NCBI RefSeq assembly: GCF_009711165.2
Contig: NZ_WMID02000028.1
Coordinates: forward strand, 1 to 64,000
Length of the DNA stretch: 64,000 bases
DNA from: Flavobacterium sp. MC2016-06
Lineage (GTDB): Bacteria > Bacteroidota > Bacteroidia > Flavobacteriales > Flavobacteriaceae
Direction of reading: 5' to 3'
The number at the start of each line of letters is the position of its first letter. The first letter of the stretch is position 1. Under the pieces are notes generated by a model. That model searched no databases, had not been told where the DNA came from, and saw nothing but the letters and a program-made list of their open reading frames with translations. Both the position numbers and the translations under genes were made by a program. Of the stretch, positions 1 through 64,000 are shown in pieces.

Positions 1-586
1 TGGCACACAGTACCAGTTCCTGTAATGCTTCCCGCAGCAGCCGGAAGAGGATTTACTGTAATACTTAAACCTGATGATACTGTTCCGCTGCCACATCCAT
101 TTGTTCCTTGAACTGTTACAGTTCCTGAAGCGGCCGATGCAGAATAACTCACTGTTATTGAACGTGTATTTGTTCCTGATGTAATTGATGCTCCGGTTGG
201 CAATGTCCAAGTATAACCAGTTGCATTTGCAATTGCCGGAACAGAATAAGTTACACCTGTCTGACCTTGACACACAGTACCACTTCCTGTAATTGCTCCT
301 GCCGCAGCTGGAAGCGGATTTACTGTAATACTAAAACCTGATGACACTGTTCCATTTCCACACGTATTTGTTCCCTGAACTGTTACAGTTCCTGAAGCAG
401 CTGATGCAGAATAGCTTACTGTAATTGAATTTGTATTTGATCCTGATGTTATTGAAGCTCCGGTTGGTAAAGTCCAAGTATATCCCGTTGCATTTGTAAT
501 TGCTGTTACAGAATATGTTACTCCTGATTGACCCTGACACACAGTTCCAGTTCCTGTAATTGCTCCTGCCGCAGCTGGAAGCGGAT
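1..586 (-). repeat. Tandem 267-bp (89-residue) PKD-like repeats inside the giant protein
   Basis: The DNA word cacacagt recurs at 4, 271 and 538, a constant 267-bp period. Each unit encodes an 89-residue module starting NPLPAAAGAITG and containing TVCQGQ, a GYTWTLPTGASITSG strand pair and a TVTVQGTN..CG strand. The two units fully inside the window are very similar, as expected for recent intragenic duplication, and the array continues past the left edge. Copy number may vary between strains. Confidence 0.85.
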
Positions 587-3500
587 TTACAGTTAATCTA
601 GCTGTATTTGATATTATAGAACAACTACCACTTGTGATAGTACAACGCACATAATTACCGCTATACCCAAGTGGTGTATTGCTTAAATTTAATGAAGCAG
701 TGTTATAACCTGTTACTCCAGCAACACCGTTTGTAGTTAGCCAATTTGTTAAACCGTCAGCTGAATATTCCCAAAAATAAGAAGGACTTGATGCTGAAGT
801 TGAAATAGTAAATGCTCCACTTCCATTCTCACATACAGCTAATGCTTGAGGCTGGGTACTAATTACTGGTAATGAATTAACTGTAATATTTAAAACTCTC
901 GTAGTAAAACCACATGTGTTAGTAGCTGTTACAGTATAATTTGCAGCAGCGCTAACAGCAGTTGGTGTTCCTGTTATTGCTCCTGTTGCAGTATCTATAC
1001 TTAATCCTGCAGGTAAAGTAGCACTATATGTTACAGCTGGACTCCCTGCTGTGGTTAGTGTTGCACTATTTGTTGCAATGGCTGTATTAAGGCAATATGA
1101 AACTGTTGCACTAGTGTAACTTAATCCTGCTGGTGAAGCATTAAAAGTTAAAACCCCAGCATTTGATGTCACAGATGTTGGAGTACAAGTACCACCGCTA
1201 ACAACACATCGATACTGGTTATTTGCCAAAGTACCAGCAGGTGCTGTTAGAGTCATTGATGCTGTAGTTACATTCGAATATATTCCGCCATTTGTTAAAG
1301 CGGTAAAAGTTGTTCCTCCATTTGTGCTTATCTGCCAAGCATAAGTTAAAGTTCCTGCACCTGCTGTAGTAACACTAAAAACCTTATTCGTTCCCGGACA
1401 TATTGCCGAAGATGATGGTTGCGTAGTAATTGTAGGCGACTGATTTACGGTAAGTGTAATGGCTTTTGTCCCTATACATCCATTAGCATTTGTAATAGTC
1501 ATTGTTCCAAGATAGGTACCTGAAGCAGTACCAGCAGGAACCGAAATACCTGTTACATTTCCTCCGCCTGAAGCAAATGCAAATGAAGTAGAACCTTGAT
1601 CTGTTAACGTTGCCCAATCAATACTATAACTTGTTGGACTATCTGTTGCAGCGGTATAAGCCATTGTGGTAGTTTGTACGCTTGCGCTTTGACAAACTGC
1701 CGTAACTACTGCTGGTGTAGCAGCTGTTGTAATTGTTGGATTTGCAATAAAATTAACATATGTAGTAGAAGGAATTCCTGAACAGCCACTTGCTGTCGTT
1801 ACAGTTACTGTTGCTTGAAGAATTCCTGTACCTGAAAAAGTTACTGTCGGATTTTTAATAGTAGTAGAAGAAAACACTGTTCCTGCATTTCCTGTCCATG
1901 CATAGGTAACACCTGAAGCTGGGACATTCTCCACATCCAATTGAACAGATAAACCCGCACAAGAAGTTAAGGTTTTATAAATACCTTTAGGAACGGTTGT
2001 CGCAACTGGTGTAACTTGAGAAGATGGGACTAAAACTATATTATCTATAATTGTACCAAGGGTTTGACCTGCTGTATTCAAAGTATTATAAAACTCAACA
2101 CCTATTGAACTACTTGTTGCTGTAAAAGTAAGAGTACCTACTTTAGGAGTTGAATTAGTAGTCGTTAAGCTAGGAGAGGTAATAACAGATGTTCCACCTG
2201 TTATTTTAACTGTTACATCAGTAGTTGCAGGAGTGGATGCGTTTTCTCGTCGAGCATATAAAAAAGTCACCGTATAAGAAACACCAGGAATAACAGATAC
2301 AACTTGTCGCAGCGATGCTTCATAATCTAATTCTGCCGTATAATCATTATTACCACTAGAAAAATAAGTATTTTCTACATTAGTTTCAGCGGTTGTTCCT
2401 CTCGTAGTTGCTGCTGTCCAATTTGCTGTTTGAGCTGCAAAATCTCCATTAATGATTAGATTGCCTACACAATTCGCAATAATAACGTCATCCGTTGATG
2501 AACCACAACTATTAGTTATTGTCCAAGTTAAAACATATGATCCCGATCCAGAAGGAGTAAATGTAGCAGTAGGACTAGATGTACTACTAAACTGAGCTAA
2601 TGAAGTACTTGGACCACTCGTTATTGTCCACGCACCAGTACCAGACGTTGGAGTATTGGCAGCTAAAGTAAATGAAGCGCTAGTCCCATATTGATCAATT
2701 CCAGCATTTGATGTTGTTGGTGATGGATTTACAGTAAATGTAGCTGCGCTAGTGGCTGTACCTCCAGTTGTTGTTACTGTAACAGTTCCTGTAGTTCCTG
2801 AACCAACAACAGCAACGATTTGAGTTGCACTATTAGATGTTATGGATGAAACTGCAGTACCGCCAATTTTTACATTTGCAGCTGTAACTCCACTTAAATT
2901 TGTTCCGTTTATCGTTATACTGCCTCCTTCACATGCGCTTGCAGAACCAAGACTTGTAATTGTTGGAGTGGTTACCCTTGGAAAACTAATAGCCGACATT
3001 GCAAATCTAATATTATTATTAGGAGTAATAGTTGATGTTGCAGCTTGATCTGTTGTATTTGAACCAGGTATACTACGTTTTGCAACTTCATTTTTCCAAG
3101 CAACATTTCCTCCAGAATTGACATTGCCTGAATTTGTACCTCCACTAGTCCAATTAGTATTTATTGTATAAGAGGGAATAGCCGCACTGTTATCATTGTA
3201 TATACTAGTAATGTAAACAGCTTGTTCATTTGTATTCACAGTCATTGCAGCACTCAATGTTGCTGGTCCATTTGCTCCAGTATTGCTAAACCCATTCCCT
3301 GTTGTATAAGAAGCGGGCGATTGATCAACACCAGCAAAAACACCATACCAAACAGTCATATTTGCAAGCGTTGCATTAGTCACTGCACCTCCTGTCACAT
3401 TAAACGCACGAGAGGTAGCATCCATTACAGTATTATCTTTTAAATAATATAACCATGTATGCATACGTCCATTAGTTCCTCCATTGCCTGTTGCTTTAGT

Positions 3501-3983
3501 TAAAGAAACTCCTCCATACGTAATTGTAGGATCTGCTTGAATTCCTGATCCTCCTCCTTCCGTATATGTTGTGGTTACTCCAACAACCAAAATACGATTA
3601 GAACCTGCAGCAATAGCAAAACTTGTACCTGTTGCTGTTAATGTCGTTTGGTCATACGGTTTTGTCCAAGCAGTTGGCTGTGTAATTTGCCCAGAAACTG
3701 AATTAACAAAAACCGAAAATAAAACAATAAGAAGATATTTTATTCTTCCTGTCAAAACAGCTTTGTTTTCTGAAAATTTATCAAATGACCAAAAGTGAGC
3801 ATCTCCATCAATTTGAGAAAACTGTACTATCATTTTCTTCAACTTGTTTATTTTGGAAGATAAAAAAGTAAAAACAGATAACATTGTCAAACAAAGTAGC
3901 TTTATTTTGAAATGAATGTTTTTTCTTGCAGAAAATTTAGAAAAAATAAAAAATAAAAACGAGTAAAGTAATTTTCTCATCAT
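1..3983 (-). CDS. Giant secreted/surface repeat protein (partial, C-terminus beyond window)
   Basis: The reverse strand is open from position 3983 to the window edge, about 1,327 codons with no stop by hand translation. After the signal region comes a low-complexity extracellular segment, an IPT/TIG-like domain (about 2980-2700), a carbohydrate-binding-like jelly-roll module opening with NLIINGDF (about 2475-2025), then Ig-like/PKD-like repeats, several with paired Cys. The last repeats are 89 residues each. This composition is typical of adhesin-like cargo of the type IX secretion system; a C-terminal sorting domain would lie outside the window, so export by that route is inferred. The start is uncertain. 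ATG codons at 3983, 3980 and 3833 are in frame, and the clearest signal peptide (KYLLIVLFSVFVNSVSGQ) begins 30 or more residues after the latest of them, so the protein has an unusually long N-terminal extension. The substrate or adhesion target is unknown. Confidence 0.85.
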   Translation of the reverse strand, partial: MMRKLLYSFLFFIFSKFSARKNIHFKIKLLCLTMLSVFTFLSSKINKLKKMIVQFSQIDGDAHFWSFDKFSENKAVLTGRIKYLLIVLFSVFVNSVSGQITQPTAWTKPYDQTTLTATGTSFAIAAGSNRILVVGVTTTYTEGGGSGIQADPTITYGGVSLTKATGNGGTNGRMHTWLYYLKDNTVMDATSRAFNVTGGAVTNATLANMTVWYGVFAGVDQSPASYTTGNGFSNTGANGPATLSAAMTVNTNEQAVYITSIYNDNSAAIPSYTINTNWTSGGTNSGNVNSGGNVAWKNEVAKRSIPGSNTTDQAATSTITPNNNIRFAMSAISFPRVTTPTITSLGSASACEGGSITINGTNLSGVTAANVKIGGTAVSSITSNSATQIVAVVGSGTTGTVTVTTTGGTATSAATFTVNPSPTTSNAGIDQYGTSASFTLAANTPTSGTGAWTITSGPSTSLAQFSSTSSPTATFTPSGSGSYVLTWTITNSCGSSTDDVIIANCVGNLIINGDFAAQTANWTAATTRGTTAETNVENTYFSSGNNDYTAELDYEASLRQVVSVIPGVSYTVTFLYARRENASTPATTDVTVKITGGTSVITSPSLTTTNSTPKVGTLTFTATSSSIGVEFYNTLNTAGQTLGTIIDNIVLVPSSQVTPVATTVPKGIYKTLTSCAGLSVQLDVENVPASGVTYAWTGNAGTVFSSTTIKNPTVTFSGTGILQATVTVTTASGCSGIPSTTYVNFIANPTITTAATPAVVTAVCQSASVQTTTMAYTAATDSPTSYSIDWATLTDQGSTSFAFASGGGNVTGISVPAGTASGTYLGTMTITNANGCIGTKAITLTVNQSPTITTQPSSSAICPGTNKVFSVTTAGAGTLTYAWQISTNGGTTFTALTNGGIYSNVTTASMTLTAPAGTLANNQYRCVVSGGTCTPTSVTSNAGVLTFNASPAGLSYTSATVSYCLNTAIATNSATLTTAGSPAVTYSATLPAGLSIDTATGAITGTPTAVSAAANYTVTATNTCGFTTRVLNITVNSLPVISTQPQALAVCENGSGAFTISTSASSPSYFWEYSADGLTNWLTTNGVAGVTGYNTASLNLSNTPLGYSGNYVRCTITSGSCSIISNTARLTVNPLPAAAGAITGTGTVCQGQSGVTYSVTAITNATGYTWTLPTGASITSGSNTNSITVSYSASAASGTVTVQGTNTCGNGTVSSGFSITVNPLPAAAGAITGSGTVCQGQTGVTYSVPAIANATGYTWTLPTGASITSGTNTRSITVSYSASAASGTVTVQGTNGCGSGTVSSGLSITVNPLPAAAGSITGTGTVC

Positions 3984-4284
3984 ATCAATTGTGGTATTTA
4001 TTATAAATTTGTTCTTGTTTTGGCAACCAAACAAAAAAATAGTACTTGATATGTATATACGAAGTACTCTAATTTTTGGTTTTAAAAATCTAACAATCAG
4101 AATTTTAAACTGCTTTGTTTAAGCTAAAAAAAACGTTCTGATGTACTCCACAAAAATATTATAATAAAGCACATACGCAACATTTTAGCAAAAGACTTTT
4201 TAAGAAAAAGCGAAAACTTTTCTTAAAATTATATAATAAATTATTAATTTTTAGCAATAACCGTTAAAAAGAAAGAAAAAACCG
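3984..4284. other. Divergent intergenic region with no gene seen
   Basis: This very A+T-rich stretch of about 300 bp separates the divergent giant-protein gene and recX. No ORF, hairpin terminator or exact TAnnTTTG box was recognised. It presumably carries both promoters, but I cannot place them. Confidence 0.4.
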
Positions 4285-4755
4285 ATGAATAGCACTTTTA
4301 CTCCAAAAGAAGCATTACAAAAATTAGAGCACTTTTGTGCCTATCAAGAGCGTTGTCATGACGAAGTAATTTCTAAATTATTTAGTTTAAAAATGACCTC
4401 TGATGAAATCGATTTTATTGTTGTTCAGCTTATTGAAGGGAATTTTTTAAACGAAACTCGTTTTGCTTGCAGTTTTGCAAGAGGGAAACACAGAATTAAA
4501 CATTGGGGTAAAATTAGAATTACAAATGAGTTAAAAGCCAGACACATTTCTTCAACAAATATTACTTTGGCTTTAAAAGAAATTTCTCCCGAAGAATACG
4601 AATCTACTTTTGAGCAGCTTTCAGAAAAATGCTGGAATAGCCTGCAAGAAAAAAATCTTTTAAAAAAAAGAAAAAAATTCTGCGATTATATGCTGCGTCG
4701 CGGCTACGAAAGTAATTTTATTTATGACAAGGTTAAAGAATTTGAAGAAAAATAA
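4285..4755 (+). CDS. recX: Regulatory protein RecX
   Basis: This 156-residue, wholly helical, charged protein has the three-repeat three-helix organisation of RecX, which binds the RecA filament and limits its recombinase and coprotease activity. Recognisable family features are the early segment with YQERCHDEVISKL, the middle GNFLNETRFACSFARGK and IKHWGKIRITNEL strings, and the late FCDYMLRRGYESNFI segment. The length fits the family (about 150-170). It stands alone rather than next to recA, with an A-rich stretch just upstream of the ATG. Identification is by family pattern and is fairly secure. Confidence 0.9.
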   Translation: MNSTFTPKEALQKLEHFCAYQERCHDEVISKLFSLKMTSDEIDFIVVQLIEGNFLNETRFACSFARGKHRIKHWGKIRITNELKARHISSTNITLALKEISPEEYESTFEQLSEKCWNSLQEKNLLKKRKKFCDYMLRRGYESNFIYDKVKEFEEK

Positions 4756-5140
4756 ATCTTATTTTCTTCAAACAAAAATCTCTTTATCTTCTTTTAAAAT
4801 CGTATTAAATTACTTATAGATTACATCATAACCAACAGTTGTAATTTATTACATTATTGCGGATTTTAAGCTTAAATGACGTTTTTTATAATTTTATACT
4901 CAAAAACCAATCTAAAACAGAGCTTAATTTACGACTTTTCTTATATTTTAATTTGCTCTTTTATAAGAAATAACGCTGAATATCATTTTTCACAATGTAG
5001 TTCATCGTTTTTTTTATGCTCTATATCGATTTTAGTACTGTTCTTAAAACCATCCCTATTTCTAACACGTAGATGTATCTATATTTGCGAGGACAACAAA
5101 GTCCTATGCCAACATAACAAGTTGATATAAAACATTTAAC
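4756..5140. other. Intergenic region upstream of the beta-helix adhesin
   Basis: I see no supported gene in these 385 bp. An 84-codon open frame (4876-5130) has the composition of translated A+T-rich spacer, with runs of F, S, I and L and no domain, and is not called. The right end carries the presumed promoter of the downstream gene. Confidence 0.5.
5080..5087 (+). promoter_or_regulatory. Possible flavobacterial -7 box (TATATTTG)
   Basis: TATATTTG matches the Bacteroidota -7 consensus TAnnTTTG and lies 53 bp before the ATG of the adhesin gene. No good TTG -33 element is present at the usual 17-23 nt distance, so this is a weak call. Confidence 0.35.
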
Positions 5141-8100
5141 ATGAAAAAAACTTTACTTTTATTTTTATTGTTACCCTTTTTTGGATTTGCGCAAACTACT
5201 TTTAGTGCTGGAACTTATTACATCAACTCTACAAGTTCAACTACTTATCTAAAAAGTTTATCAAGTGCTATTACAGAATTAAATAAATCTGGAAGTTCAA
5301 TTACTGGTCCAGTGGTATTTTCTCTTGATGAAAGTCAAAGTTTAAGTTCTCAGATAACTATCAATCCAATAGTTGGATCAAGTACTGCAAATACATTAAC
5401 AATCAAACCAACTGATGCTGTTACTAATTTAACTATATCAGGCAATATTGCTAGTGGAGCTGTAATAGCTTTAAACGGTGCTGACAATATTATTATTGAT
5501 GGAAATAACAACTTAAAAATTTACAACACCTTTAACACAACAAACAGTAATACTGCACGATTAGGAATTTGGCTGTATAACAATTCGGACAATAACATAA
5601 TCCAAAACCTAAATATTGAGTTAAACATAGCGGGCTTAACAACTGAAGCATCCTCAACAGGAGTAATGGCGGGAAGCAGTACAATAGGCGGAAATGGAAA
5701 TAATATAAATAATACCATACAAAATGTAACTTTCACCAAGGTTAAACAAGCAATAGTTATAAAAGGACAAAACTTATCAAATACAGGTTGGAAAATTCTA
5801 AACAATAAGATTGAGTCTACAGATGACAATACTAAAGCCTATTTAGGAATCTATCTTTTAAACACTGCTACTTATACCATCACAGGAAATAGTCTTAATG
5901 GTATAAAACTACCTTCTGGTATTGGAGGAAGCCCAACACATTCAGCCATTTATTTAGAGAATGCAAATGATGGGATCATATCAAAAAACATAATATCAAA
6001 TATAGAAAACCTCAGAGGAACATATTCTGGCTATGGAATTTATGTTAGCGGAAACAATCCCACAATAAGTGAGAATACAATTTCAAATGTAAATACGAAT
6101 TCAACAACAACAGGGGCTTTTGGAATCAGAGCTGAAGGAAATAACACGACCCTTTACAACAATAAAGTTAGTACTATTATATCTTCTCAGGCAAAATCGA
6201 CAGCAGGAATCTATACTTCAGGAAATAATCAATTATTATACAATAATTATGTAAACAATGTTGCGTCAACTGGAGGAGGTGATGCTGCTACTCAGGATGG
6301 ATTTGGTATTTATATAAATAGTGGGGCAACAATTAAATTATATCATAATAGTGTAAAACTTACTACTAATCAAGCATCAGGATCTTCAGCAGCACTATAT
6401 CTAAATTCAGGTTCTGATTTTGATATCAGAAATAATATTTTTGTTAATACACAAACATCGGGAAGTTTAAGATTTGCAATTTTTTCGCTAGAAGGTGATG
6501 CAAGTAAATTCACTAATATAAACAATAATGATTATTATAGTACTCAACACATAGGTTGTTTCGGTAGTTACTACACAACTTCAAACCGTAAAACAACACT
6601 TGCATTATGGCAGAGTGCTACTGGTAAAGATGGTGCTTCACTAAATGTAAATCCATTATTCACTAACAGCACTTTAGATTTAGATACTACTGACGCTTCC
6701 AATAAAACTTTAGCAGGAACTACAACCCTGCTTACTACTATAACTAGCGATATCTATAACAGTGCGAGGGTTAAACCATATATGGGTGCTTATGAAATTG
6801 TAAGTTGCCTTTCGCCAAGCATAACAACTCAGCCAACATCACCGGCAGCAGTATGTACAGGAACTGGCACACAAACTATTACTGTAGCTGCTACCGGAAC
6901 AGGACTAACATATGTATGGAAAAAAGATGGTACAGCAGTAGCAAATGGAGGAGTTATCAGTGGACAAGGAACTAACAGTCTTACTTTAACTAGTCCTACA
7001 GCTACTAATGCAGGAAGTTATACAGTAGAAATTACTGGAGCTTGTACTCCTGTAGTAACATCAAACGCTGTAACGGTTACAGTAAATGCTAATAATACTT
7101 TTGGGGCAGCATCATCAACACCAAATGTATGTATTAATACTGCAATAACAGCAGTTACGCTTACTACTGTAGGAGCAACAGGTATTAGTAATAGTGGTGT
7201 TTCTGGCGCAAATGGACTACCAGCAGGAGTTTCAGCAGCTTGGGCATCAAATCAAATAACAATCAGTGGTACACCTACTGCATCTGGAACTTTCACTTAT
7301 AGTATTCCATTAACTGGTGGATGTGGTAGTGTAAATGCTACTGGTTCAATTACGGTTAATTCACAATCAACTGCACCAACAGGAATAACTGGAACTACTA
7401 CAATCTGTAACGGATCAAGCACAACTCTAACGGTAGCTGGAGGTAGTCTAGGTACTGGTGCAACTGTACAATGGTTTACAGGATCTTGCGGTGGAACATC
7501 TGCTGGTACAGGAAATAGCATAACAGTTTCTCCAACTACAAATACAATTTATTATGTAAGATATAGTGGAACATGTAATACAACTACTTGTGCAAATGTT
7601 ACTGTTAATGTAACTCCTACTAATACTGTAACGACTGCATCGTCAACACCAAATGTTTGTATTAACACTGCAATAACAGCAGTTACCCTTACTAGTGTAG
7701 GAGCAACAGGTATTAGTAATGATGGTGTTTCTGGCGCAAATGGACTACCAGCAGGTGTTTCTGCAACTTGGGCATCAAATCAAATAACAATTAGTGGTAC
7801 ACCTACTGCATCTGGAACTTTCACTTATAGTATTCCATTAACTGGTGGTTGCGGCTCCGTAAACGCTGCTGGTACAATTACAGTAAACCCTATTGTCACT
7901 CCAAGTGTAACTATAACATCTACACCATCAGGTACAGTATGTCAAGGAACAAATATTACTTTTAATGCATTTGTTACTAATGGTGGAACAACAACCACTT
8001 ATAAATGGTATAGAAACACTACATTAATTACAAATCAAACTGGAAGTGCATTCAACATTAACGATTTAGAGAACGGAGACATCGTAAAAGTTATCATAAC

Positions 8101-10618
8101 TTCTAATGCTGCTTGTGCAACTACTACAACTGCTACTTCTAATGAGATCCAGCCGTCTATCACTATGACAGATCGCGGAAGAACTCAAGGTGGTGGAACA
8201 ATTTGCAAAGGAACCGCAACTCCTCTTATGAAATTAGTGAATTATTATGGCCCTGGAAATGTTCCATATACTGAAACAAGTAAAATATTATACTGGGAAT
8301 ACAGTGATGATAATAACAATACTTGGACACAAATTCCTGGCACCGCTAATTTAAACCAATACCAGCCACCAGAAACTCTAACAGCAAATAGAGCTTATAG
8401 AGCACAAGCTCAAACTCCTGGATGCAATAAATTATTTGCTGCTATAGAAACAACTGTAATTATTAAACCATTACCAACTGTAACATTTACAGCTCAACCT
8501 GGTACTGAGACTTGTAAAAACACAAATGTTACCTATACTACTCAAGCAAGCCAGTTTACTTATCTTTGGACTGTACCTGGAACTGTCAATGTAGACTACA
8601 CAATTGTATCTGGAAGTTTAGCAACAACCAGCAATACCGTTACTTTAAAATGGTTAACTGCAGGCAGCAAAACGGTAACTGTAAATTACAAAAATAGTTA
8701 TAGTACTAATGGCAGCGGTGTTCCAAACAACGATGGTTGTTATGCAACAACTCCTGCAAGTGCTGCTACAACTGTAACTGCACCGCTATCAGCACCAACT
8801 CAAGGAACAATCGTTGTACCAACTTGTACTGTACCAACAGGAAGTATTACATTAAACAGCTTAGCTGGTTCTGGAACTTTAGCTTATCAAGGTCCAAATT
8901 CTTCGACTAACAGTTATACTATTACAGGAAATTCAATGACGATTCCTGGATTAACACCTGGAGATTATACTTTTTCTGTATCTAATTCTTGCGGTACCGT
9001 ATATTCTGCTACAATTACGCTGCAAGGGGCAAATAAATGGAATGGTACTGCATGGTCAAGTGGAGCAGAACCAACAACTGATGATATATTAGAATTTGAT
9101 TCTGACTATAGTTTAAATAAAGACATTAATGGTTGTTCTTGTACTGTAACAAACAATGCAAAGGTTACCATTGCATCTGGTAAAACATTAAATATTATAA
9201 ATGCGGTCAATGTAGTTTCTGGTTCATTAACGTTTGAAAATAGCGCGAGTTTAGTACAAAAAAACAATGTTACTAATACAGGAAACATTAACTATAAGAG
9301 AAATATAACCGTACGTCGTTTGGATTTAACTTATTGGTCATCTCCAGTTACTGCTACACCCGGTTTTACAATGCATGATTTATCTCCTAATACATTGTTA
9401 GATAAATATTATACATGGGTTCAAGCAACAGGTTGGACTGTAAATCTTAATGGAACTCTTGTAATGACACAAGGTAAAGGCTACAGCATAAGAGCTCCGC
9501 AGCCTTATGATACTGCCACCCCAGCACTTTATACTGGAACGTTTATTGGAGTTCCAAACAATGGAAATATTTCATACACACCAGAAGCAGCAAGCTGGAA
9601 TCTTATCGGTAATCCATATCCTTCTGCTTTAAATGCAAATAAATTAATGAATGCAAACGCAAATCTAGGTTCTTTATATTTCTGGACGCATAATTCTTCT
9701 CCAACAGCATTGCCTGGAGAAACATTATACAAGTATGCTAGTGCAGATTTTGCTGTTTACAATCTTACAGGAGCTACCGCAAGCTCAACAGGCGGACCAG
9801 TTCCATCAGGATATATTGGAGCAGGACAGGCTTTCTTTGCCAAAGTAAGTACAGGAGATCCTATTAATTTTACAAACACTATGCGTGAAATAGGTACCAA
9901 CCAGCAGTTTTATAAAACAACTGAAAGTAGTGATACAGATGTTAAAAGCCGTGTATGGTTAAATTTCACTAATACTCAAGGAGCATACAAACAGGTGATA
10001 ATTGGTTATTTAAACGGAGCTACTAACTACTGGGATATGAACTATGACGCTGCTACTATGAACGGTAACTCTTATGTAGATTTTTACAGTATTAATGATT
10101 CTAGAAAACTAACTATTCAAGGTCGTGCAATGCCGTTTGATAATACAGAAACGCTTCCATTAGGATATAAAACAACAGTTGCGGGAGATTTTACAGTAGC
10201 AATTGATCATGTTGATGGTCTTTTTACAGATCAAGCTGTTTATCTAGAGGATAAAGTGACTGGTAAAATAACAGATTTGAGAGCATCAAACTATACGTTT
10301 ACTTCTGAGATTGGAACTTTTGCAGAACGTTTGGTTTTACGTTATACAAATAAAACACTTGGAACTGGTGATTTTGACGACTTAGAAAGTACTATTTTGG
10401 TTTCTGTAAAAGACAAAGTAATTAAACTAACTTCATCAAAAGAGTCTATAAAAGGGGTAGTTATTTATGACATCAATGGAAAACTACTTTATGACAACAA
10501 AAAAATAGATTCTACTGAATTCCAGCTATCAAATTTACAATCTAGCAATCAGGTTTTATTGGTAACAGTTACTTTAGATAATGACTTTACAACAACTAAG
10601 AAAATCATATTCCAATAA
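5141..10618 (+). CDS. Type IX secretion cargo: beta-helix and Ig-like repeat protein with T9SS type A sorting domain
   Basis: The 1,825-residue protein starts with a clear signal peptide (KKTLLLFLLLPFFGFAQ). Residues about 85-470 are Asn/Gly-rich with repeated NN-I-N turns, as in a right-handed parallel beta-helix (NosD/pectate-lyase-like fold). From about 555 onward come Ig-like modules, including two near-identical copies (about 650-740 and 827-915). A module starting KWNGTAWSSGAEPTTDD (about 1298) resembles one common in flavobacterial secreted proteins. The final 75 residues, with GVVIYDINGKLLYDNK and ending in KKIIFQ, form a type A C-terminal sorting domain, so the protein should cross the outer membrane by the type IX system and be released or anchored. 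No catalytic residues are evident; adhesion or glycan binding is plausible. It ends before a strong bidirectional terminator. Confidence 0.92.
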   Translation: MKKTLLLFLLLPFFGFAQTTFSAGTYYINSTSSTTYLKSLSSAITELNKSGSSITGPVVFSLDESQSLSSQITINPIVGSSTANTLTIKPTDAVTNLTISGNIASGAVIALNGADNIIIDGNNNLKIYNTFNTTNSNTARLGIWLYNNSDNNIIQNLNIELNIAGLTTEASSTGVMAGSSTIGGNGNNINNTIQNVTFTKVKQAIVIKGQNLSNTGWKILNNKIESTDDNTKAYLGIYLLNTATYTITGNSLNGIKLPSGIGGSPTHSAIYLENANDGIISKNIISNIENLRGTYSGYGIYVSGNNPTISENTISNVNTNSTTTGAFGIRAEGNNTTLYNNKVSTIISSQAKSTAGIYTSGNNQLLYNNYVNNVASTGGGDAATQDGFGIYINSGATIKLYHNSVKLTTNQASGSSAALYLNSGSDFDIRNNIFVNTQTSGSLRFAIFSLEGDASKFTNINNNDYYSTQHIGCFGSYYTTSNRKTTLALWQSATGKDGASLNVNPLFTNSTLDLDTTDASNKTLAGTTTLLTTITSDIYNSARVKPYMGAYEIVSCLSPSITTQPTSPAAVCTGTGTQTITVAATGTGLTYVWKKDGTAVANGGVISGQGTNSLTLTSPTATNAGSYTVEITGACTPVVTSNAVTVTVNANNTFGAASSTPNVCINTAITAVTLTTVGATGISNSGVSGANGLPAGVSAAWASNQITISGTPTASGTFTYSIPLTGGCGSVNATGSITVNSQSTAPTGITGTTTICNGSSTTLTVAGGSLGTGATVQWFTGSCGGTSAGTGNSITVSPTTNTIYYVRYSGTCNTTTCANVTVNVTPTNTVTTASSTPNVCINTAITAVTLTSVGATGISNDGVSGANGLPAGVSATWASNQITISGTPTASGTFTYSIPLTGGCGSVNAAGTITVNPIVTPSVTITSTPSGTVCQGTNITFNAFVTNGGTTTTYKWYRNTTLITNQTGSAFNINDLENGDIVKVIITSNAACATTTTATSNEIQPSITMTDRGRTQGGGTICKGTATPLMKLVNYYGPGNVPYTETSKILYWEYSDDNNNTWTQIPGTANLNQYQPPETLTANRAYRAQAQTPGCNKLFAAIETTVIIKPLPTVTFTAQPGTETCKNTNVTYTTQASQFTYLWTVPGTVNVDYTIVSGSLATTSNTVTLKWLTAGSKTVTVNYKNSYSTNGSGVPNNDGCYATTPASAATTVTAPLSAPTQGTIVVPTCTVPTGSITLNSLAGSGTLAYQGPNSSTNSYTITGNSMTIPGLTPGDYTFSVSNSCGTVYSATITLQGANKWNGTAWSSGAEPTTDDILEFDSDYSLNKDINGCSCTVTNNAKVTIASGKTLNIINAVNVVSGSLTFENSASLVQKNNVTNTGNINYKRNITVRRLDLTYWSSPVTATPGFTMHDLSPNTLLDKYYTWVQATGWTVNLNGTLVMTQGKGYSIRAPQPYDTATPALYTGTFIGVPNNGNISYTPEAASWNLIGNPYPSALNANKLMNANANLGSLYFWTHNSSPTALPGETLYKYASADFAVYNLTGATASSTGGPVPSGYIGAGQAFFAKVSTGDPINFTNTMREIGTNQQFYKTTESSDTDVKSRVWLNFTNTQGAYKQVIIGYLNGATNYWDMNYDAATMNGNSYVDFYSINDSRKLTIQGRAMPFDNTETLPLGYKTTVAGDFTVAIDHVDGLFTDQAVYLEDKVTGKITDLRASNYTFTSEIGTFAERLVLRYTNKTLGTGDFDDLESTILVSVKDKVIKLTSSKESIKGVVIYDINGKLLYDNKKIDSTEFQLSNLQSSNQVLLVTVTLDNDFTTTKKIIFQ
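7091..7887 (+). repeat. Two near-identical Ig-like modules 528 bp apart
   Basis: The modules at about 7091-7359 and 7622-7887 share the strings STPNVCINTAITAVTLT, SGANGLPAGVSA and WASNQITISGTPTASGTF, and are also highly similar as DNA. The offset is 528 bp (176 codons). The DNA similarity points to recent duplication or gene conversion inside the adhesin gene. Confidence 0.85.
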
Positions 10619-10660
10619 AATTATAAACATAAGACGCACAATAGTGCATCTCTACAATAA

Positions 10661-10692
10661 AAAATCCATTTGCTAAGCAAATGGATTTTTTT
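10661..10692. terminator. Bidirectional rho-independent terminator
   Basis: The complementary arms AATCCATTTGCT and AGCAAATGGATT form a hairpin followed by a T-run, with an A-run on the other side. It lies between the convergent adhesin gene and the ketosynthase gene and can serve both. Confidence 0.85.
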
Positions 10693-10716
10693 ATATCATT
10701 AATAATGTAAAACGTC

Positions 10717-11883
10717 TTAAGGTTTTTCAATTAAAATACTCACAGCATTTCCTCCAAAACCTACAGCGTTTATCAATACTCGTTTTATAGATTTATTTTG
10801 TTTCATTGGCGCTCCAAATGGTACTCCAATAAAAGTATCGTGCTGGATCATTAAAAGTGCTAATTCTAAACTCAACATTCCAGACGCGCCAAAAGTGTGC
10901 CCTATCTTCCATTTATTAGTAGTGAGCAAAGGCAAATTAGATTCGAATACTTTTTCTATGGCACGCAATTCGGTTAAATCTCCTTTTATCGTTCCGGGTG
11001 CATGCATTACAATGGCATCAACGGTATCTAAATCTACATCTTTAAGCGCCATTTTCATCGATTTCTGAAAACAGGTCGCTTCTGCTGAAATTGAAATATT
11101 ATGCTCTAAAATCTCTGTTGCATAACCAACTCCCGTTACATAGGCGATTGCATTTTCTTTTTCGCCAGATTCTAAACAGCAGACACTCGCTCCTTCTCCA
11201 AGAATCATCGTGTTTTGTGTTTTCTTAAAATCAAAAGCTAAATTGGGCCAAGCTTCTTCTTGCTGATTAATACGAGAATAGATTTTTAAAGCTCTCATTT
11301 GAGCAATTGTAAAATCCGTTAAAGGTGCTTCACTTCCTCCTACCAAAAATTTATCCGCCATTCCAGATCGTAACCATGCAACTCCATTTAAAAGTGCGTG
11401 CAAAGCTGTTGAGCAAGTAATAGAATGCGAAATTTCCGGACCATTACTTTGTAAATCGTGTGCAATCCAAGAAGAAATATTACCTAATGTTGTAGTTGGT
11501 GAAGCTAAAGTCTGTGCTTTTCCTGTATCTAAATATTCTTTATAATGCTTTTCGAATAAATCTGTTGCCCCGCGAGATGAACCGATATTAATTCCAAAAA
11601 TATCATCTTTACTCCATCCGGCTTCTTTTACTGCTTTTCGCGAAGCTGCTAAAGCAAATAAAACAGAATCATCTAAAAACTTATATTTAATGTCTGATTC
11701 TCGAATCTCTGCAACAATTTGTTTTGATTCTGAATCTAAAGCCGCAACAGAAGTTTCCTGCTGATCTAGAAATTGTTTAGAAAAACAATGTTCTTTCTCT
11801 AAATATTTTTTCCAAACTTCTTCTGCATTATTTCCTAAAGGAGAAATGGAAGAAAAGGCCGTTATAGCAATTTTTGTATTCAA
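10717..11883 (-). CDS. Beta-ketoacyl-ACP synthase (FabF/KAS II-like) in the biotin cluster
   Basis: The 388 residues have a thiolase fold with the KAS I/II-type Cys-His-His triad: C157 in HSITCSTALHAL, H294 in VMHAPGTIKGD and H329 in KIGHTFGASGM, ending with a GFGGNA loop. The enzyme should condense an acyl thioester with malonyl-ACP. It lies downstream of bioA on the same strand, separated by 169 bp of repeat-bearing DNA. The length is short of classical FabF (about 410), and HAPGT replaces the usual HGTGT, so it is probably a specialised synthase rather than the housekeeping FabF. A role in making the pimeloyl precursor of biotin is inferred from location; fatty acid or aryl-polyene-type elongation is the alternative. 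Confidence 0.85.
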   Translation of the reverse strand: MNTKIAITAFSSISPLGNNAEEVWKKYLEKEHCFSKQFLDQQETSVAALDSESKQIVAEIRESDIKYKFLDDSVLFALAASRKAVKEAGWSKDDIFGINIGSSRGATDLFEKHYKEYLDTGKAQTLASPTTTLGNISSWIAHDLQSNGPEISHSITCSTALHALLNGVAWLRSGMADKFLVGGSEAPLTDFTIAQMRALKIYSRINQQEEAWPNLAFDFKKTQNTMILGEGASVCCLESGEKENAIAYVTGVGYATEILEHNISISAEATCFQKSMKMALKDVDLDTVDAIVMHAPGTIKGDLTELRAIEKVFESNLPLLTTNKWKIGHTFGASGMLSLELALLMIQHDTFIGVPFGAPMKQNKSIKRVLINAVGFGGNAVSILIEKP

Positions 11884-11954
11884 TGTCTTTTATTTATCTA
11901 CAAAGTTTGTAACTGTTTACATCAAGTTCACAAGGTTTTGAAATCTAGTTTTTT

Positions 11955-12047
11955 ATAAATGGAACACGGATTACAGAGATTGAACGGGTTTACACAAATC
12001 TATATTACAAGCTACGAAAATCCGTAAGATCTGTTTAAATCTGTGAC
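11955..12047. repeat. Dispersed intergenic repeat of the ATCCGT/ACGGAT family
   Basis: The spacer between bioA and the ketosynthase contains aacacggattacagagat followed by tgaacgggtttacac, and then an opposing aaaatccgtaagatctg with tttaaatctgtgac. The same words occur around the GxxExxY gene (16464 and 16908) and at 57066-57135. It looks like a decayed copy of a repeat spread between genes. Confidence 0.6.
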
Positions 12048-12052
12048 AAAAA

Positions 12053-13324
12053 TTAAACCATTTCAATAGCTTCTTCTATAGTCGAATATACTTTCTGAAG
12101 CTGTTCGTCTGTCATAATATAGGGTGGAAGAATGTAAACGATATTTCCAACCGGCCTTAAAACAACTCCATTTTCAATAAAAAAATTATATAATTTGGTA
12201 CGCATTGATCCGTAATAACTTTCTTCAGAATCTGATTTGATTTCAACAGCAAAAATAACTCCTAAAGTTCGAGCCGTAATTACTTTTGAATGTCTTTCTA
12301 TCTTCTTCTGAAAATTCAAATGACTTTTATTTATTCTTTGAATATTTTCCTGCATTTCCGAAGTCTGCAGTAAATCGATACTTGCCAAAGCCGCCGCACA
12401 ACCTGTTGGATTTGCCGTAAAAGTATGTCCGTGAAACAATGCTTTGTTAATATCATCATCGTAAAAAGCATCAAAAACTTCCTGAGTAAAAGTGGTAATC
12501 GCCATCGGGATTGTTCCGCCTGTCAATGCTTTCGATAAACAAATCATATCGGCTTGTTCAGCCACATAATCCATTGCAAAGGTTTTTCCTGTTTTCCCAA
12601 AACCCGTCATTACTTCGTCGGCAATGGTCAACACATTATTTTCTTTACAAATTCGCATCAATTTCCCTAACGCTTCTGGTTCATACATTACCATTCCAGC
12701 CGCACCTTGCACTAAAGGTTCAAAAATAAATCCTGCACAGTTATGACTTTCTACAACCGATTTTAAAGCATCAAAACTTTCTTGTTCCTGCCCTTTTATT
12801 GGAACTGGAATTCTAACAACATCGATAAACATTCCTTGAAAAGCCTGCGTATAAAACGAAATTCCGCTTGCTGCCATTGCTGCAAAAGTATCACCATGAA
12901 AAGCATTTTCGAATGCAATTATAGTTGTTCGTTTTTCATTTTTATTAAAGAAATATTGCAATGCTACTTTTATCGCGACTTCAACTGCTGTTGAACCGTT
13001 ATCTGAAAAGAATATTTTCTGCTGATTTTTAGGCAGAATCTCCATTAGTTTTTCGGCAATTTTAACCGCTGGTTCATGTGTAAAACCACCAAACAAAACG
13101 TGTTCTAAAGTTGTCAATTGTTTGTAAATCGCATCGGCAATAAATTTATTACTGTGTCCAAACGGATTTACCCACCAAGATGCAATCGCATCAATATATT
13201 CTTTATTATTTTCATCCCAAAGTAAAGCGCTTTCTCCTCTTGAAATAACAATTGGCGTTTGCGAAGTTTTATGCTGTGTATAAGGATGCCAAAGGTATTG
13301 GCTGTCTTTTTCTGATAAAGTCAT
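12053..13324 (-). CDS. bioA: Adenosylmethionine-8-amino-7-oxononanoate aminotransferase
   Basis: This 423-residue class III aminotransferase converts KAPA to DAPA using S-adenosylmethionine as amino donor. Family features are WHPYTQ at 12-17, SWWVNPFGHSN near 49-58, FSDNGSTAVEVAIK at 106-119, the AFHGDT string, the PLP-contacting Asp in IADEVMTGFG (D236) and the PLP Schiff-base lysine K265 in CLSKALTGG. The WHPYTQ box separates BioA from ornithine/GABA aminotransferases. It lies 70 bp downstream of bioD on the same strand, and the spacer holds an 18-bp palindrome. Length and motifs are complete. Confidence 0.96.
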   Translation of the reverse strand: MTLSEKDSQYLWHPYTQHKTSQTPIVISRGESALLWDENNKEYIDAIASWWVNPFGHSNKFIADAIYKQLTTLEHVLFGGFTHEPAVKIAEKLMEILPKNQQKIFFSDNGSTAVEVAIKVALQYFFNKNEKRTTIIAFENAFHGDTFAAMAASGISFYTQAFQGMFIDVVRIPVPIKGQEQESFDALKSVVESHNCAGFIFEPLVQGAAGMVMYEPEALGKLMRICKENNVLTIADEVMTGFGKTGKTFAMDYVAEQADMICLSKALTGGTIPMAITTFTQEVFDAFYDDDINKALFHGHTFTANPTGCAAALASIDLLQTSEMQENIQRINKSHLNFQKKIERHSKVITARTLGVIFAVEIKSDSEESYYGSMRTKLYNFFIENGVVLRPVGNIVYILPPYIMTDEQLQKVYSTIEEAIEMV

Positions 13325-13341
13325 TTGATTTTAAATTTCAG

Positions 13342-13359
13342 TCCCGATAGCTATCGGGA
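13342..13359. repeat. 18-bp perfect palindrome TCCCGATAGCTATCGGGA
   Basis: This perfect palindrome sits in the bioD-bioA spacer, flanked by AT-rich text of the form aaatttcag/gatttcag. A diverged copy (two differences) is at 44862-44879. It resembles a dispersed intergenic repeat rather than a terminator, because no T-run follows on the transcribed strand. Confidence 0.75.
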
Positions 13360-13394
13360 TTAGATTTCAGATTTGAAATTGATTTTTGATATTG

Positions 13395-14015
13395 TTATTG
13401 CAATTGCAAAAGATTTTCTCTAAATAGTTCTGCATATTCTCTAATAACATTTTGATCGAAATAAGGTTCTTCATCAATTCTTCCGATACATTTTATATTC
13501 GTTTTATTCAAAATTAAATCTTCGGTCGATTTGTTTTCGCTTCCGCTAAAGACAATTCCCGCAACTTCAAAACCACGATTTCTAATGGCTTCAATAGTCA
13601 ATAAAGTATGATTGATACTTCCTAAATAATGTCTTGAAACTACAATTACTTTATATTCGGGTTGAATTAAATCGATAATCGAATCAGTTTCATTTAATGG
13701 AACAAAAATTCCGCCCGCTCCTTCAATAACCAAATGATTATCTGTTTTTGGTTCCCAAATTTCATTTAAGTTAATTTTAATTCCATCAATTTCAGCAGCC
13801 AAATGCGGACTTACCGGCGTATTTAATTGATAGCTGTTTTCGAAAATTTCAGATTTACTATTTGAAATTTTAGATTTAATTTTATGACTGTCCGAATTAT
13901 CTAAATCTCCCGCCTGAACAGGTTTCCAATAGTCTGCTTCTAATGCTTCAACAACAATTGCAGAAGTTATTGTTTTGCCAACATCCGTAGAAATTCCGGT
14001 TATAAATATTTTCAT
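13395..14015 (-). CDS. bioD: Dethiobiotin synthetase
   Basis: The 206-residue P-loop ATPase carboxylates DAPA and closes the ureido ring. The N-terminus carries the ATP-binding loop GISTDVGKT (residues 7-15), followed by YWKPVQAGD (29-37, substrate lysine), TPVSPHLAA, and the second signature VIEGAGGIFVPL. Length is normal for BioD. The gene begins downstream of a hairpin at 14058-14083, so bioD-bioA may form a transcript separate from the sigma-factor genes upstream, although all share the strand. Confidence 0.95.
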   Translation of the reverse strand: MKIFITGISTDVGKTITSAIVVEALEADYWKPVQAGDLDNSDSHKIKSKISNSKSEIFENSYQLNTPVSPHLAAEIDGIKINLNEIWEPKTDNHLVIEGAGGIFVPLNETDSIIDLIQPEYKVIVVSRHYLGSINHTLLTIEAIRNRGFEVAGIVFSGSENKSTEDLILNKTNIKCIGRIDEEPYFDQNVIREYAELFRENLLQLQ

Positions 14016-14057
14016 TTCTTTGTTTTAATGGTATACAAAAATACCCATAAAAACAAT

Positions 14058-14083
14058 AAACCCATCAATTACGATGGGTTGAG
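14058..14083 (-). terminator. Probable terminator between the sigma-factor operon and bioD
   Basis: AACCCATC and GATGGGTT pair around a 6-nt loop just after the stop of the upstream membrane protein gene. On the minus strand the hairpin is followed by an interrupted T-run (TTTATTGTTTTT), so termination may be partial. Confidence 0.6.
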
Positions 14084-14085
14084 TT

Positions 14086-14703
14086 TTATTCTTCTTTTAA
14101 TTCGTCTATTACTTTTCTAATTTCCTTTGCATATTTTCCGTAAAATAATTTCACATGTCCTTCAGTCATAAACCACATCAATATCATATATACAACTAAA
14201 ATTAATATAACTATTATGGCAACATTTTCATGATTTGCATCTAAAACACGATTTAACAGTTTACCTGATTTTTTTCCTAAGGGTAATAAAAACATATAAA
14301 ACAGTCCAAAAGGAATAAAAGTATAACTAGCAGATTTGTACGTCTCCATAAATAATCTTACATTATAATATATTTCATACAAATTGTCTTTGGTTGTTGT
14401 TGTGACATCTGTAAAGTTTTTATAATACATATACAATCTTATTGTAAAACTAATTAAGATTATTATTGATACTGCATACAGCAAATAATAGGCGAGTACA
14501 AAACTGTATTTCATTTCAATACTTAACGGAATTATCCCGACAATAACCATTGAAACTAATTGGACGATCAGCTCTTTTTTTAAATTTTTTCTAATTTTAT
14601 CCAAAGGTGTATTCACCGATTTTATTTTTTCTAAATTATCTGGAAGAATAACATTCTCGGTCTTTTCGTTATTCCATGCGTTTTGTATATCGTTAAAGTC
14701 CAT
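14086..14703 (-). CDS. Membrane protein paired with ECF sigma factor
   Basis: The 205-residue protein has a soluble N-terminus starting MDFNDIQNAWNNEK, followed by about four hydrophobic segments (roughly residues 48-65, 68-90, 125-140 and 158-180) and a short charged C-terminus. Its start overlaps the end of the sigma-factor gene by 11 bp, so the two are probably translationally coupled. By position it may be the membrane-bound anti-sigma factor or a signal sensor for that sigma factor, but no zinc-binding anti-sigma motif is visible. The family is not one I can name with certainty. Confidence 0.75.
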   Translation of the reverse strand: MDFNDIQNAWNNEKTENVILPDNLEKIKSVNTPLDKIRKNLKKELIVQLVSMVIVGIIPLSIEMKYSFVLAYYLLYAVSIIILISFTIRLYMYYKNFTDVTTTTKDNLYEIYYNVRLFMETYKSASYTFIPFGLFYMFLLPLGKKSGKLLNRVLDANHENVAIIVILILVVYMILMWFMTEGHVKLFYGKYAKEIRKVIDELKEE

Positions 14704-15196
14704 ATCCTTGATTTTTTATTATTTCTTTTAATTTTTCTTTTGCTCTGTTTAATTTCACTCTGGCATTTCCTTCAGAAATACCTAAGTTGTCTCCTATTTC
14801 TTTATGAGAGAATCCTTCTAATTGATAGAAAATTATAGCTTTATCTATTTTTTCTAATTTTTGAACGGCTTTATAAAAATGATCAATCTGACTTTCTTTA
14901 ATGTGTGAATCACCTTCGTCATCTTTTATATTTTCCGAAGCGATTTCATATTTGTCCACTTTTCGCTTTTCTTTTCTCAAGAAAACAATCGCCGTGTTGA
15001 CTGCAACACGATACATCCAAGTCGAAAACTGGCTTTCGTTTCTAAAGGAATCATACGACTTCCAAAGCTGGCAGACAATTTCTTGAAACAAATCTTGCTG
15101 ATCATCTGAGTTGTCCATGTACATTTTTGAAACTTTGTACAGAATCCCTTTGTGACTTTCTATCCGATTTAAAAATTCTTTCTCTTTCTCTTTCAA
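14693..15196 (-). CDS. ECF-type RNA polymerase sigma factor
   Basis: The 167-residue protein contains region 2 (about 15-80, with DQQDLFQEIVCQLWKSYDSF and the FSTWMYRVAVNTA string) and region 4 (about 110-160, with LEGFSHKEIGDNLGISEGNA as the helix-turn-helix for -35 recognition). It lacks regions 1 and 3, as usual for ECF factors. It should redirect RNA polymerase to a small regulon. It is followed by an overlapping membrane protein gene and preceded by 7 bp from the TraB/GumN gene, suggesting a three-gene operon. Confidence 0.92.
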   Translation of the reverse strand: MKEKEKEFLNRIESHKGILYKVSKMYMDNSDDQQDLFQEIVCQLWKSYDSFRNESQFSTWMYRVAVNTAIVFLRKEKRKVDKYEIASENIKDDEGDSHIKESQIDHFYKAVQKLEKIDKAIIFYQLEGFSHKEIGDNLGISEGNARVKLNRAKEKLKEIIKNQGYGL

Positions 15197-15203
15197 AATA
15201 ATA

Positions 15204-16067
15204 CTAATTCATTACTGGTTTTAAAATGTATCCTGCTTTTCTTAATAAATTAATCACTCCTAATTCTCCCCCTAAATGTGCTGCTCCAACGGCAAAAAAT
15301 ACACTTTCCTTTTTCATCATTTGAGGCATATCTTTTACCCAATTCAAATTTCTGTTATCAAGAATGATCTTTCTTGTTTTCTCGCTTGTAAATTTTTCAT
15401 CAGTTGTAATATTATATAAAATTTCGATATTTTCAGCTTTATATGTGGCTACTAATTTAGCTGTTTCTTCTTGATTTGATTCTTGCAGCATTGTAATCAT
15501 TTCATCATTTGAATAAGCGTTTTCAAGAATTCCAAACTGAGCCTTTACCGTTTCTAATCCGCCAATTTGGATATTTTTATTTTTAGCCTCCGCTATAAAT
15601 TCCATTTCATAAAGTTTCATGTCTGTACAGCCAAAAGTCTTCATCGAAATTAAGCTCATAACGGTCATTAAACTAAAATTATCCAATTGCTGAACCGTCA
15701 TTCCTGTCGTATTTTTCAAGATAACATTTAATGTAGACAATTGTTCCGCGCTTAATAATTTGCTCAAAGGTTCTTTTCCCATCGCCATTTTTTGCACATC
15801 ACTCATCTCAGCCGGATCAGCAAAATTGATTTCTAAAACTAATTTATTTGATGTGCTGAATGCTTTTTTAGTTTTTTCCGAAAGAAAATAATCAGGTCCG
15901 CAAATCATATGAATCGTTCCGTATAGGTAAGAAGGTTTTTCTAAACCATTTCCTGAAACTTCCCATAAAAGAGAGTTTTCTAGTTTTGGAGATTTTGTTT
16001 GCGCTTGAGTTGTTGCGCTAAAAACTAATGTGATTACTGCTACTATTAATTTGATTGAATTTTTCAT
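15204..16067 (-). CDS. TraB/GumN family protein, exported
   Basis: The 287 residues start with a signal peptide ending SATTQAQ. The mature protein has the TraB/GumN (erythromycin-esterase/Tiki-like) layout: LLWEVSGNG near the start, the first motif SYLYGTIHMICG, an EINFADP element, and the C-terminal FFAVGAAHLGGELGVINLLRKAGY. The paired GxxH motifs are proposed metal ligands of this metalloprotease-like superfamily; the physiological substrate is unknown. It is just upstream of the ECF sigma gene and probably co-transcribed with it. Confidence 0.88.
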   Translation of the reverse strand: MKNSIKLIVAVITLVFSATTQAQTKSPKLENSLLWEVSGNGLEKPSYLYGTIHMICGPDYFLSEKTKKAFSTSNKLVLEINFADPAEMSDVQKMAMGKEPLSKLLSAEQLSTLNVILKNTTGMTVQQLDNFSLMTVMSLISMKTFGCTDMKLYEMEFIAEAKNKNIQIGGLETVKAQFGILENAYSNDEMITMLQESNQEETAKLVATYKAENIEILYNITTDEKFTSEKTRKIILDNRNLNWVKDMPQMMKKESVFFAVGAAHLGGELGVINLLRKAGYILKPVMN

Positions 16068-16148
16068 TATGATGATTGATTAAGTTAATGATTGATGATT
16101 GAATAAAACTTGATTGACTGATGATTTGATTGATGATTGAAAGCCGCC
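16068..16148. repeat. Short tandem-like repeats of tgattga/gatgattga
   Basis: The leader of the TraB/GumN gene contains many overlapping copies of gattgattaa, tgattgatgattga and related words over about 75 bp. This is either slippage-prone simple sequence or a cluster of protein-binding sites; no gene is present. Confidence 0.6.
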
Positions 16149-16340
16149 TTATTCTTTTTTATACTCTCTTTTTAGCGAAGCGTAAGCTGCTAAAAACACA
16201 CAAATTATTCCAAAAAAAATATGCGGATAAGGCTTATCATATACAAAATGATTAACCATAATATAAGTTACATAAAGTGACGTAAGAAATATTAAAACGT
16301 TGGAAGTAGATTTTCTTGCTGAAGTGGTTTTAGTTTTCAT
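16149..16340 (-). CDS. Small two-helix membrane protein
   Basis: I chose the ATG at 16340 (MKTKTTSARKSTS), giving 63 residues; an upstream ATG at 16388 would add 16 residues of poor quality. The protein has a basic N-terminus and two hydrophobic segments (LIFLTSLYVTYIMVNHF and IFFGIICVFLAAYASL), ending KREYKKE. No family is recognised. It precedes the TraB/GumN gene on the same strand and may belong to that unit. The size and single line of support keep confidence moderate. Confidence 0.6.
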   Translation of the reverse strand: MKTKTTSARKSTSNVLIFLTSLYVTYIMVNHFVYDKPYPHIFFGIICVFLAAYASLKREYKKE

Positions 16341-16463
16341 AATATTTAGATTTATTTGATTACAGGTCGTAAGTAATCGAATAATCAAAACGTTACAAAA
16401 AATTTAAAACTTTTTTTAAAAAGTGAGGAAATGCTGGAGCTTGCAGGGTGTGTTTTTTTATTT

Positions 16464-16493
16464 TAGGCTCACGGATTGAACGGGTTTTACAGA
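16464..16493. repeat. Left arm of inverted repeat flanking the GxxExxY gene
   Basis: The sequence ttttaggctcacggattgaa followed by cgggttttacagatta matches, allowing a few differences, the reverse complement of the DNA at about 16908-16945 (ttttagctcaccgattaaa, cggattaaacagg). The arms are about 30-35 bp and bracket the single gene. Confidence 0.65.
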
Positions 16494-16907
16494 TTAACGC
16501 AGGTTTTTTATATTTGGTTTTCTGTTGTTAGTGTAGATCAAGCGTTTAAATTCTGGGGTCTCACCAAAATTTAAAACGAGACCAACTTCGATAGTAGTAG
16601 AACTTAAGTAATTCATTAATTGTGAAATATGTAAACTAACTAAACATTCACATGCTTTAAGCTCAACAATTATTGTATTTTCAATAACCAAATCAGCATA
16701 ATATTCGCCAACAACCTGATTTTTATAATATACTTTTATTTGTTTTTGAGCTTCAACTTCATAACCTTGGGCTTTTAATTCAAGATACATTGCATTTTGG
16801 TAGACTTTTTCAAGAAAACCATAACCAAGCTCATTATAAACATCATAAAATGTCTTTAAAATGGGTTTAGAAATTTCTTTGTGAAGCAAATCATTCATTA
16901 TTTTCAA
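16494..16907 (-). CDS. GxxExxY protein (PD-(D/E)XK_3-like)
   Basis: The 137-residue protein carries the diagnostic motif in ELGYGFLEKVYQNA (G-F-L-E-K-V-Y), then EYYADLVIENTIIVELKA, which has the D-x(n)-E-x-K spacing of a PD-(D/E)XK nuclease-like core, and a late GLVLNFGETPEFKRLIY segment. Translation could also begin at the Met of MNDLLHKEI (three codons in). The biochemical role of the family is not established; members are short and often present in several copies per genome. It interrupts the biotin cluster, is bracketed by inverted repeats, and its 3' end runs into one of them, suggesting an acquired unit. Confidence 0.88.
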   Translation of the reverse strand: MKIMNDLLHKEISKPILKTFYDVYNELGYGFLEKVYQNAMYLELKAQGYEVEAQKQIKVYYKNQVVGEYYADLVIENTIIVELKACECLVSLHISQLMNYLSSTTIEVGLVLNFGETPEFKRLIYTNNRKPNIKNLR

Positions 16908-16945
16908 TGCAAACCTGTTTAATCCGTTTAATCGGTGAGCTAAAA
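16908..16945. repeat. Right arm of inverted repeat flanking the GxxExxY gene
   Basis: This segment (aaacctgtttaatccgttta then atcggtgagctaaaa) is the inverted counterpart of the DNA at about 16450-16493. It overlaps the very end of bioF (stop at 16940), so the repeat abuts the biotin gene directly. Confidence 0.65.
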
Positions 16946-18076
16946 CACGAAATTTCCTAGCAATTTTAAAACTTCATTAATTTCATCTTCCGAATTATAA
17001 CTGTGAATACAAAAGCGAAGTCTTTCCTGACCTTCTGGAACGGTTGGTGATAAAATTGGTTTTATATCAAAACCTTTATCCTGCAATTCTTGTGCAATAC
17101 GTTTTGCGTTTTCATTACCCGGAATTATTGCAGATTGAATAGAAGATTTACTGCGAACAAACATTGGTTTAAGTCCTAATAAGTTTTTCTGCTGATTGAA
17201 GATTATTATGTTATGACGTAGTTTCTGTATCATTTCAGTTTCAATTTCTAATTGCTGGTACGCCGTTAAAATGGTGGAAACAGAATGTGGAGACAATCCC
17301 GTAGTGTAAACAAAACTTCTAGAAAAATTAACCAAGTATTCTTTAAGTTCCAGACTTCCTAGAATCGCGGCGCCATGGCAACCCAAACCTTTTCCAAAAG
17401 TCATAATGCGCGCAAAAATACGATCATGCAAGTGTAGATACTGTATTAAGCCCTCGCCCTTTTCTCCAAAAACACCCAAAGTGTGGGCTTCATCAACAAC
17501 CAAATAACAATTGTATTTTTCAGATAGCATTACTAATTCTTCTAAATTCGGGCTGTCGCCATCCATAGAAAAGACCGTTTCGGTGACGATATAAATATTG
17601 GTATCAGGAAATTTTACAATAAGATGCTCTAAATCTTCAAAATCATTATGGTCAAATTTATACGATTTAGCATTCGACATCGAGATTCCGTCACGAATTG
17701 AGGCGTGACTTAATTCATCGTACAAAATAACATCATTTCTTTGCGGTACAGCGCTAAAAAAGCCAACATTGGCATCGTAACCAGAATTAAATATTAAAGC
17801 CGATTCTGAGTCATGAAATTGCGCAATAAACGATTCAGCAATTTGATACAAAGAATGATTACCAGAAATTAATCTTGAACCCGTTGCACCATTCTGAATA
17901 ATCTCGTTTTCGATTAAATAATGATGCGCTTGTTTAAAAATCACTTCCGATTTAGAAAACCCAATATAATCATTAGAAGAAAAATCAACAAGATTATTAA
18001 AACTCGGCAATTTCCTTAAAGAGTTATTTTGCTTTCTATTTTCAAGCTTTTGGATAAGATTTTCTGGTAAATTCAT
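16940..18076 (-). CDS. bioF: 8-amino-7-oxononanoate synthase
   Basis: The 378-residue alpha-oxoamine synthase condenses pimeloyl thioester with alanine to give KAPA. Hallmarks are DFSSNDYIGF (31-40), GATGSRLISGNH (63-74), FNSGYDANVGFF, ELSHASIRDG, the PLP-pairing Asp in VVDEAHTLGVFG (D195) and the Schiff-base lysine K229 in MTFGKGLGCHGA. The C-terminal half is complete (VPEGQERLRFCIHS). It is the first gene of the biotin set on this strand and has its own -7 box very close to the ATG. The next biotin gene, bioD, is about 2.9 kb downstream, after five unrelated genes. Confidence 0.94.
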   Translation of the reverse strand: MNLPENLIQKLENRKQNNSLRKLPSFNNLVDFSSNDYIGFSKSEVIFKQAHHYLIENEIIQNGATGSRLISGNHSLYQIAESFIAQFHDSESALIFNSGYDANVGFFSAVPQRNDVILYDELSHASIRDGISMSNAKSYKFDHNDFEDLEHLIVKFPDTNIYIVTETVFSMDGDSPNLEELVMLSEKYNCYLVVDEAHTLGVFGEKGEGLIQYLHLHDRIFARIMTFGKGLGCHGAAILGSLELKEYLVNFSRSFVYTTGLSPHSVSTILTAYQQLEIETEMIQKLRHNIIIFNQQKNLLGLKPMFVRSKSSIQSAIIPGNENAKRIAQELQDKGFDIKPILSPTVPEGQERLRFCIHSYNSEDEINEVLKLLGNFVF

Positions 18077-18081
18077 AAAAG

Positions 18082-18089
18082 CAAAGTTA
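18082..18089 (-). promoter_or_regulatory. -7 box of bioF (TAACTTTG on the minus strand)
   Basis: TAACTTTG matches TAnnTTTG and ends 5 bp before the bioF ATG, so the transcript should start at or just before the start codon. No canonical TTG is seen at the -33 position. Confidence 0.55.
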
Positions 18090-18156
18090 GGAAATTGAAG
18101 TTAATATTGTATAAATACCACATTTTATAACGCTGTGTTTATATCGACACCGAAGC

Positions 18157-18198
18157 AAAAAAGCCAAACATTTCTGTTTGGCTTTTTCAATTATTTTA
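18157..18198 (-). terminator. Terminator, downstream copy of a 42-bp duplication
   Basis: The hairpin GCCAAACA-tttc-TGTTTGGC with A- and T-runs terminates the 180-codon membrane protein gene, whose stop codon lies inside this copy. The 42 bp are identical to 18719-18760. Confidence 0.85.
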
Positions 18199-18706
18199 GA
18201 TTCTCTTTTTCGATCCATTTGAAGTTTCCTTTTTCGGTTGCGTCTAAAAGATTTATATCTAATCCAACAGCTATATTAGTAGCAAATTTAAAAGCTGATT
18301 CCAAATCAAAGAAAATAGAGATTGTTTCTTTCTTCGTTTCAGTTAACCAAATCTTAATTTCAAAATCTCTATCTCGATTATTTCTATGAACTGAAATATA
18401 TCTGATATTTTCAAAAACTACATCTTTCATTAATCGGAATCCAAACAATTTGAAATTAAAACGAATGTCTTTAAATTTCGAATTAGTGTAAATTCTTTTT
18501 GTAAAAGTTAATCCAGCTGCGCAAACCAATACAAAAAACATCGTAACTATAAACTGCAAACCATTTAATCCTTTTCTATCATAAAATAATTCAACCATTT
18601 TGTATAGCAAAGGCACTATCAAGACATACAAAGGAATTGCAATTAAATAATGCCAAAAAGGCCTTTTTGTAGTATAAATAATTATGTCGTCGTCAATTTT
18701 TCTCAT
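18191..18706 (-). CDS. Small membrane protein with PH-like tail, unknown function
   Basis: I start at MRKIDDDIIIYTTKRP (ATG at 18706), giving 171 residues; an upstream ATG at 18733 lies inside the terminator hairpin and is unlikely. The protein has two close transmembrane helices (HYLIAIPLYVLIVPLLYKM and FIVTMFFVLVCAAGLTF) followed by a beta-rich cytoplasmic-type domain (FKLFGFRLMKDVVFENIRYI through IWLTETKKETISIFF), reminiscent of bacterial PH-like membrane proteins. It lies between two identical terminators downstream of atpC, so it is transcriptionally isolated from the ATP synthase genes. Its last residues are encoded within the duplicated sequence. Confidence 0.75.
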   Translation of the reverse strand: MRKIDDDIIIYTTKRPFWHYLIAIPLYVLIVPLLYKMVELFYDRKGLNGLQFIVTMFFVLVCAAGLTFTKRIYTNSKFKDIRFNFKLFGFRLMKDVVFENIRYISVHRNNRDRDFEIKIWLTETKKETISIFFDLESAFKFATNIAVGLDINLLDATEKGNFKWIEKENLK

Positions 18707-18718
18707 CTTCCAAAAATA

Positions 18719-18760
18719 AAAAAAGCCAAACATTTCTGTTTGGCTTTTTCAATTATTTTA
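18719..18760 (-). terminator. atpC terminator, upstream copy of the 42-bp duplication
   Basis: The same hairpin as at 18157-18198, starting 10 bp after the atpC stop. Identity extends beyond the hairpin through caattatttta, so it reflects DNA duplication rather than convergent terminator sequence. Confidence 0.88.
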
Positions 18761-18769
18761 AAAATTGCT

Positions 18770-19051
18770 TTAGTCAGCTAAAACAATAATCTTATTATCT
18801 TTCATCTCGATAGTACCTGACACAATATCTAAAGTATAAGTTTGGTCATTTACTTTCGTGAATTTACCCGCTACTTCTTTAGAAAAATTGAAGCTTGGAG
18901 CTACAATTTTAATAGTTCCTTTTTCTAAAATAGAAACAATAGGAGCGTGATGATTCAATATTTGAAAGCTTCCATCAACTCCAGGTAATGTAACTGAAGT
19001 TACTTCTCCTGAAAATAATTTTGCTTCTGGTGATACTATTTCTAAAGTCAT
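18770..19051 (-). CDS. atpC: ATP synthase F1 subunit epsilon
   Basis: The 93-residue protein corresponds to the N-terminal beta-sandwich of subunit epsilon (TLEIVSPEAKLFSGEV at the start, LPGVDGSFQILNHHAPIVSIL in the middle), the central-stalk subunit contacting gamma and the c-ring. The regulatory C-terminal helical hairpin of longer epsilon subunits is absent, the normal short form in Bacteroidota. It lies 81 bp downstream of atpD across a repeat-like spacer and is followed by a terminator. Confidence 0.95.
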   Translation of the reverse strand: MTLEIVSPEAKLFSGEVTSVTLPGVDGSFQILNHHAPIVSILEKGTIKIVAPSFNFSKEVAGKFTKVNDQTYTLDIVSGTIEMKDNKIIVLAD

Positions 19052-19060
19052 CTTTTTTTA

Positions 19061-19128
19061 GTTATGAGTTAAAAGTTATGAGTTATAAGTGAGTAGAAAC
19101 TCATAATTTATAACTCATAATTCATAAT
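19061..19128. repeat. atgagtta-type repeat in the atpD-atpC spacer
   Basis: The spacer holds gttatgagttaaaagttatg and agttataagt followed by an opposing actcataatttataactcat and aattcataatt, an imperfect inverted array of the word atgagtta. It could form a stem in the atpDC messenger or be a degenerate dispersed repeat. Confidence 0.6.
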
Positions 19129-19132
19129 TATA

Positions 19133-20647
<1,515 letters not shown>

Positions 20648-20705
20648 TTATGTATTTATTAAATAGCTATTTAGGTTTATCGAAAATACCTCTTTTTTCA
20701 GAGCG

Positions 20706-20735
20706 CAAAGATAATTTTTTAAAATATAAAATCAA
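20706..20735 (-). promoter_or_regulatory. Promoter of atpDC (TTG-N19-TATCTTTG)
   Basis: On the minus strand TTG (20735-20733) is followed after 19 nt by TATCTTTG (20713-20706), matching both the -33 and -7 elements of the flavobacterial housekeeping promoter. It leaves a leader of about 60 nt before the atpD ATG. Confidence 0.8.
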
Positions 20736-20818
20736 TTTTTTTTTATAAAAAATACTATAATTTTGTTTGATTCCTAAAAGTCAGGCTTTAAATAACCAAA
20801 ACAGCATTTTTTTGCTAA

Positions 20819-20860
20819 ATAAAAAAAAGCCACTACATTATAAAAACGAGTGACTTTTTT
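20819..20860 (-). terminator. Terminator of the receptor/lipase operon
   Basis: On the minus strand AGTCACT pairs with AGTGGCT (one G-T pair) across a 14-nt loop, followed by eight T residues, 20 bp after the SGNH lipoprotein stop. Confidence 0.7.
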
Positions 20861-20880
20861 ACTAAAAAAAATTGGCTTCA

Positions 20881-22446
20881 TTATAATGCCGCAGGATATA
20901 AAATAGGATAATTACCCACATTTACTCCTTTTAGGTTTGAACCATATTTAGCATTAATAGCTTCTATAAATTTATTTGCAATAAAGGCATAACCTCTTGG
21001 AGATGGATGAACACCATCTAAAGAGAATGTTCCTCCTGTCACAAATGTTGATGCCATTGTAAAATTATTCGCTACAATCCCTCCTTCGTCAATTTGTTTC
21101 ATAATAGCATTTGCATCTACAAACGCGAGACCTTTTGAATCTGCCTGTGCTTTTATAATTGTATTAAATGCATCTGTTGCCACTTTTAATTCGGCAACTT
21201 CTGTTGGAACCAATACATATTTATCTTGCAGTGGATATGTAATTCCAAATTTATCCAAAGGCGACGGAGGTACAGCTCCAAGTCCTGAATTTGCAGCAGT
21301 AGGAGCTGCCCCAATTGCAGTTTGCGTAGTTAAAAGAATTAAATCAGAAGCTGTAGCTTGACGTGCCTGACCGAAAACAGCACCATAAAAAGCCGCAGTC
21401 TGCGCTCCAACAGAAGGCGTAAGAACTGCTGTAAGCTGTGCAGATAAATTAGTTAGAGATTCATCTTTTATTAATAATGGATTTGCTGCAGTAAGTGACA
21501 ACAAATTAATTCGATCTGTAACACCTAGATAATTCAACGCACTTTTTAGCGGACCATATAATTGAGCATTAAGTGCATTTATTGTAGCTGTTCCAACAGC
21601 AGTATTTCCACTTCCTAAAACTGAAACGGTTAAAGGATTGTATGGAACCGTTTTAAAAAACGGAATTGAAGTTACATAAGGTATATTTGCAACAACACCT
21701 TTAGCTCCTGCTGAAGTTAACGTTGTAACAAGAGCTGCATAAGTTCCATCAAAACCAACACCCGCCGCTCCAGAAACTGGCGTAATAGGACTTGTACCAT
21801 CTCCTCCACTTGTTGCATATCCTAAAACATCATTGTTTCCAATCCATAAAGAGAAAAATGTAGGTGCTTGACTCATTGCATAAGCCAAAACAGAAGTTGA
21901 ACCGTTTGGAGCAAAACGCACATAATAAGGATTTGCTGTTCCATTTGCTAAACCAGCTGCACTTCCATAACTTGGAGACAGTAAATGAAAACTTTTAGCA
22001 CCTGGGACACCTGTATTATTATAAGGTCCAGCAGCCGCAACTGCAGGATTAAGCACTTCAGTTGTTGATGCACCAGTTACAGGCACTGGAGCTGATCCGT
22101 TAAAATATAATCTTGGCCCAAATGAAGTATTTACTTGTCCTCCAAAAAGTAAACCTCCAACATTATCATTCATATAAGGAATTTTAAAATCACCACCGCC
22201 AACAAGCTTAAATTGCTCTGCCATGATATTAGTATAAGACCCTTGCTGTCCTTTTATAAAAAGTGCTCCATCACTAAAACCAGAAGTCAAAGAATTACCT
22301 AAAGCAACATATTTTGAAAAATTTGCTGTTCCAGCAGTCAAAGGCAATCCATCAGATGAATCTATTACAGTTACAGCTTCATCATCACTGTTACAGGCCA
22401 TAAAGGTCAGCGAAACCAATAAGAGCCATTTGAAATTTTTTATCAT
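20881..22446 (-). CDS. GDSL/SGNH-family hydrolase lipoprotein
   Basis: The 521-residue protein starts with a lipoprotein signal (VSLTFMAC, lipid-bearing Cys18). It has the SGNH blocks: nucleophile S52 in LGNSLTSGF, block III WIGNNDVLG, and block V LDGVHPSPRG with D477 and H480. It is longer than simple SGNH esterases because of Ser/Thr/Ala-rich inserts (around residues 75-200). It is probably an esterase or lipase anchored in the outer membrane. It lies 86 bp downstream of a TonB-dependent receptor gene on the same strand, suggesting that the pair takes up and processes an acylated substrate whose identity is unknown. Confidence 0.9.
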   Translation of the reverse strand: MIKNFKWLLLVSLTFMACNSDDEAVTVIDSSDGLPLTAGTANFSKYVALGNSLTSGFSDGALFIKGQQGSYTNIMAEQFKLVGGGDFKIPYMNDNVGGLLFGGQVNTSFGPRLYFNGSAPVPVTGASTTEVLNPAVAAAGPYNNTGVPGAKSFHLLSPSYGSAAGLANGTANPYYVRFAPNGSTSVLAYAMSQAPTFFSLWIGNNDVLGYATSGGDGTSPITPVSGAAGVGFDGTYAALVTTLTSAGAKGVVANIPYVTSIPFFKTVPYNPLTVSVLGSGNTAVGTATINALNAQLYGPLKSALNYLGVTDRINLLSLTAANPLLIKDESLTNLSAQLTAVLTPSVGAQTAAFYGAVFGQARQATASDLILLTTQTAIGAAPTAANSGLGAVPPSPLDKFGITYPLQDKYVLVPTEVAELKVATDAFNTIIKAQADSKGLAFVDANAIMKQIDEGGIVANNFTMASTFVTGGTFSLDGVHPSPRGYAFIANKFIEAINAKYGSNLKGVNVGNYPILYPAAL

Positions 22447-22532
22447 AATTCAGTATGTTTTTATAATTACCCTTTCTTAAAATTTTATCTCAAGAAAAGT
22501 AAATCAAAGTTTTTTTGTTAGTAAATTTTAAA

Positions 22533-25364
22533 TTACGGATTGATTGTCCAAGAAGCAAAATATTGCTGACCAATTGACCCAGCACCTATTACTTGAGTAT
22601 ATTCTTTTCCTCCAACATTAGCTGCTCCTAATTTCAAAACTGATTTTAATTTCGGCATTGCATAGTTAATTTGAGCATCAATTACCGTAGCCGATTTAAT
22701 TATTCCATCAGCAAAACTTGATTCCCACATGTATTCACTGTTCCATCTTCCGCTAACATTAAATCCAAAATTCTTGAACAATTTCTCGTTTCCAACAGAT
22801 ACTTTAACCCTGTGTTTTGGGGTATTGAAACCTGCTTCAAAACTCGGATCTTTTGCTTTATCAAAATCAAACTGAGCATAATTATAATTTACACCTAATT
22901 CAAAATCTGCAATTATTTTTTTCGAAAGACCTACTCCAAATCCAAATGATTTAATTTCAACATCTGTATTTGTATACAATTGATAAGCTCTGTAATTACC
23001 GTTTTGAAGAGCATGAAGTGACTGAGCACCTGGATCTGTAGGACCTCCTAAAGGATTTGGAGAATCTTGAGCTGTACCATAATAAGGCGCTACTGCATTT
23101 AAATTCCCAATAAAATTATTGTAAATATTATAATAAGCATTAAGATCTATAGAAACGGTATTGATAAAAGAACGATACCCAACCTCAAATGCTTTTACTT
23201 CTTCTGGCTTTACATAATTTACATTTGTTTTTCTCAAAAGTGCAGATGCCGCAACAGGATTACTTCCTGCCAAAGCACTAAAGGCATTAACAGAACTTGC
23301 CGTATAAGAATTATTATAAGCATTTACTCCTGTCATTACAACTGTTGTACCTCCAGCAAAAGCTTGACCTGCCGTTGTAGCAACATCCAAAGTCTCACTA
23401 TAACGCGATAAGTTGTCTGGCGCAGAACCTAACAATACAGCACTACCAACATTAAAGCCGATATATTGATCTTGGGTTGACGGGTTTCTAAAACCTGTTT
23501 GAAACGAACCTCTAAAATTGTGATTTTTCTTCTCTCCACCAGAATAAACAAGAGATAATCTTGGAGAAAAATTACCATCGAAATTTTTTGATTTATCATA
23601 ACGAATAGATCCTGTAAACTTTAATCTATCATCAATGAATTTTTTTGCCAATTGTGTATATGCCCCATACTCATTGTAATTAATAGGACCGCTGGCATCT
23701 GTATAAATTCTACCATGAGAATTCAATTCATATAATCTAAAAGATCCTCCTACTTGAATTTCAGCAAATTTTATTTCATTTTTAAAATTATAATTCGCAT
23801 CTGAATGATAAATTCTTGAGTTATCTACCAATTTTGAACCTGTAAGCACACTTTCATCAGCGATTACTTGGTTGAAAGCATTTTTAAACGCTGCAGTTCC
23901 TGGTAAAAAACGACCTGTATCTGCAGTGCTTCTCGCAGCTGCATGAGCATTTTCTGGCGTCATTCCCGCTAAAGTAGCCTGAACATAAGCTCCTGCATAT
24001 TGTCCAAACCAAGTTTTATCGTCTTTCCATTTTCTGTCAACATTAATACCTGTAAAAACCATATCGTAAGAGTCACCACCATCTTCTGAAGTTGTATATC
24101 CTCTCAAGAAAAAATTCTTTCCTTTAAACTCTAATTTATGCTGCTGCATAAAAAAGTTATTTAAATAATATCTATTTGCTCCTTGATAAACAGCATTTCC
24201 TAAACCAAATTTACTCTGCCAGATAATTTCTAATTTTTCATCTCCAAAAGGTCTTATATGGAAAGAGAAATCGATTTTAGTATTTCCAGCTTTATTATCA
24301 GTAAGATCTATTTCATTATAACCTGTTCTACTAACATTCGTATTCGGCAATAAGTTTACAGCTCCAGCAGGAATCAATCCTAAATTAGCAAGCGATTGAC
24401 CTACACCTTTTATATTTGTTGAGACTTCATCACCATAAACGTTTATACCATCATAATTTATGTTACTTCTATCTATACCACTAACTGTTTTATCGTTATA
24501 ATTTGTAGCATACCAGTCTGTAGCCTGCATATAGGTAAAATTGGCTTTAGCTGCAAAATATTTATTAAAGGCATGTGAAAACCTCACCCCAAAGTCATAA
24601 TAATTGTTTGTTCCCGCCGCATCTTGTGAAGTTACACCATATTTAAAATAAGTCGAAATCCCTTGATATGTAAATGGGCTTTTACTATTCATAAATAAAA
24701 TTCCGTTAAAAGCATTCGCACCATACAAAGCAGATGACGCACCAGGAAGCAGCTCAACACTTTGAACATCTATTTCTGAAACACCGATCATGTTTCCTAA
24801 AACGAAATTTAGCAAAGGAGATGAATTATCCATTCCGTCAACCAATTGCATGAAACGGGTATTTGCTACAGAAGCAAAACCCCTAGTATTAATTGATTTA
24901 AATGTCATACTACTGGTATTCATCTGCACCTCTTTCAAGTTTTCTAAACCATCATAAAAAGAAGGAGAGGCTGTTTTCTTAATATCCTGAATTCCCATTC
25001 GCTCAATAGTAACAGGTGATTCAAGTACTCGTTCAGGAGTTCTAGAAGCAGAAACAACTATTTCATCTAGTTTATTTTCTTCACTTTTTAAAACCGCGTT
25101 TATCTGTTGATTTACAGCAGTAACATTAATCGTTTTAGATTCAAATCCAACTGCAGAAACCTTTATCGAAAAAGGCAGGTTAGCTGTGGTTGTTAATTTA
25201 AACGTTCCGTCAAAATCGGTAGACGTTCCACTACGTTCACCAACTACAACAACATTGGCACCAGGAATAGAAAGTTTGCTACCATCAGTAACAGAACCAG
25301 TAATTGTATTCTGCGCAAAGGATATTCCGCTGAAAAACAACATAATTAATAAATAGACTCTCAT
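22533..25364 (-). CDS. TonB-dependent outer-membrane receptor
   Basis: The 943-residue protein has a signal peptide (to SGISFAQ), a carboxypeptidase-regulatory-like domain (about 20-105: NTITGSVTDGSKLSIPGANV), a TonB-box-like stretch DEIVVSASRTPERVLESP, a plug domain (about 115-240, including VELLPGASSALYGANAFNG), and a long 22-stranded-type barrel. It should import a bulky ligand across the outer membrane using the TonB/ExbBD proton-motive system. It lacks an adjacent SusD gene, so it is not a classical Sus pair; the partner is a GDSL lipoprotein. No operator or riboswitch was recognised upstream. Confidence 0.95.
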   Translation of the reverse strand: MRVYLLIMLFFSGISFAQNTITGSVTDGSKLSIPGANVVVVGERSGTSTDFDGTFKLTTTANLPFSIKVSAVGFESKTINVTAVNQQINAVLKSEENKLDEIVVSASRTPERVLESPVTIERMGIQDIKKTASPSFYDGLENLKEVQMNTSSMTFKSINTRGFASVANTRFMQLVDGMDNSSPLLNFVLGNMIGVSEIDVQSVELLPGASSALYGANAFNGILFMNSKSPFTYQGISTYFKYGVTSQDAAGTNNYYDFGVRFSHAFNKYFAAKANFTYMQATDWYATNYNDKTVSGIDRSNINYDGINVYGDEVSTNIKGVGQSLANLGLIPAGAVNLLPNTNVSRTGYNEIDLTDNKAGNTKIDFSFHIRPFGDEKLEIIWQSKFGLGNAVYQGANRYYLNNFFMQQHKLEFKGKNFFLRGYTTSEDGGDSYDMVFTGINVDRKWKDDKTWFGQYAGAYVQATLAGMTPENAHAAARSTADTGRFLPGTAAFKNAFNQVIADESVLTGSKLVDNSRIYHSDANYNFKNEIKFAEIQVGGSFRLYELNSHGRIYTDASGPINYNEYGAYTQLAKKFIDDRLKFTGSIRYDKSKNFDGNFSPRLSLVYSGGEKKNHNFRGSFQTGFRNPSTQDQYIGFNVGSAVLLGSAPDNLSRYSETLDVATTAGQAFAGGTTVVMTGVNAYNNSYTASSVNAFSALAGSNPVAASALLRKTNVNYVKPEEVKAFEVGYRSFINTVSIDLNAYYNIYNNFIGNLNAVAPYYGTAQDSPNPLGGPTDPGAQSLHALQNGNYRAYQLYTNTDVEIKSFGFGVGLSKKIIADFELGVNYNYAQFDFDKAKDPSFEAGFNTPKHRVKVSVGNEKLFKNFGFNVSGRWNSEYMWESSFADGIIKSATVIDAQINYAMPKLKSVLKLGAANVGGKEYTQVIGAGSIGQQYFASWTINP

Positions 25365-25759
25365 TAGGTTAGGTTTTTAGTTAGTTTATATAGCCAAAAT
25401 ACAAATATTTTTAATATTAATAAAAAAACGTTAAAAAAAATTAATATTAAACATATTTTTTGTTGTTATTTTAACTATTTCACAATGAGTTTTATTAAAA
25501 TAAAATCAAATAACAAAGCAACAAAAACCTAATTACTATGCGTACATATAATTTTTAAGGAAAAAATTGAGGATTTAATAAAAATACATACCAATGAAAA
25601 AAATATTGACAATAAAAAAAAGCGAGACCTAAATCTCGCTTTTTTAACATTTTTACACTTTTTTAACTTAAGAAAAATTAGTTCCTACAAAACATAATAT
25701 TTTTAGACTAAACTATTTCTAAAAGCAAAAGCATTATAACACTTTCATTTTCAAAGCAA
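25365..25759. other. Intergenic region holding one terminator copy
   Basis: This A+T-rich region contains the presumed receptor-gene promoter, which I cannot place exactly, and the terminator at 25614-25651. No ORF or RNA gene is recognised. Confidence 0.45.
25614..25651 (-). terminator. Terminator, downstream copy of a 38-bp duplication
   Basis: GCGAGA and TCTCGC pair around cctaaa, with eight A before and six T after. The 38 bp are identical to 26962-26999, the terminator after glmS. This copy lies 109 bp beyond the stop of the intervening gene. Confidence 0.85.
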
Positions 25760-26695
25760 TTACTTCAACTTGCTTTCTATGTTATTCAATCTTTCTAATA
25801 TTGAACTGAACGTTTTATTTTCTTTTCTTAACATTTCAATTTCTTCAGATTGAATTTTATTAGTTTTATCCTGTTCAATCATATACAAAGTCATTTCTTC
25901 AATTTTTTGTAACAGTTTAGCATTCATTGCGCCTAAACTCAAACCATTTTTCAAAACCTCTTCTTCACTTGGAATATTTTCTAAATGTCCTTTTTCATTA
26001 ATATGTTTTTCTACTTCTTCAAGAGTAGGAAGCTTATAATCTTCCTTAAAAACATAATCAGGCCAACCACTCATATCTACTTTAACTTCTTTAGAATGAA
26101 TTGTACCATTTACATCTAGCTTGTTGTTAGGTGTTGTCGTTCCAATACCTACATTGCCGTTTGAATCAATTTTCATTGCTACAACCATATTAGAATAAGC
26201 ACCCGTAGAAGCATTATAAGACCTCGGAGTAAAAGTAATACCGCTTTCAATTCCACCTGAAGTAAAAACATCAACAACATTTCCTATTCGACGTACTCCA
26301 TGATTTGTATTTTCAAATATAATTTGACCATGTTCTTCTGTATTAGAAGAGTTTGATCCCCATACGGAAATGGTACCTCGCACATCTAGCTTAGTTGCGG
26401 GCGCAACAGTCCCTATTCCAAAATTCCCAGATGCAATAGACGAATTACCACCGTCTTTAAAATAGACATCATTTCCAATTCTTGTACCTCCGGTAAAATC
26501 ATTACCAAAATTCAGAGACAAAACATTATAATCAGCATGAACAATGGCTCTTCCACCAGAACCACGAGGAGCAAATCTAAAAGTTACATCTGCCGCTCCA
26601 TTATAATAAAATATATTATCACCATTTGGAGAGTTGATTTGCGAGAAAGCACTAATTGTAACTAGGAAACAACTTAAAAGGAATTTATTTTTCAT
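25760..26695 (-). CDS. Exported tail-fibre-like coiled-coil protein
   Basis: The 311-residue protein has a signal peptide (KNKFLLSCFLVTISAFSQ), two copies of a short beta motif (NFGIGTVAPATKLDVRGTI and NVGIGTTTPNNKLDVNGTI) like those in phage tail-fibre and trimeric surface proteins, then a Lys/Glu-rich region with LPTLEEVEKHINEKGHL and a C-terminal coiled coil (about 255-311). Such proteins are frequent in Bacteroidota and probably sit at the cell surface as trimers; the function is unknown. No type IX sorting domain is present. The gene stands alone between duplicated terminators and points the same way as glmS. Confidence 0.8.
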   Translation of the reverse strand: MKNKFLLSCFLVTISAFSQINSPNGDNIFYYNGAADVTFRFAPRGSGGRAIVHADYNVLSLNFGNDFTGGTRIGNDVYFKDGGNSSIASGNFGIGTVAPATKLDVRGTISVWGSNSSNTEEHGQIIFENTNHGVRRIGNVVDVFTSGGIESGITFTPRSYNASTGAYSNMVVAMKIDSNGNVGIGTTTPNNKLDVNGTIHSKEVKVDMSGWPDYVFKEDYKLPTLEEVEKHINEKGHLENIPSEEEVLKNGLSLGAMNAKLLQKIEEMTLYMIEQDKTNKIQSEEIEMLRKENKTFSSILERLNNIESKLK

Positions 26696-27019
26696 AATTT
26701 TAATTTAATAATATTTATTTTTCGCTTTAATTTCACAATAGATTTGTTCTGTTCAATTCCACCAGAGTTACACCTCTCCAATTCTAAATAAAACAATTTT
26801 ATCTGACAAACTACAACCATTAATTGCTCCATATCTCATCAGTATTAAAACATATACATTATAATCTGCTTTAGTTAAAAACTTCAAAACAAATACTCAT
26901 TTTGAAATATTTTCTTTACAAATATACAGCATGAGCTAAAAAAATCACTAAATTATACCACAAAAAAAAGCGAGACCTAAATCTCGCTTTTTTAACATTA
27001 ATTATATTTTGTAATACTT
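26696..27019. other. Intergenic region upstream of the tail-fibre-like gene
   Basis: Apart from the terminator at 26962-26999 nothing was recognised. The remaining 266 bp should contain the promoter of the tail-fibre-like gene, but no exact TAnnTTTG box was seen. Confidence 0.4.
26962..26999 (-). terminator. glmS terminator, upstream copy of the 38-bp duplication
   Basis: This hairpin lies 20 bp after the glmS stop and is identical over 38 bp, including the trailing aacatt, to 25614-25651. It should terminate the GT5-like/DUF4270/glmS transcript. Confidence 0.88.
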
Positions 27020-28870
27020 TTATTCTACTGTAACAGATTTTGCTAAGTTACGCGGCTGATCAACATTACAACCTCTCATTACAGCTATGTAATAAGAAAG
27101 CAATTGCAAAGGTATTGTTGTAATAAGCGGTGATAACGCATCTGAAGTCTCAGGTATTTCAATGACGTAATCTGCTAATTCTCTAACTTGAGTATCACCT
27201 TTTGTAACAACAGCAATAATTTTACCGCTTCTAGATTTGATCTCTTGTATATTACTTACAATTTTATCGTAATGTCCTTGTTTAGGTGCAATTACAATAA
27301 CAGGCATATGCTCATCAATTAAAGCAATTGGACCGTGTTTCATTTCTGCAGCTGGATAACCTTCTGCATGAATATAAGAGATCTCTTTAAGTTTAAGCGC
27401 TCCTTCTAAAGCTACTGGAAAATTATAGCCACGACCTAAATACAAACAGTTTGGTGCGTCTTTAAAAGCTGCAGCAATTTCTTTTGCACGATCATTTGTT
27501 TCTAATGCTTCGGCTACTTTTTCTGGAATTATCTCTAATTCTTGTAAGTAAGCATGAAAATCAGAATTTGACAAAGTTCCTTTTGCTTTACCTAAACGTA
27601 AAGCGATCATAGTAAGAACGGTAATTTGTGTAGTAAATGCTTTTGTAGAAGCTACTCCAATCTCTGGGCCTGCGTGTGTATATGCACCTGCATGGCTTTC
27701 TCTTGAAATAGATGATCCTACAACATTACAGACGCCAAAAACAAATGCTCCGTTTTCTTTTGCCAATTTAATAGCCGCCATAGTATCTGCAGTTTCTCCA
27801 GATTGAGAAATAGCAATTACAATGTCATCCTTGTTTATAATTGGGTTACGGTATCTGAATTCTGAAGCATATTCTACTTCAACAGGAATACGAGTAAATT
27901 CTTCAAAGATATATTCTGCAACTAAACCTGCATGCCAAGAAGTTCCGCAAGCAACGATTAAGATGCGTTTTGCGTTTAAGAATTTTTCGATATTATCTTC
28001 AACACCTGCCATCTGAACGATACCTTTGTTTGCATTAAGTCTACCTCTATAAGTATCCTTAATAACGCTAGGCTGCTCATAAATTTCTTTAAGCATGAAG
28101 TGATCGTAACCTCCTTTTTCAATCTGCTCCAAATTCATTTGAAGTTCTTGAATGTAAGGATCTACTAGTGAATCATCTTTTATTTTTCTAACTTTAAGTG
28201 GCTTGTGCAGTCTAATATTTGCCATTTCACCATCTTCAAGGTAAATAGCATTAGAAGTATATTCGATAAAAGGCGAAGCATCTGAAGCGATGAAAAACTC
28301 TCCTTCTCCAACTCCAATTGCCAATGGACTTCCTAATCTTGCCGCAACAATTTCGTCTGGGTTTTTTTTATCAAAAACTGCAATAGCATAAGCTCCTACA
28401 ACTTGATTTAAAGCAATCTGAACTGCTTTACCCAATTTTATATTTTCTTTTTTCTGAACTTCTTCAATTAGGTTAACTAAAACCTCTGTATCTGTATCCG
28501 ATTTAAAAGTATATCCTCTTTTCTTTAATTCTTCTTTAAGCGGTGCATAATTCTCAATGATTCCATTATGAATAATTACCAGCTCTCCAGAATTAGAAAG
28601 ATGCGGATGCGAGTTTACATCATTTGGAACTCCGTGGGTTGCCCAACGAGTATGTCCAATTCCGATAGTTCCGTTTGTAGTGAAATTATCTTTTGCTTTA
28701 GCTTCAAGATCTGAAACTTTACCTTTTGTTTTACAAAGTTTTATGCTTTCCTGGTCATCATACAACATAACACCAGCACTATCATATCCTCTGTATTCGA
28801 GTCGTTTTAATCCTTTGATAACAATAGGATACGCCTCTCTATGACCGATATATCCAACAATTCCACACAT
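27020..28870 (-). CDS. glmS: Glutamine--fructose-6-phosphate aminotransferase (isomerizing)
   Basis: The 616-residue enzyme makes glucosamine-6-phosphate, the first committed step to UDP-GlcNAc for peptidoglycan and lipid A. The N-terminal glutaminase begins MCGIVGYIG (catalytic Cys2) with GHTRWATHG; the two SIS sugar-isomerase domains include VACGTSWHAG, AISQSGETADT and the C-terminal PRNLAKSVTVE, with the isomerase lysine near the end. The start is fixed because Cys2 must follow the initiator Met. It lies 10 bp after the DUF4270 gene. No glmS ribozyme was seen upstream. Confidence 0.98.
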   Translation of the reverse strand: MCGIVGYIGHREAYPIVIKGLKRLEYRGYDSAGVMLYDDQESIKLCKTKGKVSDLEAKAKDNFTTNGTIGIGHTRWATHGVPNDVNSHPHLSNSGELVIIHNGIIENYAPLKEELKKRGYTFKSDTDTEVLVNLIEEVQKKENIKLGKAVQIALNQVVGAYAIAVFDKKNPDEIVAARLGSPLAIGVGEGEFFIASDASPFIEYTSNAIYLEDGEMANIRLHKPLKVRKIKDDSLVDPYIQELQMNLEQIEKGGYDHFMLKEIYEQPSVIKDTYRGRLNANKGIVQMAGVEDNIEKFLNAKRILIVACGTSWHAGLVAEYIFEEFTRIPVEVEYASEFRYRNPIINKDDIVIAISQSGETADTMAAIKLAKENGAFVFGVCNVVGSSISRESHAGAYTHAGPEIGVASTKAFTTQITVLTMIALRLGKAKGTLSNSDFHAYLQELEIIPEKVAEALETNDRAKEIAAAFKDAPNCLYLGRGYNFPVALEGALKLKEISYIHAEGYPAAEMKHGPIALIDEHMPVIVIAPKQGHYDKIVSNIQEIKSRSGKIIAVVTKGDTQVRELADYVIEIPETSDALSPLITTIPLQLLSYYIAVMRGCNVDQPRNLAKSVTVE

Positions 28871-28880
28871 ATATTATTTA

Positions 28881-30485
28881 TTAATTTGGTTTCGTGTAGT
28901 AAACCTCAAGCTGCAGTCTTTTAGCGTAATTTGGATCACTTGACGGAATATTATTTCCAAACAATATCGTCCCGAACGGATTCATAACTGAAGCTCTCGG
29001 TGCTTCTGAAATATTAGCATTCTTTGCCTTTAATAGATTAGAAGCATTAATAGTAATACTTTCTGTAACCACTAGGCCTAAGAGAACATTTTTATATGTT
29101 GCATCTTTAATAAGATTACGTACATGATTCGTAATCCTAATTTTATAAGTCGTTCCTCTTTTATTATCACCAAGATTAATAGAACCTCCAAAAATATACT
29201 TAGAATCTTTTGTATTTGTAGCCGAAGTTACATCATTGGTATAATCTATAAGAGGAATATTATTCGTTAAATCGTATAAGTAAACTCTTTTTGGCTCCAT
29301 CGCTGATGCCATTTTATCTGAATCAATATAAAAAACTAAATTAGCTTCATTTACAAGCCACTTATTTGCTCTAATTTCATCTAATTTTGAAACAAAATTA
29401 TCCAGCTTAATAATTGCCAGCGAACCTTGACCTCCCTTTATATACAAACTTGCATCACCTGATGTACTATTAGGAGATTTTATAGCAGCGTCATAAACAG
29501 CATTTTTTGCATCTTGAAGAAAATTTGCTGTAGCACCGCCTGTAGAAGCTAAGAAATTAAGAACCAGTGTTTTTTCTTCTTTTACTGTTTCTAAATCTGT
29601 AGTGATAGCCGTTTTGGCTTTATAAGTAATAGTAATTTTTCCTTTAGAAAAATCCATTGCAGCCATATTACTAGGGCTTCCATCTGCTCTTTCTACTTTA
29701 AAATATAATCCTCTAAAATATTCTTGAAACACATCAGCTGTTGAAAGCTTTGAAGCCGGAGCATTTAAGATTTTTGATTGAAAGAAAGCTTTATTTAAAC
29801 TTAAGTGCATTTCTGGAACACTTCTCGTAACAGTTTCTTTTTTAGTATCAGGATCAATAGTTGTAGTTTTTATCTCTTTTGGATCAAAAAAGAATTTTTC
29901 ATTTTCTGCAACATTTGTCGAATCATTTAAAGGACTTCCCAATTTCTGAGTGTCAAAATCAGCATTTTGATCTGTATAATAAAGCTGTGGCAACTGTGAA
30001 CCATTATTAAAATAGGAGTTACGCATTTGCATACCAGACTCATAAATACTCAACTTTAACTTACCAACTTTACCTTCAGAAGGATCATAAATAGAATCTA
30101 ATATATAAGTACTGTCACCAGTAGTAGCATCAACGCTTTTTACATGATTAAAATAAGGTATACTAAGCACTACACTTTCTATTACAGGCTCTTCACCAAT
30201 AGTAGGCGCATAAGTTGCAAGTGTTAACTGTGTAGCAAAATTTGCAGTTGTAGTACCAAAAACTGGATTATCATAAATACCTAAAAGATTATTTGTCAAA
30301 GCATTTGACTGAATAGGTGTTACTTCTTGGTTATACGCTAAAACATCATATTTTTCAGCCTCTAGGCCAAAATGATCATCTCCGATTAAATCATCACCAA
30401 TTGCATTAAAATCTTTATCGCAAGAATACAAAAGAACAACAGTTACAGCTAAAAGAATTTTCTTAATAAAAGAAGTATTATACAT
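28881..30485 (-). CDS. DUF4270 family lipoprotein
   Basis: The 534-residue protein carries a lipoprotein signal (VVLLYSC, lipid-bearing Cys22) followed by DKDFNAIGDDLIGDDHFG, characteristic of the DUF4270 family found across Bacteroidota. The rest is beta-rich with many polar loops and no catalytic motif. It lies between the GT5-like gene (21 bp upstream) and glmS (10 bp downstream), so it is probably co-transcribed with cell-wall precursor genes. The molecular function of DUF4270 is not established. Confidence 0.9.
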   Translation of the reverse strand: MYNTSFIKKILLAVTVVLLYSCDKDFNAIGDDLIGDDHFGLEAEKYDVLAYNQEVTPIQSNALTNNLLGIYDNPVFGTTTANFATQLTLATYAPTIGEEPVIESVVLSIPYFNHVKSVDATTGDSTYILDSIYDPSEGKVGKLKLSIYESGMQMRNSYFNNGSQLPQLYYTDQNADFDTQKLGSPLNDSTNVAENEKFFFDPKEIKTTTIDPDTKKETVTRSVPEMHLSLNKAFFQSKILNAPASKLSTADVFQEYFRGLYFKVERADGSPSNMAAMDFSKGKITITYKAKTAITTDLETVKEEKTLVLNFLASTGGATANFLQDAKNAVYDAAIKSPNSTSGDASLYIKGGQGSLAIIKLDNFVSKLDEIRANKWLVNEANLVFYIDSDKMASAMEPKRVYLYDLTNNIPLIDYTNDVTSATNTKDSKYIFGGSINLGDNKRGTTYKIRITNHVRNLIKDATYKNVLLGLVVTESITINASNLLKAKNANISEAPRASVMNPFGTILFGNNIPSSDPNYAKRLQLEVYYTKPN

Positions 30486-30506
30486 GTTTAATAATAAAGT
30501 TAAATT

Positions 30507-31313
30507 TTAAAGACCCATCTCCTTATAGAAATTTGTATACGCTTCTGCGAATGCATCTTTCGTGGCGAAAGGTAAAAAAGGTTTTCCTGAAGATTCTATA
30601 AATTTTGTTAAACTTGGGGAAACGTTCTCAGATGCAATGATGACAGCATCAGAATGTAAAATGCTAGCTTTTAAGATATTTTCGTAATTTGGAATTTCTA
30701 AATCCGCAACTGATTCATGTGGAACACCGTCGAATTTTACCTTATTAATCATTTCTAAATCTAAATTTTCATCAAAAGACTGACCGTAAACAGAAGTTAC
30801 AATTTTAGTCTCAGAAAATAAAGCTTCATTTTTATAGTAGTGTTTCATATATATTGGAAGCATCGCCGCCAACCAGCCATGAACATGAATAATATCTGGA
30901 ACCCAATTCAATTTTTTTACCGTTTCAACAACTCCTTTTGCAAAAAATATGGCGCGTTCATCATTATCAGGATACAAAACTCCTTCTTCATCTGCAAAAG
31001 TTGCTTTACGCTTAAAATACTCATCATTATCGATAAAATAAACCTGAATTCTTTCTTTTGGAATTGAAGCTACCTTTATAATCAATGGCATGTCTAAATC
31101 ATTAACTACCAAATTCATCCCTGAAAGTCTGATTACTTCATGTAACTGGTGTCTTCTTTCGTTGATATTCCCATATCTTGGCATGAAAATTCTTATCTGA
31201 CCTCCTTGATCATTAATCATTTTTGGAACGTCATAAGACATTAAAGAAACCTCATTTTCAGCCAAATAAGGCACGACTTCAGATGATACGTATAATATCC
31301 TCTTATCTTTCAT
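30507..31313 (-). CDS. Glycogen/starch synthase N-terminal-domain protein (half-length GT5)
   Basis: The 268 residues match the N-terminal Rossmann domain of GT5 glycogen synthases (KRILYVSSEVVPYLAENEVS at the start, IRIFMPRYGNINERR, and PDIIHVHGWLAAMLPIYMK). The C-terminal nucleotide-sugar-binding domain of full-length GlgA (about 480 residues) is absent, and the usual N-terminal KxGGL loop is not present. It may be a regulator or partner subunit rather than a complete glycosyltransferase. It is divergent from panC with a -7 box on each strand, and heads the DUF4270-glmS unit. Confidence 0.85.
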   Translation of the reverse strand: MKDKRILYVSSEVVPYLAENEVSLMSYDVPKMINDQGGQIRIFMPRYGNINERRHQLHEVIRLSGMNLVVNDLDMPLIIKVASIPKERIQVYFIDNDEYFKRKATFADEEGVLYPDNDERAIFFAKGVVETVKKLNWVPDIIHVHGWLAAMLPIYMKHYYKNEALFSETKIVTSVYGQSFDENLDLEMINKVKFDGVPHESVADLEIPNYENILKASILHSDAVIIASENVSPSLTKFIESSGKPFLPFATKDAFAEAYTNFYKEMGL

Positions 31314-31351
31314 AATAGTATTTTACTTAATTTTTGGTAATAAAAACGTTG

Positions 31352-31359
31352 CAAAATTA
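31352..31359 (-). promoter_or_regulatory. -7 box of the GT5-like/DUF4270/glmS unit (TAATTTTG)
   Basis: TAATTTTG on the minus strand matches TAnnTTTG and lies about 38 bp before the ATG. No clear TTG -33 element is seen. Confidence 0.5.
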
Positions 31360-31390
31360 CAAAAATTTATGCAGTTATTAACTAATATAT

Positions 31391-31398
31391 TATGTTTG
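31391..31398 (+). promoter_or_regulatory. -7 box of panC (TATGTTTG)
   Basis: TATGTTTG matches TAnnTTTG and lies 23 bp before the preferred panC ATG at 31422. It contains the upstream in-frame ATG at 31392, arguing against that codon as the start. No TTG occurs at the right -33 distance. Confidence 0.6.
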
Positions 31399-31421
31399 CA
31401 CTAAATTTTAATAATACAGCC

Positions 31422-32270
31422 ATGCATATTTTCTACGGTAAAGTAGCTTTGATAGCTTATTTGAAAACTATCAAAACTGCAAATTCCACTATCGGATTTG
31501 TACCAACAATGGGCGCTTTACACCAAGGGCATTTGGCTTTAATGCAGCGATCTCTTAAAGAAAACGACGATACGGTTGTGAGTATTTTTGTTAATCCAAC
31601 TCAATTTAACAATCCTGAAGATTTAGCGAAATACCCTCGAACTCTTGAAGAAGATGTTAAGAAAATGCGTACATTAAGTGATAAAATCATTTTGTATGCA
31701 CCTTCGGTAGAAGATATTTATGAAGGAAATACTACATCTCAAAATTTTGATTTTGATGGTTTAGAAAATCAAATGGAAGGAAAATTCAGACCCGGACACT
31801 TTAACGGTGTTGGTACTATCGTAAAACGACTATTTGAAATTGTAACGCCAACCAATGCTTATTTTGGAGAAAAAGATTTCCAGCAATTGCAAATTGTTAA
31901 AAAACTGGTTGAGAAAAACGATCTTCCGGTAAATGTTGTCGGCTGTCCAATCTTTAGAGAAGAGAACTTTTTGGCGATGAGCTCTAGAAACGAAAGGCTG
32001 ACTCCTGAAGAACGAAAAGAAGCTGCTATAATCTACAAGATTTTAAACGAAGCAAAAGAGATATTCAAAAACAACAGTCCGCAGGAAACAATAGAATTTG
32101 TAGAAAATTCTTTCAAAAATAATAAAATGTTTGAACTCGAATATTTTGTAATTGCTGACGAATCTACATTATTGTCTATAGATCACAAAAGTAAAGACAA
32201 AAACTACCGTGCATTTATAGCGGTATTTGTTAATTCTATAAGACTGATTGACACCATTTCATTAAATTAA
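31422..32270 (+). CDS. panC: Pantoate--beta-alanine ligase
   Basis: From the ATG at 31422 the protein has 282 residues, matching the family length (about 280). It joins pantoate and beta-alanine using ATP. Motifs are FVPTMGALHQGHLALM (HIGH-like nucleotide site), SIFVNPTQFNNPEDL, FRPGHFNGVGTIVKRLF, YFGEKDFQQLQI and the KMSKS-like MSSRNERL. I rejected the ATG at 31392 because it lies inside the -7 box. panD follows 14 bp downstream, so the two enzymes supply consecutive needs of pantothenate synthesis. Confidence 0.96.
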   Translation: MHIFYGKVALIAYLKTIKTANSTIGFVPTMGALHQGHLALMQRSLKENDDTVVSIFVNPTQFNNPEDLAKYPRTLEEDVKKMRTLSDKIILYAPSVEDIYEGNTTSQNFDFDGLENQMEGKFRPGHFNGVGTIVKRLFEIVTPTNAYFGEKDFQQLQIVKKLVEKNDLPVNVVGCPIFREENFLAMSSRNERLTPEERKEAAIIYKILNEAKEIFKNNSPQETIEFVENSFKNNKMFELEYFVIADESTLLSIDHKSKDKNYRAFIAVFVNSIRLIDTISLN

Positions 32271-32280
32271 TTTACCTTTG
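32248..32280 (+). promoter_or_regulatory. Promoter of panD inside the panC 3' end (TTG-N22-TACCTTTG)
   Basis: TTG at 32248-32250 is followed after 22 nt by TACCTTTG at 32273-32280, matching both flavobacterial promoter elements. The panD ATG begins 4 nt after the -7 box, so a transcript from here would be essentially leaderless. Confidence 0.6.
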
Positions 32281-32284
32281 CAAC

Positions 32285-32635
32285 ATGCAAATTCAAGTTA
32301 TAAAATCAAAAATTCATCGTGTAAAAGTAACGGGAGCCGATTTAAATTATATTGGCAGTATTACTATTGATGAAACTCTACTGGAAGCTTCAAATATTAT
32401 TGAAGGCGAAAAGGTATCTATTGTAAATATCAATAATGGCGAACGCTTTGAAACTTACGCTATTAAAGGAGAAAAAAATTCAGGAGAAATCACCCTTAAT
32501 GGGCCCGCAGCAAGAAAAGTTCAAAAAGACGATATCATTATCATTATATCTTATGCGACCCTAGATTTTGAAGAAGCAAAAACCTTCAAACCTTGGATCA
32601 TTTTCCCAAATGAAAACGACAATTCGTTAACCTAA
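32285..32635 (+). CDS. panD: Aspartate 1-decarboxylase
   Basis: The 116-residue pyruvoyl enzyme makes beta-alanine from aspartate. The self-cleavage site is Gly24-Ser25 in NYIGSITID, which generates the pyruvoyl group on the beta/alpha chain boundary; NGERFETYAIKG and LNGPAARKVQKDD are typical of the family. Length fits (115-130). It is transcribed after panC and probably also from its own promoter. Confidence 0.97.
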   Translation: MQIQVIKSKIHRVKVTGADLNYIGSITIDETLLEASNIIEGEKVSIVNINNGERFETYAIKGEKNSGEITLNGPAARKVQKDDIIIIISYATLDFEEAKTFKPWIIFPNENDNSLT

Positions 32636-32838
32636 AGTTATCCTTTCACTTTATATTTTCTTCATCATTTGTCAAAATCCCCTTTTGAACAAACCAGATG
32701 ACCTATGCCTAAATCAAAAATAGATTTAAGCCCATAACTTCATTGCTTTTTTAAACCATACCCTACAAAAAAGTAAATAAAGTATTATATTGCTACATTA
32801 TTTCAAATACTTTTTAATTCACGGAAATGCCACAAATC

Positions 32839-33993
32839 ATGAAAAAAGTTTACCTACTATTTATCTTAATTTCATTTTCTTCTTTCGCACAAAAAACGTT
32901 CGACAACATCAAATCTGAAAAACTTGGAGTAGAACGCAGAATAACTATCGGACTTCCTCCCTCTTACGAAGAAAACAAAGACAAAAAATATCCAGTTTTA
33001 TACTTATTAGACGGCGATTATTTATTTGATCCTTTTTCTGGAGCTGTCAGTTATGGTGCTTATTGGGATGATTTACCAGAAATGATAATCATTGGAGTAC
33101 ACCAAAATAAAGATGGGGAACGCTTCGACGATTCTACTATCGATCAAAATACAGGATTGCCTTTTGAAAAAGGAGCTGATTTTTTTGAGTTTATTGGTGC
33201 TGAACTTATTCCTTATATCGAAAAAAAATACCGCACTACACCTTTTAGAATTATTGCAGGTCATGATATAACAGCAAGTTTTATCAATTTTTATTTATAC
33301 AAAGAAGAACCATTGTTTAATGCTTACATCTGCCTAAGTCCAGAACTTGCACCAAAAATGGAAGTTCGTATCCCCGAAAAGTTTGCTAAATTTACAAAAC
33401 CACTATTTTATTACCTTTCTGCAGCTGATGGCGATATTAAAAAAATCAAAGAACCTATTGAAAAACTAGCCAGCAATATTAAAATTGCAAATAATCCGTT
33501 AATCAATTATAAATACGAAGTTTTTAAAGGTACAACTCATTATACCGAAGTTTTACATTCGATTCCGAGTGCATTATATCAGATTTTTGAAGTTTACAGG
33601 CCTATAAATTCTGCGGAATACAATGATAAAATTGCAATTCTTCAAACAGGTTACTCTGATTATTTGGAAAAAAAATATGCAATAATGTCTGAAGTAATGG
33701 GCGTTCAAATTCCTGTTCGTGTTAGTGACTTTAAAGTAGTAGAAAATATTATTTTGAAGAGAAATGCTTACGACGAATTGGGTAAAATGGCCGAAATTGC
33801 AAATACAAGTTACCCAAAAGCAATGTTGGGCGAATATGAATTAGGTTTGATGTACGAAAAAATGGGAGATCCAAAACATGCTTCAAAAAAATATCAAAAT
33901 GCATCGCAAATGGAACCAATTGGCGATTTGAATAAAGATATGATGTATGAGAAAATCGACGAGATGAATACACTTGCCAAAAAAACTAAATAA
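32839..33993 (+). CDS. Alpha/beta-hydrolase (esterase D/Fes-like) with altered nucleophile
   Basis: I start at MKKVYLLFILISFSSFAQ (ATG at 32839), a clear signal peptide, giving 384 residues. The first 250 mature residues match the PF00756 esterase fold (YPVLYLLDGDYLFDP, MIIIGVHQNKDGERFDD, ELIPYIEKKYRTTP). At the nucleophile elbow the expected GHSxGG is GHDITA, with Asp (D143) in place of Ser, while a His candidate remains in GTTHYTEV. The C-terminal 100 residues are helical with a TPR-like repeat. It may be a non-catalytic binding protein or use a different chemistry. Its stop codon overlaps the radA ATG by one base. Confidence 0.85.
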   Translation: MKKVYLLFILISFSSFAQKTFDNIKSEKLGVERRITIGLPPSYEENKDKKYPVLYLLDGDYLFDPFSGAVSYGAYWDDLPEMIIIGVHQNKDGERFDDSTIDQNTGLPFEKGADFFEFIGAELIPYIEKKYRTTPFRIIAGHDITASFINFYLYKEEPLFNAYICLSPELAPKMEVRIPEKFAKFTKPLFYYLSAADGDIKKIKEPIEKLASNIKIANNPLINYKYEVFKGTTHYTEVLHSIPSALYQIFEVYRPINSAEYNDKIAILQTGYSDYLEKKYAIMSEVMGVQIPVRVSDFKVVENIILKRNAYDELGKMAEIANTSYPKAMLGEYELGLMYEKMGDPKHASKKYQNASQMEPIGDLNKDMMYEKIDEMNTLAKKTK

Positions 33994-35354
33994 TGTCAAA
34001 AGTTAAAACTTCCTTTTTTTGTCAAAACTGCGGTACACAATATGCCAAATGGCAAGGACAGTGTAACGCATGCAAAGAATGGAATACTATTGCCGAAGAA
34101 ATCATTCAGAAGCAAGAAAAAGTGGCTTGGAAAAGCGAACCTACTTCAACAAACAAAGCACCAAGACCTTTAAAAATTAATGAAATTGATTCGGCTCAGG
34201 AAATTCGAATGGATACTACTGACGGCGAATTGAATCGTGTTTTAGGAGGTGGAATTGTCCCTGGATCTTTGACTCTTTTAGGAGGTGAGCCTGGAATTGG
34301 AAAAAGTACGCTTTTACTTCAGATATCATTAAAGTTACCTTACAAAACCTTATATGTTTCTGGGGAAGAAAGCCAGAAACAGATAAAAATGCGTGCGGAA
34401 AGAATCACGCCAAATTCTGATAATTGTTATATTCTGACGGAAACTAAAACACAGAATATTTTCAAACAAATTGAAGCCATTGAACCCGAAATCGTAATTA
34501 TAGATTCAATTCAGACTTTACATACTGATTATATCGAATCTACTGCTGGAAGTATTTCTCAGATTAGAGAAACCACTGCCGAGTTGATCAAGTTTGCTAA
34601 AGAAACTAATATTCCAGTTATTTTAATTGGACATATTACCAAAGACGGAAACATTGCCGGCCCAAAAATTTTGGAACACATGGTCGATACCGTTTTACAA
34701 TTTGAAGGCGATAGAAATCACGTTTACCGAATTTTACGTTCGCTTAAAAATCGTTTTGGTTCTACAGCAGAACTTGGGATCTATGAAATGCTTGGAAGCG
34801 GTTTGCGCGAAGTAAGCAATCCGTCAGAAATATTGATTTCGCACAAAGACGAAGAAATGTCTGGAACTGCTATTGCCACAACTATGGAAGGCATGCGTCC
34901 GTTAATGATCGAAATACAATCATTAGTGAGTACTGCGGTCTATGGAACTCCACAGCGCAGTACGACTGGTTACAACGCCAAAAGGCTAAACATGATTCTG
35001 GCAGTTTTAGAAAAAAGAGCTGGATTTCGTTTAGGTGCCAAAGACGTTTTCCTGAATGTAACTGGAGGAATTTCTGTTGATGATCCTGCGATTGACTTGG
35101 CCGTTGTTGCTGCAATTTTATCTTCAAACGAAGATATTCCGGTAACTAAAGGTTTTTGTTTTGCAGGCGAAGTTGGTCTTTCTGGCGAAATTCGTCCTGT
35201 AAACCGCGTAGATCAAAGAATTCAGGAAGCCGAGAAATTAGGTTTCAACACTATCTTTGTATCAAAATACAATAAAATTGCCATAAAAAACCCTGGAATC
35301 AAAATTGAGCTTGTAACAAAAATTGAAGATGTTGCAAGTATTCTTTTTGGCTAA
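33993..35354 (+). CDS. radA: DNA repair protein RadA
   Basis: The 453-residue RecA-like ATPase promotes branch migration in recombination. It has a four-cysteine zinc finger (C10, C13, C24, C27), Walker A GGEPGIGKST with K104, the RadA-specific KNRFGS motif, and a C-terminal Lon-protease-like P5 domain (GGISVDDPAIDLAVVAAI and GEVGLSGEIRPV). The start overlaps the previous stop (TAATG), giving translational coupling to the esterase-like gene. Confidence 0.97.
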   Translation: MSKVKTSFFCQNCGTQYAKWQGQCNACKEWNTIAEEIIQKQEKVAWKSEPTSTNKAPRPLKINEIDSAQEIRMDTTDGELNRVLGGGIVPGSLTLLGGEPGIGKSTLLLQISLKLPYKTLYVSGEESQKQIKMRAERITPNSDNCYILTETKTQNIFKQIEAIEPEIVIIDSIQTLHTDYIESTAGSISQIRETTAELIKFAKETNIPVILIGHITKDGNIAGPKILEHMVDTVLQFEGDRNHVYRILRSLKNRFGSTAELGIYEMLGSGLREVSNPSEILISHKDEEMSGTAIATTMEGMRPLMIEIQSLVSTAVYGTPQRSTTGYNAKRLNMILAVLEKRAGFRLGAKDVFLNVTGGISVDDPAIDLAVVAAILSSNEDIPVTKGFCFAGEVGLSGEIRPVNRVDQRIQEAEKLGFNTIFVSKYNKIAIKNPGIKIELVTKIEDVASILFG

Positions 35355-35373
35355 TATTTTATAATACCACTTT

Positions 35374-37338
35374 ATGAATTTTCCAAAACAAAAAATTTTC
35401 AAAGCATTAAAAATACTTGCCCTGGTATTGATTTTACTTTGTATTGGACTTTACTTTTTTCGTGATTCTTTACTAAAACAAGCTATTGCAAAAGTCCAGC
35501 ATAAAATGACTGTAGATTATAACAGTACTTTTTCTGTAAAATCGGCTTCGTTTGACGGCTTATCGAGCATCAAACTTACCGATGTAGTTTTAGTCCCAAA
35601 AAATGCAGATACACTATTTAAAATTCAAAAAATAGAAACCAGCATCAGCTTGAGTAATTTATTAATTGGCGATGTTCAAGTTGGAACTTTAAAAATCAAC
35701 AACGGATACATTCAATTAGTCAAAAAGGGAAAAATTCGCAATTTTGATGCTTTCTTAAAAAAAGACAATACTGATTCTGATAAAAACGAGAAAAGAAAAT
35801 ATGCTGCTTTCGCCTACCGCATCATCTCAAAACTATTGAATTTGGTTCCGACTGACATGAATTTGGAAAATGTACAATTTAGAATTGACGATAATGGTAA
35901 AAAAACTTCTGTAGCAATCAAAAAGCTTGTTTTAAGCGACAAACAACTCGAAACCAATCTTCATGTACAAGCAAAAGATTTTGACCAGCGCTGGAACATA
36001 AAAGGCTTTGCTGATCCGAGAAACAAAAAAGCCGATATTCGATTTTTTAATTTAGATACCGGCGCCATTCGCGTTCCGTATCTTGACGAGCGTTACAACT
36101 TAAAAGTCAGCTTTGATTCCATTCGATTAAATGTACAAAATATTGAAAAAGATGGAAGTGAATTGCATATTGATGGTTATTCTTCGATTTCAAATTTAAA
36201 AATAAACCACCCAAAAATTGCCAGCAAAGATGTCGTGATTAAAAACGCACGTTTTGATTATCGATTTTTACTAGGTGACGATTTTATTTCGATAGACAGC
36301 ACTTCGACAATGCAGTTGAATAAAATAAAAGTTCGCCCATATGTTTCTTATAATACAGAATCGGACACGGTTTATACTTTGAAAGTTGATATACCGAAAA
36401 TGAAAGCGCAGGATTTTATTGTTTCATTGCCTGATGGTTTATTTACCCATTTTCAAGGAATGGAAGCGACTGGAAATTTTGATTATAAATTAGATTTCAA
36501 ATTCAACAAAAACAAACCAAACACACTTGTTTTTGATAGTAAAATGAATAAAGAAGATTTAAAAATCACAAAATACGGAGAAGCCGATTTAAATAAATTA
36601 AACGGCGAATTTGTTTATCGCGCCATAATTCAAAACGTATTACAGCGCCCGATTTTGGTTGGAAATTCGAATCCGAATTATACCCCTTTAGATCAGATTT
36701 CGCCTTATTTGAGAAAATCAGTTTTAACGACAGAAGATCCGTCTTTCTTTCAGCATCGCGGCTTTATTAATGAAGCGTTCAAACAATCAATTCTAAAAAA
36801 CATTAGAACCAAAAAATTCTCTCGCGGTGCCAGCACAATTAGTATGCAGTTGATTAAGAATGTCTTTTTGACTCGTGAGAAAACGCTTTCGCGAAAGCTT
36901 GAAGAAATTCTACTAGTTTATATTTTAGAAAATAACAGAATTGCCAGCAAAGAAAGAATGTTGGAAGTTTATTTTAATATTATCGAATGGGGACCAAATG
37001 TGTATGGAATTGGTGAAGCGAGTCATTTTTATTTCCAAAAAAGTCCATCGCAATTGAGTTTAGACGAATGTCTGTATTTGGCAACCATTATTCCGAAACC
37101 AAGAAAATTCATGTATCAGTTTAACGATCAAGGAAACTTGAAAGATTACGCGGTGAAAAATCAGAAATTCTTAAGTAATTTAATGTTGCGCCGCGGTGTT
37201 ATTATTCCAGAAGATACGATTGGGCAGCTTCCGGTTTATATTTCTGGGAATGCACGTTCGCTATTGCGAATAAAAGCGCCAGATTCGACTGCAGTTCCTG
37301 TTGATTCTTTATCGATGGATGGGGAATTTGATTTATAA
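35374..37338 (+). CDS. GT51 peptidoglycan transglycosylase with AsmA-like N-terminal region
   Basis: The 654-residue protein has one N-terminal transmembrane helix (about 12-29), a long beta-rich periplasmic region (about 45-410) of AsmA/translocation-module type, and a C-terminal GT51 domain. The GT51 signatures are LTTEDPSFFQHRGF (catalytic E454), RGASTISMQLIKN, RKLEEILLVYILE and YFNIIEWGPNVYGIGEAS. There is no transpeptidase domain, so it is a monofunctional glycan polymerase. The large N-terminal domain is not found in ordinary MtgA enzymes (about 240 residues). It lies 19 bp after radA on the same strand. Confidence 0.9.
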   Translation: MNFPKQKIFKALKILALVLILLCIGLYFFRDSLLKQAIAKVQHKMTVDYNSTFSVKSASFDGLSSIKLTDVVLVPKNADTLFKIQKIETSISLSNLLIGDVQVGTLKINNGYIQLVKKGKIRNFDAFLKKDNTDSDKNEKRKYAAFAYRIISKLLNLVPTDMNLENVQFRIDDNGKKTSVAIKKLVLSDKQLETNLHVQAKDFDQRWNIKGFADPRNKKADIRFFNLDTGAIRVPYLDERYNLKVSFDSIRLNVQNIEKDGSELHIDGYSSISNLKINHPKIASKDVVIKNARFDYRFLLGDDFISIDSTSTMQLNKIKVRPYVSYNTESDTVYTLKVDIPKMKAQDFIVSLPDGLFTHFQGMEATGNFDYKLDFKFNKNKPNTLVFDSKMNKEDLKITKYGEADLNKLNGEFVYRAIIQNVLQRPILVGNSNPNYTPLDQISPYLRKSVLTTEDPSFFQHRGFINEAFKQSILKNIRTKKFSRGASTISMQLIKNVFLTREKTLSRKLEEILLVYILENNRIASKERMLEVYFNIIEWGPNVYGIGEASHFYFQKSPSQLSLDECLYLATIIPKPRKFMYQFNDQGNLKDYAVKNQKFLSNLMLRRGVIIPEDTIGQLPVYISGNARSLLRIKAPDSTAVPVDSLSMDGEFDL

Positions 37339-37340
37339 TA

Positions 37341-37522
37341 TTTGCCACGAAGACGCTAAGGCACAAAGTTTTTATCTCTTTTGAGAGGAATACAGTAAAA
37401 AAACTTAGCGCCTTTGCGTCTTTGCGAGATTAAAATTAAATTTCTTTACGCAAAATTTGCTCGCAGTGTTGCAAAAACACCAAGCTAAAAAAAGCTTTGT
37501 GTCTTAGCGCCTTAGCGGCAAA
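37341..37522. repeat. Intergenic inverted repeat of the ACGAAG/CGCTAAG family
   Basis: Three copies of a 25-28-bp word lie in one spacer: 37341-37368 (tttgccacgaagacgctaag), and in opposite orientation 37404-37428 and 37495-37522. The outer copies are imperfect inverted repeats with about five differences in 28 bp. The element fills the convergent space between the transglycosylase and LytTR regulator genes. Relatives occur at 56983-57045 and 61720-61787. Confidence 0.75.
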
Positions 37523-37524
37523 AA

Positions 37525-38274
37525 TCATTTAAAGTTCTTTAAAAAATCTTCTTTATACGTTGGCGAGACTTCAATTTCGGCTCCATCATTTAAAGTTATA
37601 ATACCTCCTTTATTATACGATTTCACACAATTGATATTAATAATATGCGATTTGTGAACCCGGATAAAAGGCAGTGGTAAAATCTCCGAAAAATGTTTTA
37701 AAAAACGGCAGACCATTTTTTTATTTCCATTAGTTAAATGCAGATCCGTAAAATTGCCATTTCCTCTTAAACGCACGATTTCTTCCATCTTTACTACTTC
37801 AAATCCTTCGAGTGTTGGCAGAATAACTTGTTGCTTTTCGGGTTTAGATTCATGAAAATTTTCAACAATAATCTTGTTTCGATTAAAAATTTCATGATTC
37901 ATAATTTGGTGATGTACTTTGTTTACTGCAACAATCAATTCCTCAATACTAATGGGTTTTAATAAATAGTAAGCCGCACTTTGATTTAATGCTTTAAGCG
38001 AATATTCTGAAAAAGCGGTAACAAAAATAGTTTCAAATTGCAGGTCTTTGCAAGCTTCCAAAACATCAAAAGCATTTCCAAAAGGCATTTCAACATCAAG
38101 AAAAACCAATTGCGGTTGTATTTCGTGCAATAACGGAACTGCTTCTTTTATGTTTTGTGCTTCTCCTACAACCTCAACCTGCGGACAATATTTACTCAAA
38201 TAGTTTTTGAGTACTTCGCGCGCCGCTAATTCGTCTTCGACAATTACACTTTTTATCTTTTGAAAAGTCATCAT
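37525..38274 (-). CDS. LytTR-family response regulator
   Basis: The 249-residue regulator has a CheY-like receiver domain (acidic pocket E13/D14, phospho-acceptor D60 in LVFLDVEMP, T86, K106 in LLKPIS) and a C-terminal LytTR DNA-binding domain (about 150-249, with KMEEIVRLRGNGNFTDLHL and PFIRVHKSHIININCV). LytTR proteins bind paired direct repeats about two helical turns apart. It overlaps the histidine kinase gene by 4 bp. Two candidate operators lie upstream of the genes divergent from this operon. Confidence 0.95.
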   Translation of the reverse strand: MMTFQKIKSVIVEDELAAREVLKNYLSKYCPQVEVVGEAQNIKEAVPLLHEIQPQLVFLDVEMPFGNAFDVLEACKDLQFETIFVTAFSEYSLKALNQSAAYYLLKPISIEELIVAVNKVHHQIMNHEIFNRNKIIVENFHESKPEKQQVILPTLEGFEVVKMEEIVRLRGNGNFTDLHLTNGNKKMVCRFLKHFSEILPLPFIRVHKSHIININCVKSYNKGGIITLNDGAEIEVSPTYKEDFLKNFK

Positions 38275-40082
38275 ATTTTATCAATTAATGGGAAAACAAT
38301 CTGAACTATAGTTCCAGATTCTGGCAGTATTTTTTCTTTAATAAAGAAAGAAATATTCTTTTTATACAATTCATTCAGCAAGTTAATACGCTCTTTTGTA
38401 TTGCTTACGCCGCGCGATTCATGTACTTTTTGATTGCTCGTTTTAAGTTCTGAACTTTTGGTTAAACCAATTCCATTATCGTCTATTATAACCGTAACTT
38501 TTCCGTCAACCAATTTTACATTAAGCTGCAAAAGTCCTTTTTTATCCAGATAACGTAATCCGTGCCAAATTGCATTTTCGAGATGCGGCTGTAAAATCAT
38601 ATTTGGGATCAAAACCGTTTCGGCATCCAGATCTTTATCAACGTTAATTTCAAAATCAAATTTATCCTGAAAACGCAGATGTTCTAAATCGAGATATTTT
38701 TTCAAATGTTCCATTTCTTTATCCAATGTAACAAAGTCTTTATTCGAATTTTCCATCATATTCCGCATCAAATTAGAATAAGACGTCAAGTATTTATTGG
38801 CTTCTAATTCTTTATTTTCGGAAATAAATTGATTGACACTATTTAAACTATTAAAAATAAAATGCGGATTCATTTCGCGTCGCAAAGACTGTAAAGCGAT
38901 TTCTTTATTTTTGATTTTAATAGAATATAACGCTTTTGTGATAAACAGAAACAAAAGTAAAAGCAGTAAAACAGAACCTAAGAGAAAATAATTAAAGGTG
39001 TTTTTCTTTGAAATCAATTCGTCTTTCAAGGTTTTTTCTTTTTCTAACTGACGAATTTTACTTTCGGTTATCTGGAAAGTTTTAGCATCAATTAAACTAG
39101 TATCGGCTTTTATTAATTTATCAAAATTTTGAAAAAACTGTTCATACAAATTAATACTTTCTTTATCATTCCCTTTTTCTTTATAGTAGTTAATTAACTG
39201 CGACAAGCTTTTTTTGGCTTCCGCCGAATTGCCTTTGAGATACGCAATATTGTATGCTTTTTTTAAAGAACCAATCGCTTTAGTCGCTTCTTCTTTTTCA
39301 AAATAATAAGAAGCTAGAGATTGAAGTTGTTTAATTTGAGTGGAATAATCTTGTTTTGTTTCTGCTTCTGCCAAAAGCTTTTCGTTTATAACAATTGCTT
39401 TATCGATCTGATTGTCGGAAGCATACACTTTGGCAATTTCATTTTTAATTTTAATAACCGTTTCTGGTTTGTCTTTCGCGTAAGCCAGTGCTTTTTTATA
39501 ACTCTCAATCGCAACTTCTTTGTTCTTTTGCTGCAAAGAATTTTCTGCTTTCTGAACATATGCCGTAGCAACTTCATCACTTTTCTTCTCCTTTTTAAGC
39601 AGTTCAATATTCGAGTCTACGTAACCAGCCTGTGTAACGGGAGCAGCCTGATTTTTTAAACGATTAGCATCATTCAAATTAATTTCTTCGACTGCTTTAT
39701 CTTTAGAAATTGATCCCGCCACTTTATAATTCTTGATCGCTAATCCAAACTTATTTTGGCTTTCCTGAGCTTTGGCCAGATTACGCGTCACACGCGTTTT
39801 ATCTTCGTTACGATTGAGTTTAGTATAACTTTCTAATGCTTTTTTTAGATACTCCTCTCCTTTTGCATAATCTGAAGCATCAATAAATTCCTGTGCTAGT
39901 TTTTCATAACTGCCCGCAATCTTAACTTCATCATTTTCATTTAATGAATTCGATAGTTCTTCTGCTGCTTTACTGATTTTAGAACTTGAACTTTTCTCAG
40001 AAAGCGCTTGTGCTATCATTCCCTGTGGAAACAATAACACTAAAAAAAACAACCCTAAACCAATTGATAAATTACGCATCAT
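38271..40082 (-). CDS. LytS-type sensor histidine kinase with TPR sensor domain
   Basis: The 603-residue protein has a signal/anchor N-terminus, a periplasmic TPR array (about 30-330), one transmembrane helix (TFNYFLLGSVLLLLLLFLF, about 358-376), and a His_kinase/HATPase module with the phospho-acceptor H407 in EMNPHFIFNSLNSVNQF. The ATP-binding region includes NMILQPHLENAIWHGL (N-box) and VIIDDNGIGL. TPR-fused LytS kinases are common in Bacteroidota; the ligand or partner is unknown. It forms a coupled operon with the LytTR regulator and is divergent from the SIMPL gene. Confidence 0.93.
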   Translation of the reverse strand: MMRNLSIGLGLFFLVLLFPQGMIAQALSEKSSSSKISKAAEELSNSLNENDEVKIAGSYEKLAQEFIDASDYAKGEEYLKKALESYTKLNRNEDKTRVTRNLAKAQESQNKFGLAIKNYKVAGSISKDKAVEEINLNDANRLKNQAAPVTQAGYVDSNIELLKKEKKSDEVATAYVQKAENSLQQKNKEVAIESYKKALAYAKDKPETVIKIKNEIAKVYASDNQIDKAIVINEKLLAEAETKQDYSTQIKQLQSLASYYFEKEEATKAIGSLKKAYNIAYLKGNSAEAKKSLSQLINYYKEKGNDKESINLYEQFFQNFDKLIKADTSLIDAKTFQITESKIRQLEKEKTLKDELISKKNTFNYFLLGSVLLLLLLFLFITKALYSIKIKNKEIALQSLRREMNPHFIFNSLNSVNQFISENKELEANKYLTSYSNLMRNMMENSNKDFVTLDKEMEHLKKYLDLEHLRFQDKFDFEINVDKDLDAETVLIPNMILQPHLENAIWHGLRYLDKKGLLQLNVKLVDGKVTVIIDDNGIGLTKSSELKTSNQKVHESRGVSNTKERINLLNELYKKNISFFIKEKILPESGTIVQIVFPLIDKI

Positions 40083-40140
40083 TAATAAGTTATTTTGAAA
40101 ATGTAAAGTAACCTAATTACAAATTCCGATCCTATATTTT

Positions 40141-40205
40141 TCACCAAGTCAAAAGACCCGTTCACCCATTCTGTCAAAAATACGTTTTTCCGATCAATAC
40201 ATTTG
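40141..40205 (+). promoter_or_regulatory. Candidate LytTR operator and promoter of the SIMPL gene
   Basis: Direct repeats starting TCACC at 40141 and 40162 (21 nt apart, two helical turns) are followed by the -7 box TACATTTG at 40198-40205. The block aligns without gaps to 41223-41287: the first 15 nt are identical, the second repeat shares TCACCC and the A-run after it, and the -7 boxes fall at the same offset. This is the layout expected for an activator bound just upstream of the -33 region. Confidence 0.65.
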
Positions 40206-40229
40206 CTCTGTAATCTTAAAACCATAATC

Positions 40230-41207
40230 ATGAGAAAATTATTCTTTACAATTTTAGCTTTACCATTTTGTCAATTCATAATCGCACAAGCTTCTGGCAA
40301 TGTTAACTATCAAAATCAGATCCGTTATAGCAATAATACGATTAACGTAGACTTTCCTTCCGATTCCGATGTTGTCATAAGTGTAAAAGGACTCACAAAT
40401 GTTAAAGCAGATGCTTATGTCGCCATTTTCAGCACTACTCAAACTGGCAAAACAACTCAGGAAGTAAATGAATTAATTGACAAACGAATTACACAATCGC
40501 TGAATGAAATCAAACTTAAAAAAAGCGTAGAAACTTTTGTCGATATGATTTCGTTTGTTCCTGTGTATGAATATGAAGTCGAAAAGAAAGTTTTTAGTCG
40601 TAAAACCTATAATGAAGTTCCTGTAGGTTTTGAATTAAAGAAAAATATTCATATCAAATTTACAGATCCAAATCAGCTGAATGACTTTATTACAATATTA
40701 TCCAACCATGAAATATACGATCTGGTAAGAGTTGATTACTTCTCGAGTGCATTGGAAATAATTAAGAAAGAAATGATGACTAAAGCTAAACTTCTGGTTC
40801 AGGAAAAAATGAAAAACTATGAAGCTTTATTAGGAGAAACATTTACCAATGCCGAGAAAAAGATAATCGATGATTACAACGTAACCTTACCGGTAGAAAT
40901 GTACAGGTCTTATGAAGCTTACAATAGCTCTTCTTTAAACTTAAAAAAAGCGGCCAACGTCAATCAGGTTAGTAAATCTACTACACTTTATTATCAACCG
41001 ATATTTAATAAAGAGTTTGATTTTGTAATTAATTCTACTGTATTAGAACCTGTAATTCAAGTGCAATATGAAGTTAAAATAGCTATTAACAGAGAAAAAG
41101 AAAAGAAACCAATTTCAATTGCAAAAGCAGATAAAGAATATATTCTGGTTACTCCAAATGGGGATTTAAAAACACTAAATATAAATACACCCAAACAAAA
41201 TAATTAG
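40230..41207 (+). CDS. SIMPL (DUF541)-domain exported protein
   Basis: I start at MRKLFFTILALPFCQFIIAQ (ATG at 40230), a signal peptide; an upstream TTG-initiated frame overlaps the -7 box. The 325-residue protein resembles SIMPL/YggE proteins: VISVKGLTNVKADAYVAIF early, the FELKKNIHIKFTDPNQLNDFI strand set, and LVRVDYFSSALEIIKKEMMTKA. The C-terminus is beta-rich and lacks a membrane anchor. SIMPL proteins are periplasmic and linked to envelope or oxidative stress, but the mechanism is unclear. The gene is divergent from the LytS/LytTR operon and likely under its control. Confidence 0.78.
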   Translation: MRKLFFTILALPFCQFIIAQASGNVNYQNQIRYSNNTINVDFPSDSDVVISVKGLTNVKADAYVAIFSTTQTGKTTQEVNELIDKRITQSLNEIKLKKSVETFVDMISFVPVYEYEVEKKVFSRKTYNEVPVGFELKKNIHIKFTDPNQLNDFITILSNHEIYDLVRVDYFSSALEIIKKEMMTKAKLLVQEKMKNYEALLGETFTNAEKKIIDDYNVTLPVEMYRSYEAYNSSSLNLKKAANVNQVSKSTTLYYQPIFNKEFDFVINSTVLEPVIQVQYEVKIAINREKEKKPISIAKADKEYILVTPNGDLKTLNINTPKQNN

Positions 41208-41222
41208 TGCTGTAAAACCAAT

Positions 41223-41287
41223 TCACCAAGTCAAAAGCCGGTTTCACCCTTTCTCCGAAAAATGAATTCATTATGTCTTTAAGTTTG
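41223..41287 (+). promoter_or_regulatory. Candidate LytTR operator and promoter of the L,D-transpeptidase gene
   Basis: The TCACC direct repeats at 41223 and 41244 are 21 nt apart, and the -7 box TAAGTTTG lies at 41280-41287. Spacing from the second repeat to the -7 box is 36 nt, exactly as in the SIMPL promoter block at 40141-40205. Confidence 0.65.
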
Positions 41288-41318
41288 ATTTGTAATTAAC
41301 AATTAAAAACTGGAAATC

Positions 41319-41942
41319 ATGAAAGCAGCTCTTTTTATCTTGGCAGTTACTTTTTCGTTTGCAAGCTGCAACAAAAGCAAAGCAAATTCACAAAACCACA
41401 ATACAATTAAAAATTCAAAACCGATTTACTCCTACGAAGCGAAACTAAAAAGTGAGATAACCGAGATGAAAAGTTTTATGAAGAAAGCTTCAAAATACAA
41501 TTCTGATGTTGCGTTCTTTTTAGATATGAGGATTGAATCTGGAAAAAATCGGTTTTTTATTTATGATTTAAAACATAACAAACTATTGGACAAAGGTTTG
41601 GTTGGACATGGTTCTGGCTCGGAAACAGGAATTCTGGGAAAGCTGAAATTCAGCAACCTCAAAGATTCGTATTGCAGTTCATTGGGAAAATATGCTATTG
41701 GCAGTTCTTATTCTGGAACGTTTGGAAAAGCATATAAATTATATGGTTTAGACCAAACCAATAGTAATGCTTTAGACAGGAATATAGTGCTTCACAAATA
41801 TGCATCTGTTCCGTTTGAAGAACAACCCTATCCAATTTGCAATAGTCTGGGCTGTCCAATGGTAAATGAAAAGTTTTTTGGCGTAATCGAAAAAATGATT
41901 GATAACTCAAAAAAGAAAATTATTCTGGTTATGTATTATTAA
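41319..41942 (+). CDS. Murein L,D-transpeptidase-like (YkuD_2) lipoprotein
   Basis: The 207-residue protein starts with a lipoprotein signal (TFSFASC, Cys17). The catalytic domain has RFFIYDLKHNKLLDKGLVGHG, GKYAIGSSYSGTFGKAYKL and the nucleophile region IVLHKYASVP...SLGCPMV with H159 and C179, matching the YkuD_2 variant of L,D-transpeptidases that form or cleave 3-3 cross-links or attach proteins to peptidoglycan. It is likely outer-membrane anchored. It has its own promoter matching that of the SIMPL gene, suggesting joint control by the LytTR system. Confidence 0.88.
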   Translation: MKAALFILAVTFSFASCNKSKANSQNHNTIKNSKPIYSYEAKLKSEITEMKSFMKKASKYNSDVAFFLDMRIESGKNRFFIYDLKHNKLLDKGLVGHGSGSETGILGKLKFSNLKDSYCSSLGKYAIGSSYSGTFGKAYKLYGLDQTNSNALDRNIVLHKYASVPFEEQPYPICNSLGCPMVNEKFFGVIEKMIDNSKKKIILVMYY

Positions 41943-41974
41943 TTCCGTTTAATTAGTTTGGGGGCTGATTAAAC

Positions 41975-42033
41975 AACATAGATTCATAGTTATCTAAATT
42001 TTAATAAAGGTTTTGGAGCTATGTTTCTATGTT
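41975..42033. repeat. Inverted repeat aacatag/ctatgtt upstream of the MuiA-family gene
   Basis: The arms aacatagattcatag (41975-41989) and ctatgtttctatgtt (42019-42033) are complementary with two differences, separated by 29 bp. It fills most of the spacer before the MuiA-family gene and may be a dispersed repeat or an RNA stem. Confidence 0.6.
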
Positions 42034-42086
42034 TTAACTTTAGATTTTTGTAACTGTATCAAATAACATTTTTAAATTATAAATCA

Positions 42087-43709
42087 ATGATTAAAAAACA
42101 AGCAACAGCAATTTTAATATTGTTATCTTCTTTTGTATTTGCACAAAAACCAATTTTCACAACAGCAAAAGTAAAAGCTGCAACGGTATATTTTAATGCG
42201 GCAGAAATTTCGCAGACTGCTTCTTTAATCCTGCCTTTGGGAACAAGCGAAATTGTGGTAAAAAATGTAGCTGTAAATTTAAACGAGAGTTCTGTTCAAA
42301 TTGGTGCACCAGCAAACGTTACAGTTCTTTCGGTTCAGTTTACCAACAATTATATCTCTGAATATGAAGTTGACACCAAATCACCAGCATTAAAAAGAGT
42401 AAGAGATAGTATTGTTTTAGTTCAAAAAGAAATCCAAAAAGTCAATAATTCTATAAATTCTGAAACAAAAACCATTGCACTTTTAGACAAAAACCAACAG
42501 GTTTCTGGAACTAATTCAGGTTTAAATGTAACAGAATTAATAAAAATGGTTGAGTATTACAAGAACAAACAACTCGAAATTGCCAATTCAATTAATGTTC
42601 TTTCTGAAAAACAGCAAAAGCTGAATGAAACACTTCAAAAACTAAATAATAAACTTGAAGTTGATACAAGTAAAGAAGAAAAGACTTCGTCTGGAAAATT
42701 AATTGTTCAAGTTATGAATAATCTTGCCGGAGCTGTGCCTTTAGAAATATCCTATTTAACCAATAATGCAACCTGGACTCCGTTCTATGATTTACGTGCA
42801 GAAAGTGTAACAGCGCCTATCAATATGATGTATAAAGCACAAGTTGTGCAAAACACGGGTATTGACTGGAAAAAAGTAAAACTTACTTTGTCAAGTGGTT
42901 ATCCTAACCAGAATAATCAGGCACCCATATTGAGTTCATGGTTTTTAAGCAATAATGCAAATTATGGCTACAAGCAAAGAAATGCTGCGAACCAACTGCA
43001 AAGTGCTTATGGTGCTATGAGAGAAAAAAAGATAAGCCAAGAGGCAAATGCTCCAATAATGGCCGAATCTTCTGTTTCAGATTATACTACTGTTGCAGAA
43101 AATCAGTTGAATATTTCTTTTGATATTGATATTCCGTATGATATTCTTTCTAATGGAAAAATACACAGTGTATCTCTTAAAGAAATAAAACTTCCAGCTT
43201 CGTATAAATATTATGCAGTTCCGAAGGTAGAAAATGAAGCGTTCCTTCTTGCCGAAATTGCCGATTACAGTAAATATAATTTATTAAGAGGTGAAGCCAA
43301 TATTATTTTTGAAGGTATGTATGTGGGGAAAACTTTTATCGAACCTGGTCAAACCAGCGATACTTTGAATTTAAGTATGGGACGTGATAAAAAAGTATCT
43401 ATAAAACGTGAAAAAGTGGCGGACAAATCTGGAACTAAGTTTTTATCTTCTAAAAAAGAGCAGACTTTTACGTACGATATTACGATAAGAAATAACAAAA
43501 AAGAAGCTGTTGAACTACTACTAAAAGATCAATACCCGTTAAGCACTAATAAAGAAATTGAGGTTGAATTATTACAAAGCGACAATGCAAAAGTAAATGT
43601 AGAAACAGGAATATTGACTTGGCAATTGCAGTTGAAACCAAATGAAACCAAGAAAATCAGAATTAGTTATAAAGTAAGATATCCAAAAGATCAGAATTTA
43701 AATTTATAA
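42087..43709 (+). CDS. MuiA-family (DUF4140/DUF4139) exported protein
   Basis: The 540-residue protein begins with a signal peptide (LILLSSFVFAQ), then a DUF4140 domain (about 20-115: KAATVYFNAAEISQTASLIL), a coiled-coil segment (about 118-205), and the DUF4139 domain (about 210-540: VPLEISYLTNNATWTPFYDL and GIDWKKVKLTLSSGYP). The family is named after the mucoidy inhibitor A homologues; its mechanism is unknown. It follows the L,D-transpeptidase gene and is closed by a terminator, but lacks the TCACC operator block, so its membership in the regulon is uncertain. Confidence 0.88.
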   Translation: MIKKQATAILILLSSFVFAQKPIFTTAKVKAATVYFNAAEISQTASLILPLGTSEIVVKNVAVNLNESSVQIGAPANVTVLSVQFTNNYISEYEVDTKSPALKRVRDSIVLVQKEIQKVNNSINSETKTIALLDKNQQVSGTNSGLNVTELIKMVEYYKNKQLEIANSINVLSEKQQKLNETLQKLNNKLEVDTSKEEKTSSGKLIVQVMNNLAGAVPLEISYLTNNATWTPFYDLRAESVTAPINMMYKAQVVQNTGIDWKKVKLTLSSGYPNQNNQAPILSSWFLSNNANYGYKQRNAANQLQSAYGAMREKKISQEANAPIMAESSVSDYTTVAENQLNISFDIDIPYDILSNGKIHSVSLKEIKLPASYKYYAVPKVENEAFLLAEIADYSKYNLLRGEANIIFEGMYVGKTFIEPGQTSDTLNLSMGRDKKVSIKREKVADKSGTKFLSSKKEQTFTYDITIRNNKKEAVELLLKDQYPLSTNKEIEVELLQSDNAKVNVETGILTWQLQLKPNETKKIRISYKVRYPKDQNLNL

Positions 43710-43724
43710 GTTTTTTAAAATAAA

Positions 43725-43757
43725 AATCCCGATAAGCTTTACAAGTTTATCGGGATT
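43725..43757. terminator. Bidirectional terminator
   Basis: AAATCCCGATAA and TTATCGGGATTT pair across a 9-10-nt loop, with A- and T-rich flanks, between the convergent MuiA-family and aldo/keto reductase genes. Confidence 0.85.
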
Positions 43758-43801
43758 TCATTTTATTAATTAGCAACCCAAACAGGTTTAGTATAACTCT
43801 A

Positions 43802-44839
43802 TTAAGGCGCAGGATCAGGAATTATAGCCTGAATGGCATTAATTTCAGCAATTATTTCTTTAGAAAGTACAACATCAATCGTGTCGATGTTTTCTTTTAA
43901 TTGATCCAAATTTGTAGCACCAATAATCGCACTTGTCAAAAACGGCTGCTGTAACACAAATCCCATTGCCAATTGAGTTAAAGTTAATCCGTGTTTGTGT
44001 GCAATTTCCTGATACAAACGAGTTGCTTGTGTACATTGCTCGCTGTTGTAACGTGTATATTGCGGAAAAAGATTTATTCTCGCATTTGGATGACTTTCTC
44101 CCGTTAAAAATTTACCAGTAAGAACTCCAAAAGCTAAAGGTGAATAGGCCAATAAACCAACATTTTCATATTTTGAAACTTCGGCAGAACCTACTTCAAA
44201 AAGACGATTCAATAAAGAATATGGGTTTTGAACGGTTTTGATTCTTGGTAAATCATGATGTCTGCTTTCTTCTAAGAAACGCATCATTCCCCAAGCATTT
44301 TCATTAGAAACACCAATGTGTTTTATTTTTCCTTCTTTGATTAATCCGTCGAAAGTTTCTAAAACACTTCTAAAATTATCTTCCCACACTTCATCATGAC
44401 CATTAAAAGCACGTTGTCCAAAATAATTGGTTTTACGTTCTGGCCAATGCATTTGATATAAGTCGATATAATCCGTTTGAAGACGTTTTAAGCTGTTTTC
44501 TACTGCATATTTAATACTTGCTGGCGAGAAGTCAATTTTGTCTCGCATATAAGTAAAACCAGGATTTGGTCCTGCGATTTTAGATGCTAAAACTACTTTG
44601 TCACGATTTCCAGATTTTTTAAACCAAGTTCCGATAATTTTTTCTGTGCTTCCGTAAGTTTCCTGACGCGCAGGAACTGAGTACATTTCGGCAGTATCAA
44701 AGAAATTAATTCCTCTTTCGAGTGCGTAATCCATCTGAGCGTGTCCTTCGGCTTCTGTATTCTGCTGACCAAAAGTCATTGTTCCGAGGTTAATTTTACT
44801 AACTTTTATATCGGTGTTTGGTAACGTAGTGTATTTCAT
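43802..44839 (-). CDS. Aldo/keto reductase
   Basis: I start at MKYTTLPNTDIKVSKINLG (ATG at 44839), giving 345 residues; a longer frame to 44953 would run through a palindromic repeat. The TIM-barrel family motifs are INFFDTAEMYSV (catalytic D and Y), VVLASKIAG (Lys), YQMHWPE (His), and an NADPH-binding C-terminus with IIGATNLDQLKENI. It resembles the Tas/YghZ-like group. Substrate is unknown. Confidence 0.94.
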   Translation of the reverse strand: MKYTTLPNTDIKVSKINLGTMTFGQQNTEAEGHAQMDYALERGINFFDTAEMYSVPARQETYGSTEKIIGTWFKKSGNRDKVVLASKIAGPNPGFTYMRDKIDFSPASIKYAVENSLKRLQTDYIDLYQMHWPERKTNYFGQRAFNGHDEVWEDNFRSVLETFDGLIKEGKIKHIGVSNENAWGMMRFLEESRHHDLPRIKTVQNPYSLLNRLFEVGSAEVSKYENVGLLAYSPLAFGVLTGKFLTGESHPNARINLFPQYTRYNSEQCTQATRLYQEIAHKHGLTLTQLAMGFVLQQPFLTSAIIGATNLDQLKENIDTIDVVLSKEIIAEINAIQAIIPDPAP

Positions 44840-44861
44840 TTTTTTAGTTGCTAAGATTCTA

Positions 44862-44879
44862 TCCCTATAGCTATTGGGA
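44862..44879. repeat. Diverged copy of the TCCCGATAGCTATCGGGA palindrome
   Basis: TCCCTATAGCTATTGGGA differs at two positions from the perfect palindrome in the bioD-bioA spacer. It lies just upstream of the aldo/keto reductase gene. Confidence 0.65.
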
Positions 44880-45028
44880 CTGAGTTTGCCTTTTTTTTTA
44901 AAATTATGGAGTCCCAAAGATACAACGAGAATGAAGAATGGAAAATAACACAAAAGTTAAAAAAACTACAAGTTTTTAAGTTATAAGTTCATCTACTTTG
45001 AACCTCTATTTATAAAACTTAGTTTGTA

Positions 45029-45320
45029 TTATTTTAAACTTTTTAATGGATTTTGAAACGAGTTAAAAACTCTAATCACAAAAATTGAATTTTCTTGAAT
45101 CTGATATAAAACTTTATAATTTCTGACAATAATTCTTCTGCAGCCTAATCTGTATTCATCTAATTGAAATTGCTCTGAAAAAATTATACCATCAGTACAA
45201 TTAAACAATCCAGTTCTAAACTTTTAAAGCCGTATATTTTGAATATTTTTCTTTTAATTGAACGTAAATCTCTTTCAAGTCTTCTTTGGCATTTTCTGTC
45301 CAAAAACTTCTGACTTTGTA
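45029..45320 (-). pseudogene. Decayed RelE/ParE-type toxin gene
   Basis: Directly after the antitoxin-like gene, the minus strand encodes KVRSFWTENAKEDLKEIYV and onward to KYTALKV, then a TAG stop at 45216-45218. In a different frame it continues with FNCTDGIIFSEQFQLDEYR, LGCRRIIVRNYKVLYQIQEN and VIRVFNSFQNPLKSLK, ending at a TAA (45029-45031). Joined, the pieces give a normal toxin of about 95 residues with the late Arg-rich and Tyr-containing strands. A frameshift near 45217 and loss of the expected ATG (TAC follows the antitoxin stop) show it is broken. Confidence 0.8.
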
Positions 45321-45572
45321 TTATTCATTATCCCAATCTTCCATTTCTTTTGACAAGTTTTCTTTTGAAATTATCCGATTGTATTTAACATCATTTAATC
45401 CTTCTTCAACTTTATTATGATATTCTGATAAGGATATTGGGTTTCCAACGGCATCATATGAAACTACCTCATTCAAATAATTGTCAAAAACCGAAGACAC
45501 AATTCGCAATACTCTTTCGTCAGCCAAATCTAATTGAAGTCTTATTTTATCTTTTAATTCTGGAAGTCCCAT
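45321..45572 (-). CDS. Antitoxin-like protein of a decayed toxin-antitoxin pair
   Basis: The 83-residue acidic protein (MGLPELKDKIRLQLDLADER at the start, SKEMEDWDNE at the end) has the size and C-terminal acidic helix of antitoxins paired with RelE/ParE toxins in Bacteroidota. It ends 3 bp before the toxin remnant, in the same orientation, the standard operon order. The gene itself is intact. No DNA-binding motif is obvious; assignment depends on the neighbouring toxin remnant. Confidence 0.7.
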   Translation of the reverse strand: MGLPELKDKIRLQLDLADERVLRIVSSVFDNYLNEVVSYDAVGNPISLSEYHNKVEEGLNDVKYNRIISKENLSKEMEDWDNE

Positions 45573-45664
45573 AATTTTATGTTTTTAAAAGTCAAAGTTA
45601 CAAAAAAAGCAAAAGCTTTTTTCTTGAAAGATTCTAAGAAGCTAAACATCTGCTTTTTGTTAAT

Positions 45665-45706
45665 AAAAAAGGCTCAAAGTAAAACTTTGAACCTTTCTAT
45701 TTTTAA
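45665..45706 (-). terminator. Terminator of the OmpA-family lipoprotein gene
   Basis: On the minus strand AAAGGTTCAAAGT pairs with ACTTTGAGCCTTT over a short loop and is followed by a T-run, 20 bp after the stop. Confidence 0.85.
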
Positions 45707-45725
45707 AACTTCGTATTTAGGAAAC

Positions 45726-46670
45726 TTAGTTTATACTATTCAGCATCTCAGCAATCTCATCTAATCTTGGTGTTAAGATAATTTCGATTCTGCGGTTTTT
45801 TGCTTTTCCTTCTGGAGTTGAATTACTTGCTAAAGGAGAGAATTCACTACGTCCCGCCGCTGTAAGTTTTTGTTTGTTGATTTTCTCATTTTCGCTCAAA
45901 ATAGCTACAATTGCTGTTGCTCTTTTGGTAGATAAATCCCAGTTGTTTGCAATTGGTCCAGAACCTGCATACGGATCGTCGTCTGTATGTCCTTCAATAA
46001 GAACAGAAAGATCTGGATTGTCTCCCAATACTTTTCCTAATTCTACAATTGCTTTTCTACCTTCTGTCCCAACAGCCCAGCTTCCTGAGTTAAAAAGTAA
46101 TTTGTTTTCCATAGAAACATATACTTTTCCGTTTCTCTGTTCTACAGTAAGACCTTTTCCTTCAAAACCATTTAATGCTTTAGAAAGAGTCTCTTTTAGT
46201 TTTTTCATTGCAGCTTCTTTTGCAGCAATCATATCTTCAAGTTCTTTTAATCGACTTGCTGTTTTATCTAAACGTGCTTGTTCTTCGGCCAAAGTTTTTC
46301 CTTTCGCTTCTAATTGTGCTAACAATTCACGGTTTTTATTCATATTGGCTTCTAATGCATCATTGCTGTTTTTCTCCAATGCATTATATGAATCTTGTAA
46401 AACTTTAAACTTTTTTTGCTCGGCAGCTAAATCGGCTTTTTGTTTGGCAAGATCGGCTTTGGTGCTGTTTAAGTCTTTTGTTAATGCATCACGATCTAAT
46501 TCTAACTGATTTTTTGATTTTTTCAAATCAGCATTTTCGTCAGCAATAGAACGGTTTTCTTTTTTTAGATCTGAATATTTTGTTTCTAAATCATTGTAAA
46601 TTTTCTTAGAAACACATGAAGTCGTGGATAAAGCTAAAACTAGCAATCCGATGGAGGCTTTTTTAATCAT
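45726..46670 (-). CDS. OmpA-family lipoprotein with long coiled coil
   Basis: The 314-residue protein has a lipoprotein signal (LALSTTSC, Cys19), a Lys/Glu/Ala-rich coiled coil (about 25-170) and a C-terminal OmpA peptidoglycan-binding domain (about 195-305: VLIEGHTDDDPYAGSGPIAN, NWDLSTKRATAIVAIL, RSEFSPLASNSTPEGKAKN and RRIEIILTPR). It should tether the outer membrane to peptidoglycan at a distance set by the coil. Conserved Asp and Arg of the diaminopimelate pocket are present. It is a monocistronic unit. Confidence 0.93.
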   Translation of the reverse strand: MIKKASIGLLVLALSTTSCVSKKIYNDLETKYSDLKKENRSIADENADLKKSKNQLELDRDALTKDLNSTKADLAKQKADLAAEQKKFKVLQDSYNALEKNSNDALEANMNKNRELLAQLEAKGKTLAEEQARLDKTASRLKELEDMIAAKEAAMKKLKETLSKALNGFEGKGLTVEQRNGKVYVSMENKLLFNSGSWAVGTEGRKAIVELGKVLGDNPDLSVLIEGHTDDDPYAGSGPIANNWDLSTKRATAIVAILSENEKINKQKLTAAGRSEFSPLASNSTPEGKAKNRRIEIILTPRLDEIAEMLNSIN

Positions 46671-46732
46671 CTTCTTTAATTGATTTTATTTGGGGCGCTT
46701 AATAATAATTCAAAAATTTCTTGTTTAACGAG

Positions 46733-46818
46733 TTACCTAGCCCTTATGGGAGCGGCATCCTTTTATTTTTTTTCTTTAAAAAAATAAAAGATAGAGCGGA
46801 CAGCAGGAAATAGCTCCT
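46733..46818. ncRNA. Possible structured intergenic element (Flavo-1-like?)
   Basis: The spacer between the OmpA and exonuclease III genes contains cctagcccttatgggagcgg, an A/T hairpin with 13-bp complementary arms (46760-46772 and 46778-46790), then gatagagcggacagcagg and aaatagctcct. The word GAGCGG flanks the hairpin on both sides. From memory, very similar arrangements recur between Flavobacterium genes and may correspond to the Flavo-1 RNA motif, but I could not test this. Strand and function are undetermined. Confidence 0.4.
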
Positions 46819-46876
46819 TCGACTATACGCTCAGGATGAAAACTTAGAGCATTAGTTAACAAGAACAATACCAAAA

Positions 46877-47638
46877 TTACTCGATCTCAACTAAAATTGG
46901 GCAGTGGTCTGAGTGCATAGCATCTGGAAGGATTACGGCACGCTTTAATTTATGCTGCAGCGAATCGCTCACTAAATTGTAATCTATACGCCAGCCTTTG
47001 TTATTACCACGGGCTCCCGCGCGATAACTCCACCAAGAATAATGATGTGGATCTTTGTTGAAATGACGAAAACTATCTATAAATCCCGATTTCATAAAGG
47101 CGTCTAACCAAGCTCGTTCTTGAGGTAGAAATCCAGAAACAGTTTTGTTACGAACTGGATCGTGAATGTCTATTGCTTCGTGGCAAATATTGTAATCCCC
47201 ACAAATTATTAGGTTTGGAATGGTAATTTTTAACTCATTAATGTAGTTTTGAAAATCGTCCATAAACATAAATTTATGATCTAATCTCTGAATGTTTGTT
47301 CCAGACGGAAGGTATAAACTCATTACAGAACAGTCATCAAAATCGGCACGAAGATTACGTCCTTCAAAATCCATGTGCTGAATTCCGGTTCCGTAAACTA
47401 CATTATTGGGCTTAATTTTAGACAAAATTGCGACACCGCTATATCCCTTTTTTGTAGCAGGATAGTAGTATTGATAAGGATAACCCGCAGCTGTGATATC
47501 GTCTACCGGAACTTGTTCTTGTGTTGCTTTTATTTCCTGAAGGCAAATAACATCTGGATTGGCTTGTTGCAGCCATTCGATAAAACCTTTAGTAATTGCA
47601 GCACGAATTCCGTTTACGTTATAAGAAATAATTTTCAT
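46877..47638 (-). CDS. xth: Exodeoxyribonuclease III (AP endonuclease)
   Basis: I start at MKIISYNVNGIRAAITKGF (ATG at 47638), giving 253 residues as in the Xth family; an upstream ATG adds eight doubtful residues. It cleaves DNA at abasic sites in base-excision repair. Motifs: ISYNVNGIR, DVICLQEIKA (metal-binding Glu), GYSGVAILSK, ICGDYNICH (catalytic Asp/Asn), and the C-terminal WRIDYNLVSD and HSDHCPILVEIE (catalytic Asp-His). It is divergent from olsF. Confidence 0.96.
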   Translation of the reverse strand: MKIISYNVNGIRAAITKGFIEWLQQANPDVICLQEIKATQEQVPVDDITAAGYPYQYYYPATKKGYSGVAILSKIKPNNVVYGTGIQHMDFEGRNLRADFDDCSVMSLYLPSGTNIQRLDHKFMFMDDFQNYINELKITIPNLIICGDYNICHEAIDIHDPVRNKTVSGFLPQERAWLDAFMKSGFIDSFRHFNKDPHHYSWWSYRAGARGNNKGWRIDYNLVSDSLQHKLKRAVILPDAMHSDHCPILVEIE

Positions 47639-47659
47639 TAGAGTTTTTTTTAAGGATTT

Positions 47660-47667
47660 CAAATGTA
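47660..47667 (-). promoter_or_regulatory. -7 box of xth (TACATTTG on the minus strand)
   Basis: TACATTTG matches TAnnTTTG and lies 21 bp before the xth ATG; no TTG is at the standard -33 distance. Confidence 0.45.
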
Positions 47668-47719
47668 ATAAAAAAGTGGAAAGTTTGCGTTTGAATCAAC
47701 GAAAAGTAGAGTTTTTTGT

Positions 47720-47727
47720 TATCTTTG
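47720..47727 (+). promoter_or_regulatory. -7 box of olsF (TATCTTTG)
   Basis: TATCTTTG matches TAnnTTTG, 30 bp before the olsF ATG. The nearest TTG (47691) is 26 nt upstream of the box, slightly longer than usual. Confidence 0.55.
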
Positions 47728-47757
47728 TTCGCTGTTCGAATAAATTAAAAGTACTAC

Positions 47758-49560
47758 ATGGGTTTAGTTACCGCGAAAGAAGTTGCAAAGGCGATAAATG
47801 TTGAAAAGTACGGAGTTCTAGGTACTTTTTCAGGCTGGATTCTTATGAAAGTTCTTAAGATCTCTACCCTTAATAAAATCTATGACCATAATAAACATTT
47901 GGAAGATGTTGCGTTTTTGAACGGAATTCTGGATGAAATGGAAATTAAATTTGAAATTCCTGAAGAAGACTTAAAACGTTTACCAAAAGACGGCGCTTAT
48001 ATTACCATTTCTAATCATCCGCTGGGTGGTATTGATGGGATTTTGTTATTGAAATTAATGCTTGAGAGAGAGCCAAATTTTAAGATCATTGCCAATTTCT
48101 TATTACACAGAATTGTTCCGCTAAAAAAATACATCATGCCGGTGAATCCTTTTGAAAATCATAAGGATGCTAAGTCTAGTGTTATTGGAATTAAAGAAAC
48201 TTTACGCCATTTAAGTGACGGAAAACCCTTAGGGATTTTTCCTGCAGGTGAAGTTTCGACTTATAAAGATGGAAAATTGGTTGTGGATAAACCTTGGGAA
48301 GAAGGCGCTCTAAAATTGATTAGAAAAGCAAAAGTTCCGGTTGTTCCAATTTATTTTCATGCTAAAAACAGTAAATTATTTTATTGGCTTTCTAAAATCG
48401 ATGATACTTTACGTACTGCAAAACTACCATCTGAACTGCTTACACAGAAAGATCGTATCATAAAAGTTCGTATTGGAAAACCTATTTCTGTAAACGAGCA
48501 AAATGAGATCCAATCCTTTGAAGAATATTCAGAATTCTTAAGAAAGAAAACTTATATGCTGGCAAATCCTTTTGAAAAGGACACCAAATTATTAGATACT
48601 GCAAGCCTAAAAATCCCGAAAGCACCTAAGAAAATTGTTACGCCAGCAAGCGAATCAAAAATGATCGAGGAAGTAAATGCTTTGCGTGGAAGTGACTGCC
48701 GTTTATTGCAAAGTAAAAATTACGAAGTGTTTTTTGCCACTGCGAAATCTATTCCGAATGTTCTGCATGAAATTGGCCGTTTACGCGAAATTACATTCCG
48801 TGAAGTAGGTGAAGGAACTAATGAATCTATAGATATAGATGAATATGATCAATATTATCACCATATGTTTTTGTGGGATGATGAAACCAAAAAAATTGCA
48901 GGTGCATACCGAATGGGATTAGGCGCCGAGATTTATCCTAAATATGGGCTTGAAGGTTTTTACCTAACAGAACTGTTTAGATTTGAGCCCGAATTACACG
49001 ATATGATGCACAAATCTATCGAAATGGGTCGTGCTTTTATTATAAAAGAATACCAGCAAAAACCAATGCCTTTGTTTTTATTATGGAAAGGTATTATTCA
49101 TACAACCTTACGTTATCCTGAACATAAATATCTTTTGGGCGGTGTAAGTATCAGTAATCAGTTTTCAGATTTCTCTAAATCGCTGATGATTGAGTTTATG
49201 AAATCTAATTATTACGATCCCTATATTGCACAATATATTCATCCTAAAAAGGCTTATAAGGTAAAATTAAAAGATGCTGATAAAGACTTTATTTTTGATG
49301 AAGCAGAATCTGACTTAAACAAATTTGATAAAATTATTGACGAATTAGAACCAGGAAACTTACGCTTGCCGGTTTTAATTAAGAAATACATCAAACAAAA
49401 TGCACGTGTTGTTGCTTTTAATGTTGACCCTTTATTTAATAATGCAATAGATGGTTTGATGTACATTAGAATTGCAGATATTCCTGAAAGCACTATGAAA
49501 CCTGTTATTGAGGAATTTCAAATAGAATTAGAACGTAAATTATCTGAGAAAGAAGATTAA
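47758..49560 (+). CDS. olsF: Bifunctional ornithine-lipid acyltransferase (OlsF-type)
   Basis: The 600-residue protein fuses a PlsC-type acyltransferase (about 60-270) to an OlsB-type GNAT acyltransferase (about 310-500). The first has ISNHPLGGID (H87, D93), an HX5D variant of the usual HX4D box, and IFPAGEVSTYKDG. The second contains VFFATAKSIPNVLHEIGRLR, ITFREVGEGTNESID and IAGAYRMGLG, as in acyl-ACP-using N-acyltransferases. Together they would N-acylate ornithine and then O-acylate it, making ornithine lipids. OlsF was described in Serratia and reported in Flavobacterium; the substrate here is inferred by homology. Confidence 0.85.
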   Translation: MGLVTAKEVAKAINVEKYGVLGTFSGWILMKVLKISTLNKIYDHNKHLEDVAFLNGILDEMEIKFEIPEEDLKRLPKDGAYITISNHPLGGIDGILLLKLMLEREPNFKIIANFLLHRIVPLKKYIMPVNPFENHKDAKSSVIGIKETLRHLSDGKPLGIFPAGEVSTYKDGKLVVDKPWEEGALKLIRKAKVPVVPIYFHAKNSKLFYWLSKIDDTLRTAKLPSELLTQKDRIIKVRIGKPISVNEQNEIQSFEEYSEFLRKKTYMLANPFEKDTKLLDTASLKIPKAPKKIVTPASESKMIEEVNALRGSDCRLLQSKNYEVFFATAKSIPNVLHEIGRLREITFREVGEGTNESIDIDEYDQYYHHMFLWDDETKKIAGAYRMGLGAEIYPKYGLEGFYLTELFRFEPELHDMMHKSIEMGRAFIIKEYQQKPMPLFLLWKGIIHTTLRYPEHKYLLGGVSISNQFSDFSKSLMIEFMKSNYYDPYIAQYIHPKKAYKVKLKDADKDFIFDEAESDLNKFDKIIDELEPGNLRLPVLIKKYIKQNARVVAFNVDPLFNNAIDGLMYIRIADIPESTMKPVIEEFQIELERKLSEKED

Positions 49561-49582
49561 ATTTACTTTAGATATAAAAAAG

Positions 49583-49615
49583 AAAAATCCCGTATCGCTT
49601 GATACGGGATTTTTT
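49583..49615. terminator. Bidirectional terminator
   Basis: ATCCCGTATC and GATACGGGAT pair across a 4-nt loop with A5 and T6 flanks, between convergent olsF and the DUF2752 gene. Confidence 0.9.
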
Positions 49616-49620
49616 ATGTT

Positions 49621-50094
49621 TTAAAACCAAATGGTTTGATGCAGTATATCATCAAATGAATTGTTTCTAATAAAGAAAATCAATCTTATAAAATGATAAA
49701 CTCCAAGAAAAACTGCCAAACCATAGGCTAATTTTCTATTGTATAAAAGTCCGTTAAAGTATTCTTTCTTTGTAATCAATTCAGTAGTTAACACAATAAT
49801 GGTTACCCAGCAGAATGCAATAACAAAAGGACCTAAAATATGATAGCTTATTGATTTATAAAGATCGCCTTGGTAAAAATATACCAGGGATTTGGTAATG
49901 CCGCATCCTGGACACGGGAAACCTATAATCATTTTAAAAGGACAAAAAGATTGATCTGACTCTAAATGATTATTATGATTGTCGAGCATTAAAAAAAACG
50001 GAACTATCAGTGTAATTACTGCACCGATAATTCCGTAAATTTTACGTCTTGTTTTGTTATTATTTATATAATCTGTTGATATCACCTTGTACAA
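49621..50094 (-). CDS. DUF2752 membrane protein
   Basis: The 157-residue protein has about three transmembrane helices and the family motif FPCPGCGITKSLVYFYQGD, whose Cys pair and following segment define DUF2752. The function of the family is unknown. Its start overlaps the preceding DUF4234-like gene by 35 bp, so the two are translationally coupled. Confidence 0.88.
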   Translation of the reverse strand: MYKVISTDYINNNKTRRKIYGIIGAVITLIVPFFLMLDNHNNHLESDQSFCPFKMIIGFPCPGCGITKSLVYFYQGDLYKSISYHILGPFVIAFCWVTIIVLTTELITKKEYFNGLLYNRKLAYGLAVFLGVYHFIRLIFFIRNNSFDDILHQTIWF

Positions 50095-50437
50095 TCATTG
50101 CTGCAGCAAAAGGAAAAAAGAATCCTAATACAATTAATAAAGTAGATTGGTCTTTTTGAAGTTCACCAGTTCTTTTATAAACTTCAGGTAAAGCTTCTTT
50201 ACCTGCTAAATAGTAAAAATAAATATTAACTGGCATACAACAACCTGCAAAAATTGCAATAGGCTGCGAAATAACTTCTCTTTTAGATACTGCGTTAAAA
50301 ACCTCTGCTACTTTAATATTCCAATAAATTAAATACAATCCACAAGTTAAAAATCCAAAAAGCAAAACCATAATTGGGTCAACTTTAAATACTGGGATTG
50401 GGTCATTAAAATTATTCGATGTTTCTTGTAATTCCAT
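50060..50437 (-). CDS. DUF4234-like membrane protein
   Basis: The 125-residue protein contains three hydrophobic segments: PIMVLLFGFLTCGLYLIYWN near residue 25, AIFAGCCMPVNIYFYYLAG in the middle, and LLIVLGFFFPFAAAMIVQGD near the end. The FLTCGLYLIYW signature and the final QGDINRL are typical of DUF4234. The role is unknown; it is paired with the DUF2752 gene, a frequent association of small membrane proteins. Confidence 0.8.
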   Translation of the reverse strand: MELQETSNNFNDPIPVFKVDPIMVLLFGFLTCGLYLIYWNIKVAEVFNAVSKREVISQPIAIFAGCCMPVNIYFYYLAGKEALPEVYKRTGELQKDQSTLLIVLGFFFPFAAAMIVQGDINRLYK

Positions 50438-50652
50438 TTTTTCTTATTGAATTCGTTAATTCCTACTCTTCGGATTTTCGGTTCCTCCTGCTCTTAAAAG
50501 AAGATCTTATTTAGATTGATCCTTTAAAAATCGGAAACAATATTATTAAAAATTAACAAAGAAAGCTAATTATCTTAAGAAAAATTTAGAAGAAAAGACT
50601 CGTTATTAAAGGCTGAAAAAATAAAGCGCAAAAAAAATACATTTTATCTATT

Positions 50653-51600
50653 TTATTTTGAATAAACTGCTTTAATCTTATCTACAATAACTTGCGCTAA
50701 ACGCTCGTGGCTTTCAAAAGTCCAGCCTGCGATATGAGGCGTTAGTAAAACATTTTTAGCTTCCAGTAGATATTGAAAAGCTTCTGGAGTGTTTTTATCT
50801 TGAAATAAAGTTTCAAAAGATAATTTCTCATACTCCAAAACATCCAAACCTGCCCCTAAAACCTTTTTAGCCTTCATAGCTTCAACTAAATCAGCTGTAA
50901 CAATGTTTTTACCACGTGAAGTATTTATAATCCAAAATGGCTTAGAAAATGCGTTTATGAAGTCAGCGTTAACCATTTTGTCAGTTTCTGGTGTCCATGG
51001 AAGATGTAAACTCAAAACATCGGCCTTCTCTTGCAATTCTTGTAAAGAAACTTGTCTGGCATTTTCATCACCAACATTTTCTAAAATATCATAACACAAA
51101 ACCTCCGTTTCAAAACCGCGGAGTTTTTTAGCAAAAGCTTTTCCCATATTCCCATAACCAATAATCCCAACTGTTTTTAAATCGAGTTCATGACCGCGGT
51201 TGCTTTCACGATTCCAATGGCCTGATCTTATTTCGGCATCGGCCTGATTCAAGTTATTAAACAAAGATAAAATTACGCCAAGCGAATGTTCTGCAACTGC
51301 GTTGCGATTTCCTTCTGGCGCCGCAATTAAATGAATTCCTTTGCTCTCAGCATAGTCACAATCAATACTTTCAAGACCTGCGCCTACTCTTGCAATAAAT
51401 TGCAACTTAGTTGCATTATCTAAAAACGTCTTATCAATCTTAAAACGACTGCGAATTACAACTCCATTATAATCTTTTATTTTAGCTTCAATTTCTTCTT
51501 TAGAAGATTTAAAGTCAGCGTGATTTTCAAAACCAGCATCTTCCAATTGCTGCCAAAGAATAGGATTATTACTGTCGATATGTAGAATCTTGATACTCAT
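50653..51600 (-). CDS. D-2-hydroxyacid dehydrogenase (SerA-like)
   Basis: The 315-residue NAD-dependent enzyme has an N-terminal substrate domain (FIARVGAGLESIDCDYAESK) and the NAD-binding motif TVGIIGYGNMGKAFAKKL. Catalytic residues fit the family: Arg in INTSRGKNIV, Glu around the GLDVLEYE segment, and His in LTPHIAGWT. It resembles 3-phosphoglycerate dehydrogenase without the C-terminal ACT domain, so a serine-pathway role is possible but not proven. It has its own promoter. Confidence 0.93.
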   Translation of the reverse strand: MSIKILHIDSNNPILWQQLEDAGFENHADFKSSKEEIEAKIKDYNGVVIRSRFKIDKTFLDNATKLQFIARVGAGLESIDCDYAESKGIHLIAAPEGNRNAVAEHSLGVILSLFNNLNQADAEIRSGHWNRESNRGHELDLKTVGIIGYGNMGKAFAKKLRGFETEVLCYDILENVGDENARQVSLQELQEKADVLSLHLPWTPETDKMVNADFINAFSKPFWIINTSRGKNIVTADLVEAMKAKKVLGAGLDVLEYEKLSFETLFQDKNTPEAFQYLLEAKNVLLTPHIAGWTFESHERLAQVIVDKIKAVYSK

Positions 51601-51629
51601 TTTTTGATTTTTAATTAAATAATTGACAA

Positions 51630-51662
51630 CAAAAATACGGCTTATTATTTATTCTTAAACAA
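51630..51662 (-). promoter_or_regulatory. Promoter of the D-2-hydroxyacid dehydrogenase gene (TTG-N22-TATTTTTG)
   Basis: On the minus strand TTG (51662-51660) precedes TATTTTTG (51637-51630) by 22 nt, fitting the flavobacterial consensus, with a 29-nt leader. Confidence 0.7.
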
Positions 51663-51724
51663 AGAAAAACCAGCAAATTCAATCCATCAAAAGCATTGGA
51701 GTTTTTTATTGGTGAGATTTTTTT

Positions 51725-51732
51725 TACCTTTG
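51725..51732 (+). promoter_or_regulatory. -7 box of nhaA (TACCTTTG)
   Basis: TACCTTTG matches TAnnTTTG. It lies just before an in-frame ATG at 51738 and 65 bp before the preferred ATG at 51798. Confidence 0.55.
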
Positions 51733-51797
51733 GATAATTGAGGATTTTAAATTCCCTCTTAATATTTCTCTTTTTAAATCCATACAACTCCTTACAA

Positions 51798-52952
51798 ATG
51801 AAATTAACCAAGACTTTTAAAGCCTTTTTTGAAAATGAAAAATCAGGAGGACTCCTTTTACTTTTTGTTACGGTTATCTCACTTTTTCTAGCCAATTCTT
51901 CTTTTCAAGCCGATTATATTGGTTTTTGGGACAAAGAATTTTCTGGACATTCTATTACCCATTGGATAAACGATGGCTTGATGACGATTTTCTTTTTATT
52001 AATTGGTTTAGAATTAGAACGTGAAATTTATCACGGTGAATTGTCTAATATTAGAAATGCATCATTACCAATTATGGCTGCCTTTGGCGGTATGCTTGTT
52101 CCTGCCGCGATTTTCTTAGCTCTAAATTTTGGTACAGCTACTCAAAACGGAGCTGGAATTCCGATGGCAACAGATATTGCATTTGCTATTGGAATATTAT
52201 CTCTTTTGGGAAAAAAAGTTCCTGCTTCTTTAAAAATATTTTTAACCGCCTTGGCAGTAATTGATGATTTAGGCGCTATAATTGTTATTGCTATTTTTTA
52301 CACTACTACAATTGCTTTTGTTAACCTTGCCATTGCATTGGGAATTTGGGCTTTTTTATTCCTTTTAAATCGACTGAAAATTCACAACTTAATTCCATAC
52401 CTAATTGGAGGAATTGCAATGTGGTATTTTATGCTTCATTCTGGAGTACATGCAACAATAACAGGAGTTATTTTAGCATTTGTAATTCCGTTTGGAGATG
52501 GCGGCGAAAAATCAGTTTCTTACCAATTACAGCATTTTTTACATAAACCAGTTGCATTCGTTATTTTACCCTTGTTTGCCATGGCAAATACTTGCATCGC
52601 TATTCAATCTGACTGGCATGAAGGTCTAAATCATCCGAACGCTTTCGGAATTATTTTAGGATTAGTTATCGGTAAACCTTTAGGAATCGTGCTTTTCTCT
52701 TCTATCGGTGTTAGTGCAGGTTTGTGTGCTCTGCCCAAAAACTTAAAATGGGCGCACATTTTAGGCGCTGGAATGCTTGGAGGAATTGGTTTTACGATGT
52801 CAATTTTTATTACCATTTTAGCCTTTAAGGATCCTGAAACCATTGTTTTTTCTAAAATTGCAATTCTAATCGCCTCTATGCTTTCTGGTATTTTTGGATT
52901 TTTCTATTTGAAATACACTTTGAGCAAAAAGAAAAAACAACAGAAAGTATGA
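51798..52952 (+). CDS. nhaA: Na+/H+ antiporter NhaA
   Basis: I start at MKLTKTFKAFFENEKSGGLL (ATG at 51798), giving 384 residues as in the family; the longer frame from 51738 adds 20 residues of spacer-like sequence. The inner-membrane antiporter exchanges Na+ or Li+ for protons. Key features are the NDGLMTIFFLLIGLELERE segment, MATDIAFAIGILSLLGK, and the ion-binding aspartate pair in LAVIDDLGAIIVIA. About 11-12 helices are present. It overlaps the next lipoprotein gene by 4 bp (ATGA). Confidence 0.96.
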   Translation: MKLTKTFKAFFENEKSGGLLLLFVTVISLFLANSSFQADYIGFWDKEFSGHSITHWINDGLMTIFFLLIGLELEREIYHGELSNIRNASLPIMAAFGGMLVPAAIFLALNFGTATQNGAGIPMATDIAFAIGILSLLGKKVPASLKIFLTALAVIDDLGAIIVIAIFYTTTIAFVNLAIALGIWAFLFLLNRLKIHNLIPYLIGGIAMWYFMLHSGVHATITGVILAFVIPFGDGGEKSVSYQLQHFLHKPVAFVILPLFAMANTCIAIQSDWHEGLNHPNAFGIILGLVIGKPLGIVLFSSIGVSAGLCALPKNLKWAHILGAGMLGGIGFTMSIFITILAFKDPETIVFSKIAILIASMLSGIFGFFYLKYTLSKKKKQQKV

Positions 52953-53467
52953 GTTTAACCAATAAATGCATTGCCTCACTTCTATTTTTTCTATCTATTA
53001 CGGCTTGCAATACTAAAAACAAAGAGATAAGCATTCCCAAAGAGCAGACTGGAAACACAACAAAGCTTTCTATACCGAAAAATGAAGAATCAATTGAAGG
53101 TGTTTACAGATCTAACGAATGTGAACTTTCAGTAGTAATTACAAAAACAAAAGACGGTTACGACTATTTACTAAAAACGAGCCAACGAAAAGTAAAAGGT
53201 AAAGCAAGTTTTACCAAAAGTGAATCTGGCGAGAATTATTTGACCTTAGAGGGTATTAAATGGGACGAATACGAGGGCGATATCAGCCAAGAAGACGAAA
53301 CAGATTCTATTCCGACTAAAGAACTTGAAATTCCAGTTGGCATTGATGCCAGTTATGTAAAAGACACTCTAACGATTCAGAATTATGGCAATGCGATGAA
53401 TTCTTACACTAAGATTTCTGAATGCGGCAGTAAATATATCCAGCTTATTAAAATTCCAAATAGATAA
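52949..53467 (+). CDS. Lipoprotein of unknown function
   Basis: The 172-residue protein starts with a lipoprotein signal (FFLSITAC) and continues as a beta-rich soluble domain (SIEGVYRSNECELSVVITK, GYDYLLKTSQRKVKGK, ending TKISECGSKYIQLIK) with two Cys in the C-terminal half of the mature part. No family is recognised. The start overlaps the nhaA stop by 4 bp, implying translational coupling and a possible periplasmic role linked to ion homeostasis. Confidence 0.75.
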   Translation: MSLTNKCIASLLFFLSITACNTKNKEISIPKEQTGNTTKLSIPKNEESIEGVYRSNECELSVVITKTKDGYDYLLKTSQRKVKGKASFTKSESGENYLTLEGIKWDEYEGDISQEDETDSIPTKELEIPVGIDASYVKDTLTIQNYGNAMNSYTKISECGSKYIQLIKIPNR

Positions 53468-53478
53468 TTTATTTGATT

Positions 53479-53895
53479 ATGAAAGGAATTAGACAAATAC
53501 TTAGTTTATGTATATCTCTTTTAATGGTGTTAATTGCTGTAATACTTTATCAAATAAAATATAATTCCACACAACCTAATCTAGAGTGCCAAATTCCTGT
53601 TCCTTTTTGTGGCACTCAATCTTTTCAACAAACAGGAAACATGTACGAAGGAAAAGAGATTTTTAATTCCAATTGTGCCGCTTGCCACAAATTAGATGCC
53701 AAGAGTACAGGACCAGCACTTCGTGGTATAGATTCTTTAGTTTTTGTAAAATGGATGCTCATAAAAAACCACAAAATCGACAGTACTAAAATTGAAAACT
53801 TAGGAATCGACTATCACCGAACAATGTTTAAAAATGTTTTGAATGAAGAAAATCTTCCATTCCTAATTGGGTATTGTTCAGGAATATGTAATTAA
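53479..53895 (+). CDS. Membrane-anchored c-type cytochrome
   Basis: I start at the ATG at 53479 (MKGIRQILSLC). The 138-residue protein has an N-terminal membrane anchor (about 5-25) and one haem-binding motif CAACH (C66, C69, H70) followed by KLDAKSTGPALRGIDS, with a downstream Met (HRTMFKNV) as the likely sixth ligand. It is a small monohaem cytochrome for electron transfer on the periplasmic side. Two further Cys near the C-terminus (GYCSGIC) are unusual. It lies 11 bp after the lipoprotein gene. Confidence 0.88.
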   Translation: MKGIRQILSLCISLLMVLIAVILYQIKYNSTQPNLECQIPVPFCGTQSFQQTGNMYEGKEIFNSNCAACHKLDAKSTGPALRGIDSLVFVKWMLIKNHKIDSTKIENLGIDYHRTMFKNVLNEENLPFLIGYCSGICN

Positions 53896-53897
53896 AC

Positions 53898-53944
53898 AAA
53901 AATCCAAATTCCGATTTGATTATCAAATTGGAATTTGGATTTTA
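53898..53944. terminator. Bidirectional terminator
   Basis: AAAATCCAAATTCC and GGAATTTGGATTTT pair across an internal ATTTG/CAAAT extension, a long stem between convergent cytochrome and proC genes. Confidence 0.85.
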
Positions 53945-53961
53945 TATTTTTGGAATTTAAA

Positions 53962-54741
53962 TTATTGACCTTTAATTTGTTTCAAAGAGGTTTTGATTCC
54001 TTTGATTAAAGACGAACTAAAACCATTATGTTCCATCTCGTTCAAACCAACAATTGTACAGCCTTGAGGTGTTGTTACGCGGTCGATTAATTGTTCTGGA
54101 TGCACTTTTTCTTCTAAAAGCATTTTTGCGGCTCCTTTTACAGTTTGCGCTGCAATTGCTAAAGCAGTTTGAGAATCGAACCCAATCTCGATTCCTGCCT
54201 GCATAGAAGCACGAATATAACGTAATGCATATGCAGTACCGCAAGCACCTAAAACAGTTGCTGCATCCATCAATTTTTCGTCAATTACCGGAGCAGTTCC
54301 TAAATCTTGAAATAAATCAACAATTGGCAAAGCTTTTTCTCTGTCTTTTTCAGGGAATGAAATGCAAGTTGCAGATTCTCCAAACTGTGCCGCAATATTT
54401 GGCATAATGCGAACTACTGGATATTCATTATTTGTTTTGGTCTGGAGCATTTCAAGAGAAACACCGCTCACTGCAGACGCAATTGTTTTATTTTGAATAA
54501 CGGGTAAAATCTCCGCTAAAACTGTATCGACTTGATAAGGTTTTATTGTTAAAATTATAACGTCAGCTTCTTTGATGTTATGTTTATTGTCTGAAGAAAC
54601 AGTGATTCCGTATTCTGATAAATACTGAATACTGGCAATATTTCTTCTTGTTACAGTAACTTGATTGTTTTTGGAGAATTTTGCAATTCCCAAGGCAATA
54701 GAAACCCCTAGATTTCCTCCTCCGATGATGTGTACTTTCAT
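53962..54741 (-). CDS. proC: Pyrroline-5-carboxylate reductase
   Basis: The 259-residue enzyme performs the last step of proline synthesis. It has the NAD(P)-binding start VHIIGGGNLGVSIALGIAK, VILTIKPYQVD, AVSGVSLEML, VVRIMPNIAAQFGES, and the C-terminal signature running through GSSLI-like text with VTTPQGCTIVGLNEMEHNGF (the GGTT-type loop). Length is typical. It stands alone with its own terminator. Confidence 0.94.
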   Translation of the reverse strand: MKVHIIGGGNLGVSIALGIAKFSKNNQVTVTRRNIASIQYLSEYGITVSSDNKHNIKEADVIILTIKPYQVDTVLAEILPVIQNKTIASAVSGVSLEMLQTKTNNEYPVVRIMPNIAAQFGESATCISFPEKDREKALPIVDLFQDLGTAPVIDEKLMDAATVLGACGTAYALRYIRASMQAGIEIGFDSQTALAIAAQTVKGAAKMLLEEKVHPEQLIDRVTTPQGCTIVGLNEMEHNGFSSSLIKGIKTSLKQIKGQ

Positions 54742-54853
54742 ACTGGTTTTTTTAGAATTATTTTTGGTTGATTAACAGCCTATTTTTCGGCTACAAATTA
54801 CATAGAATTTACAGATTTTAAATCACTGCAAGTTGTCAATTTGTGCCAAAAAT

Positions 54854-56203
54854 CTAAAATCCAAGAATCATTTTAGCTACTCCAAAATAGAGCATAATTC
54901 CAAAAACATCGTTGGTAGTGGTAATAAATGGACCTGTTGCAATTGCTGGATCTATTTTGTTTTTATGTAAAAAAAGCGGCACTAAAGTTCCTAAAGTAGC
55001 TGCAAACAAAATCACAACAATCATAGAGATCGAAATAGCAAGTCCCACCAAATATTGTTGGTACATAATAGAATGATACCCTAGCAGTAGTAATGAAATA
55101 ATACTTCCAGAAATCATAGAAACGGTGATTTCTTTACTAAAATAAGCGCGGCTAAATTCTTTTAAAGTTCCGTTTGCCAAACCTTGCACAACAATTGCTG
55201 ATGCTTGAACACCAATATTTCCGGCTGTTGCAGAAAGTAAAGGCACGAAAATAATCAGAGTTGAATATTTTTGAAAAGTCGCTTCGTTGCCTTTCAAAAC
55301 AAATGAAGCTACAATTTCGATCACCATTCCGATTAAAAGCCAAGGCAAACGCGCTTTTGTCAATTCGAGAACGCTGTCATTAGATTCAACGTCCTGCGTA
55401 ATACCCGCCGCTAATTGGTAATCTTTATCGGCTTCGTCTTTAATTACGTCTACGATATCATCAATTGTAATTCTTCCAACCAAACGACCCAATTCATCAA
55501 CAACCGGAATTGCCTCTAAATCGTATTTCTGCATGATACGTGCTACCTCAACATCTTCAGTATCTACGTTTACAAAATTTAATTTTCTGATATAGATATC
55601 GCCAATCTGCGTTTTAGTCGAAGTTGTCAATAAATCTTTTAATGATAATCTCCCTTTTAGTCGATTTTCATCATCAATAACATAGATAGAATGTACTCTT
55701 GAAACGTTTTCTGCCTGAATACGCATTTCTTTCACACAAGTTAATACATTCCAATTTTCATTGACTTTAACTAACTCTTTCCCCATTAAACCACCCGCAG
55801 AATTCTCGTCGTAACGTAAAAGATCAACAATGTCTTTTGCGTGTTCAACGTCATTTAATTCTGAGATTACTTCTGCTTTAATTTCTTGCGAAAGTTCAGC
55901 GATAATATCTGCCGCGTCATTTGTTTCAAGCTCATCAAGCTCTTCTGCAATTTCTTTAGGAGAAAGTCTACTTAAGATGTTTTCACGCAAATCATCTTCT
56001 AATTCAAGAAGAATTTCTGCGGTTTTATCACTATCAAGAACTTTAAAGATGTAAGTCGCCTCGTCAAAATCTAATTCATCTAAGATTTCGGCAATATCGG
56101 CGTGGTGCATATCGTTAAGTAAAACTTCAAGTTCTTTGTCGTTTTTGTTAACAATATGTTCTTCTAATTGGTGGATTAAGTCTTTACTTATTTTGAACTC
56201 CAT
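54854..56203 (-). CDS. mgtE: Magnesium transporter MgtE
   Basis: The 449-residue protein has the MgtE N-domain (about 1-130), two CBS domains (about 135-255, Mg2+-sensing) and a C-terminal five-helix channel domain (about 280-449) with [39 protein letters not shown] and [20 protein letters not shown]. It imports Mg2+ down the electrochemical gradient, gated by cytosolic Mg2+. It overlaps the end of rsmA by 20 bp. Confidence 0.97.
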
Positions 56204-56972
56204 CGGCTTCTATTTTTTGAGTCAAAGCAATAAACTCATCAACGCTAAGTTGCTCAGGACGAAGATCAAAGATACGGTCTTCTCGCAAATTATCTGATAA
56301 ATTTAATGTTTTCAAACTGTTACGTAATGTTTTTCTTCTTTGCTGAAAAGCCGTTTTTACAACCGTAAAAAATAACTTTTCACCACAAGGAAGACTGTAA
56401 TCTTCCTTTCGGGTCATTTTCATCACACCCGACTTGACCTTGGGCGGAGGAATAAAAACATTTTCGTCTACAGTAAACAAATACTCAGTAACATAGAAAG
56501 CCTGAGCTAAAACAGATAAGATTCCGTAAGCTTTTGAGCCTTTTTTCTCGCAGATACGTTCTGCAACTTCTTTTTGAAACATTCCCGAAAACTCAGGAAT
56601 CTGGTGTTTAAACTCTAAAGTCCTAAAAACAATCTGAGTCGAAATATTGTATGGAAAGTTTCCAATTATCGCGAACTGTTTGTTTTCGTAAACTTCATTA
56701 ATATTGTATTTCAGGAAATCCTGAGAGATAATCTTATCTTTTAATTTTGGATAATTTTCACCCAAATACACCACAGATTCCGTATCAATCTCTATTACGT
56801 GTGTGTTAATAGGTTTGTCAAGCAAATATTTAGTCAACACACCCATTCCTGGTCCTATTTCTAAAACCTCATCGTATCCTTTTAAACTTAAAGTATCTGC
56901 AATAGCTTTTGCGATGCTTTCGTCTTTTAAGAAATGTTGTCCTAAATGTTTTTTGGCTTTTACTTTTTCCAT
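56184..56972 (-). CDS. rsmA: 16S rRNA (adenine1518-N6/adenine1519-N6)-dimethyltransferase
   Basis: The 262-residue KsgA/RsmA enzyme dimethylates two adenosines in helix 45. It begins [18 protein letters not shown], with SAM motif [18 protein letters not shown] and the catalytic motif [10 protein letters not shown], where Phe replaces the more common Leu of NLPY. The C-terminal domain includes [10 protein letters not shown]. It is followed by mgtE in an overlapping arrangement. Confidence 0.96.
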
Positions 56973-56982
56973 TATTCTTTAT

Positions 56983-57135
56983 TGTTTGCCACGAAGGCTT
57001 GAAAAGTTTGCTTTTGCCACAAAGGCACTAAGACGCAAAGCTTTTATTTTATTTATTTTGCCACTAATTACACAAATTATCACAAATTTAAATTCTAATA
57101 ATCAGTGCAAATCCGTTTGATCAGTCAAATCGGTG
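56983..57135. repeat. Composite of two dispersed intergenic repeat families
   Basis: The spacer between the DUF4286 and rsmA genes contains ttgccacgaaggc and ttgccacaaaggcactaagacg (ACGAAG family, 56983-57045), followed by ccactaattacacaaatt, aaatccgtttgatcag and tcaaatcggtgacc (ATCCGT family, 57058-57135). No gene is present. Confidence 0.65.
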
Positions 57136-57169
57136 ACCATTTTGTTCACTGAAAACTGAAACTGAATTA

Positions 57170-57481
57170 TTAATGCTCTGAAATAACTTCTAATTCTGTT
57201 CTAAAAGAAAGCATTTTATCGGCAAATAACTCTAATGCTTCTCTATGAAATGCGGGTTCATTTTCTATATAAAATCGCTCCAGCGTTTCTTTGTTATCGG
57301 TTACATATTGAACAGAATACGTAACACCTCCCATTTCTTCTTCAACTAAAACTTTTACAATTCGAGCTGATGAAAATTTCTGTGTTGCTAAAATTTCTGG
57401 TATATGCTTTTCCTGCATCCATTTTAACCATTGGTCGTGAACGCTTTCGTGTATGTTTGTTGTAACGTTGTAAATTATCAT
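57170..57481 (-). CDS. DUF4286 family protein
   Basis: The 103-residue protein has a ferredoxin-like dimeric alpha/beta-barrel pattern typical of DUF4286: MIIYNVTTNIHESVHDQWLKW, QEKHIPEILATQKFSSARIV and YSVQYVTDNKETLERFYIEN. The family resembles antibiotic-biosynthesis-monooxygenase-type folds; no function is established. It lies downstream of the TPR gene on the same strand and may be co-transcribed. Confidence 0.88.
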   Translation of the reverse strand: MIIYNVTTNIHESVHDQWLKWMQEKHIPEILATQKFSSARIVKVLVEEEMGGVTYSVQYVTDNKETLERFYIENEPAFHREALELFADKMLSFRTELEVISEH

Positions 57482-57590
57482 TCTTTTTGATTTTAGACTT
57501 TAGATTTTAGATTTTCCGCAAAAACCTTTAGCAAATCTTCAAATTACTAATTCTTTTTCTTGGAATTTGGAATTTCAATATTTTGGAATT

Positions 57591-59372
57591 TTACAAATTC
57601 TTGTCTCCTCGTAACTCCCTGTATTTTTTTCTTGCATCAACAAAGTAAATACTGTCTTGATGGTTAAAAATTACTTTTTCATATAGAGGCTTTGCCTTTT
57701 CTACATCATGCAGTTCGTCGTTGTAAATTTCTGCCGAAAAAAACAGCGCTTCGTCTACATATATCCCATCGCTATGGTTATCAATTATCTGTTGATATTG
57801 GCTTAAAGCCGCATTATAATCTGCCTGACTTTCATAGATTTTACCTAAACGCAACATTGTTACAGCTTCGATTTCCTGACCTTTAAAATTCTTCAAAATA
57901 CTCAAAAACTGAGCAATGGCCTCGGGTTTCTTATTTTGATAGATCAAGAAATCTCCTTTTGCAAATTGTTTCAACGCTGTTTGTGTTGAATCTGCAGCGG
58001 TATTATCATTAATCAATAAAAAATATTCGAGAGCGTCATTGGCAATCAATTGTGTGTTTGCCGATTTTAATTCTTTAAATTGTTTTAAAGCCCATTCAAA
58101 ATCTGTTTTATAATAACTTGTTTTGGCCGCTTTTAAACTTGCTTCGTGCGCCATTACATCATTCTTTAGATCTAATTGAATCTGTGAATAATAAATCAAA
58201 GCTTGGTTGAATTTTTCTTCTAAAAGTAAAATGTCTCCCAATTCCATTTTAGCATCTGCCTGCTGATAATCGTTAAGATTAAGTTCTAATGCCTTTTTTA
58301 TAACTGTCTTGCCTTCTTCTGGTTTTTGCAAATTAAAAGCTAGAAAATGCGCTTGAATTATTTGCAAAGATAAGGTAAAAGGACTTATTTCATAAGTGCT
58401 AAGCAATTGTTGCAATTCTGCATTGATTGCTGGATAGTCTTTTTCCTGTGCTTTGGCAATTTTAATCTCCATTAATTTAGCATTCGTCTGAATCAACAAA
58501 TCTAAATCTTTGGTGTTTAGAAGAATAAAATTTAAAATCTCTGTTGCGGTTTCTGTGTCATCTTCATTCAATGCAAATTGACTCAGATTAAGAATACTCA
58601 TTAAGGATTCTGGTTCTCTTTTGTAAATTGCTTTTTCTTGAATAAATGCCTTTCCAAACTCTTTTTGCTGTACATAAAACCAGCTCAAATAATGATTCCA
58701 AAATACATCTTGGTCTTTTTGCGTTTTTAGAATTAATGCTTTTCGCATGGCATCTTTAAAAGCAGTATTATCTGTTTCACCGTTCATAAAACGAGATAAT
58801 TGTGTCTGAATTAAATTTGAATTCTGCGGATTATTATAGGATTCTGTCAGCAAAAGATCAATCATAAGATCGGTCTTTCCTAATTGACCGTACAACATTC
58901 CAATTTGAAAATTAAAATTATAAGTCGGCTGCACTAACATTGCCGTTTGGTACGATTTTAAGGCATATTCTAACAGTACTTTTTTCTCGAAAGAATTCCC
59001 AATTCCGTAAACATCATTCGGATTTGTTTTGATTTTCTCGATAGCCTGTTCGTAATAATTCTTAGCTTTCGCTTCGTTTTTCTGCAATTGAAAATTATAC
59101 CCCAATTCTACCAAAAAAACACCTTGTTTGTATTTATTGTATCGGTCTTGAATGGCTTTTTGAGCCGCATCAAATTGCTGCAGCTGCTGGTAACAGTCAA
59201 TCGTTCTTAAAAAATATTGAGTATTAGATGGAGCTCCGTTTAAAAGCTGTTCGTAACTGATTTTGGCTTTTTCAAAATCGCCCTTATCGTAGTAATATTG
59301 CGCTAATTGTTCGTTCTGTGAAAACGTAAAAGTAGACCACAACAAAACGATATAGATAAAGGTGTTTTTCAT
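57591..59372 (-). CDS. Exported tetratricopeptide repeat protein
   Basis: The 593-residue protein has a signal peptide (IYIVLLWSTFTFSQ) and is built almost entirely of TPR units, seen in AQYYYDKGDFEKAKISYEQL, LGYNFQLQKNEAKAKNYYEQ, LGDILLLEEKFNQALIYYSQ and LGKIYESQADYNAALSQYQQ. It is periplasmic and probably a scaffold for protein-protein contacts. Similar TPR proteins in Bacteroidota lie near gliding or secretion genes, but the context here gives no specific partner. Confidence 0.9.
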   Translation of the reverse strand: MKNTFIYIVLLWSTFTFSQNEQLAQYYYDKGDFEKAKISYEQLLNGAPSNTQYFLRTIDCYQQLQQFDAAQKAIQDRYNKYKQGVFLVELGYNFQLQKNEAKAKNYYEQAIEKIKTNPNDVYGIGNSFEKKVLLEYALKSYQTAMLVQPTYNFNFQIGMLYGQLGKTDLMIDLLLTESYNNPQNSNLIQTQLSRFMNGETDNTAFKDAMRKALILKTQKDQDVFWNHYLSWFYVQQKEFGKAFIQEKAIYKREPESLMSILNLSQFALNEDDTETATEILNFILLNTKDLDLLIQTNAKLMEIKIAKAQEKDYPAINAELQQLLSTYEISPFTLSLQIIQAHFLAFNLQKPEEGKTVIKKALELNLNDYQQADAKMELGDILLLEEKFNQALIYYSQIQLDLKNDVMAHEASLKAAKTSYYKTDFEWALKQFKELKSANTQLIANDALEYFLLINDNTAADSTQTALKQFAKGDFLIYQNKKPEAIAQFLSILKNFKGQEIEAVTMLRLGKIYESQADYNAALSQYQQIIDNHSDGIYVDEALFFSAEIYNDELHDVEKAKPLYEKVIFNHQDSIYFVDARKKYRELRGDKNL

Positions 59373-59439
59373 ATTTCAGTTTTTTAAGTGCGGTTATGTC
59401 TTTTGTTACAATTTGAAAACTGTCAGCTAAGACAAAAAA

Positions 59440-60270
59440 TTACAAACTGTATTCTTTTCTTTGTTTAGATTTCAAAATAATCAAAGTTAATCCAATTAAT
59501 ATAAAAGGAACACTTAATAATTGTCCCATATTAATTAGCATATCATTTTCAAAATGCTCTTGATTTTCTTTAAAAAACTCAATAATGAATCTCGCTAAAA
59601 ACAATAGTGTCAAAAAGTATCCAAAAATCAATCCGTTTACTTCTTTTATTTTTTCAGATTTAAACATTGTAAACAGAATTACGAAGATCAACAAATAAGC
59701 AAATGCTTCGTACAATTGCGTTGGATGTCTCGGAATCAAATCATCTTTTTGAAAGATAACTCCCCAATTTCCATTAGTTGGTTTTCCATAAATCTCCGAG
59801 TTCATGAAATTTCCTAATCTAATAAAAGCGGCTGTTACAGGTACTCCTAATGCCATTCTATCTAAAAGCCATAGAAATTTGACTTTAAATTTTCGACAAT
59901 ATAATACAATTGCTAAAAGAACGCCAATAGTTCCTCCATGACTTGCTAAACCTTGAAAACCAACAAATGCATAAGAACCTTTGATCTTCTGAATTGGCAA
60001 AAGAATTTCTATTGGATGCTGCATAAAATAAGTCGGCTCATAAAAAAGACAATGTCCTAATCTTGCTCCCAAAATAGTTCCTACAATTACATAAACCAGT
60101 AAACTGTCTAAACTCTCTAAAGAAACTTTTTCTTTTTTGTAAACTTCTCTAACAACATAATAACCAAGTAAAAGTCCACATGCAAAAAGTGCTCCGTAAT
60201 ATTTTAAAGGAAAGGTATTTGTTATCCAAAAAATAACAGGATCAACATTCCAATTTAAAAGTCCACTCAT
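59440..60270 (-). CDS. lgt: Prolipoprotein diacylglyceryl transferase
   Basis: The 276-residue inner-membrane enzyme transfers diacylglycerol to the lipobox cysteine of prolipoproteins, the first step for the lipoproteins encoded in this window. Motifs: YYGALFACGLLLGYY, the conserved RLGHCLFYEP, SHGGTIGVLLAI, the Lgt signature IRLGNFMNSEIYGKPT and HPTQLYEAFAYL. About seven helices are present. It follows serS on the same strand. Confidence 0.96.
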   Translation of the reverse strand: MSGLLNWNVDPVIFWITNTFPLKYYGALFACGLLLGYYVVREVYKKEKVSLESLDSLLVYVIVGTILGARLGHCLFYEPTYFMQHPIEILLPIQKIKGSYAFVGFQGLASHGGTIGVLLAIVLYCRKFKVKFLWLLDRMALGVPVTAAFIRLGNFMNSEIYGKPTNGNWGVIFQKDDLIPRHPTQLYEAFAYLLIFVILFTMFKSEKIKEVNGLIFGYFLTLLFLARFIIEFFKENQEHFENDMLINMGQLLSVPFILIGLTLIILKSKQRKEYSL

Positions 60271-60290
60271 TTCCCTTAGTTTTTATAACT

Positions 60291-60320
60291 AACTGGACAG
60301 ATTTAAAAATCTGTCCAGTT
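60291..60320. repeat. 30-bp perfect inverted repeat between serS and lgt
   Basis: AACTGGACAGATTT and AAATCTGTCCAGTT are perfectly complementary over 14 bp with only two central bases. No T-run follows on the minus strand, so it is an atypical terminator; it could be an operator or an RNA stem attenuating lgt. Confidence 0.75.
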
Positions 60321-60327
60321 ATAGCAG

Positions 60328-61599
60328 TTAATTTATAATATCAAATCCGCAGTAAGGACGTAAAACTTCTGGTATTACAATTCCTTCCGGCGTTTGGTAA
60401 TTTTCTAAAATTCCAGCCAAAACTCTTGGTAAAGCCAATGAACTTCCGTTTAGCGTGTGTGCTAATTGGTTTTTTCCGTCTTTGTCTTTAAAACGTAGTT
60501 TCAAACGGTTTGCTTGAAAAGTCTCAAAGTTAGAAACTGAACTAATTTCTAACCAGCGATCCTGCGCTGTAGAAAACACTTCAAAATCGTAAGTTAAAGC
60601 AGAAGTAAAACCCATATCACCGCCACAAAGACGTAAAACTCTGTATGGTAATTTCAATTCCTGCAGAATGTTTTTTACGTGTTCTACCATTCCATCAAGT
60701 GCTTGATAAGAATTATCTGGATGCTCGATACGCACGATTTCTACTTTATCAAATTGGTGCAAACGGTTTAATCCGCGTACGTGTGCTCCGTAAGAACCTG
60801 CTTCACGACGGAAACATGGCGTGTAAGCTGTATGTAAAACCGGCAGTTCGCTTTCGCTTAAAAGTACATCGCGGAACAAATTCGTAACCGGAACCTCAGC
60901 CGTTGGAATCAAATATAAATCATCAATTGTAGAATGATACATTTGTCCTTCTTTGTCTGGCAATTGTCCTGTTCCGTAACCTGAAGCTTCGTTTACCAAA
61001 TGTGGCACTTGAACTTCATTATATCCTGCAGCTGTATTTTTATCTAAAAAGTAATTGATTAAAGCACGTTGCAAACGAGCTCCTTTTCCTTTGTAAACTG
61101 GAAATCCAGCACCTGTAATTTTTACACCCAATTCAAAATCGATGATATCGTATTTTTTTACCAATTCCCAGTGAGGTTGCGCACCTTCGTGTAAAACTGG
61201 AATTTCACCTTCTTCAAAAACATTCAAATTGTCGTCTGGAGTTTTTCCTTCAGGAACAATATCAGCTGGAAGATTGGGCAAAGTGTATAATTTATTAGTC
61301 AATTCGACAGCCAAAGCCTCAGCTTTTTCGCCTAATTCTTTACTTTTTTCTTTTAATGAAACTGTTTTTTCTTTTAAGATTGCGGCTTTAGATTTCTCGC
61401 CAGCTTTCATTAATTCGCCAATATCTTTGGATAATTTATTAGATTCAGATAAAACATTGTCTAATTCTGCCTGCGCAGCACGACGGTTTTCATCTAATTG
61501 CACCACTTCTTCAACAACGCTTTTAGCATCGATATTTCGTTTTGCTAAAGCCTTGATTACTTTCTCCTGATTTTCTCTAATAAATGCGATTTGTAACAT
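60328..61599 (-). CDS. serS: Seryl-tRNA synthetase
   Basis: The 423-residue class II synthetase charges tRNA-Ser. The N-terminal long coiled-coil arm (about 28-100) binds the tRNA variable arm. Motif 2 spans TPCFRREAGSYGAHVRGLNR, followed by HQFDKVEIV, and motif 3 is in LNGSSLALPRVLAGILEN. Length and motifs are complete. Confidence 0.98.
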   Translation of the reverse strand: MLQIAFIRENQEKVIKALAKRNIDAKSVVEEVVQLDENRRAAQAELDNVLSESNKLSKDIGELMKAGEKSKAAILKEKTVSLKEKSKELGEKAEALAVELTNKLYTLPNLPADIVPEGKTPDDNLNVFEEGEIPVLHEGAQPHWELVKKYDIIDFELGVKITGAGFPVYKGKGARLQRALINYFLDKNTAAGYNEVQVPHLVNEASGYGTGQLPDKEGQMYHSTIDDLYLIPTAEVPVTNLFRDVLLSESELPVLHTAYTPCFRREAGSYGAHVRGLNRLHQFDKVEIVRIEHPDNSYQALDGMVEHVKNILQELKLPYRVLRLCGGDMGFTSALTYDFEVFSTAQDRWLEISSVSNFETFQANRLKLRFKDKDGKNQLAHTLNGSSLALPRVLAGILENYQTPEGIVIPEVLRPYCGFDIIN

Positions 61600-61640
61600 A
61601 GCTTGATTTTTGTAACTATTTTATTTTTATATAAAGGAAG

Positions 61641-61648
61641 CAAATTTA
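61641..61648 (-). promoter_or_regulatory. -7 box of serS (TAAATTTG on the minus strand)
   Basis: TAAATTTG matches TAnnTTTG and lies 41 bp before the serS ATG. The nearest TTG is about 25 nt upstream, longer than the usual spacing. Confidence 0.45.
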
Positions 61649-61719
61649 AGGAAATGTTTGTTAAGAATAAGGACAAACTTACTAGTAAAAAAGATTTTCA
61701 CAGAGTGACACCAAACAAA

Positions 61720-61787
61720 CGCAAAGATTCACCAAAATTTAGATTAAATTCTGCGCTTCTTTGTGTTTTTCTTTGTGAATCTTTGCG
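61720..61787. repeat. Inverted repeat CGCAAAGATTCAC/GTGAATCTTTGCG
   Basis: Perfect 13-bp arms at 61720-61732 and 61775-61787, separated by 42 bp that also contain cttctttgtgtttttctttg. It belongs to the ACGAAG-type repeat families and lies downstream of the DMP19-like gene. Confidence 0.75.
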
Positions 61788-61795
61788 AAATAAAA

Positions 61796-62335
61796 CTATG
61801 CTCGTTTTATTTCATGCCCAACAAATTCTTCTAAAACGGCAAACATTTCATCTACAGAAAGTACTTCGGTATCAGGATGCGATTTTAGGAATTCTGCATT
61901 TAGCGCAACTAAGTTTTCTTCTAATTCAAAGAAAGTATCGTTGTTTAGTAAATCTCTAGTTGGGTTTACGCCTTCTAGTTTTCCCTTTTTGAATTTATCG
62001 ATTTTCACACTGCTCAACAATTTCACTCTTTTGGCTTGTGCTTGAAATAATTCTAAGTGTTTTTCGGCGCCAATTAAAGCCAAACCTTCTTCGATTAATT
62101 CGTTTAATTCTTTATTCCATCCCGAATTATAAACGAATTGCGAAAAATTGCCTTCGGTATATTGTGAAGTGTAATAATCTAAGTAATAACTCATCAAAGC
62201 ATCTTCATGAATTAAATCGTCGTCGATTTTTTCCTCACGCATCAAGTTGATTACCGAAATATTAGAATTGATAACGTCTTGAGGGTTTTCACTGTTTGCT
62301 GCGGTTTCTGAAATTATGATTCTTCCGAATTCCAT
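61796..62335 (-). CDS. DMP19/DUF4375-like protein
   Basis: The 179-residue helical, acidic protein resembles the DMP19 (DUF4375) family, especially DALMSYYLDYYTSQYTEGNF followed by SQFVYNSGWNKELNELIEEG and LALIGAEKHLELFQ. DMP19-related proteins have been described as DNA-mimic-type proteins in Neisseria, but a role here is not established. It is a single gene followed by an inverted repeat. Confidence 0.7.
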   Translation of the reverse strand: MEFGRIIISETAANSENPQDVINSNISVINLMREEKIDDDLIHEDALMSYYLDYYTSQYTEGNFSQFVYNSGWNKELNELIEEGLALIGAEKHLELFQAQAKRVKLLSSVKIDKFKKGKLEGVNPTRDLLNNDTFFELEENLVALNAEFLKSHPDTEVLSVDEMFAVLEEFVGHEIKRA

Positions 62336-62434
62336 TTGAGTTTGATTTTAATGAGTTTTGATGCAAATTTCGGGTAAAAAATGATATGAATGATAATAAT
62401 TGTTGATTACATCAAACTCTACAAACTACTACTA

Positions 62435-62442
62435 TAAATTTG
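62435..62442 (+). promoter_or_regulatory. Possible -7 box (TAAATTTG)
   Basis: TAAATTTG matches TAnnTTTG, 53 bp upstream of the next gene; no TTG at the standard distance. Confidence 0.4.
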
Positions 62443-62495
62443 TAAGTTTGTTTAACAAAGAAATTTATCTCATAAATTAACCTCTATCTACTATT

Positions 62496-63239
62496 ATGAC
62501 ATTGTATCAAAGGTATTTGAATGGCGAAACTGAAAAAGTCTATGAAGAAATTCAAAAATTAGAACAAGATGCTTTTATTCCTCAAAACAATATTGAGATA
62601 GAAAAAGTATTAACTGAGACTTTTAATAGAGCAGCTTATAATTTAGATATCATTTTTAATGAACTTACAAAAGTCAATTATCACTTTAAAACTGATTTTG
62701 AATTCAATTTTGAACGTCCATTAGTTAAACCTTTGACAAATACTGAAGACCTATTGGTAAAACTAGATAATGCGATCAAGCCATTTGGATATGTTCCAAC
62801 TTCCTTGAAAATGTTTTATAAAATTGTTGGATCATGTAATTTTGGATGGGATTATGAAACCAATGAAGATCTTATCTGGCAATGCGCAGATCCAATTCAA
62901 ATTGTTAGTCTTGACGATCTTGTTTCAGAGATTACCGATAAATACAACTTGGAAGACTTAAAAGAATATTATAAAGAAGATGGGTTTGTATCTTTAAATC
63001 TTTCGGCAGACTATCTGCACAAAGATAATATCAGCGGAGGGGCTCCTTATTCTTTGCAGATTAGTTCAAGACCAAGTATTGACGGACAATTTTTAAACGA
63101 AGAAAACAACACAACATTTATAAACTATTTAAGAATTTGCTTTGAAAACTGTGGCTTTTCAAGAATTACAAATAAAGAGTATAACAATAATTATCAAAGT
63201 TTTTTTGATAATGTAAAACCTCAACTAAAGAAAATCTAA
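62496..63239 (+). CDS. Uncharacterised protein, possible SUKH (SMI1/KNR4-like) fold
   Basis: The 247-residue soluble protein has an acidic helical N-terminus (about 1-65) and a domain reading LDNAIKPFGYVPTSLKMFYK, IVGSCNFGWDY, a Trp-containing LIWQCADPIQIVSLDDLV and GGAPYSLQISSRPSIDGQF. The order P-x-S-L-K-x-F-Y followed by G-x-x-N-F resembles SUKH-superfamily proteins, many of which are immunity proteins to contact-dependent toxins. No toxin gene is adjacent, so this is a tentative fold call. Confidence 0.6.
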   Translation: MTLYQRYLNGETEKVYEEIQKLEQDAFIPQNNIEIEKVLTETFNRAAYNLDIIFNELTKVNYHFKTDFEFNFERPLVKPLTNTEDLLVKLDNAIKPFGYVPTSLKMFYKIVGSCNFGWDYETNEDLIWQCADPIQIVSLDDLVSEITDKYNLEDLKEYYKEDGFVSLNLSADYLHKDNISGGAPYSLQISSRPSIDGQFLNEENNTTFINYLRICFENCGFSRITNKEYNNNYQSFFDNVKPQLKKI

Positions 63240-63337
63240 AAAAACTATCATTTACATAATAACTATTAACAGCTTAAAAATCAAAAACTAAACCTGAAAC
63301 GCAACCTTTTAAAAAAAACAACATCTGTTAATAAATA

Positions 63338-63357
63338 GAATCGTACAATTACGATTC
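63338..63357. repeat. Small inverted repeat GAATCGT/ACGATTC
   Basis: Seven-base perfect arms around acaatt, followed by gtcttttc. It may be a weak terminator of the preceding gene or an operator of the next gene. Confidence 0.4.
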
Positions 63358-63385
63358 GTCTTTTCATAACCAAAAAACCAAAACC

Positions 63386-63835
63386 ATGAAACAGATTTCT
63401 TTCATTTTCAGTATTGTTATTTTATTAATGGGTTGCAGCAACGACGATTCTAACCAATCAAAGGTTGATTATTCGCTAATTGTTCAAAATGCGCTTAGTG
63501 GTAAGGGAACAGAAAATATTTCAAAATCTAACTTAGTAATAAACGATGCTGAAAGCTGGAATAGTTTATTGGTAAAATTAAACCTGCTTTACAATGCAAT
63601 GATTACTTATCCTGACATTGATGTTGATTTTTCAAAATATCAAGTAATTGCTATATTTGATGAAATACGTCCAGATACTGGCTATACAGTAAAAATTAAA
63701 AGTATAACCGAAACTCAAAACACAACAATTATAAAAATAGCATATATAAAAGCTACAAGTGCCTTTTTTACAACAACACAGCCTTATTGCATTATTAAAA
63801 TACCTAAATCTAATAACAAAATAATCTTCGAATAG
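63386..63835 (+). CDS. PrcB-like-domain lipoprotein
   Basis: The 149-residue protein has a lipoprotein signal (VILLMGC) and a beta-rich C-terminal domain with VDFSKYQVIAIFDEIRPDTG, YTVKIKSITETQNTTIIKI and TTQPYCIIKIPK, the pattern of the PrcB_C family (first described for a protease-complex subunit of Treponema). It probably sits in the outer or inner membrane as a small binding protein. Function is unknown. Confidence 0.72.
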   Translation: MKQISFIFSIVILLMGCSNDDSNQSKVDYSLIVQNALSGKGTENISKSNLVINDAESWNSLLVKLNLLYNAMITYPDIDVDFSKYQVIAIFDEIRPDTGYTVKIKSITETQNTTIIKIAYIKATSAFFTTTQPYCIIKIPKSNNKIIFE

Positions 63836-63844
63836 AGCTGCTAA

Positions 63845-64000
63845 ATGAATAAACTGTCCAAAAAACTAACACTATTCTTCTTCTCAGGAATACTCGCTAT
63901 TATTGCAGGTATCATTTACGCTATAATGCTAATAACAGGAAATTCGGCAGAAGATGGCTTATTAGGAATCTATATTTTATTTGGTTTAATTCCTATTTCA
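63845..64000 (+). CDS. Membrane protein, N-terminal part only
   Basis: An ATG at 63845 opens a frame that stays open to the window edge (52 codons): MNKLSKKLTLFFFSGILAII and onward, containing a first transmembrane helix (FFFSGILAIIAGIIYAIMLI) and the start of a second (LLGIYILFGLIPIS). It lies 9 bp after the PrcB-like gene and is probably co-transcribed. The family cannot be judged. Confidence 0.65.
   Translation, partial: MNKLSKKLTLFFFSGILAIIAGIIYAIMLITGNSAEDGLLGIYILFGLIPIS

Follow-up and report, generated by a model that had tools for sequence, protein, structure and literature searches.

Two similar blocks of DNA lie ahead of cell-envelope genes in Flavobacterium sp. MC2016-06, next to the genes of a LytTR-type two-component system, and the question addressed here is what these blocks are and which protein acts on them. 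The window, i.e., the whole stretch of DNA analysed, comprises 64,000 nucleotides of contig C28 from a genome of 6.17 Mb. As the original prediction had described, blocks 40141–40205 and 41223–41287 align without gaps (44 of 65 nt identical), both hold TCACC repeats 21 nt apart with a TAnnTTTG box beginning 36 nt past the start of the second TCACC, and both precede envelope genes, which Pfam assigns to the SIMPL (PF04402) and L,D-transpeptidase (PF13645) families (Table 1). The half-sites are TTYACCAAGT-like, 10 nt long and separated by 11 nt, in agreement with the definition of LytTR-type operators as two repeats of 9–11 nt with a spacer of 11–13 nt (PMC4847170; this and the other papers are cited for the excerpts available). 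The box is of the kind that Flavobacterium promoters share as the −7 box, at positions −12 to −5 (PMC9723704). For the SIMPL gene, the ATG start is preferred over a TTG at 40203, which overlaps the −7 box. A TGTAAT-like stretch right behind the −7 box (40206–40215 and 41288–41297) is kept in most of 61 aligned sites.

Table 1. Features of the locus and of the two predicted operator-promoter blocks (positions in the window)
Feature	Position	Strand	Remarks
Response regulator	37525..38274	−	Receiver and LytTR domains; FIRVHKS at residues 203–209
Histidine kinase	38271..40082	−	TPR repeats and His_kinase PF06580
Possible −7-like box TACTTTAC	40103..40110	−	Kinase promoter, far side of operator 1
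Predicted operator 1	40140..40170	+	Half-sites TTCACCAAGT (40140–40149) and TTCACCCATT (40161–40170), 21-nt period
SIMPL promoter −7 box TACATTTG	40198..40205	+	Predicted start ~40210 if the box lies at −12 to −5
SIMPL-domain protein (PF04402)	40230..41207	+	Divergent from kinase
Predicted operator 2	41222..41252	+	Half-sites TTCACCAAGT (41222–41231) and TTCACCCTTT (41243–41252)
−7 box TAAGTTTG behind operator 2	41280..41287	+	Predicted start ~41292
L,D-transpeptidase YkuD_2 (PF13645)	41319..41942	+	Likely lipoprotein
DUF4140/DUF4139 protein	42087..43709	+	3' of the L,D-transpeptidase gene; MuiA-family model over cut-off

The adjoining regulator scores over the Pfam cut-offs for both PF00072 and PF04397, and its FIRVHKS stretch corresponds to the FhRhHRS motif of LytTR proteins with K in place of R (PMC4227749), which places it among the LytTR response regulators. 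Within this stretch, F203, R205, H207, and S209 do not vary across an alignment of 101 regulators, in which some species are counted twice. The best 60 of 113 matches to solved structures were judged to be receiver-domain matches by the matched stretch and name, and none of these 60 offers a LytTR-DNA template. For the kinase, Pfam finds only TPR families and His_kinase PF06580 at an E value of 0.001. Kinases of the LytS/BtsS type are defined by a LytS-type (5TMR) sensor domain, which Pfam did not detect here at the same threshold, so that placing the kinase in that type is not supported. The original prediction of a neighbouring LytTR/LytS operon consequently stands for the regulator, whereas the kinase is of a TPR type. 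The Escherichia coli systems BtsSR and YpdAB also combine a LytTR response regulator with a cognate kinase but differ in these kinase features, and BtsR, although the best NCBIfam model for the regulator, reaches 97.1 bits against a cut-off of 246.

Very probably, both blocks represent the same operator-promoter module, through which the adjacent LytTR regulator would activate envelope genes. From the site, its geometry, its conservation, and its link to the two-component pair, all of which are visible in the sequences, we infer the following course of events. The TPR kinase would phosphorylate the regulator upon an envelope-side signal, and two regulator molecules would bind both half-sites (TTYACCAAGT, then a TTYACCMWTT-like one) on the same side of the helix, directly ahead of the sigma-A −7 box. 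With this box at −12 to −5, the half-sites would occupy approximately positions −70 to −61 and −49 to −40 relative to the predicted start. The bound regulator would then turn on the SIMPL gene and the L,D-transpeptidase/DUF4139 genes, and possibly it would also control its own divergent operon. Toward the kinase, 66 of 71 loci contain a box of the form TA(n)CTTT[AG], which is 28 nt away in 44 of them, 23 nt in 16, and 27 nt in 6, with 5 loci unmatched; because this spacing varies, autoregulation is only weakly suggested, as a possibility. Another LytTR protein could also bind the operator, since the genome encodes 28 LytTR domains.

The direction of control can be judged from the position of the half-sites. 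Activation by the phosphorylated regulator is favoured because they immediately precede the promoter, an arrangement also seen in LytTR systems that activate (PMC6193735), among them AgrA at P2/P3, where the site is upstream, while the site at which AgrA represses lies downstream of its promoter (PMC4227749). The same comparison makes it unlikely that the regulator binds the block to keep the promoter repressed in the absence of a signal, a reading on which the fixed spacing between operator and box is silent.

A kinase search in one-per-species genomes yielded 76 loci (close relatives of the studied genome are mostly named Flavobacterium). The exact repeat TCACC-N16-TCACC was present in 58 of them, each time oriented divergently to the kinase gene, and the literal pattern of the original prediction in 52. 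With a weight matrix built from the kinase-locus sites and the two sites of the window, leaving out the −7 box, hits above 13 were obtained in 71 of the 76 loci, a count that is partly circular as the matrix derives from the same loci; all 98 hits lay on the divergent strand, and one shuffle per locus gave at most 5.8. A TAnnTTT[GA] box follows the second TCACC at 36 nt in 94 of these 98 operators and at 37 nt in the remaining 4; with the stricter form TAnnTTTG, exactly 36 nt is observed in 85. Taking the first match instead gives 92 at 36 nt, 4 at 37 nt, and 2 at 28 nt, and both of the last also carry a box at 36 nt. Each of the 98 operators therefore has the box at 36–37 nt and lies next to a core promoter, as expected of a LytTR-type operator. 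These counts are not independent: common descent accounts for part of the conservation of adjacent DNA, and some genomes belong to more than one set (13 of 39 stretches compared come from the same genomes as the kinase-search loci).

The first open reading frame behind the 98 operators encodes a vWA protein in 53 cases, SIMPL in 24, a 434-aa protein in 9, a second SIMPL type in 5, and other products in 3, while the script found none in 4. Operators were thus found upstream of SIMPL orthologues as originally proposed, with the qualification that the usual main target is a vWA lipoprotein, which is missing from the genome studied here. In many relatives, the second half of the SIMPL operator reads TTGACC, as opposed to TTCACC in the window.

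Five of the 76 kinase loci gave no matrix hit. One contig starts inside the kinase (L076), two loci have 21-nt repeats of TTYACCCWTT type (L075, with TTGACC as its second half, and L077), and L078 was rejected as an orthologue at 30% identity. In L070, the regulator is 65% identical to that of the window, and neither a matrix hit nor a convincing repeat was found upstream of the kinase. The upstream stretch of L070 holds short GAGACTTGAGAC-like repeats instead.

Scanning whole genomes leads to the same association from the side of the site. In a set of 392 genomes of the phylum, the pattern TTCACCAA-N13-TTCACC matched in 83, most of which are not of AAGT type and presumably reflect chance; an AATT match that was inspected (G170) lies at no such locus, as do two AAGT-type matches (G327 and G275). 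An AAGT-type site at a locus of this kind occurs in 15 of the 392 genomes, including the one studied here, and the other 14, when inspected, all had a kinase homologue with a vWA gene nearby, and 13 had the regulator; in the remaining one (G265), the kinase gene is cut by the start of the contig. The best regulator matches in the phylum set are 64–100% identical in 18 genomes and then drop to 50% or less, and in each of these 18 genomes (regulator identity of 64% or more) the locus carries the operator, in 14 exactly and in 4 as variants with mostly TTTACC half-sites.

Within the genus (199 genomes), 40 genomes have a close regulator (E value up to 1e-90) and 32 have a literal match to the site, which falls in 29 of the 40 regulator-positive genomes and in 3 of the 159 others (Fisher P = 1.5e-22, a value that overstates independence because the genomes are related and the sets overlap). 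An AAGT/AAAT-type site at the locus is present in 28 of the 40 and in none of the 159; all 28 sites are on the contig of the regulator, 1.9–3.1 kb away, and one of them (G567) reads AAAT. Matches with other letters only (G580, G436, G441, and G503) were not counted, extra strings of this sort in G021 and G497 were dropped, and the reversed pattern gave two matches (G467 and G245). In every one of the 12 regulator-positive genomes without a strict site (G257 and 11 others), a variant was found next to the kinase gene, with 13.5 as the lowest score (L208). The site therefore stands beside the regulator in 40 of 40 genus genomes (28 strict, 12 variant), the 159 others having been scanned with the strict pattern only. 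Co-occurrence of pattern and regulator in related genomes, which the original prediction had named as its check, was accordingly found in all 40 regulator-bearing genomes of the genus set and in 18 of 18 of the phylum set, locus L070 being the exception, and a lack of conservation in orthologous promoters, named as the outcome that would speak against it, did not occur.

Alternatively, the block might be a conserved vWA/SIMPL promoter or operator for another factor that adjoins the LytTR operon merely as a neighbour. That the block includes the −7 box, that confirmed sites are found at this locus only, and that L070 has a regulator without the site would all suit this reading. The genomes in which vWA and regulator are separated speak against it, and so does the 21-nt direct repeat, which has the LytTR form (PMC4847170). 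The vWA gene was detected in 38 of the 199 genus genomes (E value up to 1e-60), of which 36 also have the regulator whereas G476 and G549 lack it. In the 16–17 kb around vWA in these two, the kinase, regulator, SIMPL, and L,D-transpeptidase genes were not found, and neither was an operator, the best matrix score being −15.5. Conversely, the regulator and operators are present with no vWA at the cut-offs used in the genome studied here and in G422, G503, and G574. Because vWA-only genomes lack the site (2 of 2) and vWA-less regulator genomes keep it, the site appears to belong to the two-component system; this is the strongest evidence that it follows that system and not one target gene, regulator and kinase being inseparable by co-occurrence. 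Control by another factor is therefore improbable, somewhat more so than repression, and the comparison supports the reading of the blocks as a new LytTR operator, with binding by the regulator as its predicted part. In G549, the DUF4139 protein (L217:10181-12004) is longer and has an inserted segment, which we take to resemble the plug of TonB receptors.

In the studied genome, the literal pattern with a second spacer of 29–33 nt has two forward matches and no reverse match, both in the window, and the reversed-pattern control has none; the two blocks are the only strict matches in the 6.17 Mb. Although Flavobacterium promoters do share a −7 box (PMC9723704), a chance likeness of two AT-rich promoters is practically negligible given two exact genomic matches against none in the control and conservation over many species. 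A search for TTCACCAAGT-N11-TTCACC with up to two mismatches returned eight sites, including the two known ones, against six in the control, so that only the two exact sites stand out. A wider regulon was rejected on this count, as the scan revealed no further sites in the genome to support one.

The L,D-transpeptidase gene behind operator 2 represents a derived arrangement. Gene order in 11 relatives with the junction read is operator, vWA, L,D-transpeptidase, and vWA has no match in the genome studied here, a negative that would carry little weight by itself, but the query used does find the gene in 38 of the 199 genus genomes. From 41222 to 41348–41395, the window aligns with the operator, leader, and vWA gene start of five relatives (127/149 for L010), and from 41392–41406 onward with their L,D-transpeptidase gene (133/155 for L010). 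These alignments thus indicate a local deletion that joined the promoter and signal-peptide region of vWA to the L,D-transpeptidase gene, and only because of this deletion does that gene directly follow the operator. The first ~26–29 codons of the gene resemble the vWA gene of relatives, with the junction at ~41395–41405; the signal-peptide region (41319–41405) appears derived from the deleted gene.

Direct-repeat operators of LytTR proteins are well known, and the present one appears to be a new member of that kind, with predicted binding. It shares with the operators of AgrA, YpdB, VirR, and HdrR two direct repeats of 9–11 nt, spacers of 11–13 nt, a position adjacent to the promoter, and a LytTR protein with an FhRhHRS-like motif, and differs from them in its TTYACCAAGT half-sites, its Bacteroidota-type −7 box, and the TPR kinase. 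Sites of LytTR regulatory systems (LRS) are also direct repeats, mostly starting with ACC or similar, with spacers of 11–13 nt (PMC6193735, Table 3), and the LRS-like operons of Bacteroides have 11-nt repeats, an 11-nt spacer, and a TATCTTTG box, like here, but half-sites TCCGGTATTCA and ACCGGAAATCA, unlike here (PMC6193735). However, LRS pairs a LytTR regulator with a membrane inhibitor, whereas this operon encodes a receiver domain and a histidine kinase, which sets it apart from LRS. A literature search, mostly at the level of titles and with subscription journals largely absent, returned no operator with a TTYACCAAGT-like half-site or for the system of this regulator; the available part of a paper on F. 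johnsoniae coevolution mentions only a LytTR mutation. The locus unites the little-understood envelope families vWA lipoprotein, SIMPL, YkuD_2, and MuiA/DUF4139, and an operator delimited this sharply, together with its likely partner, cases of natural loss, and a lineage with changed letters, provides a handle on the signal, the regulon, and LytTR recognition.

This last lineage comprises ten loci from other genera of the family, with regulators 41–48% identical over the aligned stretch; 8 of them have a vWA gene close to that of the kinase. At a loose score for which shuffles expect 0.33 per locus, 8 of the 10 show a TTYACTCATT-type repeat with a 21-nt period divergent to the kinase, one case being doubtful (L204); L200 has a hit away from the locus only and L201 none. 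Repeat and box occur together in 5 of the 10 loci, always with a distance of 37 nt, compared with a single hit among 300 resampled loci, and these remote-class counts are partly circular because TTYACTCATT was read from the same loci. In remote orthologues, the geometry thus seems to be retained although the letters differ. The DNA-motif residues are invariant across both regulator classes and other residues differ, which suggests that half-site letters and regulator protein changed together. We are evenly divided on the broader view that a TPR kinase, a LytTR regulator, and vWA and SIMPL envelope proteins form a dedicated one-locus module of the Bacteroidota. On this view, the half-sites and the LytTR domain changed jointly from lineage to lineage, giving TTYACCAAGT in one and TTYACTCATT in another, with hardly any change in the repeat period or the distance to the box. 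If true, the regulator-operator pairs could be used to read the LytTR recognition code.

Some loci deviate in the number of operators or in the genes behind them. Loci of family f2 (L146, L147, L149, and L194) have two or three operators, several with the full TTCACCAAGT in both halves. In L051, L055, and L056, an operator precedes a small gene containing an ILDTRS... stretch, presumably rhodanese-like. The operator-linked 434-aa protein (L037:3419-4723) exceeds the cut-off for the squalene-hopene cyclase C-terminal model, of which it covers a part, and also matches a TED model, though below cut-off.
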